From positions 1-53,238 of the IMG/VR virus record IMGVR_UViG_3300037189_009383: a stretch of 53,238 nucleotides of DNA; one strand, 5' to 3'. The translations under genes were made by a program, and so were the position numbers. The notes under the pieces were generated by a model. It was not told the origin of the DNA, did not search any database, and worked only from the letters and a program-made list of their open reading frames with translations. The DNA is from a virus. Of this stretch, positions 1-53,238 are shown piece after piece (the stretch's first letter is position 1; each line of letters begins with the position of its first letter).

Positions 1-51
1 AAAGTTTATTTGTGGTATTTGACGGCACACGCTGGAATATTATTGGTTAAC

Positions 52-92
52 AAAAAAGCCCCTAAGTAGCAATACTTAGGGGCTTTTCTTTT
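52..92 (-). terminator. Intrinsic terminator at the end of the leftward late region
   Basis: A 15-bp stem (54-68 with 73-87) with a GCAA loop is followed on the minus strand by a T-run. It sits directly after the stop codon of the last leftward gene, so it likely ends the late transcript. The flanking A-run could also let it act from the left side. Confidence 0.92.
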
Positions 93-471
93 AGTCATCT
101 GAACTTGCTAAAAATGTGGCTGCAAATTGTATTGTGTCATAGTCTTTGCGGGTGTTCATAATATGATCACGTTTTTCTTTGCTCCAACTAAAACCACCAT
201 CGCCGCCCCATAAATCCCAAGCTACTCGACCTTTACTTGGAAAACCTTCTTCACCACTGTTAAAACCAGTAGCTTTTTTATCTACTTCATGACGACTAAA
301 GAATGAATACATTCTTAGTACAGTACTAGCGGATAACTCACTGCGGTCTTTTAATTGGTTGGCTCGTGCTAAACCAACCATTGTGCCACCTGGATTACCT
401 TCTTCATGCCATTTTAATGCACGTCGTGCGGCACTGGCCATGCCTTCTGTAGGTTTATACATTTCTGCCAT
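91..471 (-). CDS. Conserved phage-type hypothetical protein, 126 aa
   Basis: I do not recognise a named family. The protein is soluble and basic, with no signal peptide or membrane segment. A central block (residues 33-65) runs from GLARANQLKD to FFSRHEVDKK, followed by GFNSGEEGFPSKGRVAWDLW. This kind of sequence recurs in short proteins and domains of other phages, as far as I remember, without a proven role. The start has the ribosome site AAAGGT about 5 bases upstream. It follows PhoH by 9 bases and is the last gene before a strong terminator, so it is co-transcribed with PhoH. Confidence 0.75.
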   Translation of the reverse strand: MAEMYKPTEGMASAARRALKWHEEGNPGGTMVGLARANQLKDRSELSASTVLRMYSFFSRHEVDKKATGFNSGEEGFPSKGRVAWDLWGGDGGFSWSKEKRDHIMNTRKDYDTIQFAATFLASSDD

Positions 472-480
472 AATTACCTT

Positions 481-1167
481 TTAATTTCTATATGCCATAA
501 TAATTTGTTTACACATCTTACTACGAACAATGTCTTCGTCTAAGAATCTAACCATTTCAATACCTGGGATACCTTCTAGACGATGTACTGCATCTTCTAG
601 GCCACTATCTTCAATATCTGTTTGGTCTGGGTCTCCTGATAAAATTACTTTACAGTTTTTACCGATTCGTGATAATAACATCTTGAACTCGGTTTTGGTC
701 ATATTTTGAACTTCGTCTACTAGAATGATTGAGTTCTCAAATGAGGCACCTCGCATAAATCCCAGCGGCTTTGGTTCAATAGTTTTTGATTTAAGAGCAT
801 ATTCGTAGAAACCTGCGCCAAGCGTGCGTTTGAAAACTTGGTCAAATGGATCTAAGTAAGGAGCGTATTTCTCCTCTAATTCTCCAGGCAAGAAGCCTAA
901 ACCTCTTCCTGTTTCTACATTAGGTCTTGTTAAAATAATTTTATTAATTCGTCTGTGGAATAGCTCTCCAGCTGCATACGATGCTGCCACAAATGTTTTT
1001 CCAGTACCTGCTGAACCTATACCAAAAATAATATCATTATATTTGATTGCTTCTAAGTACTCGCCCTGAATAAAATTTAGGGGTTTAACATCTTTAAATC
1101 CATATTCAATTGGATTTGGTGGTTGAGTTTGTGCTCTGCGAGCTTTTTTTCCTGATGAACTTGCCAT
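481..1167 (-). CDS. phoH: PhoH-like P-loop ATPase
   Basis: A 228-residue PhoH-family ATPase. Walker A is GSAGTGKT at residues 51-58 and Walker B is IILVDE ending at D151-E152, followed by QNM. The SGDPDQTD segment near residue 178 is also typical of PhoH. The fold is that of the ATPase half of superfamily 1 helicases. PhoH is frequent in phages of aquatic bacteria. Its role there is unsettled; RNA-related or phosphate-stress functions have been proposed. The short N-terminal tail is basic. It lies at the distal end of the late operon, away from replication genes, so the context does not tell its job. Confidence 0.93.
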   Translation of the reverse strand: MASSSGKKARRAQTQPPNPIEYGFKDVKPLNFIQGEYLEAIKYNDIIFGIGSAGTGKTFVAASYAAGELFHRRINKIILTRPNVETGRGLGFLPGELEEKYAPYLDPFDQVFKRTLGAGFYEYALKSKTIEPKPLGFMRGASFENSIILVDEVQNMTKTEFKMLLSRIGKNCKVILSGDPDQTDIEDSGLEDAVHRLEGIPGIEMVRFLDEDIVRSKMCKQIIMAYRN

Positions 1168-1229
1168 AACTGACCTTGGTTGGTTAGTGAACGGCTAACC
1201 ACACTATAGTGGCTAGCCACTTAGTTAGA

Positions 1230-1427
1230 TTACTTCTTGTCTGGAACTTTAGTACCTTCTAGTTTTTTATGCTGTTTGACTTCTTTGCAAACTTGCTTTG
1301 GGTTACCCTTAGCATCTTTTTGCTCAACACAGACTTTTTTAGTTTCTGGTTCAGCAAATGCTGGATTATTGTAGGCTAAGAGTGTTGCTCCTAGTACTAC
1401 ACATAGTGAATAAAATAAACTTTTCAT
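1230..1427 (-). CDS. Small secreted protein with two cysteines
   Basis: A 65-residue protein with a clear Sec signal peptide (residues 1-25, cleavage probably after AFA). The mature part of about 40 residues is lysine-rich and has two cysteines 14 residues apart (KKVCVEQ and KQVCKEV) that could form a disulfide in the periplasm. Its start overlaps the end of the upstream two-helix membrane protein by 4 bases, so the two are translated together. No family is recognised. The 63-base gap to phoH holds an imperfect GTGGCTAGCCAC inverted repeat. Confidence 0.72.
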   Translation of the reverse strand: MKSLFYSLCVVLGATLLAYNNPAFAEPETKKVCVEQKDAKGNPKQVCKEVKQHKKLEGTKVPDKK

Positions 1428-1642
1428 TTAGTTTCCTTGGTTGGTGCAAACTTTTCGCTTGCAGTAAATCCTAATCCTGCAATTACAATATACATCATAG
1501 AATCAAATAGTTTTTGATCTATTGTATGTCCACATATCATTGCTATAAAAGCAGCAGCACATAGTAAAAATGCAAGAAAAGTAATTACTCGTTTACTGCT
1601 AACCGCAGGGTCTTGAGATAACATACTTTTTAAATTAGTCAT
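1424..1642 (-). CDS. Two-helix small membrane protein, candidate holin
   Basis: A 72-residue protein with two predicted membrane helices (about residues 19-38 and 46-62), a short loop with IDQKLF and a charged C-terminal tail. This layout fits a class II holin, but no sequence signature proves it. The endolysin and spanins lie about 5 kb upstream in the same operon and no better holin is visible there. It overlaps its neighbours by 1 and 4 bases. The next gene also has a two-helix layout with IDQKFF between the helices, so the pair may be related. Confidence 0.6.
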   Translation of the reverse strand: MTNLKSMLSQDPAVSSKRVITFLAFLLCAAAFIAMICGHTIDQKLFDSMMYIVIAGLGFTASEKFAPTKETK

Positions 1643-2097
1643 TAAATTTCCGGCTGTGGTGGTTGTACGGGGGCTGGTTTACCATTGATATAAACCACAG
1701 TAGCAGGTGCAGCTGAAGTCCCATTAAATCCAGCAGTTGTTGATATACCTGGTGTAAAAGCTGGTTCAATTTTTAGTGGATTAGCTTTGGCATAAGTATT
1801 TGAATTTTCTTGTGCCTGCTTGATCATATCGCGTTTCATTTCCATTTCTTCTTTACTACCGCCAGCTAACATAATTCCACTTAGCGTACCAGTTAAAAAA
1901 GTAGCAATTGGAATAATCATTTCAAAAAACTTTTGGTCAATTGGACTGATTGCGTTTAGTGGTTGAGTAATGAAAATAATTGAGTATAAAACAACAAATA
2001 CAATACCAGTTAAAGTAAGTGCTAAGCAGATACCGATAAAAAATTTAAGACGGGCCATTAGCTGGTCTTCGGTATAGATAATTGTATTATTTTCCAC
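1642..2097 (-). CDS. Two-helix membrane protein with Pro/Ala-rich tail
   Basis: A 151-residue protein with two membrane helices (about residues 16-44 and 59-80), then a short charged segment (KEEMEMKRDMIKQAQ) and a low-complexity tail rich in Pro, Ala and Thr. Between the helices it has IDQKFFEM, echoing IDQKLFDSM in the adjacent smaller protein. It overlaps the next upstream gene by 11 bases and the downstream one by 1 base. It could be a second holin-type or antiholin-type protein, or part of a membrane complex with the secreted proteins around it. The function is unknown. Confidence 0.68.
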   Translation of the reverse strand: MENNTIIYTEDQLMARLKFFIGICLALTLTGIVFVVLYSIIFITQPLNAISPIDQKFFEMIIPIATFLTGTLSGIMLAGGSKEEMEMKRDMIKQAQENSNTYAKANPLKIEPAFTPGISTTAGFNGTSAAPATVVYINGKPAPVQPPQPEI

Positions 2098-2371
2098 AAT
2101 TAGCTCCTTGTGTTGGTGTTGTACATTGTGCTTTTGCCATAGGTTCTATCCTTGTTTCTGGAGGCCCAAGTCTAGGATCACGTTGGCCTTTGAAAATGTG
2201 TTCTGGGCAAGTTCTGGTAACATCACAAACAGGCATCTTACAAAAGTCTTTGTCCCAATTTTGTGGGTCTTGACAAGGATACCTAAAAGTATCTTTACCA
2301 AAAAATGCTAGTGCTACAGGGAATAGCAATAAGATTATTGCCCATTTAAATAATTTTAAATCATTGTGCAT
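2087..2371 (-). CDS. Cysteine-rich exported protein
   Basis: A 94-residue protein with an N-terminal hydrophobic segment (residues 8-24) that may be a signal peptide or anchor. The mature region has six cysteines, in the order CQDP, FCKMPVC, TRTCPEH, QCTT and NCGK, suggesting disulfides in an oxidising compartment. Similar CQDP...NWDK small proteins occur in other aquatic phages, to my recollection, without known function. The end overlaps the start of the next gene by 11 bases, which points to coupled translation. Confidence 0.72.
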   Translation of the reverse strand: MHNDLKLFKWAIILLLFPVALAFFGKDTFRYPCQDPQNWDKDFCKMPVCDVTRTCPEHIFKGQRDPRLGPPETRIEPMAKAQCTTPTQGANCGK

Positions 2372-2390
2372 CTTTGTTAAGATCCTTTAA

Positions 2391-2999
2391 TTATTTGATC
2401 GCATCTAAAGCTTCTTGTTTAGAGCGTTCTTGTTCTGCTTTAGCTCGTCTATTTCGTTCTAGGTGAGCTTTAGCAACTTTTTCTTCATATATACGCTTAT
2501 CTTCAATAGCACCGTATATACCAATGCCACCCATAATAAAAGCAAATAAAAATATACTAAAACCTATAAAATACATAGCAAACATAAATTGATCTGCTAT
2601 TTTTTGTTTACGTTTTCTATCTAATTCAGCAAGTTTGGTTTCTGCTTCAGCGCGTTCTTTAAATAATCTAGTACGTTCTTTTATCATTTGCTCCCAAACT
2701 TGGGGCTTACCTAACTGCCAAACAATCATATCTTTTAACTGTCGCTCTGCTTCTCGTAAAGCATCGCTGTGCATGGCTATTTCTAAAGCTTCTCTACCTA
2801 GTTCATAATCACTTTTACCAGCGCTTTTTGCTTTATTTAAAATTTTGGCTCTGTGTACTGCATCGGCTGATTCAAAAAATTTACTAAATTGACCAACCAA
2901 GCTATTAACGTCTTTACCCAAAGCAATAGCTTGTTTTATATGACTTACAGCAGTTTGTGCAGCAGTAAATGCAAGCCCTATACTTATGGGATCAATCAT
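2391..2999 (-). CDS. Membrane protein with coiled-coil arm
   Basis: A 202-residue protein. Residues 1-100 are helical and amphipathic, residues 100-135 are highly charged (likely coiled coil), a single membrane helix spans about 139-163, and the C-terminal tail is charged (KAHLERNRRAKAEQERSK). No family is recognised. The ATG follows the stop of the 44-residue gene upstream within 3 bases. It belongs to the block of envelope-associated proteins at the end of the late operon, possibly involved in lysis timing or superinfection control, but that is a guess from position. Confidence 0.72.
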   Translation of the reverse strand: MIDPISIGLAFTAAQTAVSHIKQAIALGKDVNSLVGQFSKFFESADAVHRAKILNKAKSAGKSDYELGREALEIAMHSDALREAERQLKDMIVWQLGKPQVWEQMIKERTRLFKERAEAETKLAELDRKRKQKIADQFMFAMYFIGFSIFLFAFIMGGIGIYGAIEDKRIYEEKVAKAHLERNRRAKAEQERSKQEALDAIK

Positions 3000-3001
3000 A
3001 C

Positions 3002-3136
3002 TTACTTTTTATCGTCTCGTTTTTTCCATTCAAGACAAATAACCTTTCGATTGAAAACGTCTCCAGTCCATCTCCATCTAACACACGTCCATTCAGGGGG
3101 TATATATGCTAGTACAAGACTAAGTAACATTGCCAT
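3002..3136 (-). CDS. Small Trp-rich protein, 44 aa
   Basis: The ORF begins MAMLLSLVLAYIPPEWTCVR and continues with WRWTGDVFNR. It starts at ATG 3136 with a strong ribosome site (AAGGGGA) and fills the gap between two genes almost exactly. The first 11 residues are hydrophobic and the rest is basic with several tryptophans and two cysteines. Very similar short proteins occur in other aquatic phages, as I recall, so it is probably real. Function unknown. Confidence 0.72.
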   Translation of the reverse strand: MAMLLSLVLAYIPPEWTCVRWRWTGDVFNRKVICLEWKKRDDKK

Positions 3137-3145
3137 AACATCCCC

Positions 3146-3526
3146 TTAAAAGCGTATTCTTAAGCCAATGTTATAGTTACTTGCTGCTGCAAGTCCATGC
3201 GATGCAGTAGTTATAATTAAATACGTGTGTTTGAATTCACTATTTTCTACTTGGCAGGCTAAATAGTAATTAATTAAAAATCTAGCTGCAACAAAAGCAT
3301 CGACTCTGGCAACAGTAGGTTGTGAACCTATAAGTTGCTTAGCAATTGGTCCAACTTCTCGATAGCCTTCATTTGTTCGTCTTGCTAAATCTCGGGTAGT
3401 TTGCCAATCTGCAAATATGGCTACATTGGATGCAACAAACCACTTTTGATCTTCTTCGCTAAGCATTGAGCATCCTGCACTAGCATTACCACATAGTAAT
3501 GCTAGTACTAAAATTAAGGCTCTCAT
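3146..3526 (-). CDS. Secreted protein, 126 aa
   Basis: An N-terminal signal peptide (residues 1-17, ending NASA) precedes a mature chain starting GCSML. The rest is mostly helical with a few hydrophobic stretches (VDAFVAARFLINYYLACQ) and ends in an aromatic strand-like tail (NIGLRIRF). The C before SML could also fit a lipoprotein, but the box NASAGC is poor. It overlaps the upstream gene by 4 bases. No known family. It likely acts in the periplasm or outer membrane. Confidence 0.7.
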   Translation of the reverse strand: MRALILVLALLCGNASAGCSMLSEEDQKWFVASNVAIFADWQTTRDLARRTNEGYREVGPIAKQLIGSQPTVARVDAFVAARFLINYYLACQVENSEFKHTYLIITTASHGLAAASNYNIGLRIRF

Positions 3527-4086
3527 TTTGCTAATGGATTATCAATGGCTTTCTGAATCTTACTATCAACTGAGCTATTTAGCTTGTCAATTTTATTATC
3601 GGTATCGCGTTTTAATTTTTCCATGTCATCACGTGTACGATCTAATTGATTACGCAATGTACTTTGCATATTTTTTAAATCTTGATCGCTTTCACGTTGT
3701 GCTTGTTTTACACTACGCTCAATTTGTTCAGTAACTGATTCATTACGTCGAATATCATTCTTTAGGTCAGTTTTAATATCACGAGTATAATCAGCAGTTT
3801 TAGAACTATTTTGTTCAATTACTGCTAGTCGCTTATCAAACTCTGATAGATCAGGTGTAACATATTCAGCAATTTTCTTTTTCATGCCCATGTAATCTTT
3901 GTAGATTTCAAATGTGCCGTATAATCCGCCTAAACTAGAACTTACAAGGGTAAAAGCAACCATTAGTTTTGCTGGAGTAAATTCATATCCGCCAATACTA
4001 ATAACAGTATCTTTACTTGCGTATTTTTTAGCCGCAGCTTCTAGCTCATCAACTTTAGCATTAACATCTTTAATTTCTTCTGCCAT
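3523..4086 (-). CDS. Membrane-anchored long coiled-coil protein
   Basis: A 187-residue protein. One membrane helix lies at about residues 42-60 (AKLMVAFTLVSSSLGGLYG). Residues 70-187 are a long heptad-like charged region (QIERSVKQAQRESDQDLKNM and following), a strong coiled-coil candidate reaching into the periplasm or cytoplasm. The architecture resembles i-spanins, but a better spanin pair is next to the endolysin, so it is left unnamed. It overlaps the next gene by 4 bases. Confidence 0.72.
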   Translation of the reverse strand: MAEEIKDVNAKVDELEAAAKKYASKDTVISIGGYEFTPAKLMVAFTLVSSSLGGLYGTFEIYKDYMGMKKKIAEYVTPDLSEFDKRLAVIEQNSSKTADYTRDIKTDLKNDIRRNESVTEQIERSVKQAQRESDQDLKNMQSTLRNQLDRTRDDMEKLKRDTDNKIDKLNSSVDSKIQKAIDNPLAK

Positions 4087-4095
4087 AGTGGCTCC

Positions 4096-5832
4096 TTATC
4101 TATATTGATCTTGAACCATTTGCTGATGCTTTAGGTCAGATCCTAATCCACGTAATAGTCTAACATTATCTACTACTCTTTGATTTTGGTAAATTGGTTT
4201 GGATTCATAAAATTTAGCGTCTGCTAAACTTATGCCATAGAGTGCGTAACCTTGTGGCACAACTGCCATTGTGGTTAGTGTAATTCCTGTTTCTAGCTCA
4301 TTACTAGTAATAGCACGCTTTAGTTCTTCCACTTTTTGTTCTTGTACCATTGCTTCTAGTGTAGCTCTACCCTCAATTAAGTCATTTAGGGGATTGCCAC
4401 GTACAGGTGAAACTATTGCAATTGCAACAGTTTCTTGTGTTTTAAATGCTTGTTGCGTAGTTTCAAACTGTGACGTTTGTGTTTGTGGTGCTAGTGGAAC
4501 ATATACGGGTATTTCTTGTTGTGGCAATGTTTGCATTGTTACACTAATACCAGTGCTTGATCGACCGCTAATCACAGGCGCTAAACTATATAGGCTAACA
4601 TCATTTGTTGACTGTTGTTGTACTTGTGCCGACTGCAATACCTGAGGCTCATTGCTCTTTACTTGCATAACAGCCACACTGCTTTGTTGTTGCTGTTGCT
4701 GCGGTAGTTGTAAACCAACTGCACTTTGAGACGACTGTTGTGGTGCTTGAGTAGTTTGGGCATTAACCATTGCCATAGCACTGGCTGTTTGCTGATCAGC
4801 ATTTTTAACATCATTAGCAGCTTGCATTGCAGCAGCTGCTACAGCTTCTTTTTCAACTGTTTTTACAGCCTCTTGAACTTTAGAAACCACACTCATAGCT
4901 AGTGCACTTGGGCCACTAGAACGTATGTTAGTTTCTTTTTGCGGTTCAGCTGCTACTCGTACAGCAGGTTGTACTGCTTGTTGTACAGGTTGTTGTGTTT
5001 GTTGCTGTTGTTGTGTTTGTTGTTGCTGTTGTTGCTGTTGCGGTTGTTGAGTTTGTGGAGTGGTGTTAATGGTTCCATCAAAATTTACTACGGAACCAGT
5101 ACTAGCAGCTTGCTGAACTACTTGCGGCAACCCTTCTGTTGTAGCCAATAAACCTGAACTAGCGGTACTGGATGTAATAGTATCTACATTTGTTACAACT
5201 GTGGGTAGCGTAATAGGTGCTGGAGATTTTGAAGTATCAAACGCATAGTTTAGTGAAACATTAACATCACGAACTCGTGGGCCATAATAACCCGCCCAAA
5301 ATCGGTTATCTTTGCCAGTAAAACTAACATTTAATGAATCTAAGCTTGGTGCTCCATAGTCTACACTAAACTTTTGAGTACCATAAAAAGTTTCAAAGCC
5401 AGGAATATAACGATTATAGTCGTAGTTATAGCTTTCTAAGACATTACCATTTTTGCCAACTAAACTAACATTGGCATATAGTGGACCGCTGGTATAACCT
5501 TCATTATTAATTTGCCAACTATAGTTGTATCCAGTTACTTTAATTCCAGTACCAATAGCGTCAAACACTTTGCTTAGTGCAATAGATTGGGCTGCTGCCA
5601 TCATTCCATAACTAAAGCGTAGTGTGTTGGTATCTGTATTCATAGCAGGATTAGGGCCACCACTACAGCAAGCCCCAACACCAGCATTGTCTGTATAACG
5701 AACACCCATCCAACTACCCATTTCAATTAAGTTACCTGTTGTTAGATCGGTTGTGGTATTCTGTGCGTTAGAATACTTTGAAAACAAGAGCACCAAGCAA
5801 AGCACCGAAACCAACTTTCTTGTAAGTGTCAT
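4096..5832 (-). CDS. Large secreted Gln-rich protein
   Basis: A 578-residue exported protein. The signal peptide is residues 1-23 (ends SNAQ). Residues 30-195 form a compact, aromatic-rich domain with many beta-strand-like segments (GSWMGVRYTD, two adjacent cysteines in GACCSGG). Residues 250-400 are low complexity with glutamine runs and alanine-rich helical stretches. The C-terminal 110 residues look globular again. No family is recognised. Its first 65 bases overlap, in another frame, the end of the Asn/Thr-rich gene upstream. The pair looks like a secreted surface or envelope system made late in infection. Confidence 0.75.
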   Translation of the reverse strand: MTLTRKLVSVLCLVLLFSKYSNAQNTTTDLTTGNLIEMGSWMGVRYTDNAGVGACCSGGPNPAMNTDTNTLRFSYGMMAAAQSIALSKVFDAIGTGIKVTGYNYSWQINNEGYTSGPLYANVSLVGKNGNVLESYNYDYNRYIPGFETFYGTQKFSVDYGAPSLDSLNVSFTGKDNRFWAGYYGPRVRDVNVSLNYAFDTSKSPAPITLPTVVTNVDTITSSTASSGLLATTEGLPQVVQQAASTGSVVNFDGTINTTPQTQQPQQQQQQQQTQQQQQTQQPVQQAVQPAVRVAAEPQKETNIRSSGPSALAMSVVSKVQEAVKTVEKEAVAAAAMQAANDVKNADQQTASAMAMVNAQTTQAPQQSSQSAVGLQLPQQQQQQSSVAVMQVKSNEPQVLQSAQVQQQSTNDVSLYSLAPVISGRSSTGISVTMQTLPQQEIPVYVPLAPQTQTSQFETTQQAFKTQETVAIAIVSPVRGNPLNDLIEGRATLEAMVQEQKVEELKRAITSNELETGITLTTMAVVPQGYALYGISLADAKFYESKPIYQNQRVVDNVRLLRGLGSDLKHQQMVQDQYR

Positions 5833-6949
5833 CTATTTTCTCCTCATCAAGCTTTGGTAGTTTGTCTGGATTAGATTCCCAAGCAGCTTTTGCAGATTCA
5901 CCGATTTTGCCTTCATAAGGACATGGTGTGCCTGCTGCTAGCATAGCATCAAATACGCGACGATCTTGACACATTGTTGCAACTGCTGCTACTTTCATTC
6001 CCATATCGTATAGTGTTTTTGATAACTTTAAACGCTCACAGTTCATATCTCGTACTGTACCGCCGCCACTAACACCAAAAATCTGTGTTTGTACTGAACC
6101 AGAAGTACCTGTTGAACATAAGTCAGCATTTCCACCACTCATCATTGTAGGTGCGATTGCTGTTGGAGGAGGTTGAATTACTCGTTGAGTAATTTCAGTA
6201 GTATTAATATTGCGGTTTGTCATGTCACCAGTATTTACGTTTTGGTTAACATTGTTATTAGCATTAGTGTTAGTACTAGTTGTATTTGCAGTTGTAGTAT
6301 TAACATTATTGTTATTATTGGTCATTGTACCAGTATTAACATTATTGTTATTATTGGTAATTGTTCCTGAATTAATGTTAGTATTTGTATTATTGCTGGT
6401 CGATGTTGACGTATTTGCGTTGTTATTGTTATACGTCATTGTTCCTGAATTAATATTGTTATTTGTATTAACCGACGTCGACGTATTTGTGTTTTGATTA
6501 ATATTGGTCATTGTGCCACTATTAATATTTGTATTAGTATTGTTTGTTGTAACTGCGCTAGTGTTCTGATTGACATTTGTCATCGTACCACTGTTGACGT
6601 TGTTATAGGTCATTGTACCAGTATTAACATTATTATTTGTATTAACCTGTGTACCTGTACTAGTATTGTTGTTATTATAAGTCATTGTACCAGTGTTTAC
6701 GTTATTGTTAGTAACTGTGCCACTTTGTACATTGTTGTTTGTGTTAGTTGAAGTACTAGTAACATTAGTGTTATTAGTATTTGTGCTAGTCGATGTACTG
6801 TTAGCATTTGTGTTAACGGTACTAGTCGACACACTAGTTGAATTGGTATCAACCAAGGACTTAGAGTCGTAAGTCCCTTGATTAATAAGAGTTTGGGCGT
6901 TTAAAGTACCCGTGGTTAGTAATAAAACTACTAAAGCTCTTTTAAGCAT
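5768..6949 (-). CDS. Secreted Asn/Thr-rich repeat protein
   Basis: A 393-residue protein with a signal peptide (residues 1-18, ends LNA). Residues 30-255 are made almost only of N, T, S, V, G and M, with a repeat of about 12-18 residues of the type NVNTGTMTNNNN. Such spacing suggests stacked beta strands (beta-helix or amyloid-like), but this is inference. Residues 265-360 form a cysteine-containing domain (CSTG, RDMNCERL, ATMCQDRR, GTPCPYEG). The end (FGALLGALVFKVF) is hydrophobic and is encoded in the 65-base overlap with the next gene. Function unknown. Confidence 0.78.
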   Translation of the reverse strand: MLKRALVVLLLTTGTLNAQTLINQGTYDSKSLVDTNSTSVSTSTVNTNANSTSTSTNTNNTNVTSTSTNTNNNVQSGTVTNNNVNTGTMTYNNNNTSTGTQVNTNNNVNTGTMTYNNVNSGTMTNVNQNTSAVTTNNTNTNINSGTMTNINQNTNTSTSVNTNNNINSGTMTYNNNNANTSTSTSNNTNTNINSGTITNNNNNVNTGTMTNNNNNVNTTTANTTSTNTNANNNVNQNVNTGDMTNRNINTTEITQRVIQPPPTAIAPTMMSGGNADLCSTGTSGSVQTQIFGVSGGGTVRDMNCERLKLSKTLYDMGMKVAAVATMCQDRRVFDAMLAAGTPCPYEGKIGESAKAAWESNPDKLPKLDEEKIDDTYKKVGFGALLGALVFKVF

Positions 6950-6950
6950 A

Positions 6951-7574
6951 TTAAGCTCCTAAAACGTGTAGGGCGTGTTCGTAATGTTTTTTTCTATCTT
7001 CCAAACCAATTGTACCACCATTGATTCGTTTTGTCAAGGTCAAAATATCCCCAGCATCAGCCCAAGTGTTGAGTTTGTTGGTTTCCCAAAACCAGCAAGC
7101 CGATTGTGCAGCACCTTCAAATGTTTGAAGATACTCTGAAGCTTCTTCTACCGATATACCCAGGCTGGCGGCAAACCACGAATAGTTGTCGCGTCCTGTA
7201 AGCTGAATTAATCCACGGCCACAAAACCTGTATCCATCTCCACTTTCCTCAGGGCCATTGCCCATGCGATTAGCATAAACCTTATTAGCAATTGCGGCCT
7301 GCTTGTTGGGACGACTAGCGTAGTCGTTGGCAATCGCATCATCTGGAAAGTATTTTGGAAAAATCTTGCGTAGAGTAGCCGCACGATAATTTAAATTTTC
7401 TTTGAGTGCCGTAAATCCTGCCGACTCGTGTGCACACTGTGCAACAAACGCTGCAATACGCTGAGCAGTATTGATTTCGTAATCTGGAAGCAGCTGTTCA
7501 AGAGCGTGATGCCATTGAACAACATAAGGATTTTTGGGCAGCAGTTGTTGTAACTGCGTTAAAGTTATGTTCAT
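6951..7574 (-). CDS. Endolysin, GH19 chitinase-like muramidase
   Basis: A 207-residue glycoside hydrolase family 19 lysozyme that cuts the glycan chains of peptidoglycan. Family marks include CAHESAGF with the catalytic Glu at residue 50, ALKENLNY with Glu59, FCGRGLIQLTGRDNY and the CWFW segment. Length is normal for a single-domain phage GH19 endolysin, with no separate wall-binding domain. There is no signal peptide, so a holin is needed for release. It overlaps the o-spanin gene by 4 bases (ATGA), forming a compact lysis cassette. Confidence 0.95.
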   Translation of the reverse strand: MNITLTQLQQLLPKNPYVVQWHHALEQLLPDYEINTAQRIAAFVAQCAHESAGFTALKENLNYRAATLRKIFPKYFPDDAIANDYASRPNKQAAIANKVYANRMGNGPEESGDGYRFCGRGLIQLTGRDNYSWFAASLGISVEEASEYLQTFEGAAQSACWFWETNKLNTWADAGDILTLTKRINGGTIGLEDRKKHYEHALHVLGA

Positions 7575-7840
7575 TTTCCCAAACTTTCAAAAATGATTTT
7601 TTGCTTGCTATACCATTCGGTCCAAGCATCTACTTTAACTGCACAAGTATAGTACTCGGTATAGTTAACAGTAACGGTTTTGGCAACATCACTTAATTGT
7701 GCATTATCGCCAAGTTTTTGCAATTGAGGGCAACGTTGCTGAGCTTGTAATCCAGGAGGCTCAGGAAACTTGGCTGTGACTGGAACCACTGTGGAGCAGG
7801 CTGATAAAGCAAGTGCTAGTATGATTGCTAAAGTTTTCAT
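7571..7840 (-). CDS. o-spanin-like lipoprotein (Rz1-type)
   Basis: An 89-residue lipoprotein. The signal peptide ends in a good lipobox (ALSAC, lipidated Cys15) and the mature part begins STVVPVTAKFPEPPG, with prolines typical of Rz1-type proteins. Two more cysteines follow (RCPQ, YTCAV). It lies between the i-spanin-like gene and the endolysin, overlapping each by 4 bases. By family logic it would sit in the outer membrane and contact the i-spanin to fuse the two membranes at lysis. The assignment rests on lipobox plus position. Confidence 0.8.
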   Translation of the reverse strand: MKTLAIILALALSACSTVVPVTAKFPEPPGLQAQQRCPQLQKLGDNAQLSDVAKTVTVNYTEYYTCAVKVDAWTEWYSKQKIIFESLGK

Positions 7841-8253
7841 TTGGGTTGCTCCGCTGATAAATTATGCGCTGTAATAAATTCTTGTGGAATCACACAACCA
7901 TCATTGTATTTTGTAACTTCACGGTCAACGTATTTAACAATGTCATCACCACGTACCTTGACTATTTCGGTTCGGGTAACTAACTTTTTCTCAATTACAG
8001 TATTAGTTTGGGCACTCTTGACCGATAGTTCAGCTACTTGTTGTTCTAACTGGGCTGCTTTATCTTTCCACCAGTTGTTTACATAAAGCATACCTAGTAG
8101 GTAGATGGAGACTGCAAGTGCCACAACGCTTGCAATTTTTACTTGTTTTTGTAAGATTGTAGCTGGTAGAAATAGGCTAATTACATAGCCTATTCCTGAT
8201 GCTAAAAATAGTAAATAAAACAACGTTCCTGGTATAAAGTTAAAGAACCACAC
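7837..8253 (-). CDS. i-spanin-like inner-membrane protein (Rz-type)
   Basis: A 138-residue protein with two N-terminal hydrophobic segments (about 9-30 and 40-58) followed by a periplasmic coiled-coil region (KAAQLEQQVAELSVKSAQ) and a C-terminal part with DDIVKYVDREVTKYNDGCVI and PQEFITAHN, which I associate with phage Rz-like proteins. The first helix is unusual for classical Rz, which has one. It is the first gene of the lysis cassette and overlaps the o-spanin gene by 4 bases. Confidence 0.78.
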   Translation of the reverse strand: MWFFNFIPGTLFYLLFLASGIGYVISLFLPATILQKQVKIASVVALAVSIYLLGMLYVNNWWKDKAAQLEQQVAELSVKSAQTNTVIEKKLVTRTEIVKVRGDDIVKYVDREVTKYNDGCVIPQEFITAHNLSAEQPK

Positions 8254-8260
8254 TAGTCAA

Positions 8261-8572
8261 TTACTCCGCTACGAACCAAGGCATGCCAGTAGCAGTGCTT
8301 GGTGTTTTGATTTGTGCGATTTGAGCGTCTAGTGATGCTTCTAAGCTTGCAACACCTTCGGTGCCCATGGCGTCCTGAATCCAACCAATAACTTGTGCTT
8401 CAGTTACTTGTGGAAATGCCACAAATCCTTCTGCCTGAGGGTCTGGTTGAAAACCTTGTGCACCATAACTGGAGACTGTTACGTCCCCGTCAGTTTTTGA
8501 CACAGTCCAGTGTGCTACTGTAATTCCGCCGCTTGGTAGTTGGCGCTCTAGTTGTACGATTTTGAATTCCAT
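8261..8572 (-). CDS. Small tail-fibre-region protein, paralog of the next gene
   Basis: A 103-residue soluble protein. The central VTEAQVIGWIQDAMG and the terminal GMPWFVAE match, in layout, LTEQQVIAWIETK and PLPWAQ of the upstream 109-residue protein, so the two are probably paralogs. Both lie right after a large fibre gene, where fibre-assembly chaperones or virion accessory proteins are often found. The ribosome site AAGGAA precedes the start. Function not proven. Confidence 0.75.
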   Translation of the reverse strand: MEFKIVQLERQLPSGGITVAHWTVSKTDGDVTVSSYGAQGFQPDPQAEGFVAFPQVTEAQVIGWIQDAMGTEGVASLEASLDAQIAQIKTPSTATGMPWFVAE

Positions 8573-8587
8573 TTTAGAATTTCCTTA

Positions 8588-8917
8588 TTATTGTGCCCAT
8601 GGCAACGGTTGAACTTGTGGAGGGGATTGAGTAGTCTTGACTTTAAGTTCAAGTTTTTTAATTGTTTCGGTATACTCTGGCTTTGTTTCAATCCAAGCGA
8701 TAACTTGTTGTTCTGTTAAATCAGAGTAGTTAATAAAGCTTGTGCTATTTTGTGGTAAATCCAAAGTAGATTTATAAAAAATAGATTCTGTCATTGGTTC
8801 ACCATCTGGACCGTTAATGCCCAGAGGTGCTGTAACAGACCAACTAACTGTAAGTACACAGTTAGTTAAATCTTCTACGTCAAAAGTTGTTAATTGATAT
8901 ATTTTTGTTGTAATCAT
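8588..8917 (-). CDS. Small tail-fibre-region protein
   Basis: A 109-residue protein, mostly beta-strand-like in the first half (IYQLTTFDVEDL, LTVSWSVTAPLG) and helical at 65-95 (LTEQQVIAWIETKPEYTETI). It shares length, the QQVI-WI segment and a C-terminal PW with its downstream neighbour. It overlaps the end of the 1033-residue fibre gene by 4 bases. Likely a fibre chaperone or a virion component; this is positional inference. Confidence 0.75.
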   Translation of the reverse strand: MITTKIYQLTTFDVEDLTNCVLTVSWSVTAPLGINGPDGEPMTESIFYKSTLDLPQNSTSFINYSDLTEQQVIAWIETKPEYTETIKKLELKVKTTQSPPQVQPLPWAQ

Positions 8918-11900
8918 GATTTATGCCCTACTATTAGTCCAAGTGATTGAACACCAGAGTAACTAGAGTTAAATCCACTTACTTTAACTCGTAAATAAAC
9001 TCCAGGAGTGCTCCAAAAATAACTACTATTATTTGCAGCTGTACTTGTTACTTGAGTAGTAAACTCTTGTCCGCTTGGTTGAAAGAATATTACACAATCA
9101 AAACCTAAACCCATATAATCATTGACGCTATCCCATTCTAAAAATGGGGTATATCCTGATCCATGCCACTGAGTCAAACAATGTGCTGTAATATGTTTTG
9201 TTTGACGATAACTTCCACTACCACCGCCATTTGGATTTGAATGAACATATAGTTCTAAATCCATGGCATCAGTTACAGTAAAATAATTTGGTAAATAAAT
9301 GTCATAAATAGCTGTACCATTACTTGCACTAGTAGGTGAAATAGTTGCTGCTGCATAGTGAGTACTTGTACTACCAGTACCGCCGCCTTGCGAATTGGTT
9401 ATAGTTCCAGTTAAAGATACAGCTCCACTACTACTAATAGTTACACTTGGAGTATTATTTTTATTTGTATAAAATTTTAATGCACCATCACCGCCGCGAA
9501 TACGTTCAATATAATCATCACCAGCAGTATCATGAAAGTCAATCCAACTTGATCCACCGGCAAGTGATACTAATTCAACTGCACCATAAGTACCAGCATA
9601 TAAGCCTGCATGTACACCAGCACTAGTAGAGGTATTATTAACAGCTCCTACAACGTGCAACGCACTTACAGGATTATTAGTACCAATACCTAAATAGCCT
9701 AAACTATTTAAACGCATACGTTCTACAGGATTTGTAGCTGGGGCTCCAGTTCCTTTAGTTAAAAATACTAGGGCTGTTGAATAATCGCTTGCACTGGCAG
9801 TTCTATATGCTTGAATTGCAGCAGTACCTAAATCACTACCAATTTGAAACTGAATACCAGCATAACGAGTATTATCGCCACCAGTATCAGTGGTATTTCG
9901 AATATATAAATTAATACCAGTCGATGGATTTGAGCTATTAACATAGGAGTTACCAGTAGCATCAATCATAAATGATGCTGCACCGTTTTTACCTATTTTT
10001 AGTACATCATTTGGATTATCATTGATGATTCTCCAATAATTACTTGTACTAATACCTAGGTCAATATAGGGATATCCACCATCAAATAAACGCATTTTAC
10101 CTTGAACATGTAATATTTCCTGTGGATCAGTTGTACCAATACCAACTTTACCATTAGTTTTAATACGCATCTTTTCACTAGTATTTAGTGCAAAAGTAAA
10201 ATCACCTGAAACGTTATTATCTCGACCAATATCCCAGTAGTTGGTATGTCCACTAGCATAATTACCGTCACCAATACGAATAGCGCCCAATGCTGTAGCA
10301 CCACCACCACCATAAATATCAAGCATTGCTGTATAATTGGTAGCTTGTGTTGGATTAATGATTACGCGACCATTATTATCAATACGCAAACGTTCTGCTT
10401 GATCAAGATCAAATCCAGAAGTCCAAAAACTTAAACCAACTTTTCGGTTATATCCAGCACCAGTATCTTCTTCACTTACAGCATAAATAGAAGCAGCCTT
10501 ACCTTCGCCCCAAACATTATCACCTGCTCTGCCTACAAATCTTATACCCCATTTCATACCATTATTGGTAACAGATCCAGCGTTACTAGAATAAGGTGTT
10601 CTTAAATATAATAAATTATTTGTTTGACCAGCATCGGAAACGCCACTAGCTGTTGCTGAACTTGAGTCAATGGCTAAAGCACCACCAACTATATGTGACT
10701 TTTTATACGGAGTATAAGTGCCAATACCTTGGTTACCGTTAACAATACTATCGCCTGTAAAATTAGTACTATTATAACCAGGACTATTAATACTTGCTAC
10801 AGCTGTACCGGGTGTTTCTCCTGTGGTATTGTATAGGGTTACTGAATTTAATGCTTCAATAACTTGCCAGTTAAAACTTGGAACAAATTCTGTGGTTCTT
10901 ACTAATGCCCACACAGTATATGGAGTACTATTACTACCAGTAACACGAATTTCTGTTATATTATGGTAGTAAGTTTGACGAGTCCAAGTTAACTGAGTGC
11001 CAGAAGCTACATAGGTACCTTTTACAGTAAATTCACCTTGTTCTTCAGAATTATTACTTCCAGCATTATATCTAACTCGACAACCACCTGGACTTGTAAT
11101 GGTAAACATTTTAACCCAAGTAGCTGTACCTACGCTTAAACTTATTGACTGTTGAGGATAACTAGTTAAACTACTTTGTATTAGTTTACCTGGTACATAC
11201 GTATTACCAACTATATATGCATCACCATTTACATGCAACTTATAGCTTGGGTCTATGCCAACGCCAAAGTTACCACTACTGGTCAATTTCATTAATTGAC
11301 TATAGCTAATAGTAGTATCTATTGCTCCTGTGGCAGCATAAAACCAACCCCAACCATCAACAACATTACCTTGTTCATATCTCCAGCTAGCTAATAAACT
11401 TGCAGTAGGTGCTTGATATTTCCAAGTTGTAGCGTTTGTACGATACGCATTAGTTGCAATACCTGCTGGCCAGTTGTATGTTTGACCATCACCATAAAAA
11501 CTGGCACTTTGACCTAACATAATAGATTTAGTGCCTACCCAGCCTGCATTTGGTGAACTGCCCACTGCAACCTGACCATTATTATCAAAACGTACACGTT
11601 CTGTGCCACCAGTTAAAAATGTTATATTATTTCCAACTGCACCTGTGGCATCAAATTTAACAGTACTTGTACTAGGGTCTGATAATATTTTCAGTGATGA
11701 AAGAACACTACCTGTACTGGTTGTACCAAAACGTGCGATAACAGTTTCGTTATCGCCAACTACACCAACATGTAGTTTGGCTGTTGGACTGGCAACTCCA
11801 ACGCCCAAGTTAGTGCCGTCAAATACTAGTGCGGAACCAGTTGTAAATACTTTGCTGCCATTTAGGTAAGGAACACCATTGGCAGTTCCTGAACTAAAAA

Positions 11901-12015
11901 TCGGACTATCTGAAAAAGTCTTGGCGCTTAGTGTTTGTGTGTCTGTATCACCAATAACCGCACCGGTGGGAGCACTCTCACGACCGAATTTGGCTAATTC
12001 TAGGGCTTTACTCAT
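8914..12015 (-). CDS. Tail fibre with VGIGT repeats (fibre 3)
   Basis: A 1033-residue fibre protein. The N-terminus (MSKALELAKFGRESAPTGAV) contains the DTDTQTLSAKTFSD segment frequent in phage fibres. The body has many copies of a G-x-VGIGT-x-P...LHV unit, which by family forms trimeric beta-structured rod segments. The C-terminal 120 residues (from STHYAAATI) look like a distinct tip domain with aromatic and glycine-rich loops, a likely receptor-binding part. No S74 peptidase is visible. It overlaps the 54-residue gene upstream by 8 bases. Confidence 0.88.
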   Translation of the reverse strand: MSKALELAKFGRESAPTGAVIGDTDTQTLSAKTFSDSPIFSSGTANGVPYLNGSKVFTTGSALVFDGTNLGVGVASPTAKLHVGVVGDNETVIARFGTTSTGSVLSSLKILSDPSTSTVKFDATGAVGNNITFLTGGTERVRFDNNGQVAVGSSPNAGWVGTKSIMLGQSASFYGDGQTYNWPAGIATNAYRTNATTWKYQAPTASLLASWRYEQGNVVDGWGWFYAATGAIDTTISYSQLMKLTSSGNFGVGIDPSYKLHVNGDAYIVGNTYVPGKLIQSSLTSYPQQSISLSVGTATWVKMFTITSPGGCRVRYNAGSNNSEEQGEFTVKGTYVASGTQLTWTRQTYYHNITEIRVTGSNSTPYTVWALVRTTEFVPSFNWQVIEALNSVTLYNTTGETPGTAVASINSPGYNSTNFTGDSIVNGNQGIGTYTPYKKSHIVGGALAIDSSSATASGVSDAGQTNNLLYLRTPYSSNAGSVTNNGMKWGIRFVGRAGDNVWGEGKAASIYAVSEEDTGAGYNRKVGLSFWTSGFDLDQAERLRIDNNGRVIINPTQATNYTAMLDIYGGGGATALGAIRIGDGNYASGHTNYWDIGRDNNVSGDFTFALNTSEKMRIKTNGKVGIGTTDPQEILHVQGKMRLFDGGYPYIDLGISTSNYWRIINDNPNDVLKIGKNGAASFMIDATGNSYVNSSNPSTGINLYIRNTTDTGGDNTRYAGIQFQIGSDLGTAAIQAYRTASASDYSTALVFLTKGTGAPATNPVERMRLNSLGYLGIGTNNPVSALHVVGAVNNTSTSAGVHAGLYAGTYGAVELVSLAGGSSWIDFHDTAGDDYIERIRGGDGALKFYTNKNNTPSVTISSSGAVSLTGTITNSQGGGTGSTSTHYAAATISPTSASNGTAIYDIYLPNYFTVTDAMDLELYVHSNPNGGGSGSYRQTKHITAHCLTQWHGSGYTPFLEWDSVNDYMGLGFDCVIFFQPSGQEFTTQVTSTAANNSSYFWSTPGVYLRVKVSGFNSSYSGVQSLGLIVGHKS

Positions 12016-12172
12016 CGGCTACCTCCTCGGCAGGATGGGCTTTAGAATCATCTATAGCCCACTTGTCATTTGTCATTAAAAACCAGTAACCTTCAAATAG
12101 CACATCATCACCGTTTTTGGCCGCAGGAAACATAGTTTCATTTATTTTTTGAATTGCTTCATTTTTTATCAT
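12008..12172 (-). CDS. Small acidic protein between fibre genes, 54 aa
   Basis: The ORF starts MIKNEAIQKINETMFPAAKN and contains FEGYWFLMTNDKWAID, ending PAEEVADE. It has a ribosome site (AAGGAA) 5 bases before ATG 12172. It fills the gap between two large fibre genes and overlaps the next start by 8 bases, which supports translation. It may be a fibre assembly helper or a virion peptide, but I recognise no family. Confidence 0.72.
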   Translation of the reverse strand: MIKNEAIQKINETMFPAAKNGDDVLFEGYWFLMTNDKWAIDDSKAHPAEEVADE

Positions 12173-12181
12173 TTTGTTTCC

Positions 12182-15100
12182 TTAAATTGTAGTACTATTA
12201 GATGCTATTACAGCAGTTACGGTTATAGTTCTTACAGCATATATAGCAGTTTGATGTAAATCAACAGTATATGCAGTATAATTACTTGGAGTTGCTAATC
12301 TTAAAGTAACATATCCAGTAGAATCTACATACGCATAGTTGTCAGCATCCCAATTTCCAGCATTTGACTTGTTGTACCCATTATTAGTACTTCCACTCCA
12401 ATTATGGAATTGAATCCATTGGTCACAGTTGCCTGGAGTAGTATACTGATATCCCATAATACGGAAACCACCCATTATATAATCACGGTTACCATAAGTA
12501 GCGCCACCACCCCACATACTAGTACGAATATGTAGATAGGTAGTACCCTGAGAGACTCCTTGCCACCAGGCATGAACAAAACGTCCTGGAATTCCAAATG
12601 TTGCAGCTCCATTAACAACCAATTTACTACCGCCATCACCAGTACTAGTAGTACCTACAGTAACAATACCGCCTACTGGGTTTAGGGATAACTGATACCC
12701 ACTATTAAATGCTGGGCTATATCCATTACCTAAATAGCCAGATTGAATCCAATTGGCCCAAGGTGAAGAATTTGTTGCACCTATTGCAATACCGTCACCA
12801 CCAGAACCAGTAGCTTTAAAAATAGCATTAGCAGCTATAATATTATCACTAGTAGCACCTCTAACCTCAAGTTTAGCGCTTGGACTTGATGTACCAACAC
12901 CCAAGCCAGTACTATTTAAACGCATATAGTCAGTGGCACCAAATCCCCACTTAAATCCTGCGTTTGAACCAGCACCTTGATTTGAAAAGTAGTTATCAGT
13001 GTCTTGATATACCCAGCACTGATTAGTAGTACCAATACTAAATGCAATACCTCCACTATAACTATTTCCAGTATTACCAGCAATAGTTAACCAACGAGCA
13101 CCACCACCACCAGTTAATGGACTAGTAGTATTAATACCAACGTTACCACTGGAGTCAATACGCACACGTTCTGTGCCAATACCACCACTAATTGAACCTG
13201 TACCGTTTAAAAATGTTATATTTCCATATGCAAAAACATTTAAATCATTACCACCGCCTGCACCATACTGAATACCACCATCACCTGAAGATTGTGAACT
13301 AATAAGTAGTTTACTTGCATAAGCATTGGTATAAGGTTCAAGTCTATAGGTAACATCTGCCGCAGAAGTAGCTTTAGCGTGTAGTAATGTTATTGGATTA
13401 GAAGTTCCAATACCAAAATAACCTGAACCATTAATACGAATACGTTCGGTATTATTTGTAGCAAGAACTACTGGATATGCACCCGTAGTGCCAATCCAAG
13501 CCAGCTCTCCTCCAGGGTAGGTAGAGCCATTATAGTCAATTTCAAGAGCGCGATATGCACTATTTATATCATTATATAAACGTAAAGTAGTATACCCACT
13601 AGCTAATGGGTTACGTAATAGTGCATTTATTGCTGCACTACCTTCTGAGTGTAAATAGCCTGCTGGACTAGCAGTACCAATACCAAGGTAACCAGATGCA
13701 CTTAATGTCATTCCGGTATTCCAAGCTACCGCAGTACCTGCTGCTTGAGAAGGAGAAGTGTTCCATGTATGTACGCCAGCACTTTGTACATATGTACTAG
13801 CGTAACCTGTTGCTGCATGTAAATTGTATTTTACGTTTGCAGACATTCTAACGTCATTTGCACCATTAGACCAGAAAGCATTACCCGCTGAGCCTACTTC
13901 AATAGCTTTACCCGCACTAAACTGTGAACTTGGAGTTAATCCAACGCCTACACTACCCGAACTATCAATAGTTAATCTTGGAGTACCTTGCGTACCTAAT
14001 ACAAGTGGAGTTGTTGAACCACTAGCCCAGATCCATGCTTGATTTGGATAGCTGGCATGTGCGCTGTTGTGCATACCAGCACTTAAACTGCCTGCTGATG
14101 CATCGCCTGTAAATAGTAGTCTGGTTCTGGCTGATGTACCTGTAGAAGCATTAGTTACTTGAACTATGGTACTTCCGTCTTGCGTTTTTAAAATATCAAG
14201 AGGGTAAGCTGGTGATGAAGTACCAATACCAACGTTACCGCCATCACCAACAATGGTCATTGATGTAGCAGTGTTACCTACACCTAGGGAAATTGTTCCC
14301 GACCCACGAACTCTCCAAGTTCCTGTGTCGCCTGGCTCACCAAAGAAAATATCTTCGGTTGCAGTAATTCGGTTGAAACCCCAGCCGTTGCCACCACCAA
14401 GATACATTCTTGGAATACCGCCAGCAACGTTTATGTACATGCTTCCAGAAGTTTGTGATACGTGAAATTTACCGCTTGGACTGGCTGTACCAACACCTAC
14501 ATTGCCAGAGGATAGAATATTAATTACAGAAGTATTTGCAGTGTTGCCGATAGCAATATCGCCATTACCAGTTGTAATACCAATATATAAATTGCCATTT
14601 GAGGCAGCTTCAATACGACCAATGTTAGTACCATTATAGTCAGTATAAATTCCTGAATTACCACTAGTGCGTCTTACATATAATGCTGAACTAGGGCTAG
14701 TTGTACCAATACCAACATTACCACCTGCGGGATTAATTGCTAATGGATAATTACCTGTTCCATATTTTTGTGCTTGGATAACGCCAACATTGTTTGTTGT
14801 GTCAATACCCAAACCAAGGCGTTTTGTATAATCGGTTAAACCTTCAATTAAAAGCTGTGCTATTGCATTATCAGCAAACGATACACCAGTAGCATCGGCT
14901 TGAATTGTTAATTTGTTTGTTGGACTAGCTGTACCAATACCAACAAAACCGCCGTTAGCAACTAATTGATTAGTGCCAACTGTTAGTCCGTTAGTACCTA
15001 GATTAATTGTTCCACTAGCAGTATCACCACCAACGTCAAGAAACTTGGCATCTGCTTCGGCTTTGGTGTATCCATCCGATAACCCGCGTGGAACATAGCT

Positions 15101-15331
15101 AACCAATTCAATGACATCATTAACCGCAGCCCCGGCAAATAGGGTGATATAAGTACCTGTGATAGCTTCAAAGTCCGAACCATTTACTAATTTAGCACCG
15201 TTTAAGTATACGTCTACGTAACCTAAAACATAACCTGACTGGGTAGTAAACTGAGTTTGCCCAGCTGTTGCCGTTAAGGTAGTCGTTACACGTTGTGACG
15301 CTACTCCTGGACTATTTCCTATGTAACTCAT
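12182..15331 (-). CDS. Tail fibre with VGIGT repeats (fibre 2)
   Basis: A 1049-residue fibre. The N-terminal 90 residues (MSYIGNSPGVASQRVTTTLT, then GYVLGYVDVYLNGAKLVNG) are a widely shared virion-attachment domain of fibres in aquatic phages, followed by YTKAEADAKFLDVGGDTASG. The long body repeats G-x-VGIGT-x-SP units like the other two fibres. The C-terminal 130 residues (FVHAWWQGVSQGTTYLHI onward) form a different tip domain with Trp and Tyr, probably host-binding. It overlaps the chaperone-like gene upstream by 4 bases. Confidence 0.9.
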   Translation of the reverse strand: MSYIGNSPGVASQRVTTTLTATAGQTQFTTQSGYVLGYVDVYLNGAKLVNGSDFEAITGTYITLFAGAAVNDVIELVSYVPRGLSDGYTKAEADAKFLDVGGDTASGTINLGTNGLTVGTNQLVANGGFVGIGTASPTNKLTIQADATGVSFADNAIAQLLIEGLTDYTKRLGLGIDTTNNVGVIQAQKYGTGNYPLAINPAGGNVGIGTTSPSSALYVRRTSGNSGIYTDYNGTNIGRIEAASNGNLYIGITTGNGDIAIGNTANTSVINILSSGNVGVGTASPSGKFHVSQTSGSMYINVAGGIPRMYLGGGNGWGFNRITATEDIFFGEPGDTGTWRVRGSGTISLGVGNTATSMTIVGDGGNVGIGTSSPAYPLDILKTQDGSTIVQVTNASTGTSARTRLLFTGDASAGSLSAGMHNSAHASYPNQAWIWASGSTTPLVLGTQGTPRLTIDSSGSVGVGLTPSSQFSAGKAIEVGSAGNAFWSNGANDVRMSANVKYNLHAATGYASTYVQSAGVHTWNTSPSQAAGTAVAWNTGMTLSASGYLGIGTASPAGYLHSEGSAAINALLRNPLASGYTTLRLYNDINSAYRALEIDYNGSTYPGGELAWIGTTGAYPVVLATNNTERIRINGSGYFGIGTSNPITLLHAKATSAADVTYRLEPYTNAYASKLLISSQSSGDGGIQYGAGGGNDLNVFAYGNITFLNGTGSISGGIGTERVRIDSSGNVGINTTSPLTGGGGARWLTIAGNTGNSYSGGIAFSIGTTNQCWVYQDTDNYFSNQGAGSNAGFKWGFGATDYMRLNSTGLGVGTSSPSAKLEVRGATSDNIIAANAIFKATGSGGDGIAIGATNSSPWANWIQSGYLGNGYSPAFNSGYQLSLNPVGGIVTVGTTSTGDGGSKLVVNGAATFGIPGRFVHAWWQGVSQGTTYLHIRTSMWGGGATYGNRDYIMGGFRIMGYQYTTPGNCDQWIQFHNWSGSTNNGYNKSNAGNWDADNYAYVDSTGYVTLRLATPSNYTAYTVDLHQTAIYAVRTITVTAVIASNSTTI

Positions 15332-15693
15332 GCGTTACCTCCCGTTGGTTTAGGGTATTGGGCTTTGATTACAGCAATTTCTGTTTTCCAAGCATCATAT
15401 CCACCGTGATACAATGTATCTAGTTGATCTTCTATAGAAGGGTATGCTTGTCTACGTTCTTGCTGATATTGCATTGCGGCAAGTTCTGTTTCAATTCGTG
15501 CAATTTCTGCTTGATCAACAGGCTTTAATTCACCTACAACAATTTCACCCTCTACTAGTGTATAAACGCGGTTAATATCAAAAGTTTCAGTATCAGGTAA
15601 TTTTGCAGCAGTATACTCACTAGTTTTATGTGAATCTGGTATATGTAAGCAGGAAAACACGTGTTGTCCTGCTGTATTAAATAATAGTATCAT
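15328..15693 (-). CDS. Tail fibre assembly chaperone-like protein
   Basis: A 121-residue protein. The first half is beta-rich (VYTLVEGEIVVGELKPVD), then a helix with IARIETELAAMQYQQERRQ leads into YPSIEDQLDTLYHGGYDAWK. The YPsi-xQLD motif is characteristic of a common family encoded beside tail fibres (assembly chaperone or fibre-associated). It lies between two fibre genes and overlaps the downstream fibre start by 4 bases, so it probably assists one of these fibres. Confidence 0.8.
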   Translation of the reverse strand: MILLFNTAGQHVFSCLHIPDSHKTSEYTAAKLPDTETFDINRVYTLVEGEIVVGELKPVDQAEIARIETELAAMQYQQERRQAYPSIEDQLDTLYHGGYDAWKTEIAVIKAQYPKPTGGNA

Positions 15694-15705
15694 TGTTTGT
15701 CCTTG

Positions 15706-18495
15706 TTATGCTGCAAAAGTTACTCGAATCCAATAAGGACCACCGCCACTATAAGTACCAGCATTTTTAGTAATGCGCAGTGTACCTGCAGCAGGTTTTG
15801 AAACTGACCAGCTACCGCCGTTACTGCTAGTTACTGCTCTGGTATCATACTGTTCAATAAAGTTACCAGCACCTCTAGCATTATACCAAGTGTCTAGTAA
15901 GCATCCGTAACCACCCCAGCTTGCATGTGAGAAACTTGCTTGAATATGATATGTATTAGCACTACCAGTATTATCATTAGCAATAGGAATATCAACATAA
16001 AAACTATCTACGCCACCACAGTTACCAGCAGTATAAAATACGCTTACACCGTTTATGTCTAGTCGACCAGTAGGAAATAATTTCCACTTATTGTCGTTAT
16101 CCCAAAAACCAAGACCAAGTGAGTTACTTGTACTTCCGCTACCAGCATAGTTAAATACTACTTTTGCTAAGTTATTTGTACTACCTGATTTACCTATACC
16201 AACTGATAAACCGCCCCCAGTCATATTACTCATAGTAAAGCTAGAGTGATTGCGGAAACCAGAGCTTAATGCAGAACTATCCTCAACATGAAATTTGTAA
16301 CCTGGCGCTGTGGCAATACCAACCTGACCATTAGCATCAATAAATAAACGTTGTACACCACTTCCATTTTCAAATACTGTTTCACCTGTAGAACTAAAAT
16401 ACATTCTACGAAGGGTACCTGTTATATCGTATAGTGCAAATGTTTCAGAATTTCCACCGTGTGTGCGAAAACCCCAAGATCTACCAGTACCATAAGTTCC
16501 TGAAAGAACTAAACTATATCCAGCTTCGTAATTGCCTTTTAGTTCTAGCGTACCTTGCGGGGTCGTAGTACCAATACCAACATTACCTGCACCCGTGAGA
16601 TTCATAGCGTAGTCAACACCAAAATGACCAAATGTTAGTAAGTTACCTGATGCAGCATCACTGTTCCATCTATACCCAATATAACCAGCATTTCTTGTAG
16701 ATCCAGATTTTCCAATCATATGAAGGAAAGTTGAACCGGCTGGCATTACTGAATCAAAAGCTTGAGATGCCCAAATAAATGAGCTTGACGAATCTGTAGC
16801 AGTAATACCAATTACACCTGTATTACTTGAACCTGTACTAGTAACACTTAATCTATTAGCTGGACTAGTTTCTCCTATACCAACACTACCACCGGCAGTA
16901 ATACGCATACGCTCACCAGAGTTAGTAATAAACTTTATATTACCAGTAGAAGTGGCATTTGCATAAGTCATATCTCCACCAGATTCGGCATCAATATACC
17001 CTGCCCACGTAGCTCCACGATACCAAGATAAATAACCGTTGGTAGTTGTGGCAACTCTTAAAACTTCACCATTTCCAGTTACATGTAGTTTTACTGCTGG
17101 ACTATCTGTACCTATACCAACATTACCACTAGGTAGTATTCTCGCCAATCGTGTGGCAGAGCCTGGAATACCTGTCCAAAAGTTAATACCTTCATCACTA
17201 TCTTTGTCATAATTAAATAGGTGTAATCCACGAGCACTACCACCAGAGGCAGGACTAGTACCAGTCATACCTTTCCAGTATCCAGTATTTTCTGTACTAC
17301 TGCTATTATTATAGCGCATAGCAATTTCGCCACTATAATTTACATTAATTTTATTTTCTACATATAGTTTAGCACCAGTATAATTTGCAGTAGCATTAAT
17401 TAATAAATCACCGCCAGCAGCTAAAATCATTGCTTGGGAAACAGTTTTTGTGTACCACTCGTAGTTACCGTTTGTGTCAACTCTAAAAGTACCGTTATTT
17501 GCACCAGCTTTGGTAAAATAAAATCCTTGGCTATCAGGACTATCAATACCAATACGCGCATTATTTGACCAATACACCTGTAGTGCTGTGGTTGCATTAA
17601 TATTTGAAGTAACTCCAATCATTAAGCGACCAGCATTATCAAAACGCGCTAATTCAGCCCAAGCAGTACCATTATAGCGACCAAAACTAAAGAAGTCACT
17701 TTGACTTGCAATACCTGGTGTAGCCGTACCTATAGTCCAAACTTTACCAGCAGCTGTTGTATTGCTAAAACGTAAAGTATTATCTGATTTTGCAAATGCA
17801 AATGCGTTTGCGCTAGTTGGCGGATTAGTGTCTGTTACGCCAAGTAAAAAGTTACCACTAGAGTCTATAGTTACATATGCTGCTGCATTACTAGAGTTCA
17901 TAATGCGGGTACCGCTAGTACCACTTTGTAGTTGTAACCAACCTTCTGAATCTGCGCGAATATATCCGTTGTCACCAAATGACATATATCCGCCATTTAG
18001 TTTAAAGTTACCACTGGTATCAATACGAACTTGTTCAGTATTACTTGTGTGGAAAGTTAGTGGGTAATAAGTACCTGTACCAAAACGATTTGATTGTACT
18101 TGAGCACTAGTGCCGTCAACCATATTAAATTGAGCAACACTTGAATTTGTGGGATCTGAAGCACCGTGTAGGTTAATAGCACTAATTGTTCCTGTGCCAC
18201 TTGGTAACACAGTTAGACGAGTAGCTGAATTAGCTGTGGTTGTTTGAAAAGCTGCGCGATTAGCTACTGTGCCATTACTAAAATCAGCAGTAATCTTTTG
18301 ACCAGTACTGCTGAAATTTAAATTACCAGAACTAATACCAACTGTGGCACTGAATACCGCTGCACCTGGATCAACAGGAGTATAGCCAAGTCTAGCTGCA
18401 ATTGCACTAGTGCTTAGGTCTACGCCTTCAATCGAAGCGTCTAGAATATTTCCGCCACCAACTAAACCTTGGAAGGGAGTATTTCCAATATACAT
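15706..18495 (-). CDS. Tail fibre with VGIGT repeats (fibre 1)
   Basis: A 929-residue fibre. It starts MYIGNTPFQGLVGGGNILDA and then LGYTPVDPGAAVF, a common fibre attachment element. The body carries many units of the type RIDSSGNFLLGVTDT and GNVGIGTTTPQGTL, paralogous to the two other large fibres. The last 120 residues (from VSVFYTAGNCGGVDSFY) form a separate tip domain that resembles lectin-like fibre ends. The start has ribosome site AAGGAG. Having three fibres suggests several receptors or a branched tip. Confidence 0.88.
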   Translation of the reverse strand: MYIGNTPFQGLVGGGNILDASIEGVDLSTSAIAARLGYTPVDPGAAVFSATVGISSGNLNFSSTGQKITADFSNGTVANRAAFQTTTANSATRLTVLPSGTGTISAINLHGASDPTNSSVAQFNMVDGTSAQVQSNRFGTGTYYPLTFHTSNTEQVRIDTSGNFKLNGGYMSFGDNGYIRADSEGWLQLQSGTSGTRIMNSSNAAAYVTIDSSGNFLLGVTDTNPPTSANAFAFAKSDNTLRFSNTTAAGKVWTIGTATPGIASQSDFFSFGRYNGTAWAELARFDNAGRLMIGVTSNINATTALQVYWSNNARIGIDSPDSQGFYFTKAGANNGTFRVDTNGNYEWYTKTVSQAMILAAGGDLLINATANYTGAKLYVENKINVNYSGEIAMRYNNSSSTENTGYWKGMTGTSPASGGSARGLHLFNYDKDSDEGINFWTGIPGSATRLARILPSGNVGIGTDSPAVKLHVTGNGEVLRVATTTNGYLSWYRGATWAGYIDAESGGDMTYANATSTGNIKFITNSGERMRITAGGSVGIGETSPANRLSVTSTGSSNTGVIGITATDSSSSFIWASQAFDSVMPAGSTFLHMIGKSGSTRNAGYIGYRWNSDAASGNLLTFGHFGVDYAMNLTGAGNVGIGTTTPQGTLELKGNYEAGYSLVLSGTYGTGRSWGFRTHGGNSETFALYDITGTLRRMYFSSTGETVFENGSGVQRLFIDANGQVGIATAPGYKFHVEDSSALSSGFRNHSSFTMSNMTGGGLSVGIGKSGSTNNLAKVVFNYAGSGSTSNSLGLGFWDNDNKWKLFPTGRLDINGVSVFYTAGNCGGVDSFYVDIPIANDNTGSANTYHIQASFSHASWGGYGCLLDTWYNARGAGNFIEQYDTRAVTSSNGGSWSVSKPAAGTLRITKNAGTYSGGGPYWIRVTFAA

Positions 18496-18505
18496 AGACT
18501 ACTCC

Positions 18506-18832
18506 TTAAACTAAGTATGAAATTACTGCGTCTGCTGAACTTGCTGCGCTTGCTGAGGCGGTAATTGAGTCGCCTTGTTCAATAACCACTTTTTGATCAC
18601 CGCCAACAATGGCCAGTGCACCGCCTGGTAGGACTGCGGCGTTCTTAATTAAGTATGCAGACGTTGCGTCTGCTTTTACAACACGGGCACTCACATTAAT
18701 TGTCGCACCTGTGGTATTGGCAATAGATAAGCCAATAAGAGTAGCTGTTTGTCCTGATGTGATTACAGGGGTTAGGGTACTAGGACTGGCGTCTACTCCG
18801 ATGTTTGCTGTTATTTTTGATTTGAAAGCCAT
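18506..18832 (-). CDS. Small beta-rich virion protein
   Basis: A 108-residue protein with the pattern of an Ig-like or jelly-roll fold: ATLIGLSIANTTGATINVSA, then VLPGGALAIVGGDQKVVIEQ and GDSITASASA. Proteins of this type are seen among tail or capsid decoration proteins of many phages. It lies in the fibre cluster, 10 bases from each neighbour. No Cys and no signal peptide. Probably a structural component of the tail tip or fibre base. Confidence 0.75.
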   Translation of the reverse strand: MAFKSKITANIGVDASPSTLTPVITSGQTATLIGLSIANTTGATINVSARVVKADATSAYLIKNAAVLPGGALAIVGGDQKVVIEQGDSITASASAASSADAVISYLV

Positions 18833-18841
18833 TTGTTGTCC

Positions 18842-19075
18842 TTATCCTAGAGCAATAGCCATAGCAATCGACTGGTTCAGTGATTCTGTTTGGCTATACA
18901 CTTGTAAATTTGTTCTTGCGGTAGGCAAGTCTGCTAGATCACCTAGATTAGCAGACTTGACCATTTTTAAACCGACTTCTGTGTTTAAGTTGATAAAGTT
19001 ATTATCAACTTCTTCATTTGTAAGAGGAGTACCTTTGGCGGTAGCACCCAATACACGAGTAATAATTGTTGCCAT
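18842..19075 (-). CDS. Short fibre-base protein
   Basis: A 77-residue protein. The segment GTPLTNEEVDNNFINLNTEV is a very common element at the start of phage tail fibres, but here it forms a free-standing small gene. It then has a short helical region with LADLPTARTNLQVYS. It may be an adaptor that links fibres to the tail or a detached fibre N-terminus. The start lies 18 bases after the preceding gene with ribosome site GGGGAT. Confidence 0.75.
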   Translation of the reverse strand: MATIITRVLGATAKGTPLTNEEVDNNFINLNTEVGLKMVKSANLGDLADLPTARTNLQVYSQTESLNQSIAMAIALG

Positions 19076-19093
19076 AGGTAATCCCCGTTAAAA

Positions 19094-19546
19094 TTAAGCT
19101 ACAGTTACTTTCCAAGTGATTGTTAGGGTGTCTAATGCACCTTTGTTAATCACGGCGAAAACTGTACGGCATAGCATTGTACCAGCACTAACGTTGTTGA
19201 AAATACCAGCTTCAGTAATAGCACCAGTACCTGTACCAGCTGGGAATGTTGCAACGTATTGAACTGCGTCATTAGTTACCGAAGTAGTAACAATAGTAGT
19301 ACTAGTTAGTGTAACACGGCCTAGTTCGCTACCAAGAGCACTGTTAGCAGCAGCAGCGGCAGTAGCACCAGCGCCAACAGCCATGTGGCTCATTGCAGTT
19401 GCTGTGGCATCTTTCATGCGGCTAGCGATATAAGCTAAACCTGTAGAAACTACTAAGTTATGCTCATCTTGTTGTTTTACGTTACCGTTTTCGTCCGTTA
19501 GAACTAGGGTCAACGTACCTTTAGTTTTGATGTTGTCTTGTAACAT
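19094..19546 (-). CDS. Tail-tip or baseplate-type virion protein
   Basis: A 150-residue protein. It starts MLQDNIKTKGTLTLVLTDEN with GNVKQQDEHNLVV, then a helical part (ARMKD-like SRMKDATATAMSHMAVGAG) and GAITEAGIFNNVSAGTMLCR, a pattern common in small phage tail proteins where a TEAGIFN motif is followed by a beta-hairpin. It fits a tail or fibre component. Ten bases separate it from the large repeat protein upstream. Confidence 0.78.
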   Translation of the reverse strand: MLQDNIKTKGTLTLVLTDENGNVKQQDEHNLVVSTGLAYIASRMKDATATAMSHMAVGAGATAAAAANSALGSELGRVTLTSTTIVTTSVTNDAVQYVATFPAGTGTGAITEAGIFNNVSAGTMLCRTVFAVINKGALDTLTITWKVTVA

Positions 19547-19555
19547 ATAAAATCC

Positions 19556-22507
19556 TTAATAAGTATATGTTTCACCTGTATACCCTAACTGTGCATAGTC
19601 CTGAGAGAAATAGCTCTGTAAAGTAAGTGAAATTGTTTGAGATGTTGATACTGACTCCAATTTTGTTGGAGCAGTAAGCAAGGTCACAGTATCGCTACTG
19701 TTAGTAATATCTGAAAGTGCTTTGTCAGTTGCAGCAGCGAATACTTCAGATAAAATTTGGGATTCATTAACTGATCTTAAGAAAGTAGTTAATGTTGTGA
19801 CTACGTCCGAATTGGTAGCATAATCAGCAAGTACTTTGTCAATTGCAGCGTACTCATCGTCGCCAACAGTTGCAGCACCGTAAAAGTCGTCTGTGGCATC
19901 TACTAGTTCTGAGAACTCGGTAGTGGCATCTTTGCCAACGACCTCTGATGTTGTAGTAGTATCTAGCGGTCGTTTGATTACATCAAGTGTTTGTGCATCA
20001 CTTGTTGTGGTTGTTTCAGTTGCAGGTTTGGTAGTGTCTAGACTAACTGTATCAGTTTGCGCTATACCATCACTATAACTTCTAAGCGCAGTCCATTCAC
20101 TGGTAAATAACTCTAAGATACTTGCCACATCAGTGCGTGGCGTTGAAAAATCTTGAGCGACTGTTTCCGCAGTGTTTGCAGTTTCACGCTTGTCTAGGCT
20201 TGTATCGTATGCGGTAGCTTCACTTGTAACAACCGTTTCGTATTTGGCCGGCTCAATGCTTTGCGTGAATAAATCAATTTGTGCAACTGTTTCAGTTCTG
20301 GATGTTTCAAAAGCTTGTTGAACTGTTTCTGATATAGTAGCAGTTTCAGTTCGTGATGTTGAAAAATCAACTTGAAATCTTTCTGATGTTGTTACAGTGT
20401 CTAACAGCGATTTAGCAAAATCAAATGTTGCCTGATCTGCGCTGATTGCAGTTTCTAAGAATGTTCTGTAAAATTCAGCAACAGTAGTTATGGTTTCCGA
20501 ATTAGTTGCATAGTCGGCAAGTACTTTGTCAACTGTTGCAATTTGATCATCGTCAATGTTAGCAGCACCATAAAAGTCATCAGTTGCATCTACTAGCTCC
20601 TCGTAAACACCATAAAAGTCAAATGTTTGCTGTTCGCTTGTTGCGGCTTGGTCATTTGAGAATTTTTCAACAGCTCTGGTAAACAATTCTGTAAACACAG
20701 CTTGGTCAGAACTAACACGCTCTACAAGTTGTTCAATACGTTCGGTTGTTTGTGTTAGTTCTGCAAAAACTCTAACTGCTTGGTAGAATCTGCTAAAGTC
20801 ATCTGTGGTAGTTGCTTGGTCTGAGTATACAGTGCTTGTGGCAATGGTTGCTTGTTCTGAACTAGTAGCTTGATCTATACTAGTTTGTTCGACATCGAAT
20901 GATTTTGTTTCTGATGTAGTGGTTTGATCGTTGTTGACTTTGTAAACATCTGAGTTAGTTAACTCACTATTACTGGTCTGATCACTAACAACTTTTGTGG
21001 CAGCTAGTTCCGCTTGTTCCAACATTGTGGCTGTTTCGTAAAACAACCTAATATACTGTACTACTCGATCAAAGTTCTCTGAGAATGTGCTGTAATCGGC
21101 AAGTACTTTGTCAATGCTAGCATACTCATCATCATCGATGTTTGCTTCGCCATAAAAGTCATCTGTGGAGTCTACTAGGTCTTCGAATTGTTTTGTTACT
21201 ACAATTTGAGTAATTTGGTCTCTGGCATGAACAGCTTTGAATGTATAATCTGTTATGTCAAATACATAATCTTCTAAGAAGTAGTCAATCTCATTGATAT
21301 TTAAACCAATTAGTTTGGTTAGCAATAACTCAGCAATCGATACTTGATCGTCATCTGCTGGTTTGCTAAAATCTTTGGCTGCTTGATCTGTGGCTGTTGC
21401 TTGATCTGCTATATCTGGTTTATCAACATCAAAGTAGTATTCTTCTGTTTGAGCTGTAAAACTATCGCTGCTGGTTTGACCAACATCCAGGGTTTGTAGG
21501 TCTGAATTTGTAGCTTGGTCAACCAAATCTGGTTTGACAACATCAAATGCTTGTTGTTCGCTGGTAGTAGCCGTATCTTCACGATCAGGCTTTGTGATAT
21601 CAAATACCTGTAGCTCACTGTTTGTTGTTTGATCTAATTTGCTAAGCGCTATGGTAGCAAACTGTAAATCTGCATTTACAACTTGGTCCGTTTTAGGAAT
21701 CTGTGGCTCTAAGTAAGCTTGTTCGCCAAGTGCGGCCTGATCTTCTACATCTGGTTTATCTATGTCAACCGAAAATGTTTCTTCAGGGCGTATCCACTCT
21801 AAAACAACTTTATAAACATCTGCGTACTCGTCATCATCAATATTAGCAGCACCATAAAAGTCATCGGTCATAAATGCCGTGTCTTCAAAAGTTCTGTTAA
21901 AATCTACAATTCGAGTTAAAACATCTGTGAATCCAATTGTTTGATCTTGTAGGTCTTTGCCTACTAAGATAACTGCGTAACTTAGGTTGGCTAGTGCAGT
22001 TACATCTGCTAAATACTTGCCTACATCTGTGCGTAATAAATCACTACTGTTTGATAAGTCTAAAAGTACTTTTTGGAAGTCTTTTTGTAACAGCTCGGTA
22101 TTAGTTGTAGAATCTGTGTAAGTTCTGTATGCAGTCCAAACTCTGTCAAATACGTCCGATGTAGTTGTAATGTCTTGGAGAACTTTTTGTAGTAATTTGC
22201 GTACTTGTTCGTCTGTGGTAGATAAGTCGCTTAAGTTCTTAAAAACTTGTTTGACTGCTTGTTCGTTTAATTTAAATTCATCACTTAAAAATTTAAATAA
22301 TCGTGGGTCTGGAATATTTTCCTCGCCCATGTTGGTAGCTGTAAAATTTAACGCTACATCATTTAATTGTGTTATTACTGGTAGTGCACCAGGAATACCA
22401 GAAGCAATTTCACTAGTAGCTGGTGCATTACCTACTATATTTGCAGTTTCTACCTGCCCAGTATACGTTGTAGCTGTTAGTAAAATTTGTCTAGTATCTA
22501 GTGTCAT
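19556..22507 (-). CDS. Very long acidic repeat protein of the tail tip
   Basis: A 983-residue acidic protein built of short repeats. A unit near DxxTTSExxxFDV recurs every 15-25 residues, and a longer unit (DDFYGAANIDDDEYAxxDKV followed by LADYATNSE) occurs four times (near residues 217, 460, 656 and 876). The first 80 residues and the last 40 (ending YTGETYTY) differ and may be attachment domains. It has few cysteines and no signal peptide. The layout suggests an elongated fibre or spike subunit. The many Asp and Glu could bind calcium, but no EF-hand is visible. Confidence 0.78.
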   Translation of the reverse strand: MTLDTRQILLTATTYTGQVETANIVGNAPATSEIASGIPGALPVITQLNDVALNFTATNMGEENIPDPRLFKFLSDEFKLNEQAVKQVFKNLSDLSTTDEQVRKLLQKVLQDITTTSDVFDRVWTAYRTYTDSTTNTELLQKDFQKVLLDLSNSSDLLRTDVGKYLADVTALANLSYAVILVGKDLQDQTIGFTDVLTRIVDFNRTFEDTAFMTDDFYGAANIDDDEYADVYKVVLEWIRPEETFSVDIDKPDVEDQAALGEQAYLEPQIPKTDQVVNADLQFATIALSKLDQTTNSELQVFDITKPDREDTATTSEQQAFDVVKPDLVDQATNSDLQTLDVGQTSSDSFTAQTEEYYFDVDKPDIADQATATDQAAKDFSKPADDDQVSIAELLLTKLIGLNINEIDYFLEDYVFDITDYTFKAVHARDQITQIVVTKQFEDLVDSTDDFYGEANIDDDEYASIDKVLADYSTFSENFDRVVQYIRLFYETATMLEQAELAATKVVSDQTSNSELTNSDVYKVNNDQTTTSETKSFDVEQTSIDQATSSEQATIATSTVYSDQATTTDDFSRFYQAVRVFAELTQTTERIEQLVERVSSDQAVFTELFTRAVEKFSNDQAATSEQQTFDFYGVYEELVDATDDFYGAANIDDDQIATVDKVLADYATNSETITTVAEFYRTFLETAISADQATFDFAKSLLDTVTTSERFQVDFSTSRTETATISETVQQAFETSRTETVAQIDLFTQSIEPAKYETVVTSEATAYDTSLDKRETANTAETVAQDFSTPRTDVASILELFTSEWTALRSYSDGIAQTDTVSLDTTKPATETTTTSDAQTLDVIKRPLDTTTTSEVVGKDATTEFSELVDATDDFYGAATVGDDEYAAIDKVLADYATNSDVVTTLTTFLRSVNESQILSEVFAAATDKALSDITNSSDTVTLLTAPTKLESVSTSQTISLTLQSYFSQDYAQLGYTGETYTY

Positions 22508-22515
22508 AGTGTTCC

Positions 22516-23106
22516 TTAATCGTCAGCGCTGTAAGTAGGGCTGAATAGGATTTCTACCATACCTCGAATAGGTTTCCAAGTACGTCTAAAAATATTGTCT
22601 TGTGGCTCAGTTACTCGTAACTCAAAGAATCCGTAAACTGGAGTAGTAACTGTTGGTACTTGTCCCCATGTAGAACCTAAAGTTTTTGGAAACTGTAAGT
22701 ATACTTTACTTAGTGTAGTTTCTAACCAATTAGGGTCTAAGTCTGGTGTTACTGTATTTGTAAGGGCTACGCCAGCTATTAGTTTATAGTATTTGCCACC
22801 ATAATAAACTACTTCTTCTTTGTTGTAAGCCTGAGCTGAATCCCAGTTACCACGATTTGTTGGAACTCTAACAACTAAGACGTTTGTTATGCCGCCGTCT
22901 TTAACCGTTGTAGGAGTAGTAGTTTGTTCAGGAATATTATCGGCTTCTACAACTACTGCTTCGTATGTGTAGCCAGCCATTACGTTTTCTACAAAGTTTA
23001 AGGTAATAGGAAACTCTAATTGCTCGCCTCTTACAAAACTCCAAAGTACGTCACCGCCATCTGTTATAAGGTCATTAGCTGGGTCTAACAGTCTAGATCT
23101 TGCCAT
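22516..23106 (-). CDS. Virion protein with carbohydrate-binding-like motif
   Basis: A 196-residue protein. Residues around 85-130 (GNWDSAQAYNKEEVVYYGGK, then YYKLIAGV) resemble the W...Y-x-x-G-x-x-V-x-Y-x-G-x-x-Y core of CBM5/12-type carbohydrate-binding modules. The flanks are beta-rich. The start is set at ATG 23106, since the ribosome site AAGG lies 11 bases upstream; a GTG six bases earlier would be too close to it. It overlaps the upstream gene by 14 bases. Probably a tail-tip protein touching host glycans. Confidence 0.75.
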   Translation of the reverse strand: MARSRLLDPANDLITDGGDVLWSFVRGEQLEFPITLNFVENVMAGYTYEAVVVEADNIPEQTTTPTTVKDGGITNVLVVRVPTNRGNWDSAQAYNKEEVVYYGGKYYKLIAGVALTNTVTPDLDPNWLETTLSKVYLQFPKTLGSTWGQVPTVTTPVYGFFELRVTEPQDNIFRRTWKPIRGMVEILFSPTYSADD

Positions 23107-23440
23107 ATGCACCGCCTTGTCTTAATGCTTTAAAGCTACTTACTTCATTAGTAAGTGCAATAACTTCTGTTTGTAATCGCTGATTTTCTACAGTCAACAT
23201 TTGTAGTTGTGTATTTAATGCAATTACTTCGTTGTGTAATCTACCTAGCTCTACACTAAGAGCTGTATTCTGTTGGCTCATACGTTCCAATTCATTATGC
23301 ATAATTTTGATAATTGAATTTTCTGCGTCTGTGGTTTGCCAATGTTTTATGATTTTTTGAATTCCAAGCATTACAACGATAGCTGCCATAGCAACCGCGC
23401 CAAACGCTTGAATTAAATTTTCAGGGACTAGTTCCGGCAT
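23093..23440 (-). CDS. Small membrane protein with coiled coil
   Basis: A 115-residue protein starting MPELVPENLIQAFGAVAMAA, with one membrane helix at about residues 9-28 and a following long heptad-rich coiled coil (residues 40-105: MHNELERMSQQNTALSVELG and following). The start at 23440 is chosen because of a strong ribosome site (AAGGAG, 8-base spacing); the reading frame is open further upstream but lacks one. It is the first gene after the strong promoter at 23566-23594. The shape recalls small holin-like or spanin-like proteins; function unknown. Confidence 0.72.
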   Translation of the reverse strand: MPELVPENLIQAFGAVAMAAIVVMLGIQKIIKHWQTTDAENSIIKIMHNELERMSQQNTALSVELGRLHNEVIALNTQLQMLTVENQRLQTEVIALTNEVSSFKALRQGGAYGKI

Positions 23441-23565
23441 TAGATATTCTCCTTGCTTATTGCGGCTAGTTAGCATAACTAAGCTAATTCTATTATATTA
23501 TGGTGTTTCAAACTAGCTTTCCGCTTGTCAAGAAAAAATTTAAACACCTGTGGACATTTTGTATT

Positions 23566-23594
23566 ATTATATCATAAGGGCAGGCTAATGTCAA
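23566..23594 (-). promoter_or_regulatory. Consensus sigma70 promoter for the fibre and lysis half of the late region
   Basis: On the minus strand: TTGACA, 17-base spacer, TATAAT, with an extended TGA just before the -10. The nine bases before the -10 (CCCTTATGA) are identical in the promoter at 35075-35103. It follows a terminator and restarts leftward transcription towards 23.4 kb. Confidence 0.92.
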
Positions 23595-23598
23595 CATA

Positions 23599-23630
23599 AA
23601 AAAATACCAGCCCTATGGCTGGTATTTTTG
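23599..23630 (-). terminator. Intrinsic terminator after the gpJ C-terminal gene
   Basis: A stem AAAATACCAGCC with GGCTGGTATTTT around a CTAT loop, flanked by T-runs on both strands, so it may work in both directions. It lies just downstream of the gene ending at 23659 and a few bases before the next promoter. Confidence 0.92.
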
Positions 23631-23658
23631 TTTTGTTTAGCGGCAAATAATAATTGTA

Positions 23659-25518
23659 CTAAACCGTAATGGAGATATATTTATTCTGAAAATCTACTAT
23701 AAACTTTTCATCTGGAGACTTAATGGCAAGGTCAACTTTAATTGTACCAGCTGTGATTTTACTAGCACTCAAACTATCAATTTTAGCACTAGTAATTGCT
23801 GCATCAGCAATTTTTGCAGTAGTAATAGTTGCATCTGCAATAAAAGCTGTTTTTAAGTAAGTACCTGCTGGAACATCTATACCATCTATTTTGGTAGTTT
23901 GTGTTAGTACAAAAAATGGACTAGCGCTATTAGCATTAATTCCTGACGCTACGGGAGCAATTGAAAATTTATCGGCTACAATAGCAAAATTACTTGTAGA
24001 ATCGCCAGCAGCCGTAGTTGTACTAGATAATCCGAAACCTGCTACATACTTGGCATTATTTGTACCTGTTTGAACTTTAACAGTATATTGGGCAGTAGCA
24101 CCATCTGAACCAGCAACTGTTCGGGCAAGTGTTTGTACAGCACCATTATAGTCAGTTGCTACCGCTTGTACACTAGTTAAGGAACTAGCAGCACTTGTAG
24201 CTGAGCCAGCTGCATTAGTTTCTGATGTAGCAGCATTAGTTGCACTTACACTAGCTGCTGCTGCTTTAGTAGTTGCAGTAGTTGCCGATGTTGCCGCACT
24301 AGTAGCTGAAGTACCTGCATTAGTTGCCGATGTTGCCGCACTAGTAGCTGAATTAGATGCGGCAGTTGCTTTTTCACCAGCTGTTGTAGCAGAAGTAGCT
24401 GCAGTAGTTGCTGAAGTAGCGGCAGCGCTTTCGCTACTGGCGGCATTAGTTGCAGATGTAGCGGCAGATGTAGCGCTAGTACCAGCTTCTGCGGCTTTTG
24501 TACTAGCAGTTGTAGCAGAAGTAGCTGCAGCTCCAGCACTAGTTCCTGCATTTGTTTCAGATGTAGCAGCATTAGTAGCAGATGTGGCAGCCGCTGTTGC
24601 TGATGTAGCAGCATTAGTAGCTTTTGTAGTAGCAGTAGTAGCGGCTGTTTCAGCACCCGTTTGAGCTGCAATGGCTGCTGTTTTAGCAGCTAGTGCGGCA
24701 GCAGCATTAGTTGCTGAGTTAGCAGTATCACCATAAGTAGTAATTAATCCGGTTACTTTATCTACCAAACCAGTACTAGCTGTATCAATTAAGTCAATAC
24801 GAGTACTAAGCGAAGTAGCTAATTCGCTAGCAGTTAACTGTTTATTTAATACTCCTAAAAGTGAAGTTACATCTTGTCCAGTTGTGGTCTCATTGCCGCT
24901 TGTACCACCACTTGCTACAGCACTAAAGTATCCGTCATTAGTTTCCCACTTTAACCATATATGCCATGTAGTACCTGGGTTGGAACTCATGGTAAAAATT
25001 GTACCAGTAAATTCAGCAACTTTTGTGGCATTAGCAAATACAATACTAGCTGCTGGCGTTGATGCAGTGGTTTTCATTGCATAGACATGAGTCTTTTTAT
25101 GACCACGTCCTTGCGAATAAACTGGACTATCGTGTTGAATAAATACACTTGTAATTGCTGAACTAACTGTAACACCAGTTGGAGTAGGTGGTGGTGTATT
25201 ATCTACTGTTGTAGAGCCGTACGCAGGTATAGCACTTAGCTGATCACTAATTGTATAGTAATCCGGCTCAATTTCACTGATAAGTGCGTATTTTACATAA
25301 TATGTGGCACGGGCAGTCAAGCCACTAATAGTAGCTATAAGCCCTGCACCGTCATAAACTAATGTTCCTTGCCCTTGGCTAGGGTCAAAACCACTTGTGG
25401 TAGAGTACCACACTTTTAAACCAATTAAGTCGTCGCGTGGCGTTACCCCATCTGAGTCCAATGGACGAGCCACGGATAAAACTAACGAATCAATACCTGG
25501 GGATAAAGAAGCTGACAT
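23659..25518 (-). CDS. Central tail fibre, gpJ C-terminal-like with Ala/Ser/Thr repeats
   Basis: A 619-residue protein. Residues 1-215 hold two fibronectin-III-like domains (GLTARATYYVKYALI; PTGVTVSSAITSVFI). Residues 240-440 are a low-complexity rod of about 15-residue units such as ATSATNAATSETNAGTSAGA, which in phage fibres form trimeric coiled rods. Residues 455-619 match the C-terminal domain of lambda J-type proteins (DUF1983): QYTVKVQTGTNNAKYVAGFG, FAIVADKFSIAP, and SAKIDSLSASKITAGTI at the end. The large tail tip gene upstream lacks this domain, so the J module is split in two genes here. Confidence 0.85.
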   Translation of the reverse strand: MSASLSPGIDSLVLSVARPLDSDGVTPRDDLIGLKVWYSTTSGFDPSQGQGTLVYDGAGLIATISGLTARATYYVKYALISEIEPDYYTISDQLSAIPAYGSTTVDNTPPPTPTGVTVSSAITSVFIQHDSPVYSQGRGHKKTHVYAMKTTASTPAASIVFANATKVAEFTGTIFTMSSNPGTTWHIWLKWETNDGYFSAVASGGTSGNETTTGQDVTSLLGVLNKQLTASELATSLSTRIDLIDTASTGLVDKVTGLITTYGDTANSATNAAAALAAKTAAIAAQTGAETAATTATTKATNAATSATAAATSATNAATSETNAGTSAGAAATSATTASTKAAEAGTSATSAATSATNAASSESAAATSATTAATSATTAGEKATAASNSATSAATSATNAGTSATSAATSATTATTKAAAASVSATNAATSETNAAGSATSAASSLTSVQAVATDYNGAVQTLARTVAGSDGATAQYTVKVQTGTNNAKYVAGFGLSSTTTAAGDSTSNFAIVADKFSIAPVASGINANSASPFFVLTQTTKIDGIDVPAGTYLKTAFIADATITTAKIADAAITSAKIDSLSASKITAGTIKVDLAIKSPDEKFIVDFQNKYISITV

Positions 25519-25530
25519 ATTTGGATCCTA

Positions 25531-28500
25531 TTAAGGTGCTATGGTTGTTAAAGTTATTTCGCCAAGCAAACTAGTAGTAGAATAATTACCTACAGTATTT
25601 ACTGTACGTACTGCTACCCTATATTTAACACCTGCGGCACTTATTCTATGTACAGGAAATTGTTTAATATCAATATTAGCTGTACTTGTTGTTTTGGTTT
25701 TTATAATATTAGTGTCAGTACTATTCCAAAAATCACCAGTTCCAGCATCTTTAAACACTCTAACTTCGTAAAATTTGAAATCTTCTGGTAATACGGTCAT
25801 GCTTGGAGTAACACTAATAAATCTTCCAACTCTTTTTACAATAACGCTATCTACATTATTGTAATTAAATTGTTTGCCAGATACACTATGAGTGTACCAA
25901 GCACTCCAGACACCAACTCTACCATCAGAACTTACGTATCTCAAACGTAGTTTATAAATCTCATCAACTAATACATTTGGTATATTTACAGTATTAGATA
26001 AGAAAGGAACTACTACTGTTCTATAATTACTTGAATTAGTAGAAGTAGATAGGTCGTATTGACATTCTACACTTTGGACAGTTGGGGGTAATTGACTACT
26101 ATTAGCATAACTTACTCGTATTCTATAAGAGTAAGTACCAGGACTAATAATTTCCGCTACTAAATCATCACTTTGAATATTAGTAACTGCGGGTACATCT
26201 GTGTCTGCGAAAGCATTTTGTAAAAACTCAGGCGCTTTTGTAATATTTGTTTCAAATACAGTTGCAGCAGTTAAATTTAAATATCCAGTAAATATATTAT
26301 AGCTACTAGTTACGCCATAATCTACTAAAGTAATTCTGGCTGTCTTATTAGTCGTAGGCTCAATATTCATAATAATTAAATCTTGAGACTCTTGCTGATA
26401 TTTTCCAAATAAGAAAAGATCGCCACTATTAGCCTCACTAGCAGTAGTACTTACAGTTACTTGAACTTTACTGTAGTACCCATCATTTAATACTACTGTT
26501 CCACTAGTAGAAGTAGTACTTACACTACCTCCGATTGAAATATAGCTAAAAGAATTGGTTGTTACGGCTGTAACAACAGCCGTAGGACTGCCAATAGTTG
26601 GTACTGGTGTAGTTACATACACAGAGTCGCCAATACTTAATGGATGTACATCATTTAATGTAACTGTAACTAAATTATTAGCCCTGTTTACTGAGCTGAT
26701 AATAAACTGTTGTTTGATAGTTCTTTCAGTACTAGCACCAGTACTACTTCTAATTCTTATTGTATGACTAGAGGCATCATCAATAGGAACTAACTCATCT
26801 AGTTCAAAAATAGTACTAGTTAGCTTATTTTTTATTCTACCGCTACCCAAACCCCACATTGGTACATCGTGAGTTACTTTTACTCTGTCACCTCGATTGG
26901 CAACAATGTACTCAATATCTGTACTTAGTGTATAACTTTCACGACGAAGTTGAGCTTGTGCCATATGCCATCTAGCATGATCTATTACTAAAGTACTTTT
27001 TGTTACTCCAGGTAACTGAATACTTTCAAATAATTCTGCATTAGCTTGCGACTTTTCTGAAGCATATACAATTATTTCGGCCTCTTGGTAATCTTGATCT
27101 TCATCATAGTATATAACACGTAATGCATCAGGTAATCTAGGTAAGGCTCTAGTTCCTTCAAATCCCCAACTATTATGCTGACTGAAATGTTGTACTATAT
27201 TTGATTTTGGTTCATCAATAACAACAGTCCATTTTCCATCAACTAATGCAGGACTAGCTCTACCTGCGGCACAAATATCTCGTAGTGTATCTAGGACGCT
27301 TTTTGATTCTGACTGAATACGATTGAATGTGAATCCTTTTGTAACACAATAGTCATGCCAGTATTGTAGTTGTAATAAATTAATTTTATCACTAACTTCA
27401 CTATCTAGTATTCTTTGTGGATTACCTGGATGTTGTAACACATATCTAAATAAGTCGGCTGGATTACTTGTACCTGCCATTACCCAAGCTGTACCATTCC
27501 AACTTAAAGCATAAGTTTGAACAATAGCATTTATACCCTCAATACTATTACTTAGTTGTTCGTTGGCTTTAACCTGAATAGCTGTCTTAGCAATAGCACA
27601 GTTTTTAGGATCTACAGCTGGACTAGTATTACTAATAAATGTAGCACTTAAAAATACTGTTTCAAAAGCATATCTCCAATCTGGATTATCTTCTGTGTTA
27701 TCTCCAGTTTCTCGTCTAACTCTTACTTGCAGTAATTGAGTACTGCCTATGTCATAAGTTTCAGTAATAGTAAATGCATCTTTTTTAGCAGCATCTGTAC
27801 CATATACAACTCTTTTCCAAGGAGTCCAAGCACCACTACCAACCTTAACTTCATAATTAAGTGTAACAGATGTTGCTGAGCTATCACCAGCACCATCACC
27901 TCTTGCTTTTACTTTTCTTAATCCTTGTGGAAAATGAATAGCTACAGTTACCTTATCTACAGCAGTAGAACTTGCCGCTTCAGAATAAGGTCCAGGAGTA
28001 GGGAATGTAGTTGTTGTAATTGGCACATCTTCACTATCCACTGCTGAGGTAGTTACTGTTGAACCTTCTGGATTACCATCACATACTAGTGTAAGATTCT
28101 TGTTTACTTGATAAACGTCGCTGCCATAAATAGAATTAAATTTTGTTAGTTCTGCTGTAGTAGGAGTAGTTCTATGATCTAGTGTTATTAGTTTATCTGT
28201 TCCATCAGTAAATTTTGATAGAGTGTAGTTAGATATTGCAACTTCTCCAATTTTAATAGTTGCAGGGTCTATTACCAAAGGACCATAGCCCCATACCAAT
28301 AACATAGTTAAATATGTATCACGGTCATTCTCATAACTAATATAATTTTGAGCACCAAGAGGAGGAGTAATTTTTACTTTCCCTAAAATAACGGGTATTG
28401 CTCCATACTTATTAGCTTGATTGGCTGCACCTGTAACCATCAACTGGCGCTCACTACTACCAGGATCACTTGGTGCTGAAGGTGGACGAATAGGTGCAAT

Positions 28501-29328
28501 AGCATTAATTAGCATTGAGCCAACTAAACTAACTGCCATAGTTGCGGCAGTAAAGGCAACTGCACCCATCCCACTAGCTACTAGTGCTCCACTAGCTGCA
28601 ATAGCTGCTGACGTTGCTCCAGCCATATATGCAACAGCATAAGGAGCAGCAATTGCAATTGCAATCATTGCAATCATTCTAAAAATACCACCGCCGCCAC
28701 CTGCTGGTACGGCTCTATACTCAATCTGATCAGTATCTTTTAATGTAGTTACAGACCACTCACCAGGGTCAGTAACTCGACCATTAAGTACAATTATAAT
28801 TCGTGAACGTAACTCTTGAGGAATAGAATATTCTTTGGCAACCCAAGGTACTAATTCTTCTAGTTTAGTACCTGGCTCAACTGCAACAGTAAATCTTTGT
28901 GTGCGTAAGGGATGTGGTACTAGATTTAATACTGCTGAACTTTTTTCTGTGTATTTAAAATATCCAACAATACGATTTTTCCAAGCGCGGGAATCGAAGC
29001 TTTCAATTGCCGAGTACTGTCCTTCTCGCGCATGCAAGAAGTGAGTGTTACTAACTGCAATACCAACGTGAGATTCGGTACCAAGTACTTTAAATAGTAC
29101 AGTACACCCTTCTTCAGGTTCTTCTAATTGTGTCCAACCCTCTTTATATTGTGCAATTAGTTCTTGAATACGTAAAGTATCATTTTCTGCATAGTCTGTT
29201 ACAAAACTTGGTAAATTAATTTTGAATTCTTCAGAATATACTAGACGCAGCAATCCCCAGCAATCAACGCCGTCAAGATTTCTGCCTTTTTCTTTATAGG
29301 GAATACCCACGTATTTATTATGCCACAT
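25531..29328 (-). CDS. Tail tip protein: fused K (NlpC/P60), I and J modules
   Basis: A 1265-residue fusion. Residues 1-125 are an NlpC/P60 peptidase like lambda K: LDGVDCWGLL with Cys23, ESHVGI with His87 and His99. Residues 130-290 resemble lambda I: a small globular domain (FTVAVEPGTKLEELVPW), then an Ala/Gly-rich hydrophobic stretch (RMIAMIAIAIAAPYAVAYMA). Residues 300-1265 are the J-like hub (KYGAIPVILGKVKITPPLGA; KSVLDTLRDICAAGRASPAL; GDRVKVTHDVPMWG) with fibronectin-like repeats near the end. It would form the tail tip hub and open the host wall. It overlaps the L-like gene by 1 base. Confidence 0.92.
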   Translation of the reverse strand: MWHNKYVGIPYKEKGRNLDGVDCWGLLRLVYSEEFKINLPSFVTDYAENDTLRIQELIAQYKEGWTQLEEPEEGCTVLFKVLGTESHVGIAVSNTHFLHAREGQYSAIESFDSRAWKNRIVGYFKYTEKSSAVLNLVPHPLRTQRFTVAVEPGTKLEELVPWVAKEYSIPQELRSRIIIVLNGRVTDPGEWSVTTLKDTDQIEYRAVPAGGGGGIFRMIAMIAIAIAAPYAVAYMAGATSAAIAASGALVASGMGAVAFTAATMAVSLVGSMLINAIAPIRPPSAPSDPGSSERQLMVTGAANQANKYGAIPVILGKVKITPPLGAQNYISYENDRDTYLTMLLVWGYGPLVIDPATIKIGEVAISNYTLSKFTDGTDKLITLDHRTTPTTAELTKFNSIYGSDVYQVNKNLTLVCDGNPEGSTVTTSAVDSEDVPITTTTFPTPGPYSEAASSTAVDKVTVAIHFPQGLRKVKARGDGAGDSSATSVTLNYEVKVGSGAWTPWKRVVYGTDAAKKDAFTITETYDIGSTQLLQVRVRRETGDNTEDNPDWRYAFETVFLSATFISNTSPAVDPKNCAIAKTAIQVKANEQLSNSIEGINAIVQTYALSWNGTAWVMAGTSNPADLFRYVLQHPGNPQRILDSEVSDKINLLQLQYWHDYCVTKGFTFNRIQSESKSVLDTLRDICAAGRASPALVDGKWTVVIDEPKSNIVQHFSQHNSWGFEGTRALPRLPDALRVIYYDEDQDYQEAEIIVYASEKSQANAELFESIQLPGVTKSTLVIDHARWHMAQAQLRRESYTLSTDIEYIVANRGDRVKVTHDVPMWGLGSGRIKNKLTSTIFELDELVPIDDASSHTIRIRSSTGASTERTIKQQFIISSVNRANNLVTVTLNDVHPLSIGDSVYVTTPVPTIGSPTAVVTAVTTNSFSYISIGGSVSTTSTSGTVVLNDGYYSKVQVTVSTTASEANSGDLFLFGKYQQESQDLIIMNIEPTTNKTARITLVDYGVTSSYNIFTGYLNLTAATVFETNITKAPEFLQNAFADTDVPAVTNIQSDDLVAEIISPGTYSYRIRVSYANSSQLPPTVQSVECQYDLSTSTNSSNYRTVVVPFLSNTVNIPNVLVDEIYKLRLRYVSSDGRVGVWSAWYTHSVSGKQFNYNNVDSVIVKRVGRFISVTPSMTVLPEDFKFYEVRVFKDAGTGDFWNSTDTNIIKTKTTSTANIDIKQFPVHRISAAGVKYRVAVRTVNTVGNYSTTSLLGEITLTTIAP

Positions 29329-29861
29329 TAGAATAATCCTGGAAAATATGGAGCTGTAAATGCGTGCATTGGAAATGGTTCACGCTCATAATCAATCATA
29401 GATAATTCAGCAGTCACTGAATCAGCATTATATGTAAAACTATTAATATAAAAACCTACAAAACTAGCTTCTACAATATCTGGAGTTTTTGATAACACTA
29501 ACTCCATTTTTACTTTTGGCGGCCCACTAATACTACGTATAATAGGTGTAACATACCTAGTTACATCTCGTAAAGTTAGTGAGCAGCGAGGCGCTTGTGC
29601 TTCTTCTTCACTGGGCAGACTTAGGTCCATAGGTAGGAATAAAAACTGTTCGCCTCTGCTTACTACACCATAGTATACTTCAGTAGGTGTTTCGGCATAA
29701 GGCGCTGTTGTAAGTCTTTGTGTAAAGTTATCGGCTAAACGGGCAGCTACACCACCTGTGGTAGGATCATACATTGTTAGTAAAAATATTAGATCACTAT
29801 CCATGTCTGGCGAAAAAACCGCACGGATAGCTTCTGGGCTCATTGATGTTAATCTACTCAT
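29328..29861 (-). CDS. Minor tail protein, L-like (DUF1833)
   Basis: A 177-residue protein of the DUF1833 family, in the place of lambda gpL. Marks include YYGVVSRGEQFLFLPMDLSL and CSLTLRDVTRYVTPIIRSI. No cluster of four cysteines is present, so the iron-sulfur site of lambda L cannot be assumed. It overlaps the M-like gene by 4 bases and the tail tip gene by 1 base, as in lambda M-L-K. Expected at the distal tail tip complex. Confidence 0.85.
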   Translation of the reverse strand: MSRLTSMSPEAIRAVFSPDMDSDLIFLLTMYDPTTGGVAARLADNFTQRLTTAPYAETPTEVYYGVVSRGEQFLFLPMDLSLPSEEEAQAPRCSLTLRDVTRYVTPIIRSISGPPKVKMELVLSKTPDIVEASFVGFYINSFTYNADSVTAELSMIDYEREPFPMHAFTAPYFPGLF

Positions 29862-30232
29862 GGTAATATTTCTAACTTCATACTTACATTATAGTAGCCT
29901 GGGGCAGTATAACTCACATTATATAAGTTACCATCACTACCTTCTGGTAAAATTCTTACTTCAACTGTTAGTCCAGTACGTGGATGTGGGAATCCAAATC
30001 TAGCAACGCCTCTGATAGCATTAGGGCCTAGAACAAATGTCTCTAGAGCTGTTACTTCTGCTGTAGTCATTAGAAAACTAACAGATAATGTTTGTGGTCT
30101 TTTACCACGATATCTACGCTTAGCTGGACCAGAATCCATACTAGTACTTAAAATATTAGCTCCACCAGTTTCCGAATACCCTTTTTGAGGCACTTGAGGA
30201 AGTGTTGCTGGCCATACATAACTATATGCCAT
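29858..30232 (-). CDS. Minor tail protein, M-like
   Basis: A 124-residue protein beginning MAYSYVWPATLPQVPQKGYS and ending with YYNVSMKLEILP. The RRYRGKRPQTLSVSFLMT and LGPNAIRGVARFGFPHPRTG segments are typical of small tail tip proteins found right after the tape measure. Its place and length fit lambda gpM. It lies 2 bases after the tape measure stop, so the two are tightly coupled. Confidence 0.82.
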   Translation of the reverse strand: MAYSYVWPATLPQVPQKGYSETGGANILSTSMDSGPAKRRYRGKRPQTLSVSFLMTTAEVTALETFVLGPNAIRGVARFGFPHPRTGLTVEVRILPEGSDGNLYNVSYTAPGYYNVSMKLEILP

Positions 30233-30234
30233 TA

Positions 30235-33200
30235 TTATCTCCTAATTAGTTGGGGCTGAATACCGTAAGTATTTCTCATAGATCTTTGTGTAGCGCTACC
30301 GCTTCTACTCATCTCTCCGGCTGTCATATCACCAATAGTAACTTCAATTCTACGATTGCCCTTAGAATCAGTAGTCTCTTCTGTGGTAGCCTGTGCCGTA
30401 CTATAGTTATTAATTACAACATCAACATTAGGTTGTTGCTGACCTGAACGAACACCAAGATTTCCATTAGCATCACGCTTTAGGGGCATAATAGCTTCTG
30501 GGCCTGCCTCACCCATCATACCAGTGCCTTGAGCAAATTTAAACAATGTAGGAGAATCTACTATTTGATTAGTAAAGGTTCCACCCATTGCAAACTTTTC
30601 AATTCCGTAGTCGTAAGCACGACCTTTTGCAGCAAGCGTTGGTAATAGTGAACTAGCAGTACTATCAACTATTGGTGCACCACCAGGGCTAGAGCCAAAG
30701 TTAAAGAAGTTTAGTAGTCCTGGGCGCATAGCTTGATACATTGCTAATGCTTGTAAGCGTAATTCATAACGTAACAAATCAGCCAACATAGAGTCAATTA
30801 AACCCTTGAAATCCAGTTTGCCAGTTTGTACAAATGTTACAATAGCATCTGCCATACCTTCAAAAGTTTTCTTAAATACATCGCCATAAGCTTTTTGACG
30901 CTCTGATAGGCTCTTGTCTAAGTCTACTAATTTTTGTTTAGCAGCTGCAACAGCATTAACGCCAGTTACTTCAGCAGTATACTTTTCACCAATAGCCTCC
31001 ATTTGAGCTCTAATATCAGCTCTTACGGCTTCTCCAGCAGCACCTGGCGCTGCTTTTTGATATGCCTCTACTAATTTAGTTATCTCTCTTAAATAATTAA
31101 TTTCGAGAGTTGCAAGTTTAGCTCTTGCTTCTGTTTGAATCTTAGTAGTTTCAATTATAGCCTTAGAATCAGCAATTTGTTGAGCAGAGAATTTTTCTGA
31201 ATTAATTTGATATTGTAGTTCTAAATCATTTAATTCATTAGTAGTAGTTGCTCTAATAGCGTTTGTATCTGCAATAATTTGTCTAATATTAAGTCTGCGC
31301 ATTTCTTCTTCTGCTAAGACTTTAATTAGGTTTAATCTTTCAGCTGCTTCTGCCTGTGCTGTTTTAACTGTTTTATCAGCTTCACGATTAGTTTCTCTGA
31401 TAAGTAATAACTTTTTACTACTATCTTCTAACTCACTTGTTTTTAATCCTGCTTTTTTAGCTTCAGCAATAAGTAATTCATATTTGGCTCTATCTGCTGC
31501 AATAGATATTCCTTGCTGAGCATATTCTTGGTTAGCTGCTTCTATAGAAAGAAGTTTTTGTGCAGCTACTTGTTCTTCTGTTTGGAAAGCATTTTGTTGA
31601 CCAATAATATTTAGTTGAGCTTGTTTTAAGGCAATGGCAGATTTTTCTTCTGAATTAATAGCTTCATTAACAGTTTTTTGTTCCTGTATTAGCTTTAAGC
31701 CCATTTGCATTTTTGACAGTTTGTCTTTAGTGTCAATACCTGCTCTAGTAGCATCCACTTCCATAAAAGATTTAGTAGCAGCTAACATTTGTTGTAAGCT
31801 GGCGGCCATTTCTGGGCTTTCTTTACCAAAATCTTTCATTGCCTTGGTTAAACTATTAACCATAGCAGGAGCACCTTTACCACCTTTAGTAACAAATTCA
31901 TTGAACTGTGCAGTAATATCCATCATGCCTTGAGCATTACTTACTGAGGCATTTCCGGCATCACTTCTTTCACCACGATATGCACCAGTTGCATCACGCC
32001 CTTCAAGTCTAGCTTTTGCTTTATCCATCATTACTGCGGCAGTAGTTTGGTTCTGAGCAGCAATCATTAAGTACTGAGCTTGAAGCATTTTTGCTTGCAT
32101 CTCTAATTGAGAACGTTGAATACCTATATCTTGTTTGTCTACTTCTCGCTGTAAAGCACCAGAACCTGGTAAATCACTTAAATTACCAAGAATACCTCGC
32201 TTTAGGTCAATACTAGCTTTTTGAAATGCAAAATCTATACTTTTACTAATTAGATCAGCACCGATTTTAAAAGACTCAACAGCCATTTCTTTGAATACTG
32301 GACTAGCCATTAATTCAGCAATTTTTCGTCTTTCTTCTGTATCTTTGCGATTTAATTCAGATATGTAAGCTAACTTACTATTAAGTTTTTCTTGAGCTGC
32401 CTGCATCTGATCAATACCAGAAGTGTCAGCACCCTCATTTCGTAAAGATTGAATTTGATCTTCACTTAAACCACCGTAAGCTTTGTTTAATCTTTCGTAC
32501 TCTAGTTCTAATGAACTAACCTCTTGTCTAGCTATTTTTAGTTTAATAGCAGTATCGCCGTGTTGTTTGTTTAGTCCTTCTACTTCAGTTCTCATTTTTT
32601 GCATTTGTGCAAAAACATCTGGACTGAACATGCCAAGTTTTGTAGCATCTTGTAGTAACTTATTCATACTACCAAGGCCGGCTTCTGTATCTGCTAGTGC
32701 TCCTACTGTTTTTGTGGAAAATAACAACATATCATCACCTAGTTTACTCATAGGTGATTTATCAATAGCTGAAAATGCAAATTCTTTGTAAGAATCCGTT
32801 AATTTTTTAAGTTGATCGTCAAACTCTTTACTACGGCTAGCAGTTATACTCATGCCTGTGGCGAGCGGTTTAATCTTATCTTCAATTTGTTTTACTGCAG
32901 CAGCAGCTTCTGGTCCACCCTTTTTAAGAGCTTCCAGCCATTGTAGTTGACTACCACCTGTTGTACCAAGTACTTCATCAACTTTAGCAGTCATTTGTGC
33001 ACGAACATCTGGATTGTCAATACCAGCAATTAACTTAGTAATATTAGACACACTTGCTTCCGCAAATTTTTGTCCTTGACTCTTACTAAAAATTCCATCC
33101 CAGAATCTATCCCAACCTGTGGTTGCTTTATCTAATTCTTCAAACTTTTCGCGTAATGTACCAAGATTATCACTTAGCTCTTTAAAAGCATTTGCTTGGG

Positions 33201-35016
33201 CAGTTACACCTGCTGCACTAAATACAGCACTAGAATCCATCTTACTTAGAGCTTTTAATGTTCTGTCATAATTCTTTACAGATTCATTTGAATTATCTAA
33301 TGCTAGTTTAAATGCTTCTGACTGTTCTGCATTTTTAGTTAAGTAAGAGTCTAGTAGTCTAGCACCTGCAATAACTGCACCAATAATAAATATATAAGTT
33401 TGTAAAGCACCAACAAACCCCATAAGAGCTGTTGAAGCAATACTAATTGCGCTGGACACAGTTGTAAATGCTTTACGAATTGGCCCCATCTGGGATTCAC
33501 CAACTTGTTTACGCATTTCTGACCAAGCACCACTCATGCCTAAAATAGCAGTATTTTCTGCAGCATTACTTGTTATTGACTTAGAAGTAGCAATATCTGC
33601 AGTACGTTTAGCTTGAGCTTGAGCTTGACCAAGGGCTGTCCAAGCACCTTGCTGTGTTGTTAGTTTCTTTGTTGTAGCATCTACAACAGTTTGATACTCT
33701 GCTTCAGCTTTGGCACTTGATTTAATTGCTGTTACGGCATTAAAGTAACGGTCTGCAATATCATCTTTGCCTTGCTTTTTATATCTTTCTCCTACTTTAG
33801 TTAGATAATCAAGTTCAGCTTGCGTAACATCTTGAGTATTCTTTTTAAGAATTTCTGCAGCTTTAGATTGCTTACCAAAACCACTTGTCCTTACTTCTTC
33901 AATTTTTTGTGCAGCGGCTTTAACAGTTCGTAATTCTGCTTCTGCAGCTTTATCTAGTGCGGCTTCACGTGCGCTAGCACTTGCTTCAACTGCTTTGCCT
34001 GCTTCACCTGCACGAATTTCTGCTGCTTTTTTAGCTGTTTCAGCGGCAGCAACTAATCCTTGGCGATACTGGCCAATAGCTGGTAGTGCCTGTTTTAGTA
34101 ACATAACACTTAGTGCAGCAATACCTGTGGTTAGTGCTGCTGGGCTTTGACTTAATGCACCGATTAGTGGACCTAGTACATTATTAACTACTTCTAAGCC
34201 TGTTTGTGCTAAATTCTTTAAACTAGCTAGTAGTTTATCGTATGGATTAGCCGGAATGTCAATGCTTCCAAATTTATCAGCACCTTCTTTTAATACTGCA
34301 TTAGCAAATGCTTGGCGTTTTTCAAAATCTGTTAAAGAGTCAACAGATTTACCTACGCTTCTTGCATAGTCTTCAGTAGCTTTACCAACTTTAGTAAAGA
34401 TACCCAATTCATCTAATAGTTCTGGTTCTAGTTTAGTAATACCACGAGTTAAACGGCTAACAGAATCTGCCATGTCTCGTCCAAGAGCTAAACTAGCTTT
34501 CTTGGCTACATCACCTAATTGTGAGAATTGTTTGGTTGATAAACCTGCACTTGTAGCTTGAACAGTTGCTTGCATAGCATCACGCAAACTGATAGCGCCA
34601 CCGCTAGCATCAGCAAAGTTTTTGGCTAATGTACCTAGTGACTGACCGCTTTGAGCACCTAATTGGTTTAAGCCCTCAATCATGTTAGTTGTAGCCATTG
34701 CATCTTTTAGTGCATTAAATGCAGCACTTGCTGCAAATATGTTAGCTGCAACAGTAGCGTATAGGCGAACTAATCCACCAAGGCCTTGTGCCTCGTTTGC
34801 AAAGTCTCTTGCACCTGCACCTGTTCCACCCATAGTTCCGCGGGCTTGTCCATATGCTTGATTCTCACCGCTAGCTTTAAAGGCTGCACTTGCTGTTTTA
34901 CCAAGTCTTTCGGTAATGGTTAAGTCTTTATTTAACTTACTTACCTTTGCCTGTACAACATCAATACTGCCCTCATCGGTTAAGTTCAGCGTAAAATTTA
35001 CTGTATTTCCTGCCAT
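30235..35016 (-). CDS. Tape measure protein
   Basis: A 1593-residue tape measure that sets tail length. Residues 1-70 are a small N-terminal domain; then come hydrophobic segments near residues 77-105, 285-318 and 515-555, as usual for tape measures. Much of the rest is helical and charged. The C-terminal part (GMADAIVTFVQTGKLDFKGL, then LRYELRLQALAMYQ) matches the lambda-tape-measure C-terminal domain, and FAQGTGMMGEAGPEAIMPLK is a very common tape measure end motif. By the usual relation of about 1.5 angstroms per residue, the tail would be roughly 230-240 nm. It is the first gene after the promoter at 35075. Confidence 0.95.
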   Translation of the reverse strand: MAGNTVNFTLNLTDEGSIDVVQAKVSKLNKDLTITERLGKTASAAFKASGENQAYGQARGTMGGTGAGARDFANEAQGLGGLVRLYATVAANIFAASAAFNALKDAMATTNMIEGLNQLGAQSGQSLGTLAKNFADASGGAISLRDAMQATVQATSAGLSTKQFSQLGDVAKKASLALGRDMADSVSRLTRGITKLEPELLDELGIFTKVGKATEDYARSVGKSVDSLTDFEKRQAFANAVLKEGADKFGSIDIPANPYDKLLASLKNLAQTGLEVVNNVLGPLIGALSQSPAALTTGIAALSVMLLKQALPAIGQYRQGLVAAAETAKKAAEIRAGEAGKAVEASASAREAALDKAAEAELRTVKAAAQKIEEVRTSGFGKQSKAAEILKKNTQDVTQAELDYLTKVGERYKKQGKDDIADRYFNAVTAIKSSAKAEAEYQTVVDATTKKLTTQQGAWTALGQAQAQAKRTADIATSKSITSNAAENTAILGMSGAWSEMRKQVGESQMGPIRKAFTTVSSAISIASTALMGFVGALQTYIFIIGAVIAGARLLDSYLTKNAEQSEAFKLALDNSNESVKNYDRTLKALSKMDSSAVFSAAGVTAQANAFKELSDNLGTLREKFEELDKATTGWDRFWDGIFSKSQGQKFAEASVSNITKLIAGIDNPDVRAQMTAKVDEVLGTTGGSQLQWLEALKKGGPEAAAAVKQIEDKIKPLATGMSITASRSKEFDDQLKKLTDSYKEFAFSAIDKSPMSKLGDDMLLFSTKTVGALADTEAGLGSMNKLLQDATKLGMFSPDVFAQMQKMRTEVEGLNKQHGDTAIKLKIARQEVSSLELEYERLNKAYGGLSEDQIQSLRNEGADTSGIDQMQAAQEKLNSKLAYISELNRKDTEERRKIAELMASPVFKEMAVESFKIGADLISKSIDFAFQKASIDLKRGILGNLSDLPGSGALQREVDKQDIGIQRSQLEMQAKMLQAQYLMIAAQNQTTAAVMMDKAKARLEGRDATGAYRGERSDAGNASVSNAQGMMDITAQFNEFVTKGGKGAPAMVNSLTKAMKDFGKESPEMAASLQQMLAATKSFMEVDATRAGIDTKDKLSKMQMGLKLIQEQKTVNEAINSEEKSAIALKQAQLNIIGQQNAFQTEEQVAAQKLLSIEAANQEYAQQGISIAADRAKYELLIAEAKKAGLKTSELEDSSKKLLLIRETNREADKTVKTAQAEAAERLNLIKVLAEEEMRRLNIRQIIADTNAIRATTTNELNDLELQYQINSEKFSAQQIADSKAIIETTKIQTEARAKLATLEINYLREITKLVEAYQKAAPGAAGEAVRADIRAQMEAIGEKYTAEVTGVNAVAAAKQKLVDLDKSLSERQKAYGDVFKKTFEGMADAIVTFVQTGKLDFKGLIDSMLADLLRYELRLQALAMYQAMRPGLLNFFNFGSSPGGAPIVDSTASSLLPTLAAKGRAYDYGIEKFAMGGTFTNQIVDSPTLFKFAQGTGMMGEAGPEAIMPLKRDANGNLGVRSGQQQPNVDVVINNYSTAQATTEETTDSKGNRRIEVTIGDMTAGEMSRSGSATQRSMRNTYGIQPQLIRR

Positions 35017-35074
35017 GTATCCCCCAATTCTTGTGGATGGCCAATTTGACTAATTATAAAATAATTTTGTTACC

Positions 35075-35103
35075 ATTATATCATAAGGGTACACGCTTGT
35101 CAA
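35075..35103 (-). promoter_or_regulatory. Consensus sigma70 promoter for the tape measure operon
   Basis: On the minus strand: TTGACA, 17-base spacer, TATAAT, with TGA before the -10. The CCCTTATGATATAAT segment is identical to the promoter at 23566-23594. It is preceded by a terminator 20 bases upstream, making a stop-restart junction. Confidence 0.92.
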
Positions 35104-35121
35104 ACTAAATTTTTTGACGAC

Positions 35122-35153
35122 AAAAAAGCCTGCTAACGTTAGCTAGCAGGCTT
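35122..35153 (-). terminator. Intrinsic terminator after the tail chaperone genes
   Basis: Stem GCCTGCTA with TAGCAGGC, followed on the minus strand by a six-T run. It overlaps the last bases of the T-like frame and precedes the tape measure promoter. Confidence 0.92.
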
Positions 35154-35462
35154 CTCTGATATTTTTTTACTATTTATTTCGTTAGATCTAACTTGATCTA
35201 TCATTCTAACTAGCACAATAATGAACTTTTGTTCGTCTGGTTCCACTTCCGTGGCTTCCAGAATATCTTTAATACCTATCAACGTCTTACCTAAGTATAG
35301 GCCGTTCATAGTGTCCCATTCATCACGTAGCATCCTATATACTGCAAAAGCTTGTTGTACTTCGATTGGAAAGTCGTCAAATTCAACAGGAATTTCTTCC
35401 TCTACAGGCTGATTGCCCATAACTTCACACAACTCAAAGTAAGCTTCTCGTGTCATAGACAC
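35139..35462 (-). CDS. Tail assembly chaperone, T-like part of the G/GT frameshift
   Basis: A 107-codon frame (MSMTREAYFELCEVMGNQPV at the start) that is probably made as the C-terminal part of a fusion with the upstream frame. The frame stays open without a stop from the slippery GGGAAAC at 35525-35531, so -1 shifting would give a fusion of about 259 residues. The GTG at 35462 is a formal start only. In lambda, GT recruits gpV and the tape measure; the same gene order is seen here (major tail, G, T, tape measure). Confidence 0.85.
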   Translation of the reverse strand: MSMTREAYFELCEVMGNQPVEEEIPVEFDDFPIEVQQAFAVYRMLRDEWDTMNGLYLGKTLIGIKDILEATEVEPDEQKFIIVLVRMIDQVRSNEINSKKISEKPAS

Positions 35463-35497
35463 AGCGCTATTTTGTATATAGTTGACCAGCTGACGAT

Positions 35498-35917
35498 TTA
35501 CTTCTGCGAGCTGGTCTTCGAAAAGTTTCCCAAGTCACTTACCTGCTCGCTTACGAAAGCATCAAAGTTACTAGAATTCTTCATCAAGAACAATGCATTT
35601 TCTGGTGTAAATTCCAATTCATTATCTAGGTCTTGTCCAGTTAAATCTACTGGGGCAAGTTGCTCTAAATAACTTAGTTTAAAACCTTTCCAACCTTTTA
35701 CGGAAGCTTCAACATAAAGTTGTAAGAATAAATCTTCGTTAAATTCTTCAACAGGCTGACGATTCTTGAAACTAGTTTTTGTTGATTTTTTACGAATATT
35801 AAGTAATGTTTCGCGTGATAAAAACGCCAAACTGATTACAAAGCCTGGCATACCAGGATATTCAACTTCTACAGATTTAGAAGGAACTAATAGGGATTTT
35901 AATGATAATGTAGACAT
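35498..35917 (-). CDS. Tail assembly chaperone, G-like
   Basis: A 139-residue protein, acidic in its second half, beginning MSTLSLKSLLVPSKSVEVEY. It sits between the major tail protein and the tape measure, the place of lambda gpG. The final codons carry GGGAAAC read as TTG GGA AAC; ending in frame gives G, shifting by -1 gives G-T. It has its own TATAAT-like -10 about 10 bases before the start, after the terminator that follows the major tail gene. Confidence 0.85.
   Translation of the reverse strand: MSTLSLKSLLVPSKSVEVEYPGMPGFVISLAFLSRETLLNIRKKSTKTSFKNRQPVEEFNEDLFLQLYVEASVKGWKGFKLSYLEQLAPVDLTGQDLDNELEFTPENALFLMKNSSNFDAFVSEQVSDLGNFSKTSSQK
35525..35531 (-). promoter_or_regulatory. Programmed -1 ribosomal frameshift site GGGAAAC
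   Basis: The heptamer GGGAAAC fits X-XXY-YYZ in the frame of the G gene and lies 9 codons before its stop. After a -1 shift the codons CTT TTC GAA GAC CAG follow and the frame runs into MTREAYF without a stop. Lambda uses GGGAAAG at the same place. I see no obvious strong stimulatory hairpin. Confidence 0.9.
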
Positions 35918-35935
35918 GTTTTAATTATACTCTGA

Positions 35936-35970
35936 GGAAAAAGAGAGACTGGAGATCAACCCAGTCTCTG
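35936..35970 (-). terminator. Terminator after the major tail protein gene
   Basis: Nine-bp stem AGAGACTGG with CCAGTCTCT followed on the minus strand by CTCTTTTTCC. It lies between the major tail gene and the G gene; partial read-through would lower chaperone levels relative to the tail protein. Confidence 0.85.
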
Positions 35971-35988
35971 TGGAAATGTAATTGCTAA

Positions 35989-37116
35989 TTAAGCAATTAC
36001 GTTATAAGTTACAGAAACTTCGTTTGCTTCTTCAATATCGAAGTCACTACTTGTATAGCTTTGACCAGTGAAGTTAATTGTTGTAGAAACAATCTGTTCA
36101 GTTTGTACTGTTGGAATTGAGATCATAGCTGCTGGTAGTTTAACGTCAACGTGTGTACCTGTTGCACCACCGATCTTAATTGTCAATGTGTACTTAGTAT
36201 CAACCGCTGTTGAGCTACCTGTTAGTAATGTATCTAGCAATTCTGCTGTGTAGTTACCAGCACCACCGCCTGCACGTAGATAAGCAGTCATATTACCACT
36301 TACAGCACGTGTACCAGTGAAATATGTGGTTGGCTTGTTAACAATACCCAAGTTTTGTGGTGTTAGGAATGTAACGTTGTTGCTTAGAACAATCTGACCA
36401 CCAGTTAGTGGAATTGTATAGCTTGTACCTGTGGTAGCATTAATACCAGCAAATAGTGTAACTACTGATAGTTTATTAGCAATAAACTTAGCTGCAGTAT
36501 TTTTAGCTTTGTAGGCTGCAATTGTAGTAGCACTACTATCTTGTGTTAGTTTAGTTGCTTGACCTGCCCACTGAATGGAAGCAATAGCGTCTAAGCCAAA
36601 ATCAATAGTTGCGGTATTTAAAACAGCATTTTCAATAATGTACTGTAAACCGTCAACGTTGATAATTAGGGCAAACTTCTGTAGTTGGTGAACGTTAGAG
36701 TTTGTTTTTGAGTATGCTGCAACTGCTGTTGGAGCACTAGCACTTGTAGTTGCTGTCCATGCACCACCAGAGCCAATAGGGTTAACACCCATTAAGGCGT
36801 TCCATAGTACAGATTCTTCGGCTGTTAGCGCATCGCTAGCACCTAGTTCATTGTAGTATGGGCGAATATATGTTGTAAATGAGAAATCAACTGGACTTAG
36901 TGCAGTATTAAAACTACGCTGTCCGCGGCTAGGTGCGGCACCTGCTTCATTTAGGGTAACGGTTTCTGTTGTTGTGTTTTGTGAAAAACTCATACCATCA
37001 AGAACTTGTAGTTCCTGAGTGTTAGTAGCATCACAAGCTGCAAAGTTAACAGAACCATCGGAGTTTAAACTAGTAGTAAAGTATACCTTACTATTACGAA
37101 TTAAATTAACTGCCAT
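35989..37116 (-). CDS. Major tail protein
   Basis: A 375-residue protein that by position (before G/GT and the tape measure) is the tail tube subunit. It begins MAVNLIRNSKVYFTTSLNSD and includes QELQVLDGMSFSQNTTTETV and RGQRSFNTALSPVDFSF, patterns typical of tail tube proteins. It is longer than lambda gpV and has beta-rich C-terminal parts (TLTIKIGGATGTHVDVKLPA; TTINFTGQSYTSSDFDIEEA), perhaps an added Ig-like domain. A terminator follows. Confidence 0.88.
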   Translation of the reverse strand: MAVNLIRNSKVYFTTSLNSDGSVNFAACDATNTQELQVLDGMSFSQNTTTETVTLNEAGAAPSRGQRSFNTALSPVDFSFTTYIRPYYNELGASDALTAEESVLWNALMGVNPIGSGGAWTATTSASAPTAVAAYSKTNSNVHQLQKFALIINVDGLQYIIENAVLNTATIDFGLDAIASIQWAGQATKLTQDSSATTIAAYKAKNTAAKFIANKLSVVTLFAGINATTGTSYTIPLTGGQIVLSNNVTFLTPQNLGIVNKPTTYFTGTRAVSGNMTAYLRAGGGAGNYTAELLDTLLTGSSTAVDTKYTLTIKIGGATGTHVDVKLPAAMISIPTVQTEQIVSTTINFTGQSYTSSDFDIEEANEVSVTYNVIA

Positions 37117-37189
37117 GGCATATCCTTTATTTTTTATAACTTAGACCACTAGCAAGACTATTATCTGCGTTTGGGTTTGCGTTATGAGG

Positions 37190-37627
37190 TTATACGAGTT
37201 CGTATCGAACTTGTAAGTTTATTTCACCAATTGCATAAGGAGCTAATAGTCCCTCATCAGTAGTGATCTCTTGTATTAAAATTTCAGTAGTTTCGTAACT
37301 ATTTGTGGAATCATACACTAATTGACGGTTTGCATCAATTACATGCTCTATATCGGCCAATAATAATTCTAACTGCTCTTGCGCATCGTCTCCCTTACAG
37401 TAGACTTTTATGCAAATACCTAAAAATCCCCAAGTAAAATTACCTGGAAGGTACTGTCTTTGTTCAGAGCCTGGAGTAACGTACACACAAGGGAAATCGT
37501 TTACTTCGTCCCAAAATTTTAATTTTGCGTAACTATTCTGAAATAGATTAGTTTTGTAGATACCAGTACCATTGACTAACTTAATCTTATCAGCAATAGC
37601 TTTTACTATTGAAGTTCTTCTACTCAT
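37190..37627 (-). CDS. Tail terminator or tail completion protein
   Basis: A 145-residue protein starting MSRRTSIVKAIADKIKLVNG. The segments DFPCVYVTPGSEQRQYLPG and GICIKVYCKGDDAQEQLELL, with IGEINLQVRYELV at the end, follow the pattern of lambda gpU/tail terminator proteins: a helix, a beta sheet and a final strand. Its place just before the major tail gene agrees. It overlaps the preceding gene by 4 bases. A 73-base gap follows with no clear promoter. Confidence 0.82.
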   Translation of the reverse strand: MSRRTSIVKAIADKIKLVNGTGIYKTNLFQNSYAKLKFWDEVNDFPCVYVTPGSEQRQYLPGNFTWGFLGICIKVYCKGDDAQEQLELLLADIEHVIDANRQLVYDSTNSYETTEILIQEITTDEGLLAPYAIGEINLQVRYELV

Positions 37628-39114
37628 ACCAATACAGCTCTCATTCTATTTCCTACCTTTTGTGCAGCAATTTCTCGAATTGATCTGGAAATTAGTAGTT
37701 TAGGGTCTCGTGATCTTGGTATCTCTTGTTTTCCGCCTGTGGAAAATGTACCGTACGGATTGCGCATATAATTATAATATGCTGTAATCATACCATCTCT
37801 ACTTAAAGTTATATCCTCTACTTTAGCACTAGCAGCAAATCTGCCAGTTCTATAGTTAAGTACACTTTTACTACTGCCGTCACCCATCTTAGCACTAATT
37901 ACATCCTGTAGCTGACTGTTAATTAAATTTTTAAGACTAACTAGCGAGTATTTAGTTCCTTTAACTGTCTGTAATTGGGGTACTTGGGTAGAAGGAGTAT
38001 CTTTCTTTTCAAAATTTATTGTAGATTTTTCAATAGTGACAGGAGTAGTTTGAACTATTGCAGTCTCACTCTCATATCGAGCAGAACGTCTACCTGTTTT
38101 TAATCCATTTAGTACGCTATCTACAGTATATTGTTTTATACTCTTAGAAGTTACTAAGTCTAGTAATAAATTTTTGTCTTCTACTAGGCGTCTACTAAGA
38201 GCACTACCTATTTTAAAAGCACGTTCTTTAACGGCTTTCTTTAAATTTTCTTGTTGACTTTCTAGAGAACCAATCATTAATCCTGATTCTACTAGCATCT
38301 CTAGTACTAACTTACTGTTAGTATATCTTTTGCGGATAACTACCCTAGTCTCAGCCTGTCCAGTTTCTTTGGAAAATTTTCTAGCTAATGTTTCAGGTTT
38401 TGATTGATTAGGCCACTCTAATAATGCTTGCAAAAGTCTTGGACTTACTAGTCCACGTTTAACTTCTGAAGAACCTTTGGTTGCTGATAGTACATCAACC
38501 TCAATATGCCCTAAGTTCTGTAATGTTCCAAAGTTTTTCTCTAAGTATTTTCTAACTAAATTTTTAGGGCTATCTTGTAGCTGTTCATCAATGTAGTCTG
38601 AAAATGCGTCGTAGTTAAAATTAGATTTAACTCGTTTACCAAAATCACTTTGTATAGTTGTAAATTTAGGAGCTATTAGTAGTACACTTTTATTTTTTCT
38701 TGAAAGTTCTTTTACAACCATTGTTCGTTTAAACAATGTTTGTATAGTTTCTTTAATACCGCCCTGATCAATTGCTACAGATAATGTATCTAATTTTGCA
38801 GCAAGTTCTTTAGAATCTATATGTGGGAAAGTATCTATGTATTCTGTAATTGTTTTTTGATATGCATTATCTAGTTCTTTAATAAAAACATTAGGGTCTT
38901 GCACATTTAATAAAGCGCATAGTTCTTCTATGGCTTTAGCATTTGGCTGTAAGATATTTTTTCTAATAGTATCAATATCTAACCATAAACTAAATGGTAG
39001 AGTACTATCTATATATCCTCGAAGATCGTTACCTTTTTTATTTAGGTAAGTTTGTACAGCAGCATGATCTTCTTTAATTAATTGTTTAAACCAAGTTGCT
39101 GTATAAAATGCCAT
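37624..39114 (-). CDS. Large neck-region structural protein, unassigned
   Basis: A 496-residue basic protein located where head-tail joining genes (head completion, stopper) are usually small. The N-terminal 330 residues are mostly helical (DIDTIRKNILQPNAKAIEEL; RGLVSPRLLQALLEWPNQSK). The C-terminal 110 residues (LKNLINSQLQDVISAKMGDG, then SVLNYRTGRFAASAKV and NYMRNPYGTFSTGG) look like a conserved domain of phage neck or minor head proteins. I think the small joining protein is fused to a long unknown extension. It overlaps both neighbours (1 and 4 bases). Confidence 0.75.
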   Translation of the reverse strand: MAFYTATWFKQLIKEDHAAVQTYLNKKGNDLRGYIDSTLPFSLWLDIDTIRKNILQPNAKAIEELCALLNVQDPNVFIKELDNAYQKTITEYIDTFPHIDSKELAAKLDTLSVAIDQGGIKETIQTLFKRTMVVKELSRKNKSVLLIAPKFTTIQSDFGKRVKSNFNYDAFSDYIDEQLQDSPKNLVRKYLEKNFGTLQNLGHIEVDVLSATKGSSEVKRGLVSPRLLQALLEWPNQSKPETLARKFSKETGQAETRVVIRKRYTNSKLVLEMLVESGLMIGSLESQQENLKKAVKERAFKIGSALSRRLVEDKNLLLDLVTSKSIKQYTVDSVLNGLKTGRRSARYESETAIVQTTPVTIEKSTINFEKKDTPSTQVPQLQTVKGTKYSLVSLKNLINSQLQDVISAKMGDGSSKSVLNYRTGRFAASAKVEDITLSRDGMITAYYNYMRNPYGTFSTGGKQEIPRSRDPKLLISRSIREIAAQKVGNRMRAVLV

Positions 39115-39683
39115 TATGTAAAGTCCGCTCTATATAAGTCTAATACACGTCGAATGTGCGCTGGTAGGCTAGTAGTTGAGATATACTCAATCTGTACGGT
39201 ATTACTACCAACGTTCTTAGAACTATGAACTGCACTATCATGTCTACGATAGTAAGTAACTAAGTCTAAAACTGCCATTTCTAAATCTGCAGGTACATCA
39301 TTGTATCCTGCGGTATAAACTACTTTATAGCCTCTAATCCATTTAGGGAAATAGCCAGTAGCATTTAAACTTAATACTGTATCGTCTTCTTTAACCCACT
39401 CTTTATATTGTTCTAAATCAGTCCAAGTTTGACCAAAGTCTGTGCTTCCTTGAACGCTAGTAATATTTACGATTGGTGTTTCCGCTAGAATAAATTTCTT
39501 TACTCCGCCATTGAAAATTTCAGTTTTGGGTGTTTCCCAATGATCTACAAAAGTTCTGCCGCAATAATTTTTAACTAAGTCCGAAACTTTGGGAATGATA
39601 AAATCAATAGCAGCGTCTTCGTTAGTACTTTTAATTCCAGCATAGGCTTTATAGTCTGCTTTGCTTGTAAGATTTAATCCCAT
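39114..39683 (-). CDS. Head-tail connector, gp6-like adaptor
   Basis: A 189-residue protein. The N-terminal MGLNLTSKADYKAYAGIKST, DAAIDFIIPKVSDLVKNYCG and C-terminal TAGYNDVPADLEMAVLDLVT follow the HK97 gp6-like connector family, which forms the ring under the portal. The middle part is beta-rich. It lies between capsid and neck genes, as expected. A strong hairpin terminator separates it from the capsid gene, so it is probably expressed by read-through of that hairpin. Confidence 0.85.
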   Translation of the reverse strand: MGLNLTSKADYKAYAGIKSTNEDAAIDFIIPKVSDLVKNYCGRTFVDHWETPKTEIFNGGVKKFILAETPIVNITSVQGSTDFGQTWTDLEQYKEWVKEDDTVLSLNATGYFPKWIRGYKVVYTAGYNDVPADLEMAVLDLVTYYRRHDSAVHSSKNVGSNTVQIEYISTTSLPAHIRRVLDLYRADFT

Positions 39684-39725
39684 GTTTACCTCTCTTGTCT
39701 TTTAAGTAGACTCGATGAATCCACT

Positions 39726-39752
39726 TAAAAGACAGGGCTCGAAAGCCCTGTC
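39726..39752 (-). terminator. Terminator after the capsid gene
   Basis: Nine-bp stem GACAGGGCT with AGCCCTGTC around CGAA, followed on the minus strand by TTTTAAG. A second, weaker inverted repeat (CTTTTAAGT with ACTTAAAAG) follows directly. It would favour high capsid messages over the downstream connector genes. Confidence 0.85.
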
Positions 39753-39772
39753 AATATCAACAACTTAATTAA

Positions 39773-41719
39773 TTAAGATGCTGTGTACTTGTGTGCTGTA
39801 ACAGCGTTACCTAGGTTAGTAGTAACACGTGTCATACCTGTACGTAGGCTAGCTACCATTACACGACGTTGTGTTTCAACTAATTCTTGTGTATCAATGC
39901 GTAGACCGCGTTGGTTACCAACAATGAAGTTACCTGGGTTCAAGCAGATTGCACCTGCAACGCCAGAAGCTGGAGTAGCAAATTCTGCAGATACTAGAAC
40001 TGGGCTACCACCGATTTGACCGATCTGGCCAGTTAGTAATGTAGCTTGTGTACCAACTTGGTTCATAGTTTGGAACACTGTGTCTTCTAGTAATTGGTAG
40101 TATGTATCGGTGTTAACGATATAAATAACTTCTTGTGGATCTAGACCCCATGCACCAAGACCTTGACGTAGAGTACGCATCTTAGCAACTGTCATACCTG
40201 CGGCAACTGTGTTACCTGTAGCAGTGGTGTTAGTAGCCCAGTTAGAAAGACCTTTAACAGGGTCAGAACCAGAACCAGCACCTAACAAGAATGCCTTGTC
40301 AACAGCGCGAGCAACACGACGGATCATACCATCACGAATGATTGGCATTAAAGCAATTAAAGAATCTTCTTCTTCTTCGTATGCTGTGTACTCGTTTGTA
40401 GCTAGTTTGTATGCGTTTAGAGTAATCTCTTTTAGCGCGTGAGTAGCTGTGTTACCAGCAGAAGCACCAGCTGCACCTAGAGTAGCAGGAACGGCGCCAA
40501 AGTCAGCGTTAGTAACCCAAGTAGCAGTACCTGCTTCTGGATTTACTGGAATTGTCATTACGTTAGTTTGCATAGCAATGTTGCGGAAGATTGGAGCAAC
40601 AACTAAACGACGACGAACTTCAGATTCTAGATTTAAAGAAACTTCTAATTCCCATGTGGCTGAAGGAACGTGTGCACCGTACTTTTGTACTAGTTCACGA
40701 CCTAGTTTTGTACCGTCGATAGACTTACCGGCCATCTTAGATAACATAACAGCCTTCTCTTTGTCAGCATAAGACATACCGTCTTTGCTGTCTTGGAAAG
40801 ACATTTTAGACTTAGTGATTGCTTCGATCTCAGCAGCTTTCTCTTTTAGAGCAGCTTCTAGACCAGCTAATACTGTCTTGCTTGACTCTTGTTGGTCAGC
40901 TAGGCGCTTCTCAACTTCAGCCAATAGTTTTTCTGCACCGGATTGACCGCTGCTAATAACAGCTGCTTTAACTTTTTCGTCAAATTCAGCTTGTGCTTTT
41001 TGTTTTGCGGCTTCTTCAGCAGCAGATTTTGCTTGTTGGTCAGCAATTGCTTTTGCAGTTTGCTCAGCAGCTGAAGCAGCAGCCTTAGCCAACATTTGTT
41101 CTAATTCTTTTGGATCCATGATGTTCCATTCCTTATTAATATCGCTCTTTGCTTCCGTAGAGGATTCTAGCCCTTTAGCTGATTCGCTTTTGGGTGCAAA
41201 TTGCATTTTGAAAGATTTAAATTCTTCAGCAGTATTAAATGCTTTAGAAAGACTGAAAATTGTATTTTGATTTGCTGGCACTGACACAACAGAGATTTCG
41301 TGCAATTCCAGTTCTTTTACTACAAACAGCTCTGCAGCTGAATTGTATTCTGCATCAACGATGCGGAAGCCAATGCTAAATGCAGTTAATACGCCGTCTT
41401 TTACAAGATTGAACACATCCTCTGCTGCTGCCGAGATTCTGGCTTTGATCCATAATCCCTTTTCGTCAATTCTGTGTTCCACCATCCTACCGATTGGTTC
41501 GCAATGTTCGTGATAGGCTAGAATTACTGGATTCTTCAAGTAATTCTCCATACCCGCTTCCCAAACACTGGCTGGTACAACATCACCGTGTCTGTCAATA
41601 TCAGTAGTACTTGCGTACCCTTCGATAGTGATTGACTCAATAATATCGCTTTTGGTAGGTAGTTCGTTACTTTTTGTGAATGTACTCGTAAGCGTGAGTA
41701 CCTTGTTTTTATCTACCAT
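39773..41719 (-). CDS. Fused prohead protease, scaffold and major capsid protein (HK97 type)
   Basis: A 648-residue fusion. Residues 25-155 are an HK97-family prohead protease (U35): LAYHEH with His70, LTAFSIGF with Ser115, and LELHEISVVSVPAN. Residues 200-305 are a long Ala/Glu/Lys helix (KELEQMLAKAAASAAEQTAK), the scaffold. From about residue 310 on it is an HK97-fold capsid protein (LVVAPIFRNIAMQTNVMTIP; AVDKAFLLGAGSGSDPVKGL). A good ribosome site lies 9 bases before an internal ATG (41119, residue 201), so a scaffold-capsid form without protease may also be made. Confidence 0.93.
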   Translation of the reverse strand: MVDKNKVLTLTSTFTKSNELPTKSDIIESITIEGYASTTDIDRHGDVVPASVWEAGMENYLKNPVILAYHEHCEPIGRMVEHRIDEKGLWIKARISAAAEDVFNLVKDGVLTAFSIGFRIVDAEYNSAAELFVVKELELHEISVVSVPANQNTIFSLSKAFNTAEEFKSFKMQFAPKSESAKGLESSTEAKSDINKEWNIMDPKELEQMLAKAAASAAEQTAKAIADQQAKSAAEEAAKQKAQAEFDEKVKAAVISSGQSGAEKLLAEVEKRLADQQESSKTVLAGLEAALKEKAAEIEAITKSKMSFQDSKDGMSYADKEKAVMLSKMAGKSIDGTKLGRELVQKYGAHVPSATWELEVSLNLESEVRRRLVVAPIFRNIAMQTNVMTIPVNPEAGTATWVTNADFGAVPATLGAAGASAGNTATHALKEITLNAYKLATNEYTAYEEEEDSLIALMPIIRDGMIRRVARAVDKAFLLGAGSGSDPVKGLSNWATNTTATGNTVAAGMTVAKMRTLRQGLGAWGLDPQEVIYIVNTDTYYQLLEDTVFQTMNQVGTQATLLTGQIGQIGGSPVLVSAEFATPASGVAGAICLNPGNFIVGNQRGLRIDTQELVETQRRVMVASLRTGMTRVTTNLGNAVTAHKYTAS

Positions 41720-41730
41720 ATTACCCCTTG

Positions 41731-42915
41731 TTATTCTTTATTGGAGGCGGGACGTCCTCCCTGAGCTGGGTTAGCAGCCGAACCAGCAATATTAGCTGGT
41801 ATTCTTAAATCGTCATGACCTGAAATAACAGGATAACGTAATTCTTGTCGTGCTTCGTTTGCAGTAATAATTCCTGCATTAACTAGTGTTGAGTGGTATG
41901 CAGCAATATCTTTTAATTCTGGTTGTAATGCGGAAACTGAGCTTGTGATTGCTTCTATATCGTAACCGTAATATCTTTCTAGTGCTGACGTAAAACGTCT
42001 AACAATAGGCATTACAGTTTCTAAATAGAATAGTCTTAAGTTTGGGCTGATGTTAGCATTGTTTCCGCCTTCCAATAAGATTGGTGGAACGCCAATAGCT
42101 TGCATAATAGTTTGAGCATGGGTATTCATCGAAAGATCAAAATCCATGTCTTTAAAACTTGTGTTTGATATAGAGTGTGGCTTAAGTCCGCTATCTAAAA
42201 TAACTGGGCGCTTACCGCCGCCTTTGGCACTATATCTTTGTAACCAATATTGAATGGTTTTTTCTTTGGCAACTTGTGAAAGAGTATTATCGCTAGTTAA
42301 TACTAGTCCAAATACGGCTCCATTATCAAAGAAGTTGTCTTGAAAGTCTTTCATTGCATACAGTAGATTAATCGACTGATCTGCAGACTCAAGTCTAGAA
42401 CTACCGCGATAGATAGACTTAGAGTTAATATCTTTAAAGTGGAATACTTCAGATTCTTTAAACTCTACCAAACCTTGGTACAAGTAGCCTTTGATAAACG
42501 TTTTAGTATCTGGCTGAATTTGTACGTTAATGGCAGGAAGGTGATACATAAATACACCGTCAAAGTGTATGAATACGTTACCTTCAAGTATCAAGTCTTG
42601 GAAAATCGCCATGCGAAATTCTTGGGCAGACTGATAAGGGTTAGGTCTGAAGTTTAATAAAGTGTTTAGTTGCTTTTGGCGAATACCAGCAACAATTCCA
42701 TCATTTACTTTGTCTTTTACATCGTAGTCCAAGCTTGCGCAAGCGGATACTACCATGTTAACTGAGCGGTTGACACATTCTAGCTTTTGAAAGGCTGTTT
42801 GATAGCCAATCTTAGCAGTAGTTGTAATCCGACTACCCTCAGAGTTTGCAATTCTTTCTTGTGCTGGGTTTAATTTTTCGCGTACCCAGCTAGTGCTTTT
42901 TTGAATCCAGTTCAT
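41731..42915 (-). CDS. Portal protein (HK97 family)
   Basis: A 394-residue portal. It begins MNWIQKSTSWVREKLNPAQE; the family pattern is seen in ECVNRSVNMVVSACASLDYD, LLNFRPNPYQSAQEFRMAIF, FHFKDINSKSIYRGSSRLES and GVPPILLEGGNNANISPNLR. It forms the dodecameric DNA channel at one capsid vertex. The length is normal for the family. It is 9 bases from the HNH gene and 11 from the capsid fusion. Confidence 0.93.
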   Translation of the reverse strand: MNWIQKSTSWVREKLNPAQERIANSEGSRITTTAKIGYQTAFQKLECVNRSVNMVVSACASLDYDVKDKVNDGIVAGIRQKQLNTLLNFRPNPYQSAQEFRMAIFQDLILEGNVFIHFDGVFMYHLPAINVQIQPDTKTFIKGYLYQGLVEFKESEVFHFKDINSKSIYRGSSRLESADQSINLLYAMKDFQDNFFDNGAVFGLVLTSDNTLSQVAKEKTIQYWLQRYSAKGGGKRPVILDSGLKPHSISNTSFKDMDFDLSMNTHAQTIMQAIGVPPILLEGGNNANISPNLRLFYLETVMPIVRRFTSALERYYGYDIEAITSSVSALQPELKDIAAYHSTLVNAGIITANEARQELRYPVISGHDDLRIPANIAGSAANPAQGGRPASNKE

Positions 42916-42924
42916 AGTTTCCCT

Positions 42925-43356
42925 TTAGATAAATTCTGAGAAAAAACTACCTGAACTTGTTTTGGGTATAGCACGCCCACCATTTAAATGTTTTTCACGC
43001 TGTATCTCGATCCATCGAGCCTGTTTAGGTTCACTACCAGGTTTTGGAGCTTTACCATAAACACCATGAAGCGCAACGTGGTGAGGATTACAAAGGGTGT
43101 AAACCTGCACATACAGCTCGTCGTGATGCTCTGCGATAAACTCGTCTCGCACAGCTAGAATACCATCATCGGTAGAAATGTCATAGCCTTTGCGTTCAGC
43201 CCATTTTTCCAACAGTATGGTAACGGAATGTAAGTGATGCAATTCAAGATCACTGGATGTATCACAGATACAGCAGTGGTCTTGTTTCTCGTAAGCTGCT
43301 TTAGCTCGATCACGTACCCATTTTACTGGTATCCGTTTGTTTGTGTTCTTTGCCAT
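42925..43356 (-). CDS. HNH endonuclease
   Basis: A 143-residue HNH nuclease. CCICDTSSDLELHHLHSVT gives a C-x2-C plus the HH of the motif, and YTLCNPHHVALHG gives the second Cys and the final His. Between them is a longer insertion (residues 58-90) than in short HNH proteins. HNH proteins near the terminase and portal genes help DNA packaging in HK97-like phages by working with the large terminase; this location fits that role. It has one base of separation from Dps. Confidence 0.88.
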   Translation of the reverse strand: MAKNTNKRIPVKWVRDRAKAAYEKQDHCCICDTSSDLELHHLHSVTILLEKWAERKGYDISTDDGILAVRDEFIAEHHDELYVQVYTLCNPHHVALHGVYGKAPKPGSEPKQARWIEIQREKHLNGGRAIPKTSSGSFFSEFI

Positions 43357-43797
43357 TTATTTTAATGTTGAGCGCAACATCCATGAATGGGCTTTGTGAG
43401 CATCTTGACGATCTGCCAAGAAGTTTGATAAACCATGGTCACCCATAGCTTCGGCTGCATCAAATGCCATACGGAACATTTCAGCCATCATATCAGAATC
43501 CATTAACAATTCTTGAGCCATGCCGCGAGCGTCTGGCTGATTGGTTTCATCTTTTACTTCACTTAGTTCGTTCATTTGAGTTAAACTTGCAGGTGCGTAA
43601 ATTTGAGCGGCACGTAGTTCTTCAGCAAACGTGTCAATAGATCCATACACTTCAGTATAGATTCTTTCAAATAGTAAGTGAAACTCGTAAAAGTCTGAAC
43701 CTTCTACATTCCAGTGAAAATTAGCAGACTTTAAGTAAAAAGCGAATTCAGATGCAAATGCAACTTTAAGTATTTGTGAGTATTGGTCTTTTGTCAT
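43357..43797 (-). CDS. dps: Dps-like ferritin (DNA-binding protein from starved cells)
   Basis: A 146-residue Dps. The ferroxidase site is complete: HWN (His28), FHLLF (His40), SIDTFAEEL (Asp55 and Glu59); spacings 12, 15 and 4 equal those of E. coli Dps. It should form a 12-subunit cage that oxidises and stores iron and shields DNA from peroxide. The start at ATG 43797 has ribosome site AAAGGAT; an upstream TTG lacks one. It has its own consensus promoter (43852-43880). A Dps in a phage head gene block is unusual; perhaps it protects phage DNA or takes up iron. Confidence 0.92.
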   Translation of the reverse strand: MTKDQYSQILKVAFASEFAFYLKSANFHWNVEGSDFYEFHLLFERIYTEVYGSIDTFAEELRAAQIYAPASLTQMNELSEVKDETNQPDARGMAQELLMDSDMMAEMFRMAFDAAEAMGDHGLSNFLADRQDAHKAHSWMLRSTLK

Positions 43798-43851
43798 TGT
43801 TATCCTTTGCACCCAGAACTTTTTCTAAGCATGCTTGTTGCAATTACTAGT

Positions 43852-43880
43852 ATTATACTCTAATAGCAGAAAAATGTCAA
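43852..43880 (-). promoter_or_regulatory. Consensus sigma70 promoter for dps
   Basis: On the minus strand: TTGACA, 17-base spacer, TATAAT. It lies in the 100-base gap between large terminase and dps. All six positions match in both hexamers. Confidence 0.93.
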
Positions 43881-43897
43881 GGTAATATTTTCCTTAC

Positions 43898-45184
43898 CTA
43901 GACTGTGTACGTATAAAGTGCGTATCTAACAGCATCGGCCATGTGCGAATATTCATCGTGCAGTGGGCGTTCCCGTTGTAGTCCCTCACGCTGATCCCAG
44001 CGATACTGATCAAACATGGCCAGTACGTTTTGGCAATGTGGGGCAATCTTCAACCTTCCTTGCGCTACCAGTGTTTGCACATAGGCGATTCCGGGTAACA
44101 CATCTTTTTTGGCTTTGGTGGTTGACAAATCATACTGATAAGCCAGGTCGCTGGCAAATTGTGCTGCGGCCGAGTCAATAAAAATAACCTCAACACCCCA
44201 GCGAGAACAAAGCTGTTGAAACTCGGCTGCGTGTTGGGCAGTAGTACGTTCAGCTTCCAAGTATTCATCCACAATCCAGAAAACGTCTGCAGCAAAGTCG
44301 TAGACAATTACCACAAATGCGGTTGCATCGCGGTATCCAGGATCGCAACCAGCAATGGCTTCGCCGCGAACCGACTCTGGCATGGTTTCAACCGATGCTT
44401 CCGATAGTGCATAAATTTGACCCTCAAACACTGTGAATGATGCAAGATATTCTTGTTCAAATTCGGCCTTTGACATAGCACGGCGTGCTTCTGCTACATC
44501 GGATTCAGCCATGCGAGTGTTTTCTGTGTAGTCGGCTTGTAGCGATACCCATTCAGGAAAGTTGTCATCAAACCCACGGTTGTAAAAGCTGGAGAACCAA
44601 TTGTTGCGACCGCGAGGTGTTGAAATAAAAATAGCCTTTGAATTGGGCTTGTCAAGTGTGGGACGTAGCGCAACGTTAAAGGCTGCTTCACCGTCATCAC
44701 CAAGTGCAGCTTCGTCAAAGATGATTAGGTCATATGATCGGCCAACGCAAGAGTCAACTGTTGAAATCGAACCCATGCGAATGGTTGATCCATTTTCTAA
44801 TTCAATAATCTTGTCTTTTAGGTTATCACGTGCAACTTCTAAGTCAAAATGTTTGATCAATCTGCGTTGCAGTTCAAACGAAATTCCCGATAGGTTATAG
44901 TTGGGCGACATGATTAATACATTTGACCCAGGCACAAGGGTCACTAATTGGCCAATAATATTGGCTATGTAGGTTTTGCCTAAACGACGCGCTAGCGCGG
45001 CACAAATAAAGCGGTACTTGGGGTCATTGACTGCGTTGATTAAGGCAACCTGTGGACGATTTATGGTATCATAAATGTCCAGTAATTTTAGGTAGTTGAC
45101 GATTGGTAGTTTAATAAAACGCTCAGTGGGCTTAAACTCCACAATTGCATCACACTCAACTTCTGGGCGAGAAATAGTTAGCAT
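43898..45184 (-). CDS. terL: Terminase large subunit
   Basis: A 428-residue packaging motor. The ATPase has Walker A ARRLGKT at residues 65-71 and Walker B LIIFDEAA (D157-E158). The nuclease domain has AGCDPGYRDATAFVVI near 270, FIDSAAAQFASD near 330 and EYSHMADAVRYALY near the end, the usual three acidic clusters. The motif order and length fit the terminase_6 type. It cuts concatemeric DNA and drives it into the prohead through the portal. It overlaps the secreted-protein gene upstream by one base. Confidence 0.96.
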   Translation of the reverse strand: MLTISRPEVECDAIVEFKPTERFIKLPIVNYLKLLDIYDTINRPQVALINAVNDPKYRFICAALARRLGKTYIANIIGQLVTLVPGSNVLIMSPNYNLSGISFELQRRLIKHFDLEVARDNLKDKIIELENGSTIRMGSISTVDSCVGRSYDLIIFDEAALGDDGEAAFNVALRPTLDKPNSKAIFISTPRGRNNWFSSFYNRGFDDNFPEWVSLQADYTENTRMAESDVAEARRAMSKAEFEQEYLASFTVFEGQIYALSEASVETMPESVRGEAIAGCDPGYRDATAFVVIVYDFAADVFWIVDEYLEAERTTAQHAAEFQQLCSRWGVEVIFIDSAAAQFASDLAYQYDLSTTKAKKDVLPGIAYVQTLVAQGRLKIAPHCQNVLAMFDQYRWDQREGLQRERPLHDEYSHMADAVRYALYTYTV

Positions 45185-45468
45185 TATTGGGTACAGGTTC
45201 TTTCGCGGTAAATTTTACCATCGGGGGTTTGTATTTCACGCCAAGGGGAGCAGTTAAGTTCTAGGGGTGGTTGAATAACTACGGGCTGCTGCACTATAAC
45301 TGGTGGTTTTGTCATTTCATAAACAACTACACCGCCTACAACTGCTGGCAAAACCCAATGTAAGTGGTCATGGTATGGGCGATAGTAGCCGTGCGGATAG
45401 TATGCACGATGTTGTGCATTGGCTGACACACAAGCAAATAACAGTACTAGCACTAAGAATTTTTTCAT
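45184..45468 (-). CDS. Secreted His/Tyr-rich protein between the terminase genes
   Basis: A 94-residue protein with a clear Sec signal peptide (residues 1-18, ends SANA). The mature start is rich in His and Tyr (HRAYYPHGYYRPYHDHLHW), a possible metal-binding patch. A hydrophobic segment (LPAVVGGVVVYEM) and a Pro/Val tract follow, and the end has two cysteines (NCSPW, ERTCTQ). It overlaps both terminase genes (1 and 4 bases), so it is translated with them. A periplasmic protein in this place is unusual; no family recognised. Confidence 0.78.
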   Translation of the reverse strand: MKKFLVLVLLFACVSANAQHRAYYPHGYYRPYHDHLHWVLPAVVGGVVVYEMTKPPVIVQQPVVIQPPLELNCSPWREIQTPDGKIYRERTCTQ

Positions 45469-45938
45469 ATGCCTTCTCCGGTAATCAATTGCTGTACAAG
45501 CTTAGAATACTTTGACCCATCTAGACCCTCATTGATTTGCACATTTACTTGCTTTTGTGGTCCAGTGCCACTACGAATCTTTTCTAACTGAATTTCTTTG
45601 TCCAGCAAGTCCATTGACATTTTATGCGATAGTGCAAGTAGTTCAGCAATGTCTTTTTGCGACCCGGCTCCAGCTTCCTCAAGTTCTTGAAACTTTTGCT
45701 TGATAAGGGCGTCCATGGCACGTCGCATTAAAAATCGGTTGTTGTAGCCTGAATCAAAAAATACACTATCAATATATGCCTTGACCTCACGGCGTTTTAG
45801 GTATTCGGTGACCGTTTCAACATCAAGATCAAGTTCCGATGCGACAGCACGTGGGTCATTTAATTGTAGGTAGCAATTGGCTACTTCTAGTGCTTCCGGG
45901 GCAATTCGAACAGTTTCGGCAGGTAGGTTTTGAGTCAT
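45465..45938 (-). CDS. terS: Terminase small subunit
   Basis: A 157-residue protein. An N-terminal HTH-like segment (DPRAVASELDLDVETVTEYL) is followed by a helical region with VKAYIDSVFFDSGYNNRFLM, as in other phage small terminases, and a charged oligomerisation helix. It recognises the packaging site and feeds the large subunit. It is the first gene of the leftward late operon, with ribosome site AAGGAT and a promoter 20 bases upstream. It overlaps the next gene by 4 bases. Confidence 0.85.
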   Translation of the reverse strand: MTQNLPAETVRIAPEALEVANCYLQLNDPRAVASELDLDVETVTEYLKRREVKAYIDSVFFDSGYNNRFLMRRAMDALIKQKFQELEEAGAGSQKDIAELLALSHKMSMDLLDKEIQLEKIRSGTGPQKQVNVQINEGLDGSKYSKLVQQLITGEGI

Positions 45939-45957
45939 GGTGGTATCCTTTTGTGTA

Positions 45958-45987
45958 ATTATATACTGGTTAGGGGCGGTGTGGCAA
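45958..45987 (-). promoter_or_regulatory. Main leftward late promoter before the small terminase
   Basis: On the minus strand: TTGCCA, 18-base spacer, TATAAT. Spacing is 18, like the repeated promoters at 47-53 kb, with one change in the -35 (TTGACA to TTGCCA). Confidence 0.88.
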
Positions 45988-46223
45988 GTTGAAATTTTAT
46001 GCGGGGGTAGGTTTGGGCAATTGGGGTGTTTTGGGGCAATTTAGGGTCACGCTGTGCGTGGATTTCATACGCACCGTAAGCTCTTTCCAAAAAATCCCAT
46101 ATAGGCCGCCTGTGGGTGGGTCCAGTAGCGTGTGGCAAAACTATGGTCTAATAACCGCCCCTAGCATAGGTGATGCCCCCGTGTCAATAGGTATTTATCC
46201 CTATGTTGTATTTATGCACACAC
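45988..46223. other. Divergent intergenic region between late and early genes
   Basis: No gene is seen here. It contains TTTAGGGTCA (46044-46053), a second copy of GTGTGGCAA (near 46132), and at 46182-46204 a TGTCAA followed by ATAGG...CCTAT, the same right half as the cassette at 47188-47210. The leftward -10 of that copy is degraded (TAGGGG), so it looks like a decayed cassette. Confidence 0.7.
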
Positions 46224-46252
46224 TTGTTTTTCTTTTGTTTTGCGTGTATAAT
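46224..46252 (+). promoter_or_regulatory. Rightward promoter of the first early gene
   Basis: TTGTTT, 17-base spacer, TATAAT, followed 25 bases later by the start of a 31-residue membrane peptide. An in-frame ATG at 46260 sits at the expected transcription start, so a leaderless longer form is possible. Confidence 0.8.
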
Positions 46253-46277
46253 AGAACACATGATGACAAGGAACACT

Positions 46278-46373
46278 ATGAAACAACTAATGATTGACCT
46301 AGCACAAGCTACACTCTTTGTTGCAATAACCTTTGCCCCATTGTGGTTTTATCTTTACAACATGAAACCATGA
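46278..46373 (+). CDS. Single-helix membrane peptide, 31 aa
   Basis: The ORF starts MKQLMIDLAQATLFVAITFA and ends with PLWFYLYNMKP. It is one hydrophobic helix with short polar ends. The ribosome site AAGGA lies 5 bases upstream. It is the first rightward gene after the divergent region. Small membrane peptides of this kind are common among phage early genes; function unknown. Confidence 0.65.
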   Translation: MKQLMIDLAQATLFVAITFAPLWFYLYNMKP

Positions 46374-46419
46374 TATAATAACCTTTCTTTCAACCCTTGA
46401 CCTTTCAGGAGATTTTTAA

Positions 46420-46743
46420 ATGACTGCAAAAACTGTAAACTATACTGCCGAGCAAACTGCTCGCATGGTTGCCGACTACCAAGCTGGCAGAACTGTTGAA
46501 TCCATCGCTGAGGCTTTGGGTAAATCTGTTCGCTCTGTTGTTGCTAAACTTTCGCGTGAGAAAGTTTATGTAGCTAAGACTTACACCACTAAGACTGGTG
46601 AAGCTGTTGTGAAGAAGGATGAATTCGCAGACTTCATCGCTCAAGCATTGGGCTTGACTGAGGCTGATGCTGATTCGCTGACCAAAGCGAATAAGACTGC
46701 ACTCGCTAAGATTGCAGAATTTATCAAGGCTGAAAAAGCCTGA
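46420..46743 (+). CDS. Small HTH DNA-binding protein, paralog 1
   Basis: A 107-residue basic protein. Residues 7-45 (NYTAEQTARMVADYQAGRTV and SVRSVVAKLSREKVY) form a helix-turn-helix of the homeodomain/sigma-4 type: helix, AEALGKS turn, recognition helix RSVVAKLSR. A short linker with TYTTKTGEAVVKK follows, then a helical C-terminal part (DEFADFIAQALGLTEADADS) possibly used for dimer formation. Three paralogs lie at 50733, 51796 and the right edge. Good ribosome site AGGAG. Likely a regulator of phage promoters, by inference. Confidence 0.8.
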   Translation: MTAKTVNYTAEQTARMVADYQAGRTVESIAEALGKSVRSVVAKLSREKVYVAKTYTTKTGEAVVKKDEFADFIAQALGLTEADADSLTKANKTALAKIAEFIKAEKA

Positions 46744-46749
46744 TAGATT

Positions 46750-46779
46750 GTAGGGGCTTTATGCCCCTACTCTTTTTTG
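46750..46779 (+). terminator. Terminator after HTH paralog 1
   Basis: Eight-bp stem GTAGGGGC with GCCCCTAC, loop TTTAT, followed by TCTTTTTTG. It lies six bases after the stop codon region and just before the -10 of the next gene. Confidence 0.93.
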
Positions 46780-46782
46780 TGC

Positions 46783-46788
46783 TATAAT
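46783..46788 (+). promoter_or_regulatory. -10 element of a leaderless SprT-like gene
   Basis: TATAAT ends six bases before the ATG at 46795, so transcription would start at or next to the start codon. No good -35 is seen, as the terminator occupies that region. Confidence 0.75.
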
Positions 46789-46794
46789 ACACTC

Positions 46795-47127
46795 ATGCAA
46801 ACACTAAATGATTTCACTAAATTTTTGGGCTTGAAAAAGCCTGTTGTTGTGCGTATAAACACACGCAAAAATAAACACTATGATGGGCTTTATTTGCCCC
46901 ACTATTCCGATAAGACTGGCAAACTGCTAGAGCATAGGATTACAATTTACACTCGGGAGTCTGGTAGGTCTTTTGAGGTCTTGTTAGCGCATGAGCTTAT
47001 TCACGCATGGCAAGAAGAAAATTCTAAAGCTGAAATTCACGGAAAACATTTTAAAAAATGGGCTATAAAAATGAATGAATACTTTGATTTGCAGGATATT
47101 TATATCAAGGGCGTTGACAAAAATTGA
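46795..47127 (+). CDS. SprT-like zinc metalloprotease, short form 1
   Basis: A 110-residue protein with the zinc protease motif LAHELIHAWQEEN (HELIH at 66-70) and a following IHGKHFKKW that offers a third histidine. This is the SprT-like core; the zinc ribbon of full SprT is missing. The substrate may be a DNA-bound protein, as in Spartan-type enzymes, but this is only by family. The ATG at 46795 lies six bases after a TATAAT and there is no ribosome site, so the mRNA is probably leaderless. Confidence 0.85.
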   Translation: MQTLNDFTKFLGLKKPVVVRINTRKNKHYDGLYLPHYSDKTGKLLEHRITIYTRESGRSFEVLLAHELIHAWQEENSKAEIHGKHFKKWAIKMNEYFDLQDIYIKGVDKN

Positions 47128-47137
47128 AAACAAAAGA

Positions 47138-47157
47138 CTGTTGCGAAAACGCAACAG
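47138..47157 (-). terminator. Perfect hairpin abutting a leftward promoter
   Basis: Stem CTGTTGCG with CGCAACAG around AAAA. On the minus strand it is followed by TCTTTTGTTTTC, so it has the form of a leftward terminator. The predicted start of the leftward promoter at 47164-47193 falls on its first base, which would give an RNA of about 30 nt. It has no T-run on the plus side. Confidence 0.75.
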
Positions 47158-47163
47158 GCGCCA

Positions 47164-47193
47164 ATTATACTTGTATAATTGGGAGCGTGTCAA
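47164..47193 (-). promoter_or_regulatory. Leftward promoter of the repeated cassette, copy 2
   Basis: On the minus strand: TTGACA, 18-base spacer, TATAAT, inside the palindrome CCAATTATAC...GTATAATTGG next to GCGCC. An ATAGG...CCTAT inverted repeat lies at 47193-47210, between this promoter and the rightward one at 47228. Confidence 0.88.
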
Positions 47194-47227
47194 TAGGTGT
47201 TTATCCCTATGTTGTATTTTTACACAC

Positions 47228-47257
47228 TTGACTTTTTTGCTGAAAATTTGATATAAT
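47228..47257 (+). promoter_or_regulatory. Rightward promoter for a four-gene small operon
   Basis: TTGACT, 18-base spacer, TATAAT. The ATG of the first gene is six bases after the -10, so the first message is likely leaderless. Confidence 0.88.
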
Positions 47258-47263
47258 AAACAC

Positions 47264-47389
47264 ATGAAAACAAAATACACTGAACAACAAATTAGCCGAT
47301 TTCATCGCTTCTGTGATCGTCATGGTTTGCAATTTGCAAACATGGCTGAATACATGGGCGCATTGGAACAATTCTTTTCTGAGGAATAA
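47264..47389 (+). CDS. Small protein, 41 aa
   Basis: The ORF starts MKTKYTEQQISRFHRFCDRH and ends LEQFFSEE. It is polar, helical and without membrane segments. It begins at the expected transcription start (leaderless) and is followed after one base by the next ATG, so it heads a four-gene run of tiny genes. No family known. Confidence 0.68.
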   Translation: MKTKYTEQQISRFHRFCDRHGLQFANMAEYMGALEQFFSEE

Positions 47390-47390
47390 A

Positions 47391-47615
47391 ATGTTTAACG
47401 AATTTACAACAATTCAACAAATGCAATCCACAATTTGGGATTTTTACAAAGATGTGCATGGGATGCGTCCCCGACACTTCACCCAACAAGAATGGGATTC
47501 TAGAGAATTTTTGCAAAAAGAATTTGACAGTTTATGCAAATTCATTGATAATATGACACCTGAGCAAAAAATTGCTGAGGGTTGGGGTTCTGATTTGCCA
47601 ATGATTGAGGATTAA
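47391..47615 (+). CDS. Small acidic protein, 74 aa
   Basis: The ORF begins MFNEFTTIQQMQSTIWDFYK and continues with DVHGMRPRHFTQQEWDSREF. The ATG at 47391 has the ribosome site GAGGAA in the end of the previous gene; the frame is open further upstream without any ribosome site. It looks helical. Similar short proteins with a RPRHFTxxEW segment are found in other phages, as far as I recall, with no known role. Confidence 0.75.
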   Translation: MFNEFTTIQQMQSTIWDFYKDVHGMRPRHFTQQEWDSREFLQKEFDSLCKFIDNMTPEQKIAEGWGSDLPMIED

Positions 47616-47617
47616 AA

Positions 47618-47701
47618 ATGCTAGAATTTATTTTTTGGGCGATTGCTTTTGCTGTGTTTGTTTATGCTAAAATTTCACTTTTGAAATGGTTTACAAAATG
47701 A
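47618..47701 (+). CDS. Single-helix membrane peptide, 27 aa
   Basis: The ORF reads MLEFIFWAIAFAVFVYAKIS and ends LLKWFTK. It is a single membrane helix with a basic end. It lies two bases after the previous stop and its TGA overlaps the next ATG (ATGA). Tight packing in an operon supports expression, but so short an ORF is not certain. Confidence 0.55.
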   Translation: MLEFIFWAIAFAVFVYAKISLLKWFTK

Positions 47702-47859
47702 CTGATTTTGACATTGTAAAAAATTACATGGATACTAAATATTCGGGTAAGCCTTACGCTATGCGAAATGGCAATAATTGCGTTTGGGTTAGCATGGGTT
47801 TGGTTGATATGTATTTTATTTTGCGTGATAGCAAAATTGTAGATATTCAGGTTGATTAA
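47698..47859 (+). CDS. Small protein, 53 aa
   Basis: The ORF begins MTDFDIVKNYMDTKYSGKPY and includes NNCVWVSMGLVDMYFILRDS. It appears to be a small alpha/beta protein with no signal peptide. The ATG overlaps the previous stop by 4 bases (ATGA). It is the last gene before a terminator-like hairpin at 47864-47910. No family known. Confidence 0.65.
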   Translation: MTDFDIVKNYMDTKYSGKPYAMRNGNNCVWVSMGLVDMYFILRDSKIVDIQVD

Positions 47860-47863
47860 ATTT

Positions 47864-47910
47864 AATACTTTTGTTTTCAGAAAAAATTGAAAACAAATGT
47901 ATTACTTTTT
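47864..47910 (+). terminator. Terminator hairpin of the small-gene operon
   Basis: A 15-bp arm pair (AATACTTTTGTTTTC with GAAAACAAATGTATT, one mismatch) followed by ACTTTTT. The same arm sequence recurs at 49727-49766 and partly at 47123 and 48569, so it is part of the repeated cassette. Confidence 0.8.
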
Positions 47911-47919
47911 GAGGCGCCA

Positions 47920-47949
47920 ATTTTATCACATAAAATTGGGGCGTGTCAA
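47920..47949 (-). promoter_or_regulatory. Leftward promoter of the repeated cassette, copy 3
   Basis: On the minus strand: TTGACA, 18-base spacer, TAAAAT, within the palindrome CCAATTTTA...TAAAATTGG after GCGCC. TAGGG...CCCTA is at 47961-47975. The predicted start falls about 10 bases before the hairpin at 47864-47903. Confidence 0.85.
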
Positions 47950-48019
47950 GGATTTTTTGCTAGGGGTTTTCCCTAATGTTGTATTTTTGCAAATTTGCAA
48001 AATTTTTGTTGCATAGGCG

Positions 48020-48035
48020 TTTTTTCGTGTATAAT
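48020..48035 (+). promoter_or_regulatory. TTTTTTCGTGTATAAT promoter element for the HAD gene
   Basis: A -10 TATAAT with a conserved T6-CG-x-G block in front, shared with 48694-48709 and 49870-49885. No TTGACA-like -35 at 16-18 bases. A GCATAGGCG segment precedes it, near GCATGGGGCG in the second copy. Confidence 0.75.
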
Positions 48036-48064
48036 CACATCATTGACAACAAGGAATGATCTAA

Positions 48065-48541
48065 ATGGCTAAAATTACAAGGGTTTCAATTTATGACATG
48101 GACGGCACAATCGTTTGCAGTTTGCATCGCTATCGCACAATTATTGATTCCAATGGCGAGCGTATCGACTTGGGTTATTGGCGTGAAAATGAATATAGGG
48201 CAATGGATGATTCATTATTGCCACTTGCAGAACAATATAAAAAAGATTTGCGAGATGAAAATTGTTATGTCATTATTGCTACTGCCCGTGTTTTGCGTAC
48301 CGCTGATTATACATTTATTAATGATATTCTAGGCGAACCCGATTATATTATTTCTCGCAAAGATGGTGATTCTATTTCGGGCGGTACATTAAAAATTAAT
48401 GGATTAACTAAATTCTTTAATTTAAATAATTTCAAAGATGCTGAATTTACATTTTATGAGGATAATGTAAATTATTTGAAAGCGGTTTGTGATCGTTTTA
48501 ATATTCGGGGCGTATATGTCCCAAGCAAACAAGGGCATTAA
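48065..48541 (+). CDS. HAD-superfamily phosphatase (PNKP-like phosphatase type)
   Basis: A 158-residue HAD protein. Motif I is YDMDGTI (Asp11 nucleophile, Asp13 acid), motif II IIATAR (Thr73) and motif IV FYEDN (Asp133). Its size and the small insertion resemble the phosphatase half of phage polynucleotide kinase/phosphatases or small nucleotide phosphatases; which substrate is not clear. It would act in nucleic-acid repair or nucleotide metabolism in the cytoplasm. Ribosome site AAGGA, 9 bases upstream. It is a single-gene unit with its own promoter at 48020. Confidence 0.85.
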   Translation: MAKITRVSIYDMDGTIVCSLHRYRTIIDSNGERIDLGYWRENEYRAMDDSLLPLAEQYKKDLRDENCYVIIATARVLRTADYTFINDILGEPDYIISRKDGDSISGGTLKINGLTKFFNLNNFKDAEFTFYEDNVNYLKAVCDRFNIRGVYVPSKQGH

Positions 48542-48553
48542 GCCTTTTGTTTT

Positions 48554-48587
48554 CAAATTGGAAATGAATACTTTTGTTTCCAATTTG
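48554..48587. terminator. Hairpin after the HAD gene
   Basis: A perfect 11-bp stem CAAATTGGAAA with TTTCCAATTTG. No clear T-run on either side, so termination is unproven. The loop holds GAATACTTTTG, which is the cassette hairpin sequence, and the leftward promoter start is about two bases beyond its right edge. Confidence 0.6.
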
Positions 48588-48595
48588 AGGCGCCA

Positions 48596-48625
48596 ATTTT
48601 ATCATATAAAATTGGGGCGTGTCAA
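48596..48625 (-). promoter_or_regulatory. Leftward promoter of the repeated cassette, copy 4
   Basis: On the minus strand: TTGACA, 18-base spacer, TAAAAT, within CCAATTTTA...TAAAATTGG after GCGCC. TAGGG-AAAAC-CCCTA lies at 48626-48640 directly beyond the -35. Confidence 0.85.
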
Positions 48626-48693
48626 TAGGGAAAACCCCTAATTTGCATAAATACAACAAAAAAATATTTTTAAAATTTTTGTGCATGGGGCGA

Positions 48694-48709
48694 TTTTTTC
48701 GGGTATAAT
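48694..48709 (+). promoter_or_regulatory. TTTTTTCGGGTATAAT promoter element for the exonuclease gene
   Basis: Same T6-CG-x-G-TATAAT block as at 48020 and 49870. The message would have a leader of about 24 bases and only a weak ribosome site (AAAG). Confidence 0.75.
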
Positions 48710-48738
48710 CTAGACTTCAACAACACACAAAGCACACA

Positions 48739-49437
48739 ATGGCTAAAAAACAGTTTTTTGCAATTCTCGACACTGAGACAACCATTAATGACACTGTGGC
48801 AGATTTTGCCATTGTGATTTGTGATCGTGAGGGTCGCATTTATAATCAATGCGCGGTTTTGGTCGCTGGACATTATAACACAATGGAATTATTCCACGAT
48901 AAAAACGCAAATGATATTTGGGGTTATGCGGGTTTGGAAAAACGCAAAGCGGGTTATAATGCAATGCTAGAATCTGGCGTGCGTATGCTTGCATCAGTAA
49001 ATGCAATTAATAAATGGATTAATCAAGCCATTGGCAAATATAATCCCTCATTAACTGCATATAATCTTGCTTTTGATTTGTCAAAATGTGCAAATACTGG
49101 TATTGATTTATCGGGTTTTAATAATCGCTTTTGTTTGTGGCAAGCATCAATCGGTAATATTTGCAATAAAAAAGCATTTAAACAATTTGCCCTTGATAAT
49201 CACGCATTTAATAATACCACTAAAAATGGTAATATGACATTCAAAACAAATGCCGAGATTGTATGCGGTTTTATTAATAATAATATTATTATTGAACCTC
49301 ATACCGCATTAGAAGATGCCCGAGATTTTGAATTGCCGATTCTCTCGCATATTATTAAAAAGCGTAATTGGCGAGATAATATCAAGCCTTATGCTTGGCA
49401 AGATTTTCAAGTAAAAGATCACTTTATTGCAAAATGA
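48739..49437 (+). CDS. DEDDh 3'-5' exonuclease (DnaQ/RNase T family)
   Basis: A 232-residue exonuclease. ExoI is ILDTETT (Asp11, Glu13), ExoII is AYNLAFDLSK (Asp113), and ExoIII is PHTALEDARD (His188, Asp193), so all four acidic residues and the histidine are there. Such enzymes degrade single-stranded DNA or RNA from the 3' end; as a free-standing protein it may do proofreading, recombination or nucleotide recycling. It has its own promoter and is followed by a hairpin and the PQ-loop gene. Confidence 0.9.
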   Translation: MAKKQFFAILDTETTINDTVADFAIVICDREGRIYNQCAVLVAGHYNTMELFHDKNANDIWGYAGLEKRKAGYNAMLESGVRMLASVNAINKWINQAIGKYNPSLTAYNLAFDLSKCANTGIDLSGFNNRFCLWQASIGNICNKKAFKQFALDNHAFNNTTKNGNMTFKTNAEIVCGFINNNIIIEPHTALEDARDFELPILSHIIKKRNWRDNIKPYAWQDFQVKDHFIAK

Positions 49438-49438
49438 G

Positions 49439-49462
49439 ATAATCGGGGCTAATAACCCCGAT
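49439..49462 (+). terminator. Hairpin between exonuclease and PQ-loop genes
   Basis: Eight-bp stem AATCGGGG with CCCCGATT around CTAATAA, then ATAATAAA. No T-run, so it is more likely an RNA-stability or translation element than a full terminator. It lies 10 bases before the next start codon. Confidence 0.6.
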
Positions 49463-49471
49463 TATAATAAA

Positions 49472-49720
49472 ATGGAAACTCTAGGTTATATTGGTTCGAT
49501 TATGTTGGCAATATGCGGATTACCGCAAGCCATAGAATCATTTAAAACAAAATCATCTGAGGGATTAACTTGGGGATTTATTGGTTTATGGTTTTGGGGC
49601 GAGATATTCACATTTATTTATATATTGCCCAAAATGGATTTGCCATTATTAATTAATTATTCGGCAAATATAATATTTTTATCGGTTATTATTTATTTTA
49701 AATTATTCCCGAAAAAATAA
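49472..49720 (+). CDS. SemiSWEET/PQ-loop-type membrane protein
   Basis: An 82-residue protein with three predicted membrane helices. It begins METLGYIGSIMLAICGLPQA: the Pro-Gln at 18-19 is the PQ-loop motif and FKTKSSEGLTWGFIG follows as in bacterial SemiSWEET sugar transporters, which work as dimers of three-helix units. Length fits that family. The start at 49472 is preferred over an upstream ATG since family members begin here, but there is no ribosome site in front, only a hairpin. A phage-borne SemiSWEET is unusual; it could alter sugar flow or act in exclusion. Confidence 0.8.
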   Translation: METLGYIGSIMLAICGLPQAIESFKTKSSEGLTWGFIGLWFWGEIFTFIYILPKMDLPLLINYSANIIFLSVIIYFKLFPKK

Positions 49721-49726
49721 TACTGT

Positions 49727-49766
49727 AATACTTTGGTTTTCAGAAAAAATTGAAAACAAAAGTATT
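49727..49766. terminator. Hairpin after the PQ-loop gene
   Basis: Arms AATACTTTGGTTTTC and GAAAACAAAAGTATT (one G-T or mismatch) around an A-rich loop, followed by ACTTTTGGGG. Nearly the same hairpin as 47864-47903. Confidence 0.7.
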
Positions 49767-49783
49767 ACTTTTGGGGCGCCAAA

Positions 49784-49813
49784 ATTATATCATAATTTTG
49801 GCGGCGGTGTCAA
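49784..49813 (-). promoter_or_regulatory. Leftward promoter of the repeated cassette, copy 5
   Basis: On the minus strand: TTGACA, 18-base spacer, TATAAT; palindrome AAAATTAT...ATAATTTT follows GCGCC. The region beyond the -35 (49821-49858) lacks TAGGG/CCCTA and is 36/38 identical to 50562-50599. Confidence 0.88.
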
Positions 49814-49869
49814 GCATTTTCGAATAACTTATTTTTTGTGTGTGTTTAAAAAACAACACTGTTTTGGGC

Positions 49870-49885
49870 TTTTTTCGGGTATAAT
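49870..49885 (+). promoter_or_regulatory. TTTTTTCGGGTATAAT promoter element for SprT-like gene 2
   Basis: The third copy of the T6-CG-x-G-TATAAT block. The ATG at 49892 is six bases after the -10, so the message is probably leaderless. Confidence 0.75.
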
Positions 49886-49891
49886 TTGCGT

Positions 49892-50272
49892 ATGGATAGA
49901 AAAACACTTCAGACCTTGCTAGAGCGTGAAACCGCTATGATTTGGGATTCGCTTTGCGAATTGCAACCAAAACTATGCAAATTTAATCCGCCTGTAATTA
50001 CTTTGTGTGCTAGATTGTGGCGTTCGGCTGGAATGTGTCACCAAGAAACCCGCATTGTAAAATTAGGTTATAAATTTTTCTTACATTCGGCAGAATACCG
50101 CAAACAAATGTTTGCACAAATTTTGCCTCATGAGATTATTCACCAAGCCGATTTTGACCTATTCGGAGAATCAGAAAAAAGTTGTGGGCATGGTAGAAAT
50201 TGGCAAAATCTTATGCTACAATATGGGCTTAAACCCGAAAAATATCACTCAATGGAGATTTTGAGAAAATGA
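49892..50272 (+). CDS. SprT-like zinc metalloprotease, short form 2
   Basis: A 126-residue protein with ILPHEIIHQADFD (HEIIH at 80-84) and CGHGRNWQNLM (His100 as third ligand). The SprT-like arrangement H-E-x2-H then G-H-G-x2-W is clear. It differs from the 110-residue protein at 46795 in most other positions, so the two are distant relatives, not recent duplicates. The ATG is six bases after a -10 and no ribosome site is seen (leaderless). Its TGA overlaps the next ATG by 4 bases. Confidence 0.85.
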   Translation: MDRKTLQTLLERETAMIWDSLCELQPKLCKFNPPVITLCARLWRSAGMCHQETRIVKLGYKFFLHSAEYRKQMFAQILPHEIIHQADFDLFGESEKSCGHGRNWQNLMLQYGLKPEKYHSMEILRK

Positions 50273-50484
50273 TTACTTTTGTTTCTTGGCTTGGCACTGC
50301 AACTAGTATTTTTGGTTCTTTTGCTGTTGCAATGCAATTCTTCAAAATTGGATACCTTTGTTTTCTAATTGGTTCGGTTTCTTGGCTTTTTGTTTCTATT
50401 ATTCGCAAAGATAAAGCCTTGGGCGTTTTAAATGGTACATTTTTTATCGCAAATTTAATCGGCATTTATAATGCTTTTGTTTAA
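50269..50484 (+). CDS. Small membrane protein, 71 aa
   Basis: The ORF begins MITFVSWLGTATSIFGSFAV and includes GYLCFLIGSVSWLFVSIIRK. Three short helices with a basic loop; the shape is again that of a SemiSWEET-like half transporter, but the PQ motif is missing. It overlaps the SprT-like gene by 4 bases, so it is translated with it. Function unknown. Confidence 0.72.
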   Translation: MITFVSWLGTATSIFGSFAVAMQFFKIGYLCFLIGSVSWLFVSIIRKDKALGVLNGTFFIANLIGIYNAFV

Positions 50485-50486
50485 AT

Positions 50487-50516
50487 AAAATTTGAATACT
50501 CAGGTATTCAAATTTT
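50487..50516. terminator. Perfect 13-bp hairpin after the membrane protein gene
   Basis: Stem AAAATTTGAATAC with GTATTCAAATTTT around TCAG. T-rich ends on both strands could end transcription in both directions. The leftward promoter copy 6 would start about two bases from its right edge. Confidence 0.75.
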
Positions 50517-50524
50517 GCGCCAAA

Positions 50525-50554
50525 ATTATATCATATAATTTTGGCCCGTGTCAA
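50525..50554 (-). promoter_or_regulatory. Leftward promoter of the repeated cassette, copy 6
   Basis: On the minus strand: TTGACA, 18-base spacer, TATAAT, in the palindrome AAAATTATAT...ATATAATTTT after GCGCC. The block 50562-50599 beyond it matches the one after copy 5. Confidence 0.88.
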
Positions 50555-50671
50555 GTTTTTTCGTATAACTTATTTTTCGTGTGTGTTTAAAAAACAACAA
50601 AATTTTGTGGTACAATGTAGCCTTAGCAGGGAAAAAACGGAAAACGGAATAACCCCACAAAAAATAGGTTA

Positions 50672-50699
50672 TTGACAATTCTGGAAAATCTGCTATAAT
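50672..50699 (+). promoter_or_regulatory. Promoter of HTH paralog 2
   Basis: TTGACA, 16-base spacer, TATAAT, 33 bases before the start codon. A further possible -10 (TACAAT) lies at 50611-50616 and would give a long leader. Confidence 0.9.
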
Positions 50700-50732
50700 T
50701 TAATTTTTAAACAATCTTGAAAGGGTTAGAAA

Positions 50733-51059
50733 ATGGCTTCCAAAACTGTAAATTATACTCCAGAGCAAACGCTCAAAATGGTTTCCGATTATCAATCGGG
50801 TGTTTCTGTTGAAACTATTGCCGATAATCTCGGTAAAACTGTTCGTTCTGTTGTGGCTAAATTGTCACGCGAAAAGGTTTATATTGCAAAAGAATATAAA
50901 ACCAAAACTGGCGAATCGGTAATTAAAAAAGACGCTCATGCCGATGCAATCGGTGCGATTTTGAAAATGCCCGAAAATGATATTGAATCATTAACTAAAG
51001 CAAATAAAAATGCTTTGCGGGTTATTTTCGAAGCATTGGCAAATTCAAAGCCAATTTAA
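50733..51059 (+). CDS. Small HTH DNA-binding protein, paralog 2
   Basis: A 108-residue protein close to the one at 46420: NYTPEQTLKMVSDYQSGVSV, then NLGKTVRSVVAKLSREKVYI and KTKTGESVIKK. The recognition-helix segment RSVVAKLSREKVY is identical in the two, so they may bind the same site. The C-terminal helical part (DAIGAILKMPENDIESLTKA) is more different. Ribosome site GAAAGGG. Its own consensus promoter and a strong terminator make it a single-gene unit. Confidence 0.8.
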   Translation: MASKTVNYTPEQTLKMVSDYQSGVSVETIADNLGKTVRSVVAKLSREKVYIAKEYKTKTGESVIKKDAHADAIGAILKMPENDIESLTKANKNALRVIFEALANSKPI

Positions 51060-51135
51060 ATAAAATGCCATCATATAATATTTAATATCCGATTACATAA
51101 TCGGGAATCGGGGTTAAAATCCCCGTGGCATTTTT

Positions 51136-51160
51136 AATCGGGCGCAAGCCCGATTTTTTT
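51136..51160 (+). terminator. Terminator after HTH paralog 2
   Basis: Eight-bp stem AATCGGGC with GCCCGATT, GCAA loop, then a T-run. It is preceded by two further inverted repeats (CGATTA-CATA-ATCGG and GGGG-TTAAAAT-CCCC) at about 51091-51126. Confidence 0.95.
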
Positions 51161-51165
51161 CGCTT

Positions 51166-51192
51166 AATAACCCTACCGCCAGTAGGGTTATT
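51166..51192. repeat. Inverted repeat at the left edge of cassette copy 7
   Basis: Ten-bp arms AATAACCCTA and TAGGGTTATT around CCGCCAG, next to GGCGCC. It takes the place of the hairpins in the other cassettes. No T-run on either side. Confidence 0.7.
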
Positions 51193-51201
51193 GGCGCCAA
51201 A

Positions 51202-51231
51202 ATTATAACATAAATTTTGGGAGCGTGTCAA
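51202..51231 (-). promoter_or_regulatory. Leftward promoter of the repeated cassette, copy 7
   Basis: On the minus strand: TTGACA, 18-base spacer, TATAAT, in AAAATTATAAC...AAATTTT after GCGCC. ATAGG (51231-51235) is followed by an imperfect CCCTGAT. Confidence 0.85.
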
Positions 51232-51270
51232 TAGGTACTTTCCCTGATGTTGGCAAAAAACAACACCTAG

Positions 51271-51390
51271 GTTGGCACGATTCTTGCGCCACGGCACCTG
51301 GCATGATTCTTGCTATTAGCAACTTCCGTGCCAACTCCAAATGAGAACGATTCTCATTACGCTACCAAATGCGAATGATTCTTATTTGCG
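51271..51390. promoter_or_regulatory. Array of Fur-box-like operators
   Basis: Four sites share GATTCT (at 51279, 51305, 51349 and 51377). The third is a perfect palindrome AATGAGAA-CGA-TTCTCATT (51340-51358), which matches the 7-1-7 form of the Fur box in most key positions. The fourth, GCGAATGATTCTTATTTGC (51371-51389), is also typical of iron boxes. The first two are half-sites. No gene is seen within 51061-51610; the array sits left of the leftward promoter at 51477-51506. Confidence 0.6.
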
Positions 51391-51476
51391 TGCCACCATA
51401 CCAAAAACGCATCCATTTTGGCTGCGCCAGTGGAAAACCTTGACAAGTGCAAAATCTTGGGGGTTCCGCCGCGCCC

Positions 51477-51506
51477 ATTATACAGTGCGAAAGCAATATG
51501 TGTCAA
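51477..51506 (-). promoter_or_regulatory. Leftward promoter of the repeated cassette, copy 8 (without palindrome)
   Basis: On the minus strand: TTGACA, 18-base spacer, TATAAT, followed by GGGCGCGG. It has lost the palindrome and hairpin, and its transcript would cross the Fur-box-like array. Confidence 0.8.
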
Positions 51507-51554
51507 GTGAATTTTTCTGGGCGTGAGACCAAGTGCAAATTCAAAATTTTGGAT

Positions 51555-51583
51555 TTGAAAAAGTTTTTTGAATTCTGTATAAT
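51555..51583 (+). promoter_or_regulatory. Promoter of the 44-residue gene
   Basis: TTGAAA, 17-base spacer, TATAAT, 28 bases before the start codon. Confidence 0.85.
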
Positions 51584-51610
51584 TTATTTATTGATTAGAA
51601 GGAATGGCAC

Positions 51611-51745
51611 ATGACAGACAATGATTTTTTCCGCATGGACCAGGAAGCCTGGTACACGGAATTTGTGGACGCAGAAGTATCAGAAATTTTGGCAGATACC
51701 AACGCACACCGCGAAATTTTTGAATTTGACGATGTTCCATTTTAA
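51611..51745 (+). CDS. Small acidic protein, 44 aa
   Basis: The ORF starts MTDNDFFRMDQEAWYTEFVD and ends with EIFEFDDVPF. It is very acidic (about a quarter Asp and Glu), with no membrane segment. Ribosome site GAAGGAA lies about 7 bases upstream. An acidic, tiny, strongly expressed protein next to DNA-binding proteins could mimic DNA or bind a host protein, but this is speculation. Confidence 0.72.
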   Translation: MTDNDFFRMDQEAWYTEFVDAEVSEILADTNAHREIFEFDDVPF

Positions 51746-51754
51746 CAGTATAAT
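51726..51754 (+). promoter_or_regulatory. Promoter of HTH paralog 3
   Basis: TTGACG, 17-base spacer, TATAAT. The -35 is embedded in the last codons of the 44-residue gene (FDDVPF). Confidence 0.88.
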
Positions 51755-51795
51755 TATTCTTTAAACAGCGCAGAAACCAATTGAAAGGACATATG

Positions 51796-52104
51796 ATGAC
51801 TGAAGCTACGAAAACCAACTACACCCCCGAGCAAACCGCAGCTCTCGTTGCCGGCTACCAAGCGGGCGCAACTGTAGAAGCACTGGCCACCCAGCTGGGC
51901 AAATCTACTCGAAGCATCGTGGCAAAATTGAGCCGTGAGGGCGTGTACCAAGCCAAGAGCAAAACCACTGTGGCTCGTGTTAAGAAAGCCGAGCTGGTGG
52001 ATGCAATTGCCAACCGCATTGGCGTTGCTCCTGAAACCTTTGACAGCTTGGAAAAAGCCAATCACGAAGTCTTGGAAGTGTTGTTGCAACACCTGCGTGG
52101 TTGA
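51796..52104 (+). CDS. Small HTH DNA-binding protein, paralog 3
   Basis: A 102-residue paralog: NYTPEQTAALVAGYQAGATV, then QLGKSTRSIVAKLSREGVYQ and a linker without the TKTGE segment. The recognition part RSIVAKLSREGVY differs by two residues from paralogs 1 and 2. The C-terminal helices (ELVDAIANRIGVAPETFDSL) are closer to paralog 4. ATG 51796 is taken since the ribosome site AAAGGA is 6 bases before it. The third and second bases of codons are more GC-rich than in paralog 2, hinting at a different history. Confidence 0.8.
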   Translation: MTEATKTNYTPEQTAALVAGYQAGATVEALATQLGKSTRSIVAKLSREGVYQAKSKTTVARVKKAELVDAIANRIGVAPETFDSLEKANHEVLEVLLQHLRG

Positions 52105-52112
52105 TCGAACTT

Positions 52113-52150
52113 AGGGTCAGAAAATTTTCACTTGATTACTGACCCTTTTT
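52113..52150 (+). terminator. Terminator after HTH paralog 3, overlapping the next promoter
   Basis: Stem AGGGTCAG (52113-52120) with CTGACCCT (52139-52146) followed by TTTT. The loop carries the TTGATT -35 of the next promoter, so stop and restart share the same bases. Confidence 0.88.
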
Positions 52151-52160
52151 CATGTATAAT
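52132..52160 (+). promoter_or_regulatory. Promoter of the small structured RNA
   Basis: TTGATT, 17-base spacer, TATAAT. The same TTGATT-N17-TATAAT layout is used by the ribozyme RNA promoter at 52304, and both continue with TATT. Confidence 0.88.
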
Positions 52161-52166
52161 TATTCT

Positions 52167-52300
52167 ATAAACAGTCGGGAAGGGCTTAATGAATGACAGC
52201 GCAAGCTGCCGCCCGCACGCACAAGAACACTTACTCAACCCTTGACAAAAACCAGAAGTCCATTTCGTAAGGTAGTCTAGTTGCAACGACTGTTTTTATT
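52167..52300 (+). ncRNA. Small structured RNA with closing stem and possible 25-codon ORF
   Basis: A unit of about 130 nt from the promoter at 52132 to a T-run at 52293. Its ends pair: ACAGTCG (52171-52177) with CGACTGT (52287-52293), the latter followed by TTTTATTT. Inside are a CAGC-GCAA-GCTG hairpin, GGGC/GCCC and CTTAC/GTAAG pairings. ATG 52193 opens a 25-codon ORF (MTAQAAARTHKNTYSTLDKN and NQKSIS end) to 52270 with GGAAGGG upstream, so it may also encode a peptide. Whether it acts as RNA, message or both cannot be told. Confidence 0.65.
52193..52270 (+). CDS. Possible 25-residue peptide inside the small structured RNA
   Basis: The ORF starts MTAQAAARTHKNTYSTLDKN and ends QKSIS. It has a ribosome-site-like AAGGG 8 bases before the ATG. 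A competing ATG four bases earlier opens an 18-codon frame. The peptide is basic and hydrophilic. The start region lies inside a predicted stem, so translation could be controlled by RNA folding. Low certainty. Confidence 0.4.
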   Translation: MTAQAAARTHKNTYSTLDKNQKSIS

Positions 52301-52303
52301 TAC

Positions 52304-52332
52304 TTGATTATTGTCCACTTTTAGTGTATAAT
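52304..52332 (+). promoter_or_regulatory. Promoter of the hammerhead-containing RNA
   Basis: TTGATT, 17-base spacer, TATAAT. Expected start at about 52339. Confidence 0.88.
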
Positions 52333-52415
52333 TATTATATAAATTGGTGATATGAGTCCCGCCTAAGGGATAGCATCTTAATGACCGAGGAAGTCTCTAG
52401 CGGTCGCCTCCCTAT

Positions 52416-52508
52416 TCCACTGATGAGCCCATGCAAGTTGGGCGAAACTTCCAGGAGCGCGGTGCTAGTGTTCGATTAATATCCACTAGCAACACCTGGA
52501 GGTCTGGA
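52416..52508 (+). ncRNA. Hammerhead ribozyme, stem I open (type I topology)
   Basis: All core elements are there. CUGAUGA is at 52420-52426; stem II pairs GCCCA (52427-52431) with UGGGC (52439-52443) around UGCAAGU; GAAA is at 52444-52447; stem III pairs CUUCCAGG (52448-52455) with CCUGGAGG (52495-52502) and carries a further CUAGUG/CACUAG hairpin; the cleavage triplet GUC ends at 52504. Stem I pairs UCCA (52416-52419) with UGGA (52505-52508), and CGCC (52405) may pair with GGCG (52521) further out. The conserved G10.1-C11.1 pair is kept. Cleavage is expected between 52504 and 52505. Confidence 0.92.
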
Positions 52509-52775
52509 CCACGATGCAACGGCGGTTGTATCTATATTAGTTCAAGGCACCGTGTCACGCCTATACCCCACGAACATGACCCTAAGTTGCGGAGGGTGCA
52601 AAAAATATATCCAACCAGAGACAACTGCATTAAACCGCTAGCAAATGCGACAACCTATTAGTCTCCCCTACTCGATAGCAGACTCCAGATTAACTACCTG
52701 GCTAAGGCTTGTGACGGTTTAGGGTCAGGTTTGGTAGTTCTATAAATCCTGTTAGAGCAAAAAACTAGCGCAGTT

Positions 52776-52817
52776 CAAAGCCCCTCCACCTATGTGTGCG
52801 CAGGGGCTTTGTTTTGT
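52776..52817 (+). terminator. Terminator of the hammerhead-containing RNA
   Basis: Ten-bp stem CAAAGCCCCT (52776-52785) with AGGGGCTTTG (52802-52811), followed by TTTTGT. Confidence 0.93.
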
Positions 52818-52857
52818 CTGTGCGAATCACCATGAAAAATTTGGACGTGCCTGCGCC

Positions 52858-52887
52858 ATTTTACCAGTGCTGGACCTAGTTTGTCAA
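52858..52887 (-). promoter_or_regulatory. Leftward promoter of the repeated family, copy 9
   Basis: On the minus strand: TTGACA, 18-base spacer, TAAAAT, followed by GGCGCA. It faces the ribozyme RNA, so its transcript could be antisense to it unless the hairpin at 52776-52811 stops it. The rest of 52818-52935 shows no gene. Confidence 0.8.
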
Positions 52888-52935
52888 GTGGATTTTCTAG
52901 ATTCTGACCCTAAACTGCAGCAATTGTTCGCACGC

Positions 52936-52974
52936 GCAAAAAAGCCCCCAAAGTGTCAAACTAAGGGGGCTTAA
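52936..52974 (-). terminator. Terminator after HTH paralog 4
   Basis: Stem AAGCCCCC (52942-52949) with GGGGGCTT (52965-52972), followed on the minus strand by TTTTTTG. It lies 27 bases after the stop of the minus-strand gene. Confidence 0.92.
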
Positions 52975-53000
52975 GTCTATTTAAGCGAAATTATGTCAAA

Positions 53001-53238
53001 TTATTCCGATTTAGGGTCAGATTCGGTCAATTTAAGTTCAATTAACTTAAGTACCTGCTTGTTTACCTTCTCCAAGCTTTCCAATACTTCCGAATTTACG
53101 TCCAACAGCTCTGCAATGCGTTCAATATGCTCGGATTTTTTCACCGGCAGCTCGCCACGCTTGTTTACATAAGTTTTTTTCTCATAAACTCCCAGTGAGC
53201 TCAATTTTGCTATAACTGACCTTTCAGGTACATCAATT
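53001..53238 (-). CDS. Small HTH DNA-binding protein, paralog 4 (cut by window edge)
   Basis: The visible 79 codons read IDVPERSVIAKLSSLGVYEK at the start and continue KTYVNKRGELPVKKSEHIER to a C-terminal LKLTESDPKSE. The recognition segment RSVIAKLSSLGVY aligns with RSVVAKLSREKVY of the other three, so it is a fourth family member; its start is outside the window. It is the only paralog on the minus strand. Its final codons contain the TTAGGGTCAG sequence that recurs nearby. A GTG at 53204 is not the real start, as the homology continues upstream. Confidence 0.8.
   Translation of the reverse strand, partial: IDVPERSVIAKLSSLGVYEKKTYVNKRGELPVKKSEHIERIAELLDVNSEVLESLEKVNKQVLKLIELKLTESDPKSE

Follow-up and report, generated by a model that had tools for sequence, protein, structure and literature searches.

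A type I hammerhead in the RNA between two HTH genes

Does the RNA encoded between two HTH genes of a siphovirus carry a genuine self-cleaving ribozyme, and what would its cut yield? The window, by which we mean the whole stretch of DNA analyzed (IMG/VR record IMGVR_UViG_3300037189_009383; 53,238 nt), comes from a phage known from its sequence alone. It encodes a siphovirus set of proteins: terminase, portal, capsid-protease fusion, tape measure, and J-like fiber. Searches of named phages gave no match, either to the window at the DNA level or to the upstream HTH gene at the protein level. The terminase is 50% identical to those of Vibrio phages, and the J-like tail protein is 45% identical to that of Curvibacter phage P26059A, which by this protein comes closest among named phages; when P26059A was searched, neither the hammerhead nor its upstream neighbor, module B (Table 1), was found. 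Small HTH paralogs number four in this one phage (46420-46743, 50733-51059, 51796-52104, and 53001-53237 on the minus strand), and two of them flank the RNA.

The original prediction placed a complete hammerhead in this intergenic RNA between HTH genes, and comparison with relatives backs it. Upon re-reading, the predicted stems I to III, CUGAUGA, GAAA, and GUC were identical base for base; no support emerged for a "possible outer extension" of stem I. Three helices surround the core, with stems II and III closed and stem I open. The core strands conform to CUGANGA and GAAA, and the cleavage triplet is of the NUH form (GUC in the window). We assign the ribozyme to type I because its stem I is open and its stem III ends in a 39-nt loop that contains a further hairpin; relatives differ in both the length and the sequence of this loop. 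Loop II is conserved in the relatives as UGNAANU; the stem I side of the putative tertiary contact differs in the window. In many relatives GAYGAAA lies directly 3' of the cut and may carry a tertiary contact. The window has this motif altered to ACCACGAUG, so its copy could be a slower cleaver.

Table 1. Features of the hammerhead, its host RNA, and the flanking genes (window coordinates)
Feature	Position	Strand	Evidence
HTH-type DNA-binding protein gene, 102 aa, upstream neighbor	51796-52104	+	PHROG 323/1725 matches
Promoter-like site 1, TTGATT-17-TATAAT, precedes RNA1	52132-52160	+	10/12 matches; similar sites in relatives
RNA1, second candidate structured RNA (ACAGTCGGGAAGGGCTTAATGAAT...CAACGACTGTTTTTATT)	52171-52295	+	Ends pair, T run after
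Promoter-like site 2, TTGATT-17-TATAAT, precedes hammerhead RNA	52304-52332	+	10/12 matches; TATAAT-type sites in relatives
RNA2, whole predicted non-coding RNA, ~477 nt	52339-52815	+	Ends inferred from promoter-like site and terminator-like hairpin
Module B, structured, 5' of hammerhead	52346-52408	+	R2 58.8 bits, E 4e-11 (window in training)
Type I hammerhead ribozyme	52416-52508	+	Blind covariance model R3, covariation, core invariants
Stem I, UCCA/UGGA	52416-52419/52505-52508	+	Sequence and pair-by-pair check
Catalytic core strand CUGAUGA	52420-52426	+	CUGAYGA in 49/49 distinct sequences tabulated
Stem II, GCCCA/UGGGC	52427-52431/52439-52443	+	Sequence and pair-by-pair check
Loop II, UGCAAGU	52432-52438	+	
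Catalytic core strand GAAA	52444-52447	+	Invariant among aligned relatives' hammerheads
A15.1-U16.1 pair, extends stem III	52447-52503	+	
Stem III, CUUCCAGG/CCUGGAGG	52448-52455/52495-52502	+	Pair-by-pair check
Stem III loop with own hairpin (UGCUAGUG/CACUAGCA)	52456-52494	+	Predicted fold
U16.1, C17 (52504), predicted cut 52504/52505	52503-52505	+	Position-17 counts
H-type pseudoknot in 3' piece, CCC/GGG and GUUG/CAAC	52578-52617	+	16 distinct sequences
Terminator-like hairpin CAAAGCCCCU/AGGGGCUUUG, 10 bp, then TTTTG	52776-52815	+	By eye and predicted fold
Convergent HTH gene, runs off window end	53001-53237	-	42% identity to upstream HTH gene

A family-specific covariance model detects the hammerhead

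Can covariance models recognize this hammerhead? In the Infernal check with Rfam models that had been proposed for the locus, the window returned 0 matches at the gathering threshold, no model of the hammerhead clan (CL00010) reaching its gathering score. Read literally against Rfam, the refuting condition of the original prediction (no covariance hit above threshold) would reject the hammerhead; comparison with relatives confirms it, and a blind covariance model of the family matched strongly. Of the two matches in a permissive Rfam scan, only RAGATH-1-hammerhead (RF03152; 52416-52508, 17.1 bits against a gathering score of 56.3) has the correct layout, and its alignment starts only at model position 27 of 77. 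The failure at gathering reflects the threshold of narrow models, confronted here with a long stem III loop, and is not a property of the ribozyme class.

The blind model, R3, was built to avoid circularity from 30 relatives with the window, L002, and L003 left out (loci are given by L numbers); models R1 and R2 were trained with the window included. The sole R3 match in the 53-kb window is the hammerhead at 52416-52508, with 67.7 bits and an E value of 5.6e-16.

The hammerhead recurs at related viral loci

We gathered 80 relative viral loci via the HTH protein encoded just upstream, relatives of which mark the locus in other phages, and located their hammerheads by a descriptor scan followed by R1. 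Besides the window, 63 of the 80 loci have a hammerhead 3' of this HTH gene; these and later counts are of sequences and not of independent events, many loci being metagenomic and some perhaps near copies of one phage. The least certain of the 63 are L009, L075, L076, and L080 (22 to 24 bits), and L009, which has 500 nt past the HTH gene, gives a weak match, truncated where its contig ends. Four loci with no hammerhead (L014, L018, L024, and L028) have only 85 to 263 nt of sequence past that gene. L067 and L073 share contigs with other listed loci (L018 and L027).

An independent route, in which viral contigs were searched with the DNA pattern of module B, gave 27 stretches, and 27/27 had a hammerhead match on the same strand, mostly a short way downstream. 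Two were cut by the contig end and one, L263, was partial; this variant has a CUGAAGA core strand and a long stem II, and the covariance model matches only part of it.

Other arrangements were also seen. At L057:5644-5780 and in its relatives L058-L066, a short version of the hammerhead has a terminator hairpin directly after it; cutting there would detach the terminator. Locus L099:1333-6902 (IMGVR_UViG_3300041956_000313) has 8 type I hammerheads in 5.6 kb, between consecutive plus-strand ORFs, and L129:5198-11951 has 8 in 6.8 kb; L082, L086, and L123 have 2 to 3 each. Some phages seem to have a hammerhead before many genes. Legionella genomes (L204, L206-L208, L210, L214, and others) hold numerous hammerheads that share this stem II type, and the sequence around them recurs.

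Covariation and catalytic-base constraint

Is the fold conserved, and are the bases needed for catalysis kept? Supplied with 38 hammerheads and no structure, RNAalifold recovered stems I and II and the base of stem III. In these 38 hammerheads 89.3% of cells were paired, compared to 77.7% in shuffles, and 13 of 18 pairs showed changes on both sides (7.5 in shuffles; 0/500 as high). Double-changed cells numbered 83 versus 28 in shuffles and covariation was 0.329 versus 0.136, values that again 0/500 shuffles reached. When the 3' partners were slid, pairing dropped to 24 to 47%. Compensatory changes are present in all three stems, and stem I alone takes four forms (CCU/AGG, CCA/UGG, UAU/AUA, and CUU/AAG). 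The R3 match, the unguided RNAalifold fold, and the pair counts confirm that the ribozyme is not a chance resemblance.

The catalytic bases are constrained as well. Among 49 distinct hammerheads tabulated, CUGANGA varies at position 7 alone, and position 17 holds C in 42 sequences, A in 7, and G in none, giving cleavage triplets GUC (42), GUA (7), and GUG (0). Since position 17 is never G, as the NUH rule has it, and only position 7 is free, the constraint fits cleavage and not mere folding. Single-sequence fold energies are unremarkable (z of -1.4 for a 481-nt RNA, -0.9 for the hammerhead, and -0.2 for RNA1, no better than shuffles), and the case therefore rests on comparison, not energy.

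The hammerhead lies within a modular, structured RNA

What RNA carries the ribozyme? The original prediction gave it its own transcription unit. A promoter-like site upstream, TATAAT-type sites in relatives, and a terminator-like hairpin downstream all point to such a unit, which stays a predicted one. Promoter-like sites in the region number 5 versus 2.4 expected, which is weak evidence by itself. The hairpin is absent from a simple terminator scan, as its 16-nt loop exceeds the 8 that the scan allows.

The structured setting is conserved along with the ribozyme. Module B has 73 double-changed cells versus 21 in shuffles (0/500 as high). In 16 distinct sequences, the pseudoknot has 92.7% of cells paired versus 24 to 53% when slid, with 8 double-changed cells versus 2.6 in shuffles (0/500). 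RNA1 also recurs in relatives, with its closing arms ACAGTCG/CGACTGT kept. The order that recurs is module A (GGGUGACAGCGG...GCCACAGCCC; missing from the window), variable inserts, module B, an optional tRNA-Glu(UUC), and the hammerhead, followed by a variable stretch with CUAUAUCCC-like motifs, at least one GACCCUAA pseudoknot, and a terminator; in relatives the junction-like modules are repeated and pseudoknots are present. A TTTAGGGTC/GACCCTAAA sequence is repeated across 52111-53018 of the window, near gene ends and in the RNA pseudoknots.

The RNA is ∼0.48 kb long in the window and roughly 0.8 to 1.4 kb in relatives. In one relative group it measures 840 to 960 nt, and in others the ORF-poor stretch past the HTH gene spans 1.1 to 1.7 kb. 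Judged by these sequences, the window RNA putatively belongs, as a compact version, to a family of structured phage RNAs of much greater length. No Rfam family matched the host RNA at gathering or permissive thresholds. At one locus (L062:679-2000), modules A and B, a tRNA-Glu (recognized by eye), and the 3' region are present and the hammerhead is absent; the RNA is thus kept without its ribozyme, which is not indispensable to it.

The cut would divide the transcript during its synthesis

We consider it probable that a genuine type I hammerhead is built into a large, modular non-coding phage RNA and splits the transcript into two pieces. The RNA would be transcribed from its own promoter between the two HTH genes, within the predicted limits of Table 1. 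The hammerhead would fold and cut between 52504 and 52505 as soon as its 3' stem I arm has been transcribed. The 5' piece (∼166 nt) would hold module B and the hammerhead and end in a 2',3'-cyclic phosphate, and the 3' piece (∼311 nt) would start with a 5'-OH and hold the pseudoknot domain and terminator. In relatives, the cut would detach one or more 5' junction modules, often together with a tRNA-Glu, from several hundred nt of 3' RNA. We infer that it is these two pieces that function.

For a nascent transcript reaching 52520, the minimum-energy structure comprises the module B hairpins and the complete hammerhead. In longer transcripts the probability of stem I is ∼0.06, and the hammerhead fold lies 0.9 to 1.4 kcal/mol above the minimum, loop-loop contacts being uncounted. 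As the hammerhead is optimal in nascent RNA and stem I is outcompeted later, cutting during transcription is favored.

Could the hammerhead instead be a three-way junction of the large RNA, cutting slowly or re-ligating so that the halves stay together? Its location midway in a structured RNA, the helices predicted in the long transcript that can bridge the cut, and a short stem I of marginal pairing energy would fit such a scaffold. However, a mere junction would need neither the catalytic bases nor an NUH-type position 17, and both are conserved. The bridging helix predicted in the window would also form at the expense of module B, whose pairing is supported by covariation, and the L057 group has only the terminator past the cut. 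We regard a scaffold as unlikely.

A switchable ribozyme is very unlikely. Here the downstream GACCCUAA element would pair with the hammerhead strand UUAGGGUCAG and mask the cleavage site, and RNAalifold does favor the GACCCUAA helix over the hammerhead's own stem III in nine relatives, in which the possible masking sequence downstream of the hammerhead is CUGACCCUAA. This alternative pairing is confined to one group of relatives, however; the window strand, CUGGAGGUCUGG, pairs poorly with GACCCUAA, the GACCCUAA elements have covarying pseudoknots of their own, and a nascent hammerhead would cut first.

Might the hammerhead free a phage tRNA-Glu from the transcript, as proposed for theta ribozymes, which adjoin phage tRNAs (PMC10879173)? 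ARAGORN found an embedded tRNA-Glu(UUC) in ∼16 loci, often just 5' of the hammerhead (in a first set, L029, L031-L036, L042, L048, L050, L055, and L056; in a later set, L248, L254, L258, and L263), of which some may be copies of one another. All embedded tRNAs are Glu, and in ∼10 loci the tRNA ends 0 to 20 nt before the hammerhead core. The type I cut, however, falls ∼85 nt downstream of the tRNA end and not at it. The tRNA search found none in the window or in most relatives, the tRNA of L042 is on the far side of module B, and those of L034, L254, and L258 are separated by a 100-nt gap. With a cut so far past the tRNA end and most members tRNA-free, forming that end is not an obvious job for the ribozyme, and we give this explanation very little probability.

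The permissive Rfam match to Hammerhead_3 (52388-52453, 31.9 bits against a gathering score of 48.5) implies a type III hammerhead cutting upstream at 52395/52396, which is hardly credible: that layout nearly lacks stem I and takes the upstream AGGAAGUC as stem III partner, although AGGAAGUC forms the loop that caps the module B hairpin (CCGAA..CUCUAG in relatives), and the covariation among relatives supports the type I layout only, so we rejected it. A chance resemblance or decayed ribozyme, suggested by the score below Rfam gathering, is no more credible given the R3 match, the conserved position, the covariation, and the intact core.

Comparison with known ribozymes and large phage RNAs

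How does this RNA compare with known systems? With the type I hammerheads of bacteria and phages (Rfam clan CL00010; Perreault et al. 2011, PMC3088659) it shares the core, three stems, open stem I, NUH site, and phage host, and many other phage and Legionella loci share the stem II/loop type of the window. In the literature, earlier phage hammerheads were placed in intergenic regions and upstream of genes. The other type I hammerheads seen in this analysis are mostly alone or just before genes, whereas that of the window is inside a large structured RNA. The ribozyme class is known; what is new is its setting and the RNA that hosts it.

Theta (HDV-like) ribozymes, which lie beside phage tRNAs and cut at the tRNA 3' end (PMC10879173), are the nearest functional parallel as self-cleaving ribozymes adjoining a phage tRNA. 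They are of another class, and the hammerhead here would cut ∼85 nt away from the tRNA and is usually tRNA-free. We rejected a theta identity on the basis of the hammerhead fold, the lack of a tRNA in the window, and the distance of the cut in relatives. A retrozyme or viroid-like circular RNA was also rejected; it needs paired or repeated hammerheads bounding a unit, and each of the 14 phage records searched in full has a single family-type hammerhead.

GOLLD and ROOL (RF02032 and RF03087; PMC12286853) are likewise large, ornate phage RNAs. GOLLD sometimes bears tRNAs in a linker, and the cryo-EM paper on the two RNAs mentions no hammerhead (PMC12286853). In the 14 phage records, the GOLLD model, including its conserved 3' domain, scored no higher than 5.5 bits (cut-off, 150), and with a score so far under the cut-off we rejected GOLLD membership. 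ROOL had no match in these records, control genomes likewise being unmatched, and none in the Rfam scans. Our most likely guess is that the RNA would act structurally or as a regulator, working in the manner of GOLLD and ROOL without being a member of either.

A hammerhead inside a large phage RNA was not found in the literature searched (open-licence papers), and that literature gave no earlier description of an ornate RNA that has a self-cleaving ribozyme built in. On balance, we lean toward a new class of ornate phage RNA (0.5 to 1.4 kb) that carries its own hammerhead and would mature itself into two parts. A well conserved set of phage hammerheads escapes Rfam's hammerhead models. The embedded tRNA-Glu of some relatives ties the RNA to translation or tRNA biology, and the hammerhead-free L062 offers a natural test of the purpose of the ribozyme. 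A conserved ribozyme at the exact predicted processing point provides a direct experimental handle on giant phage RNAs: a single point mutation (G12A or A14G) should abolish the cut with the fold little altered.
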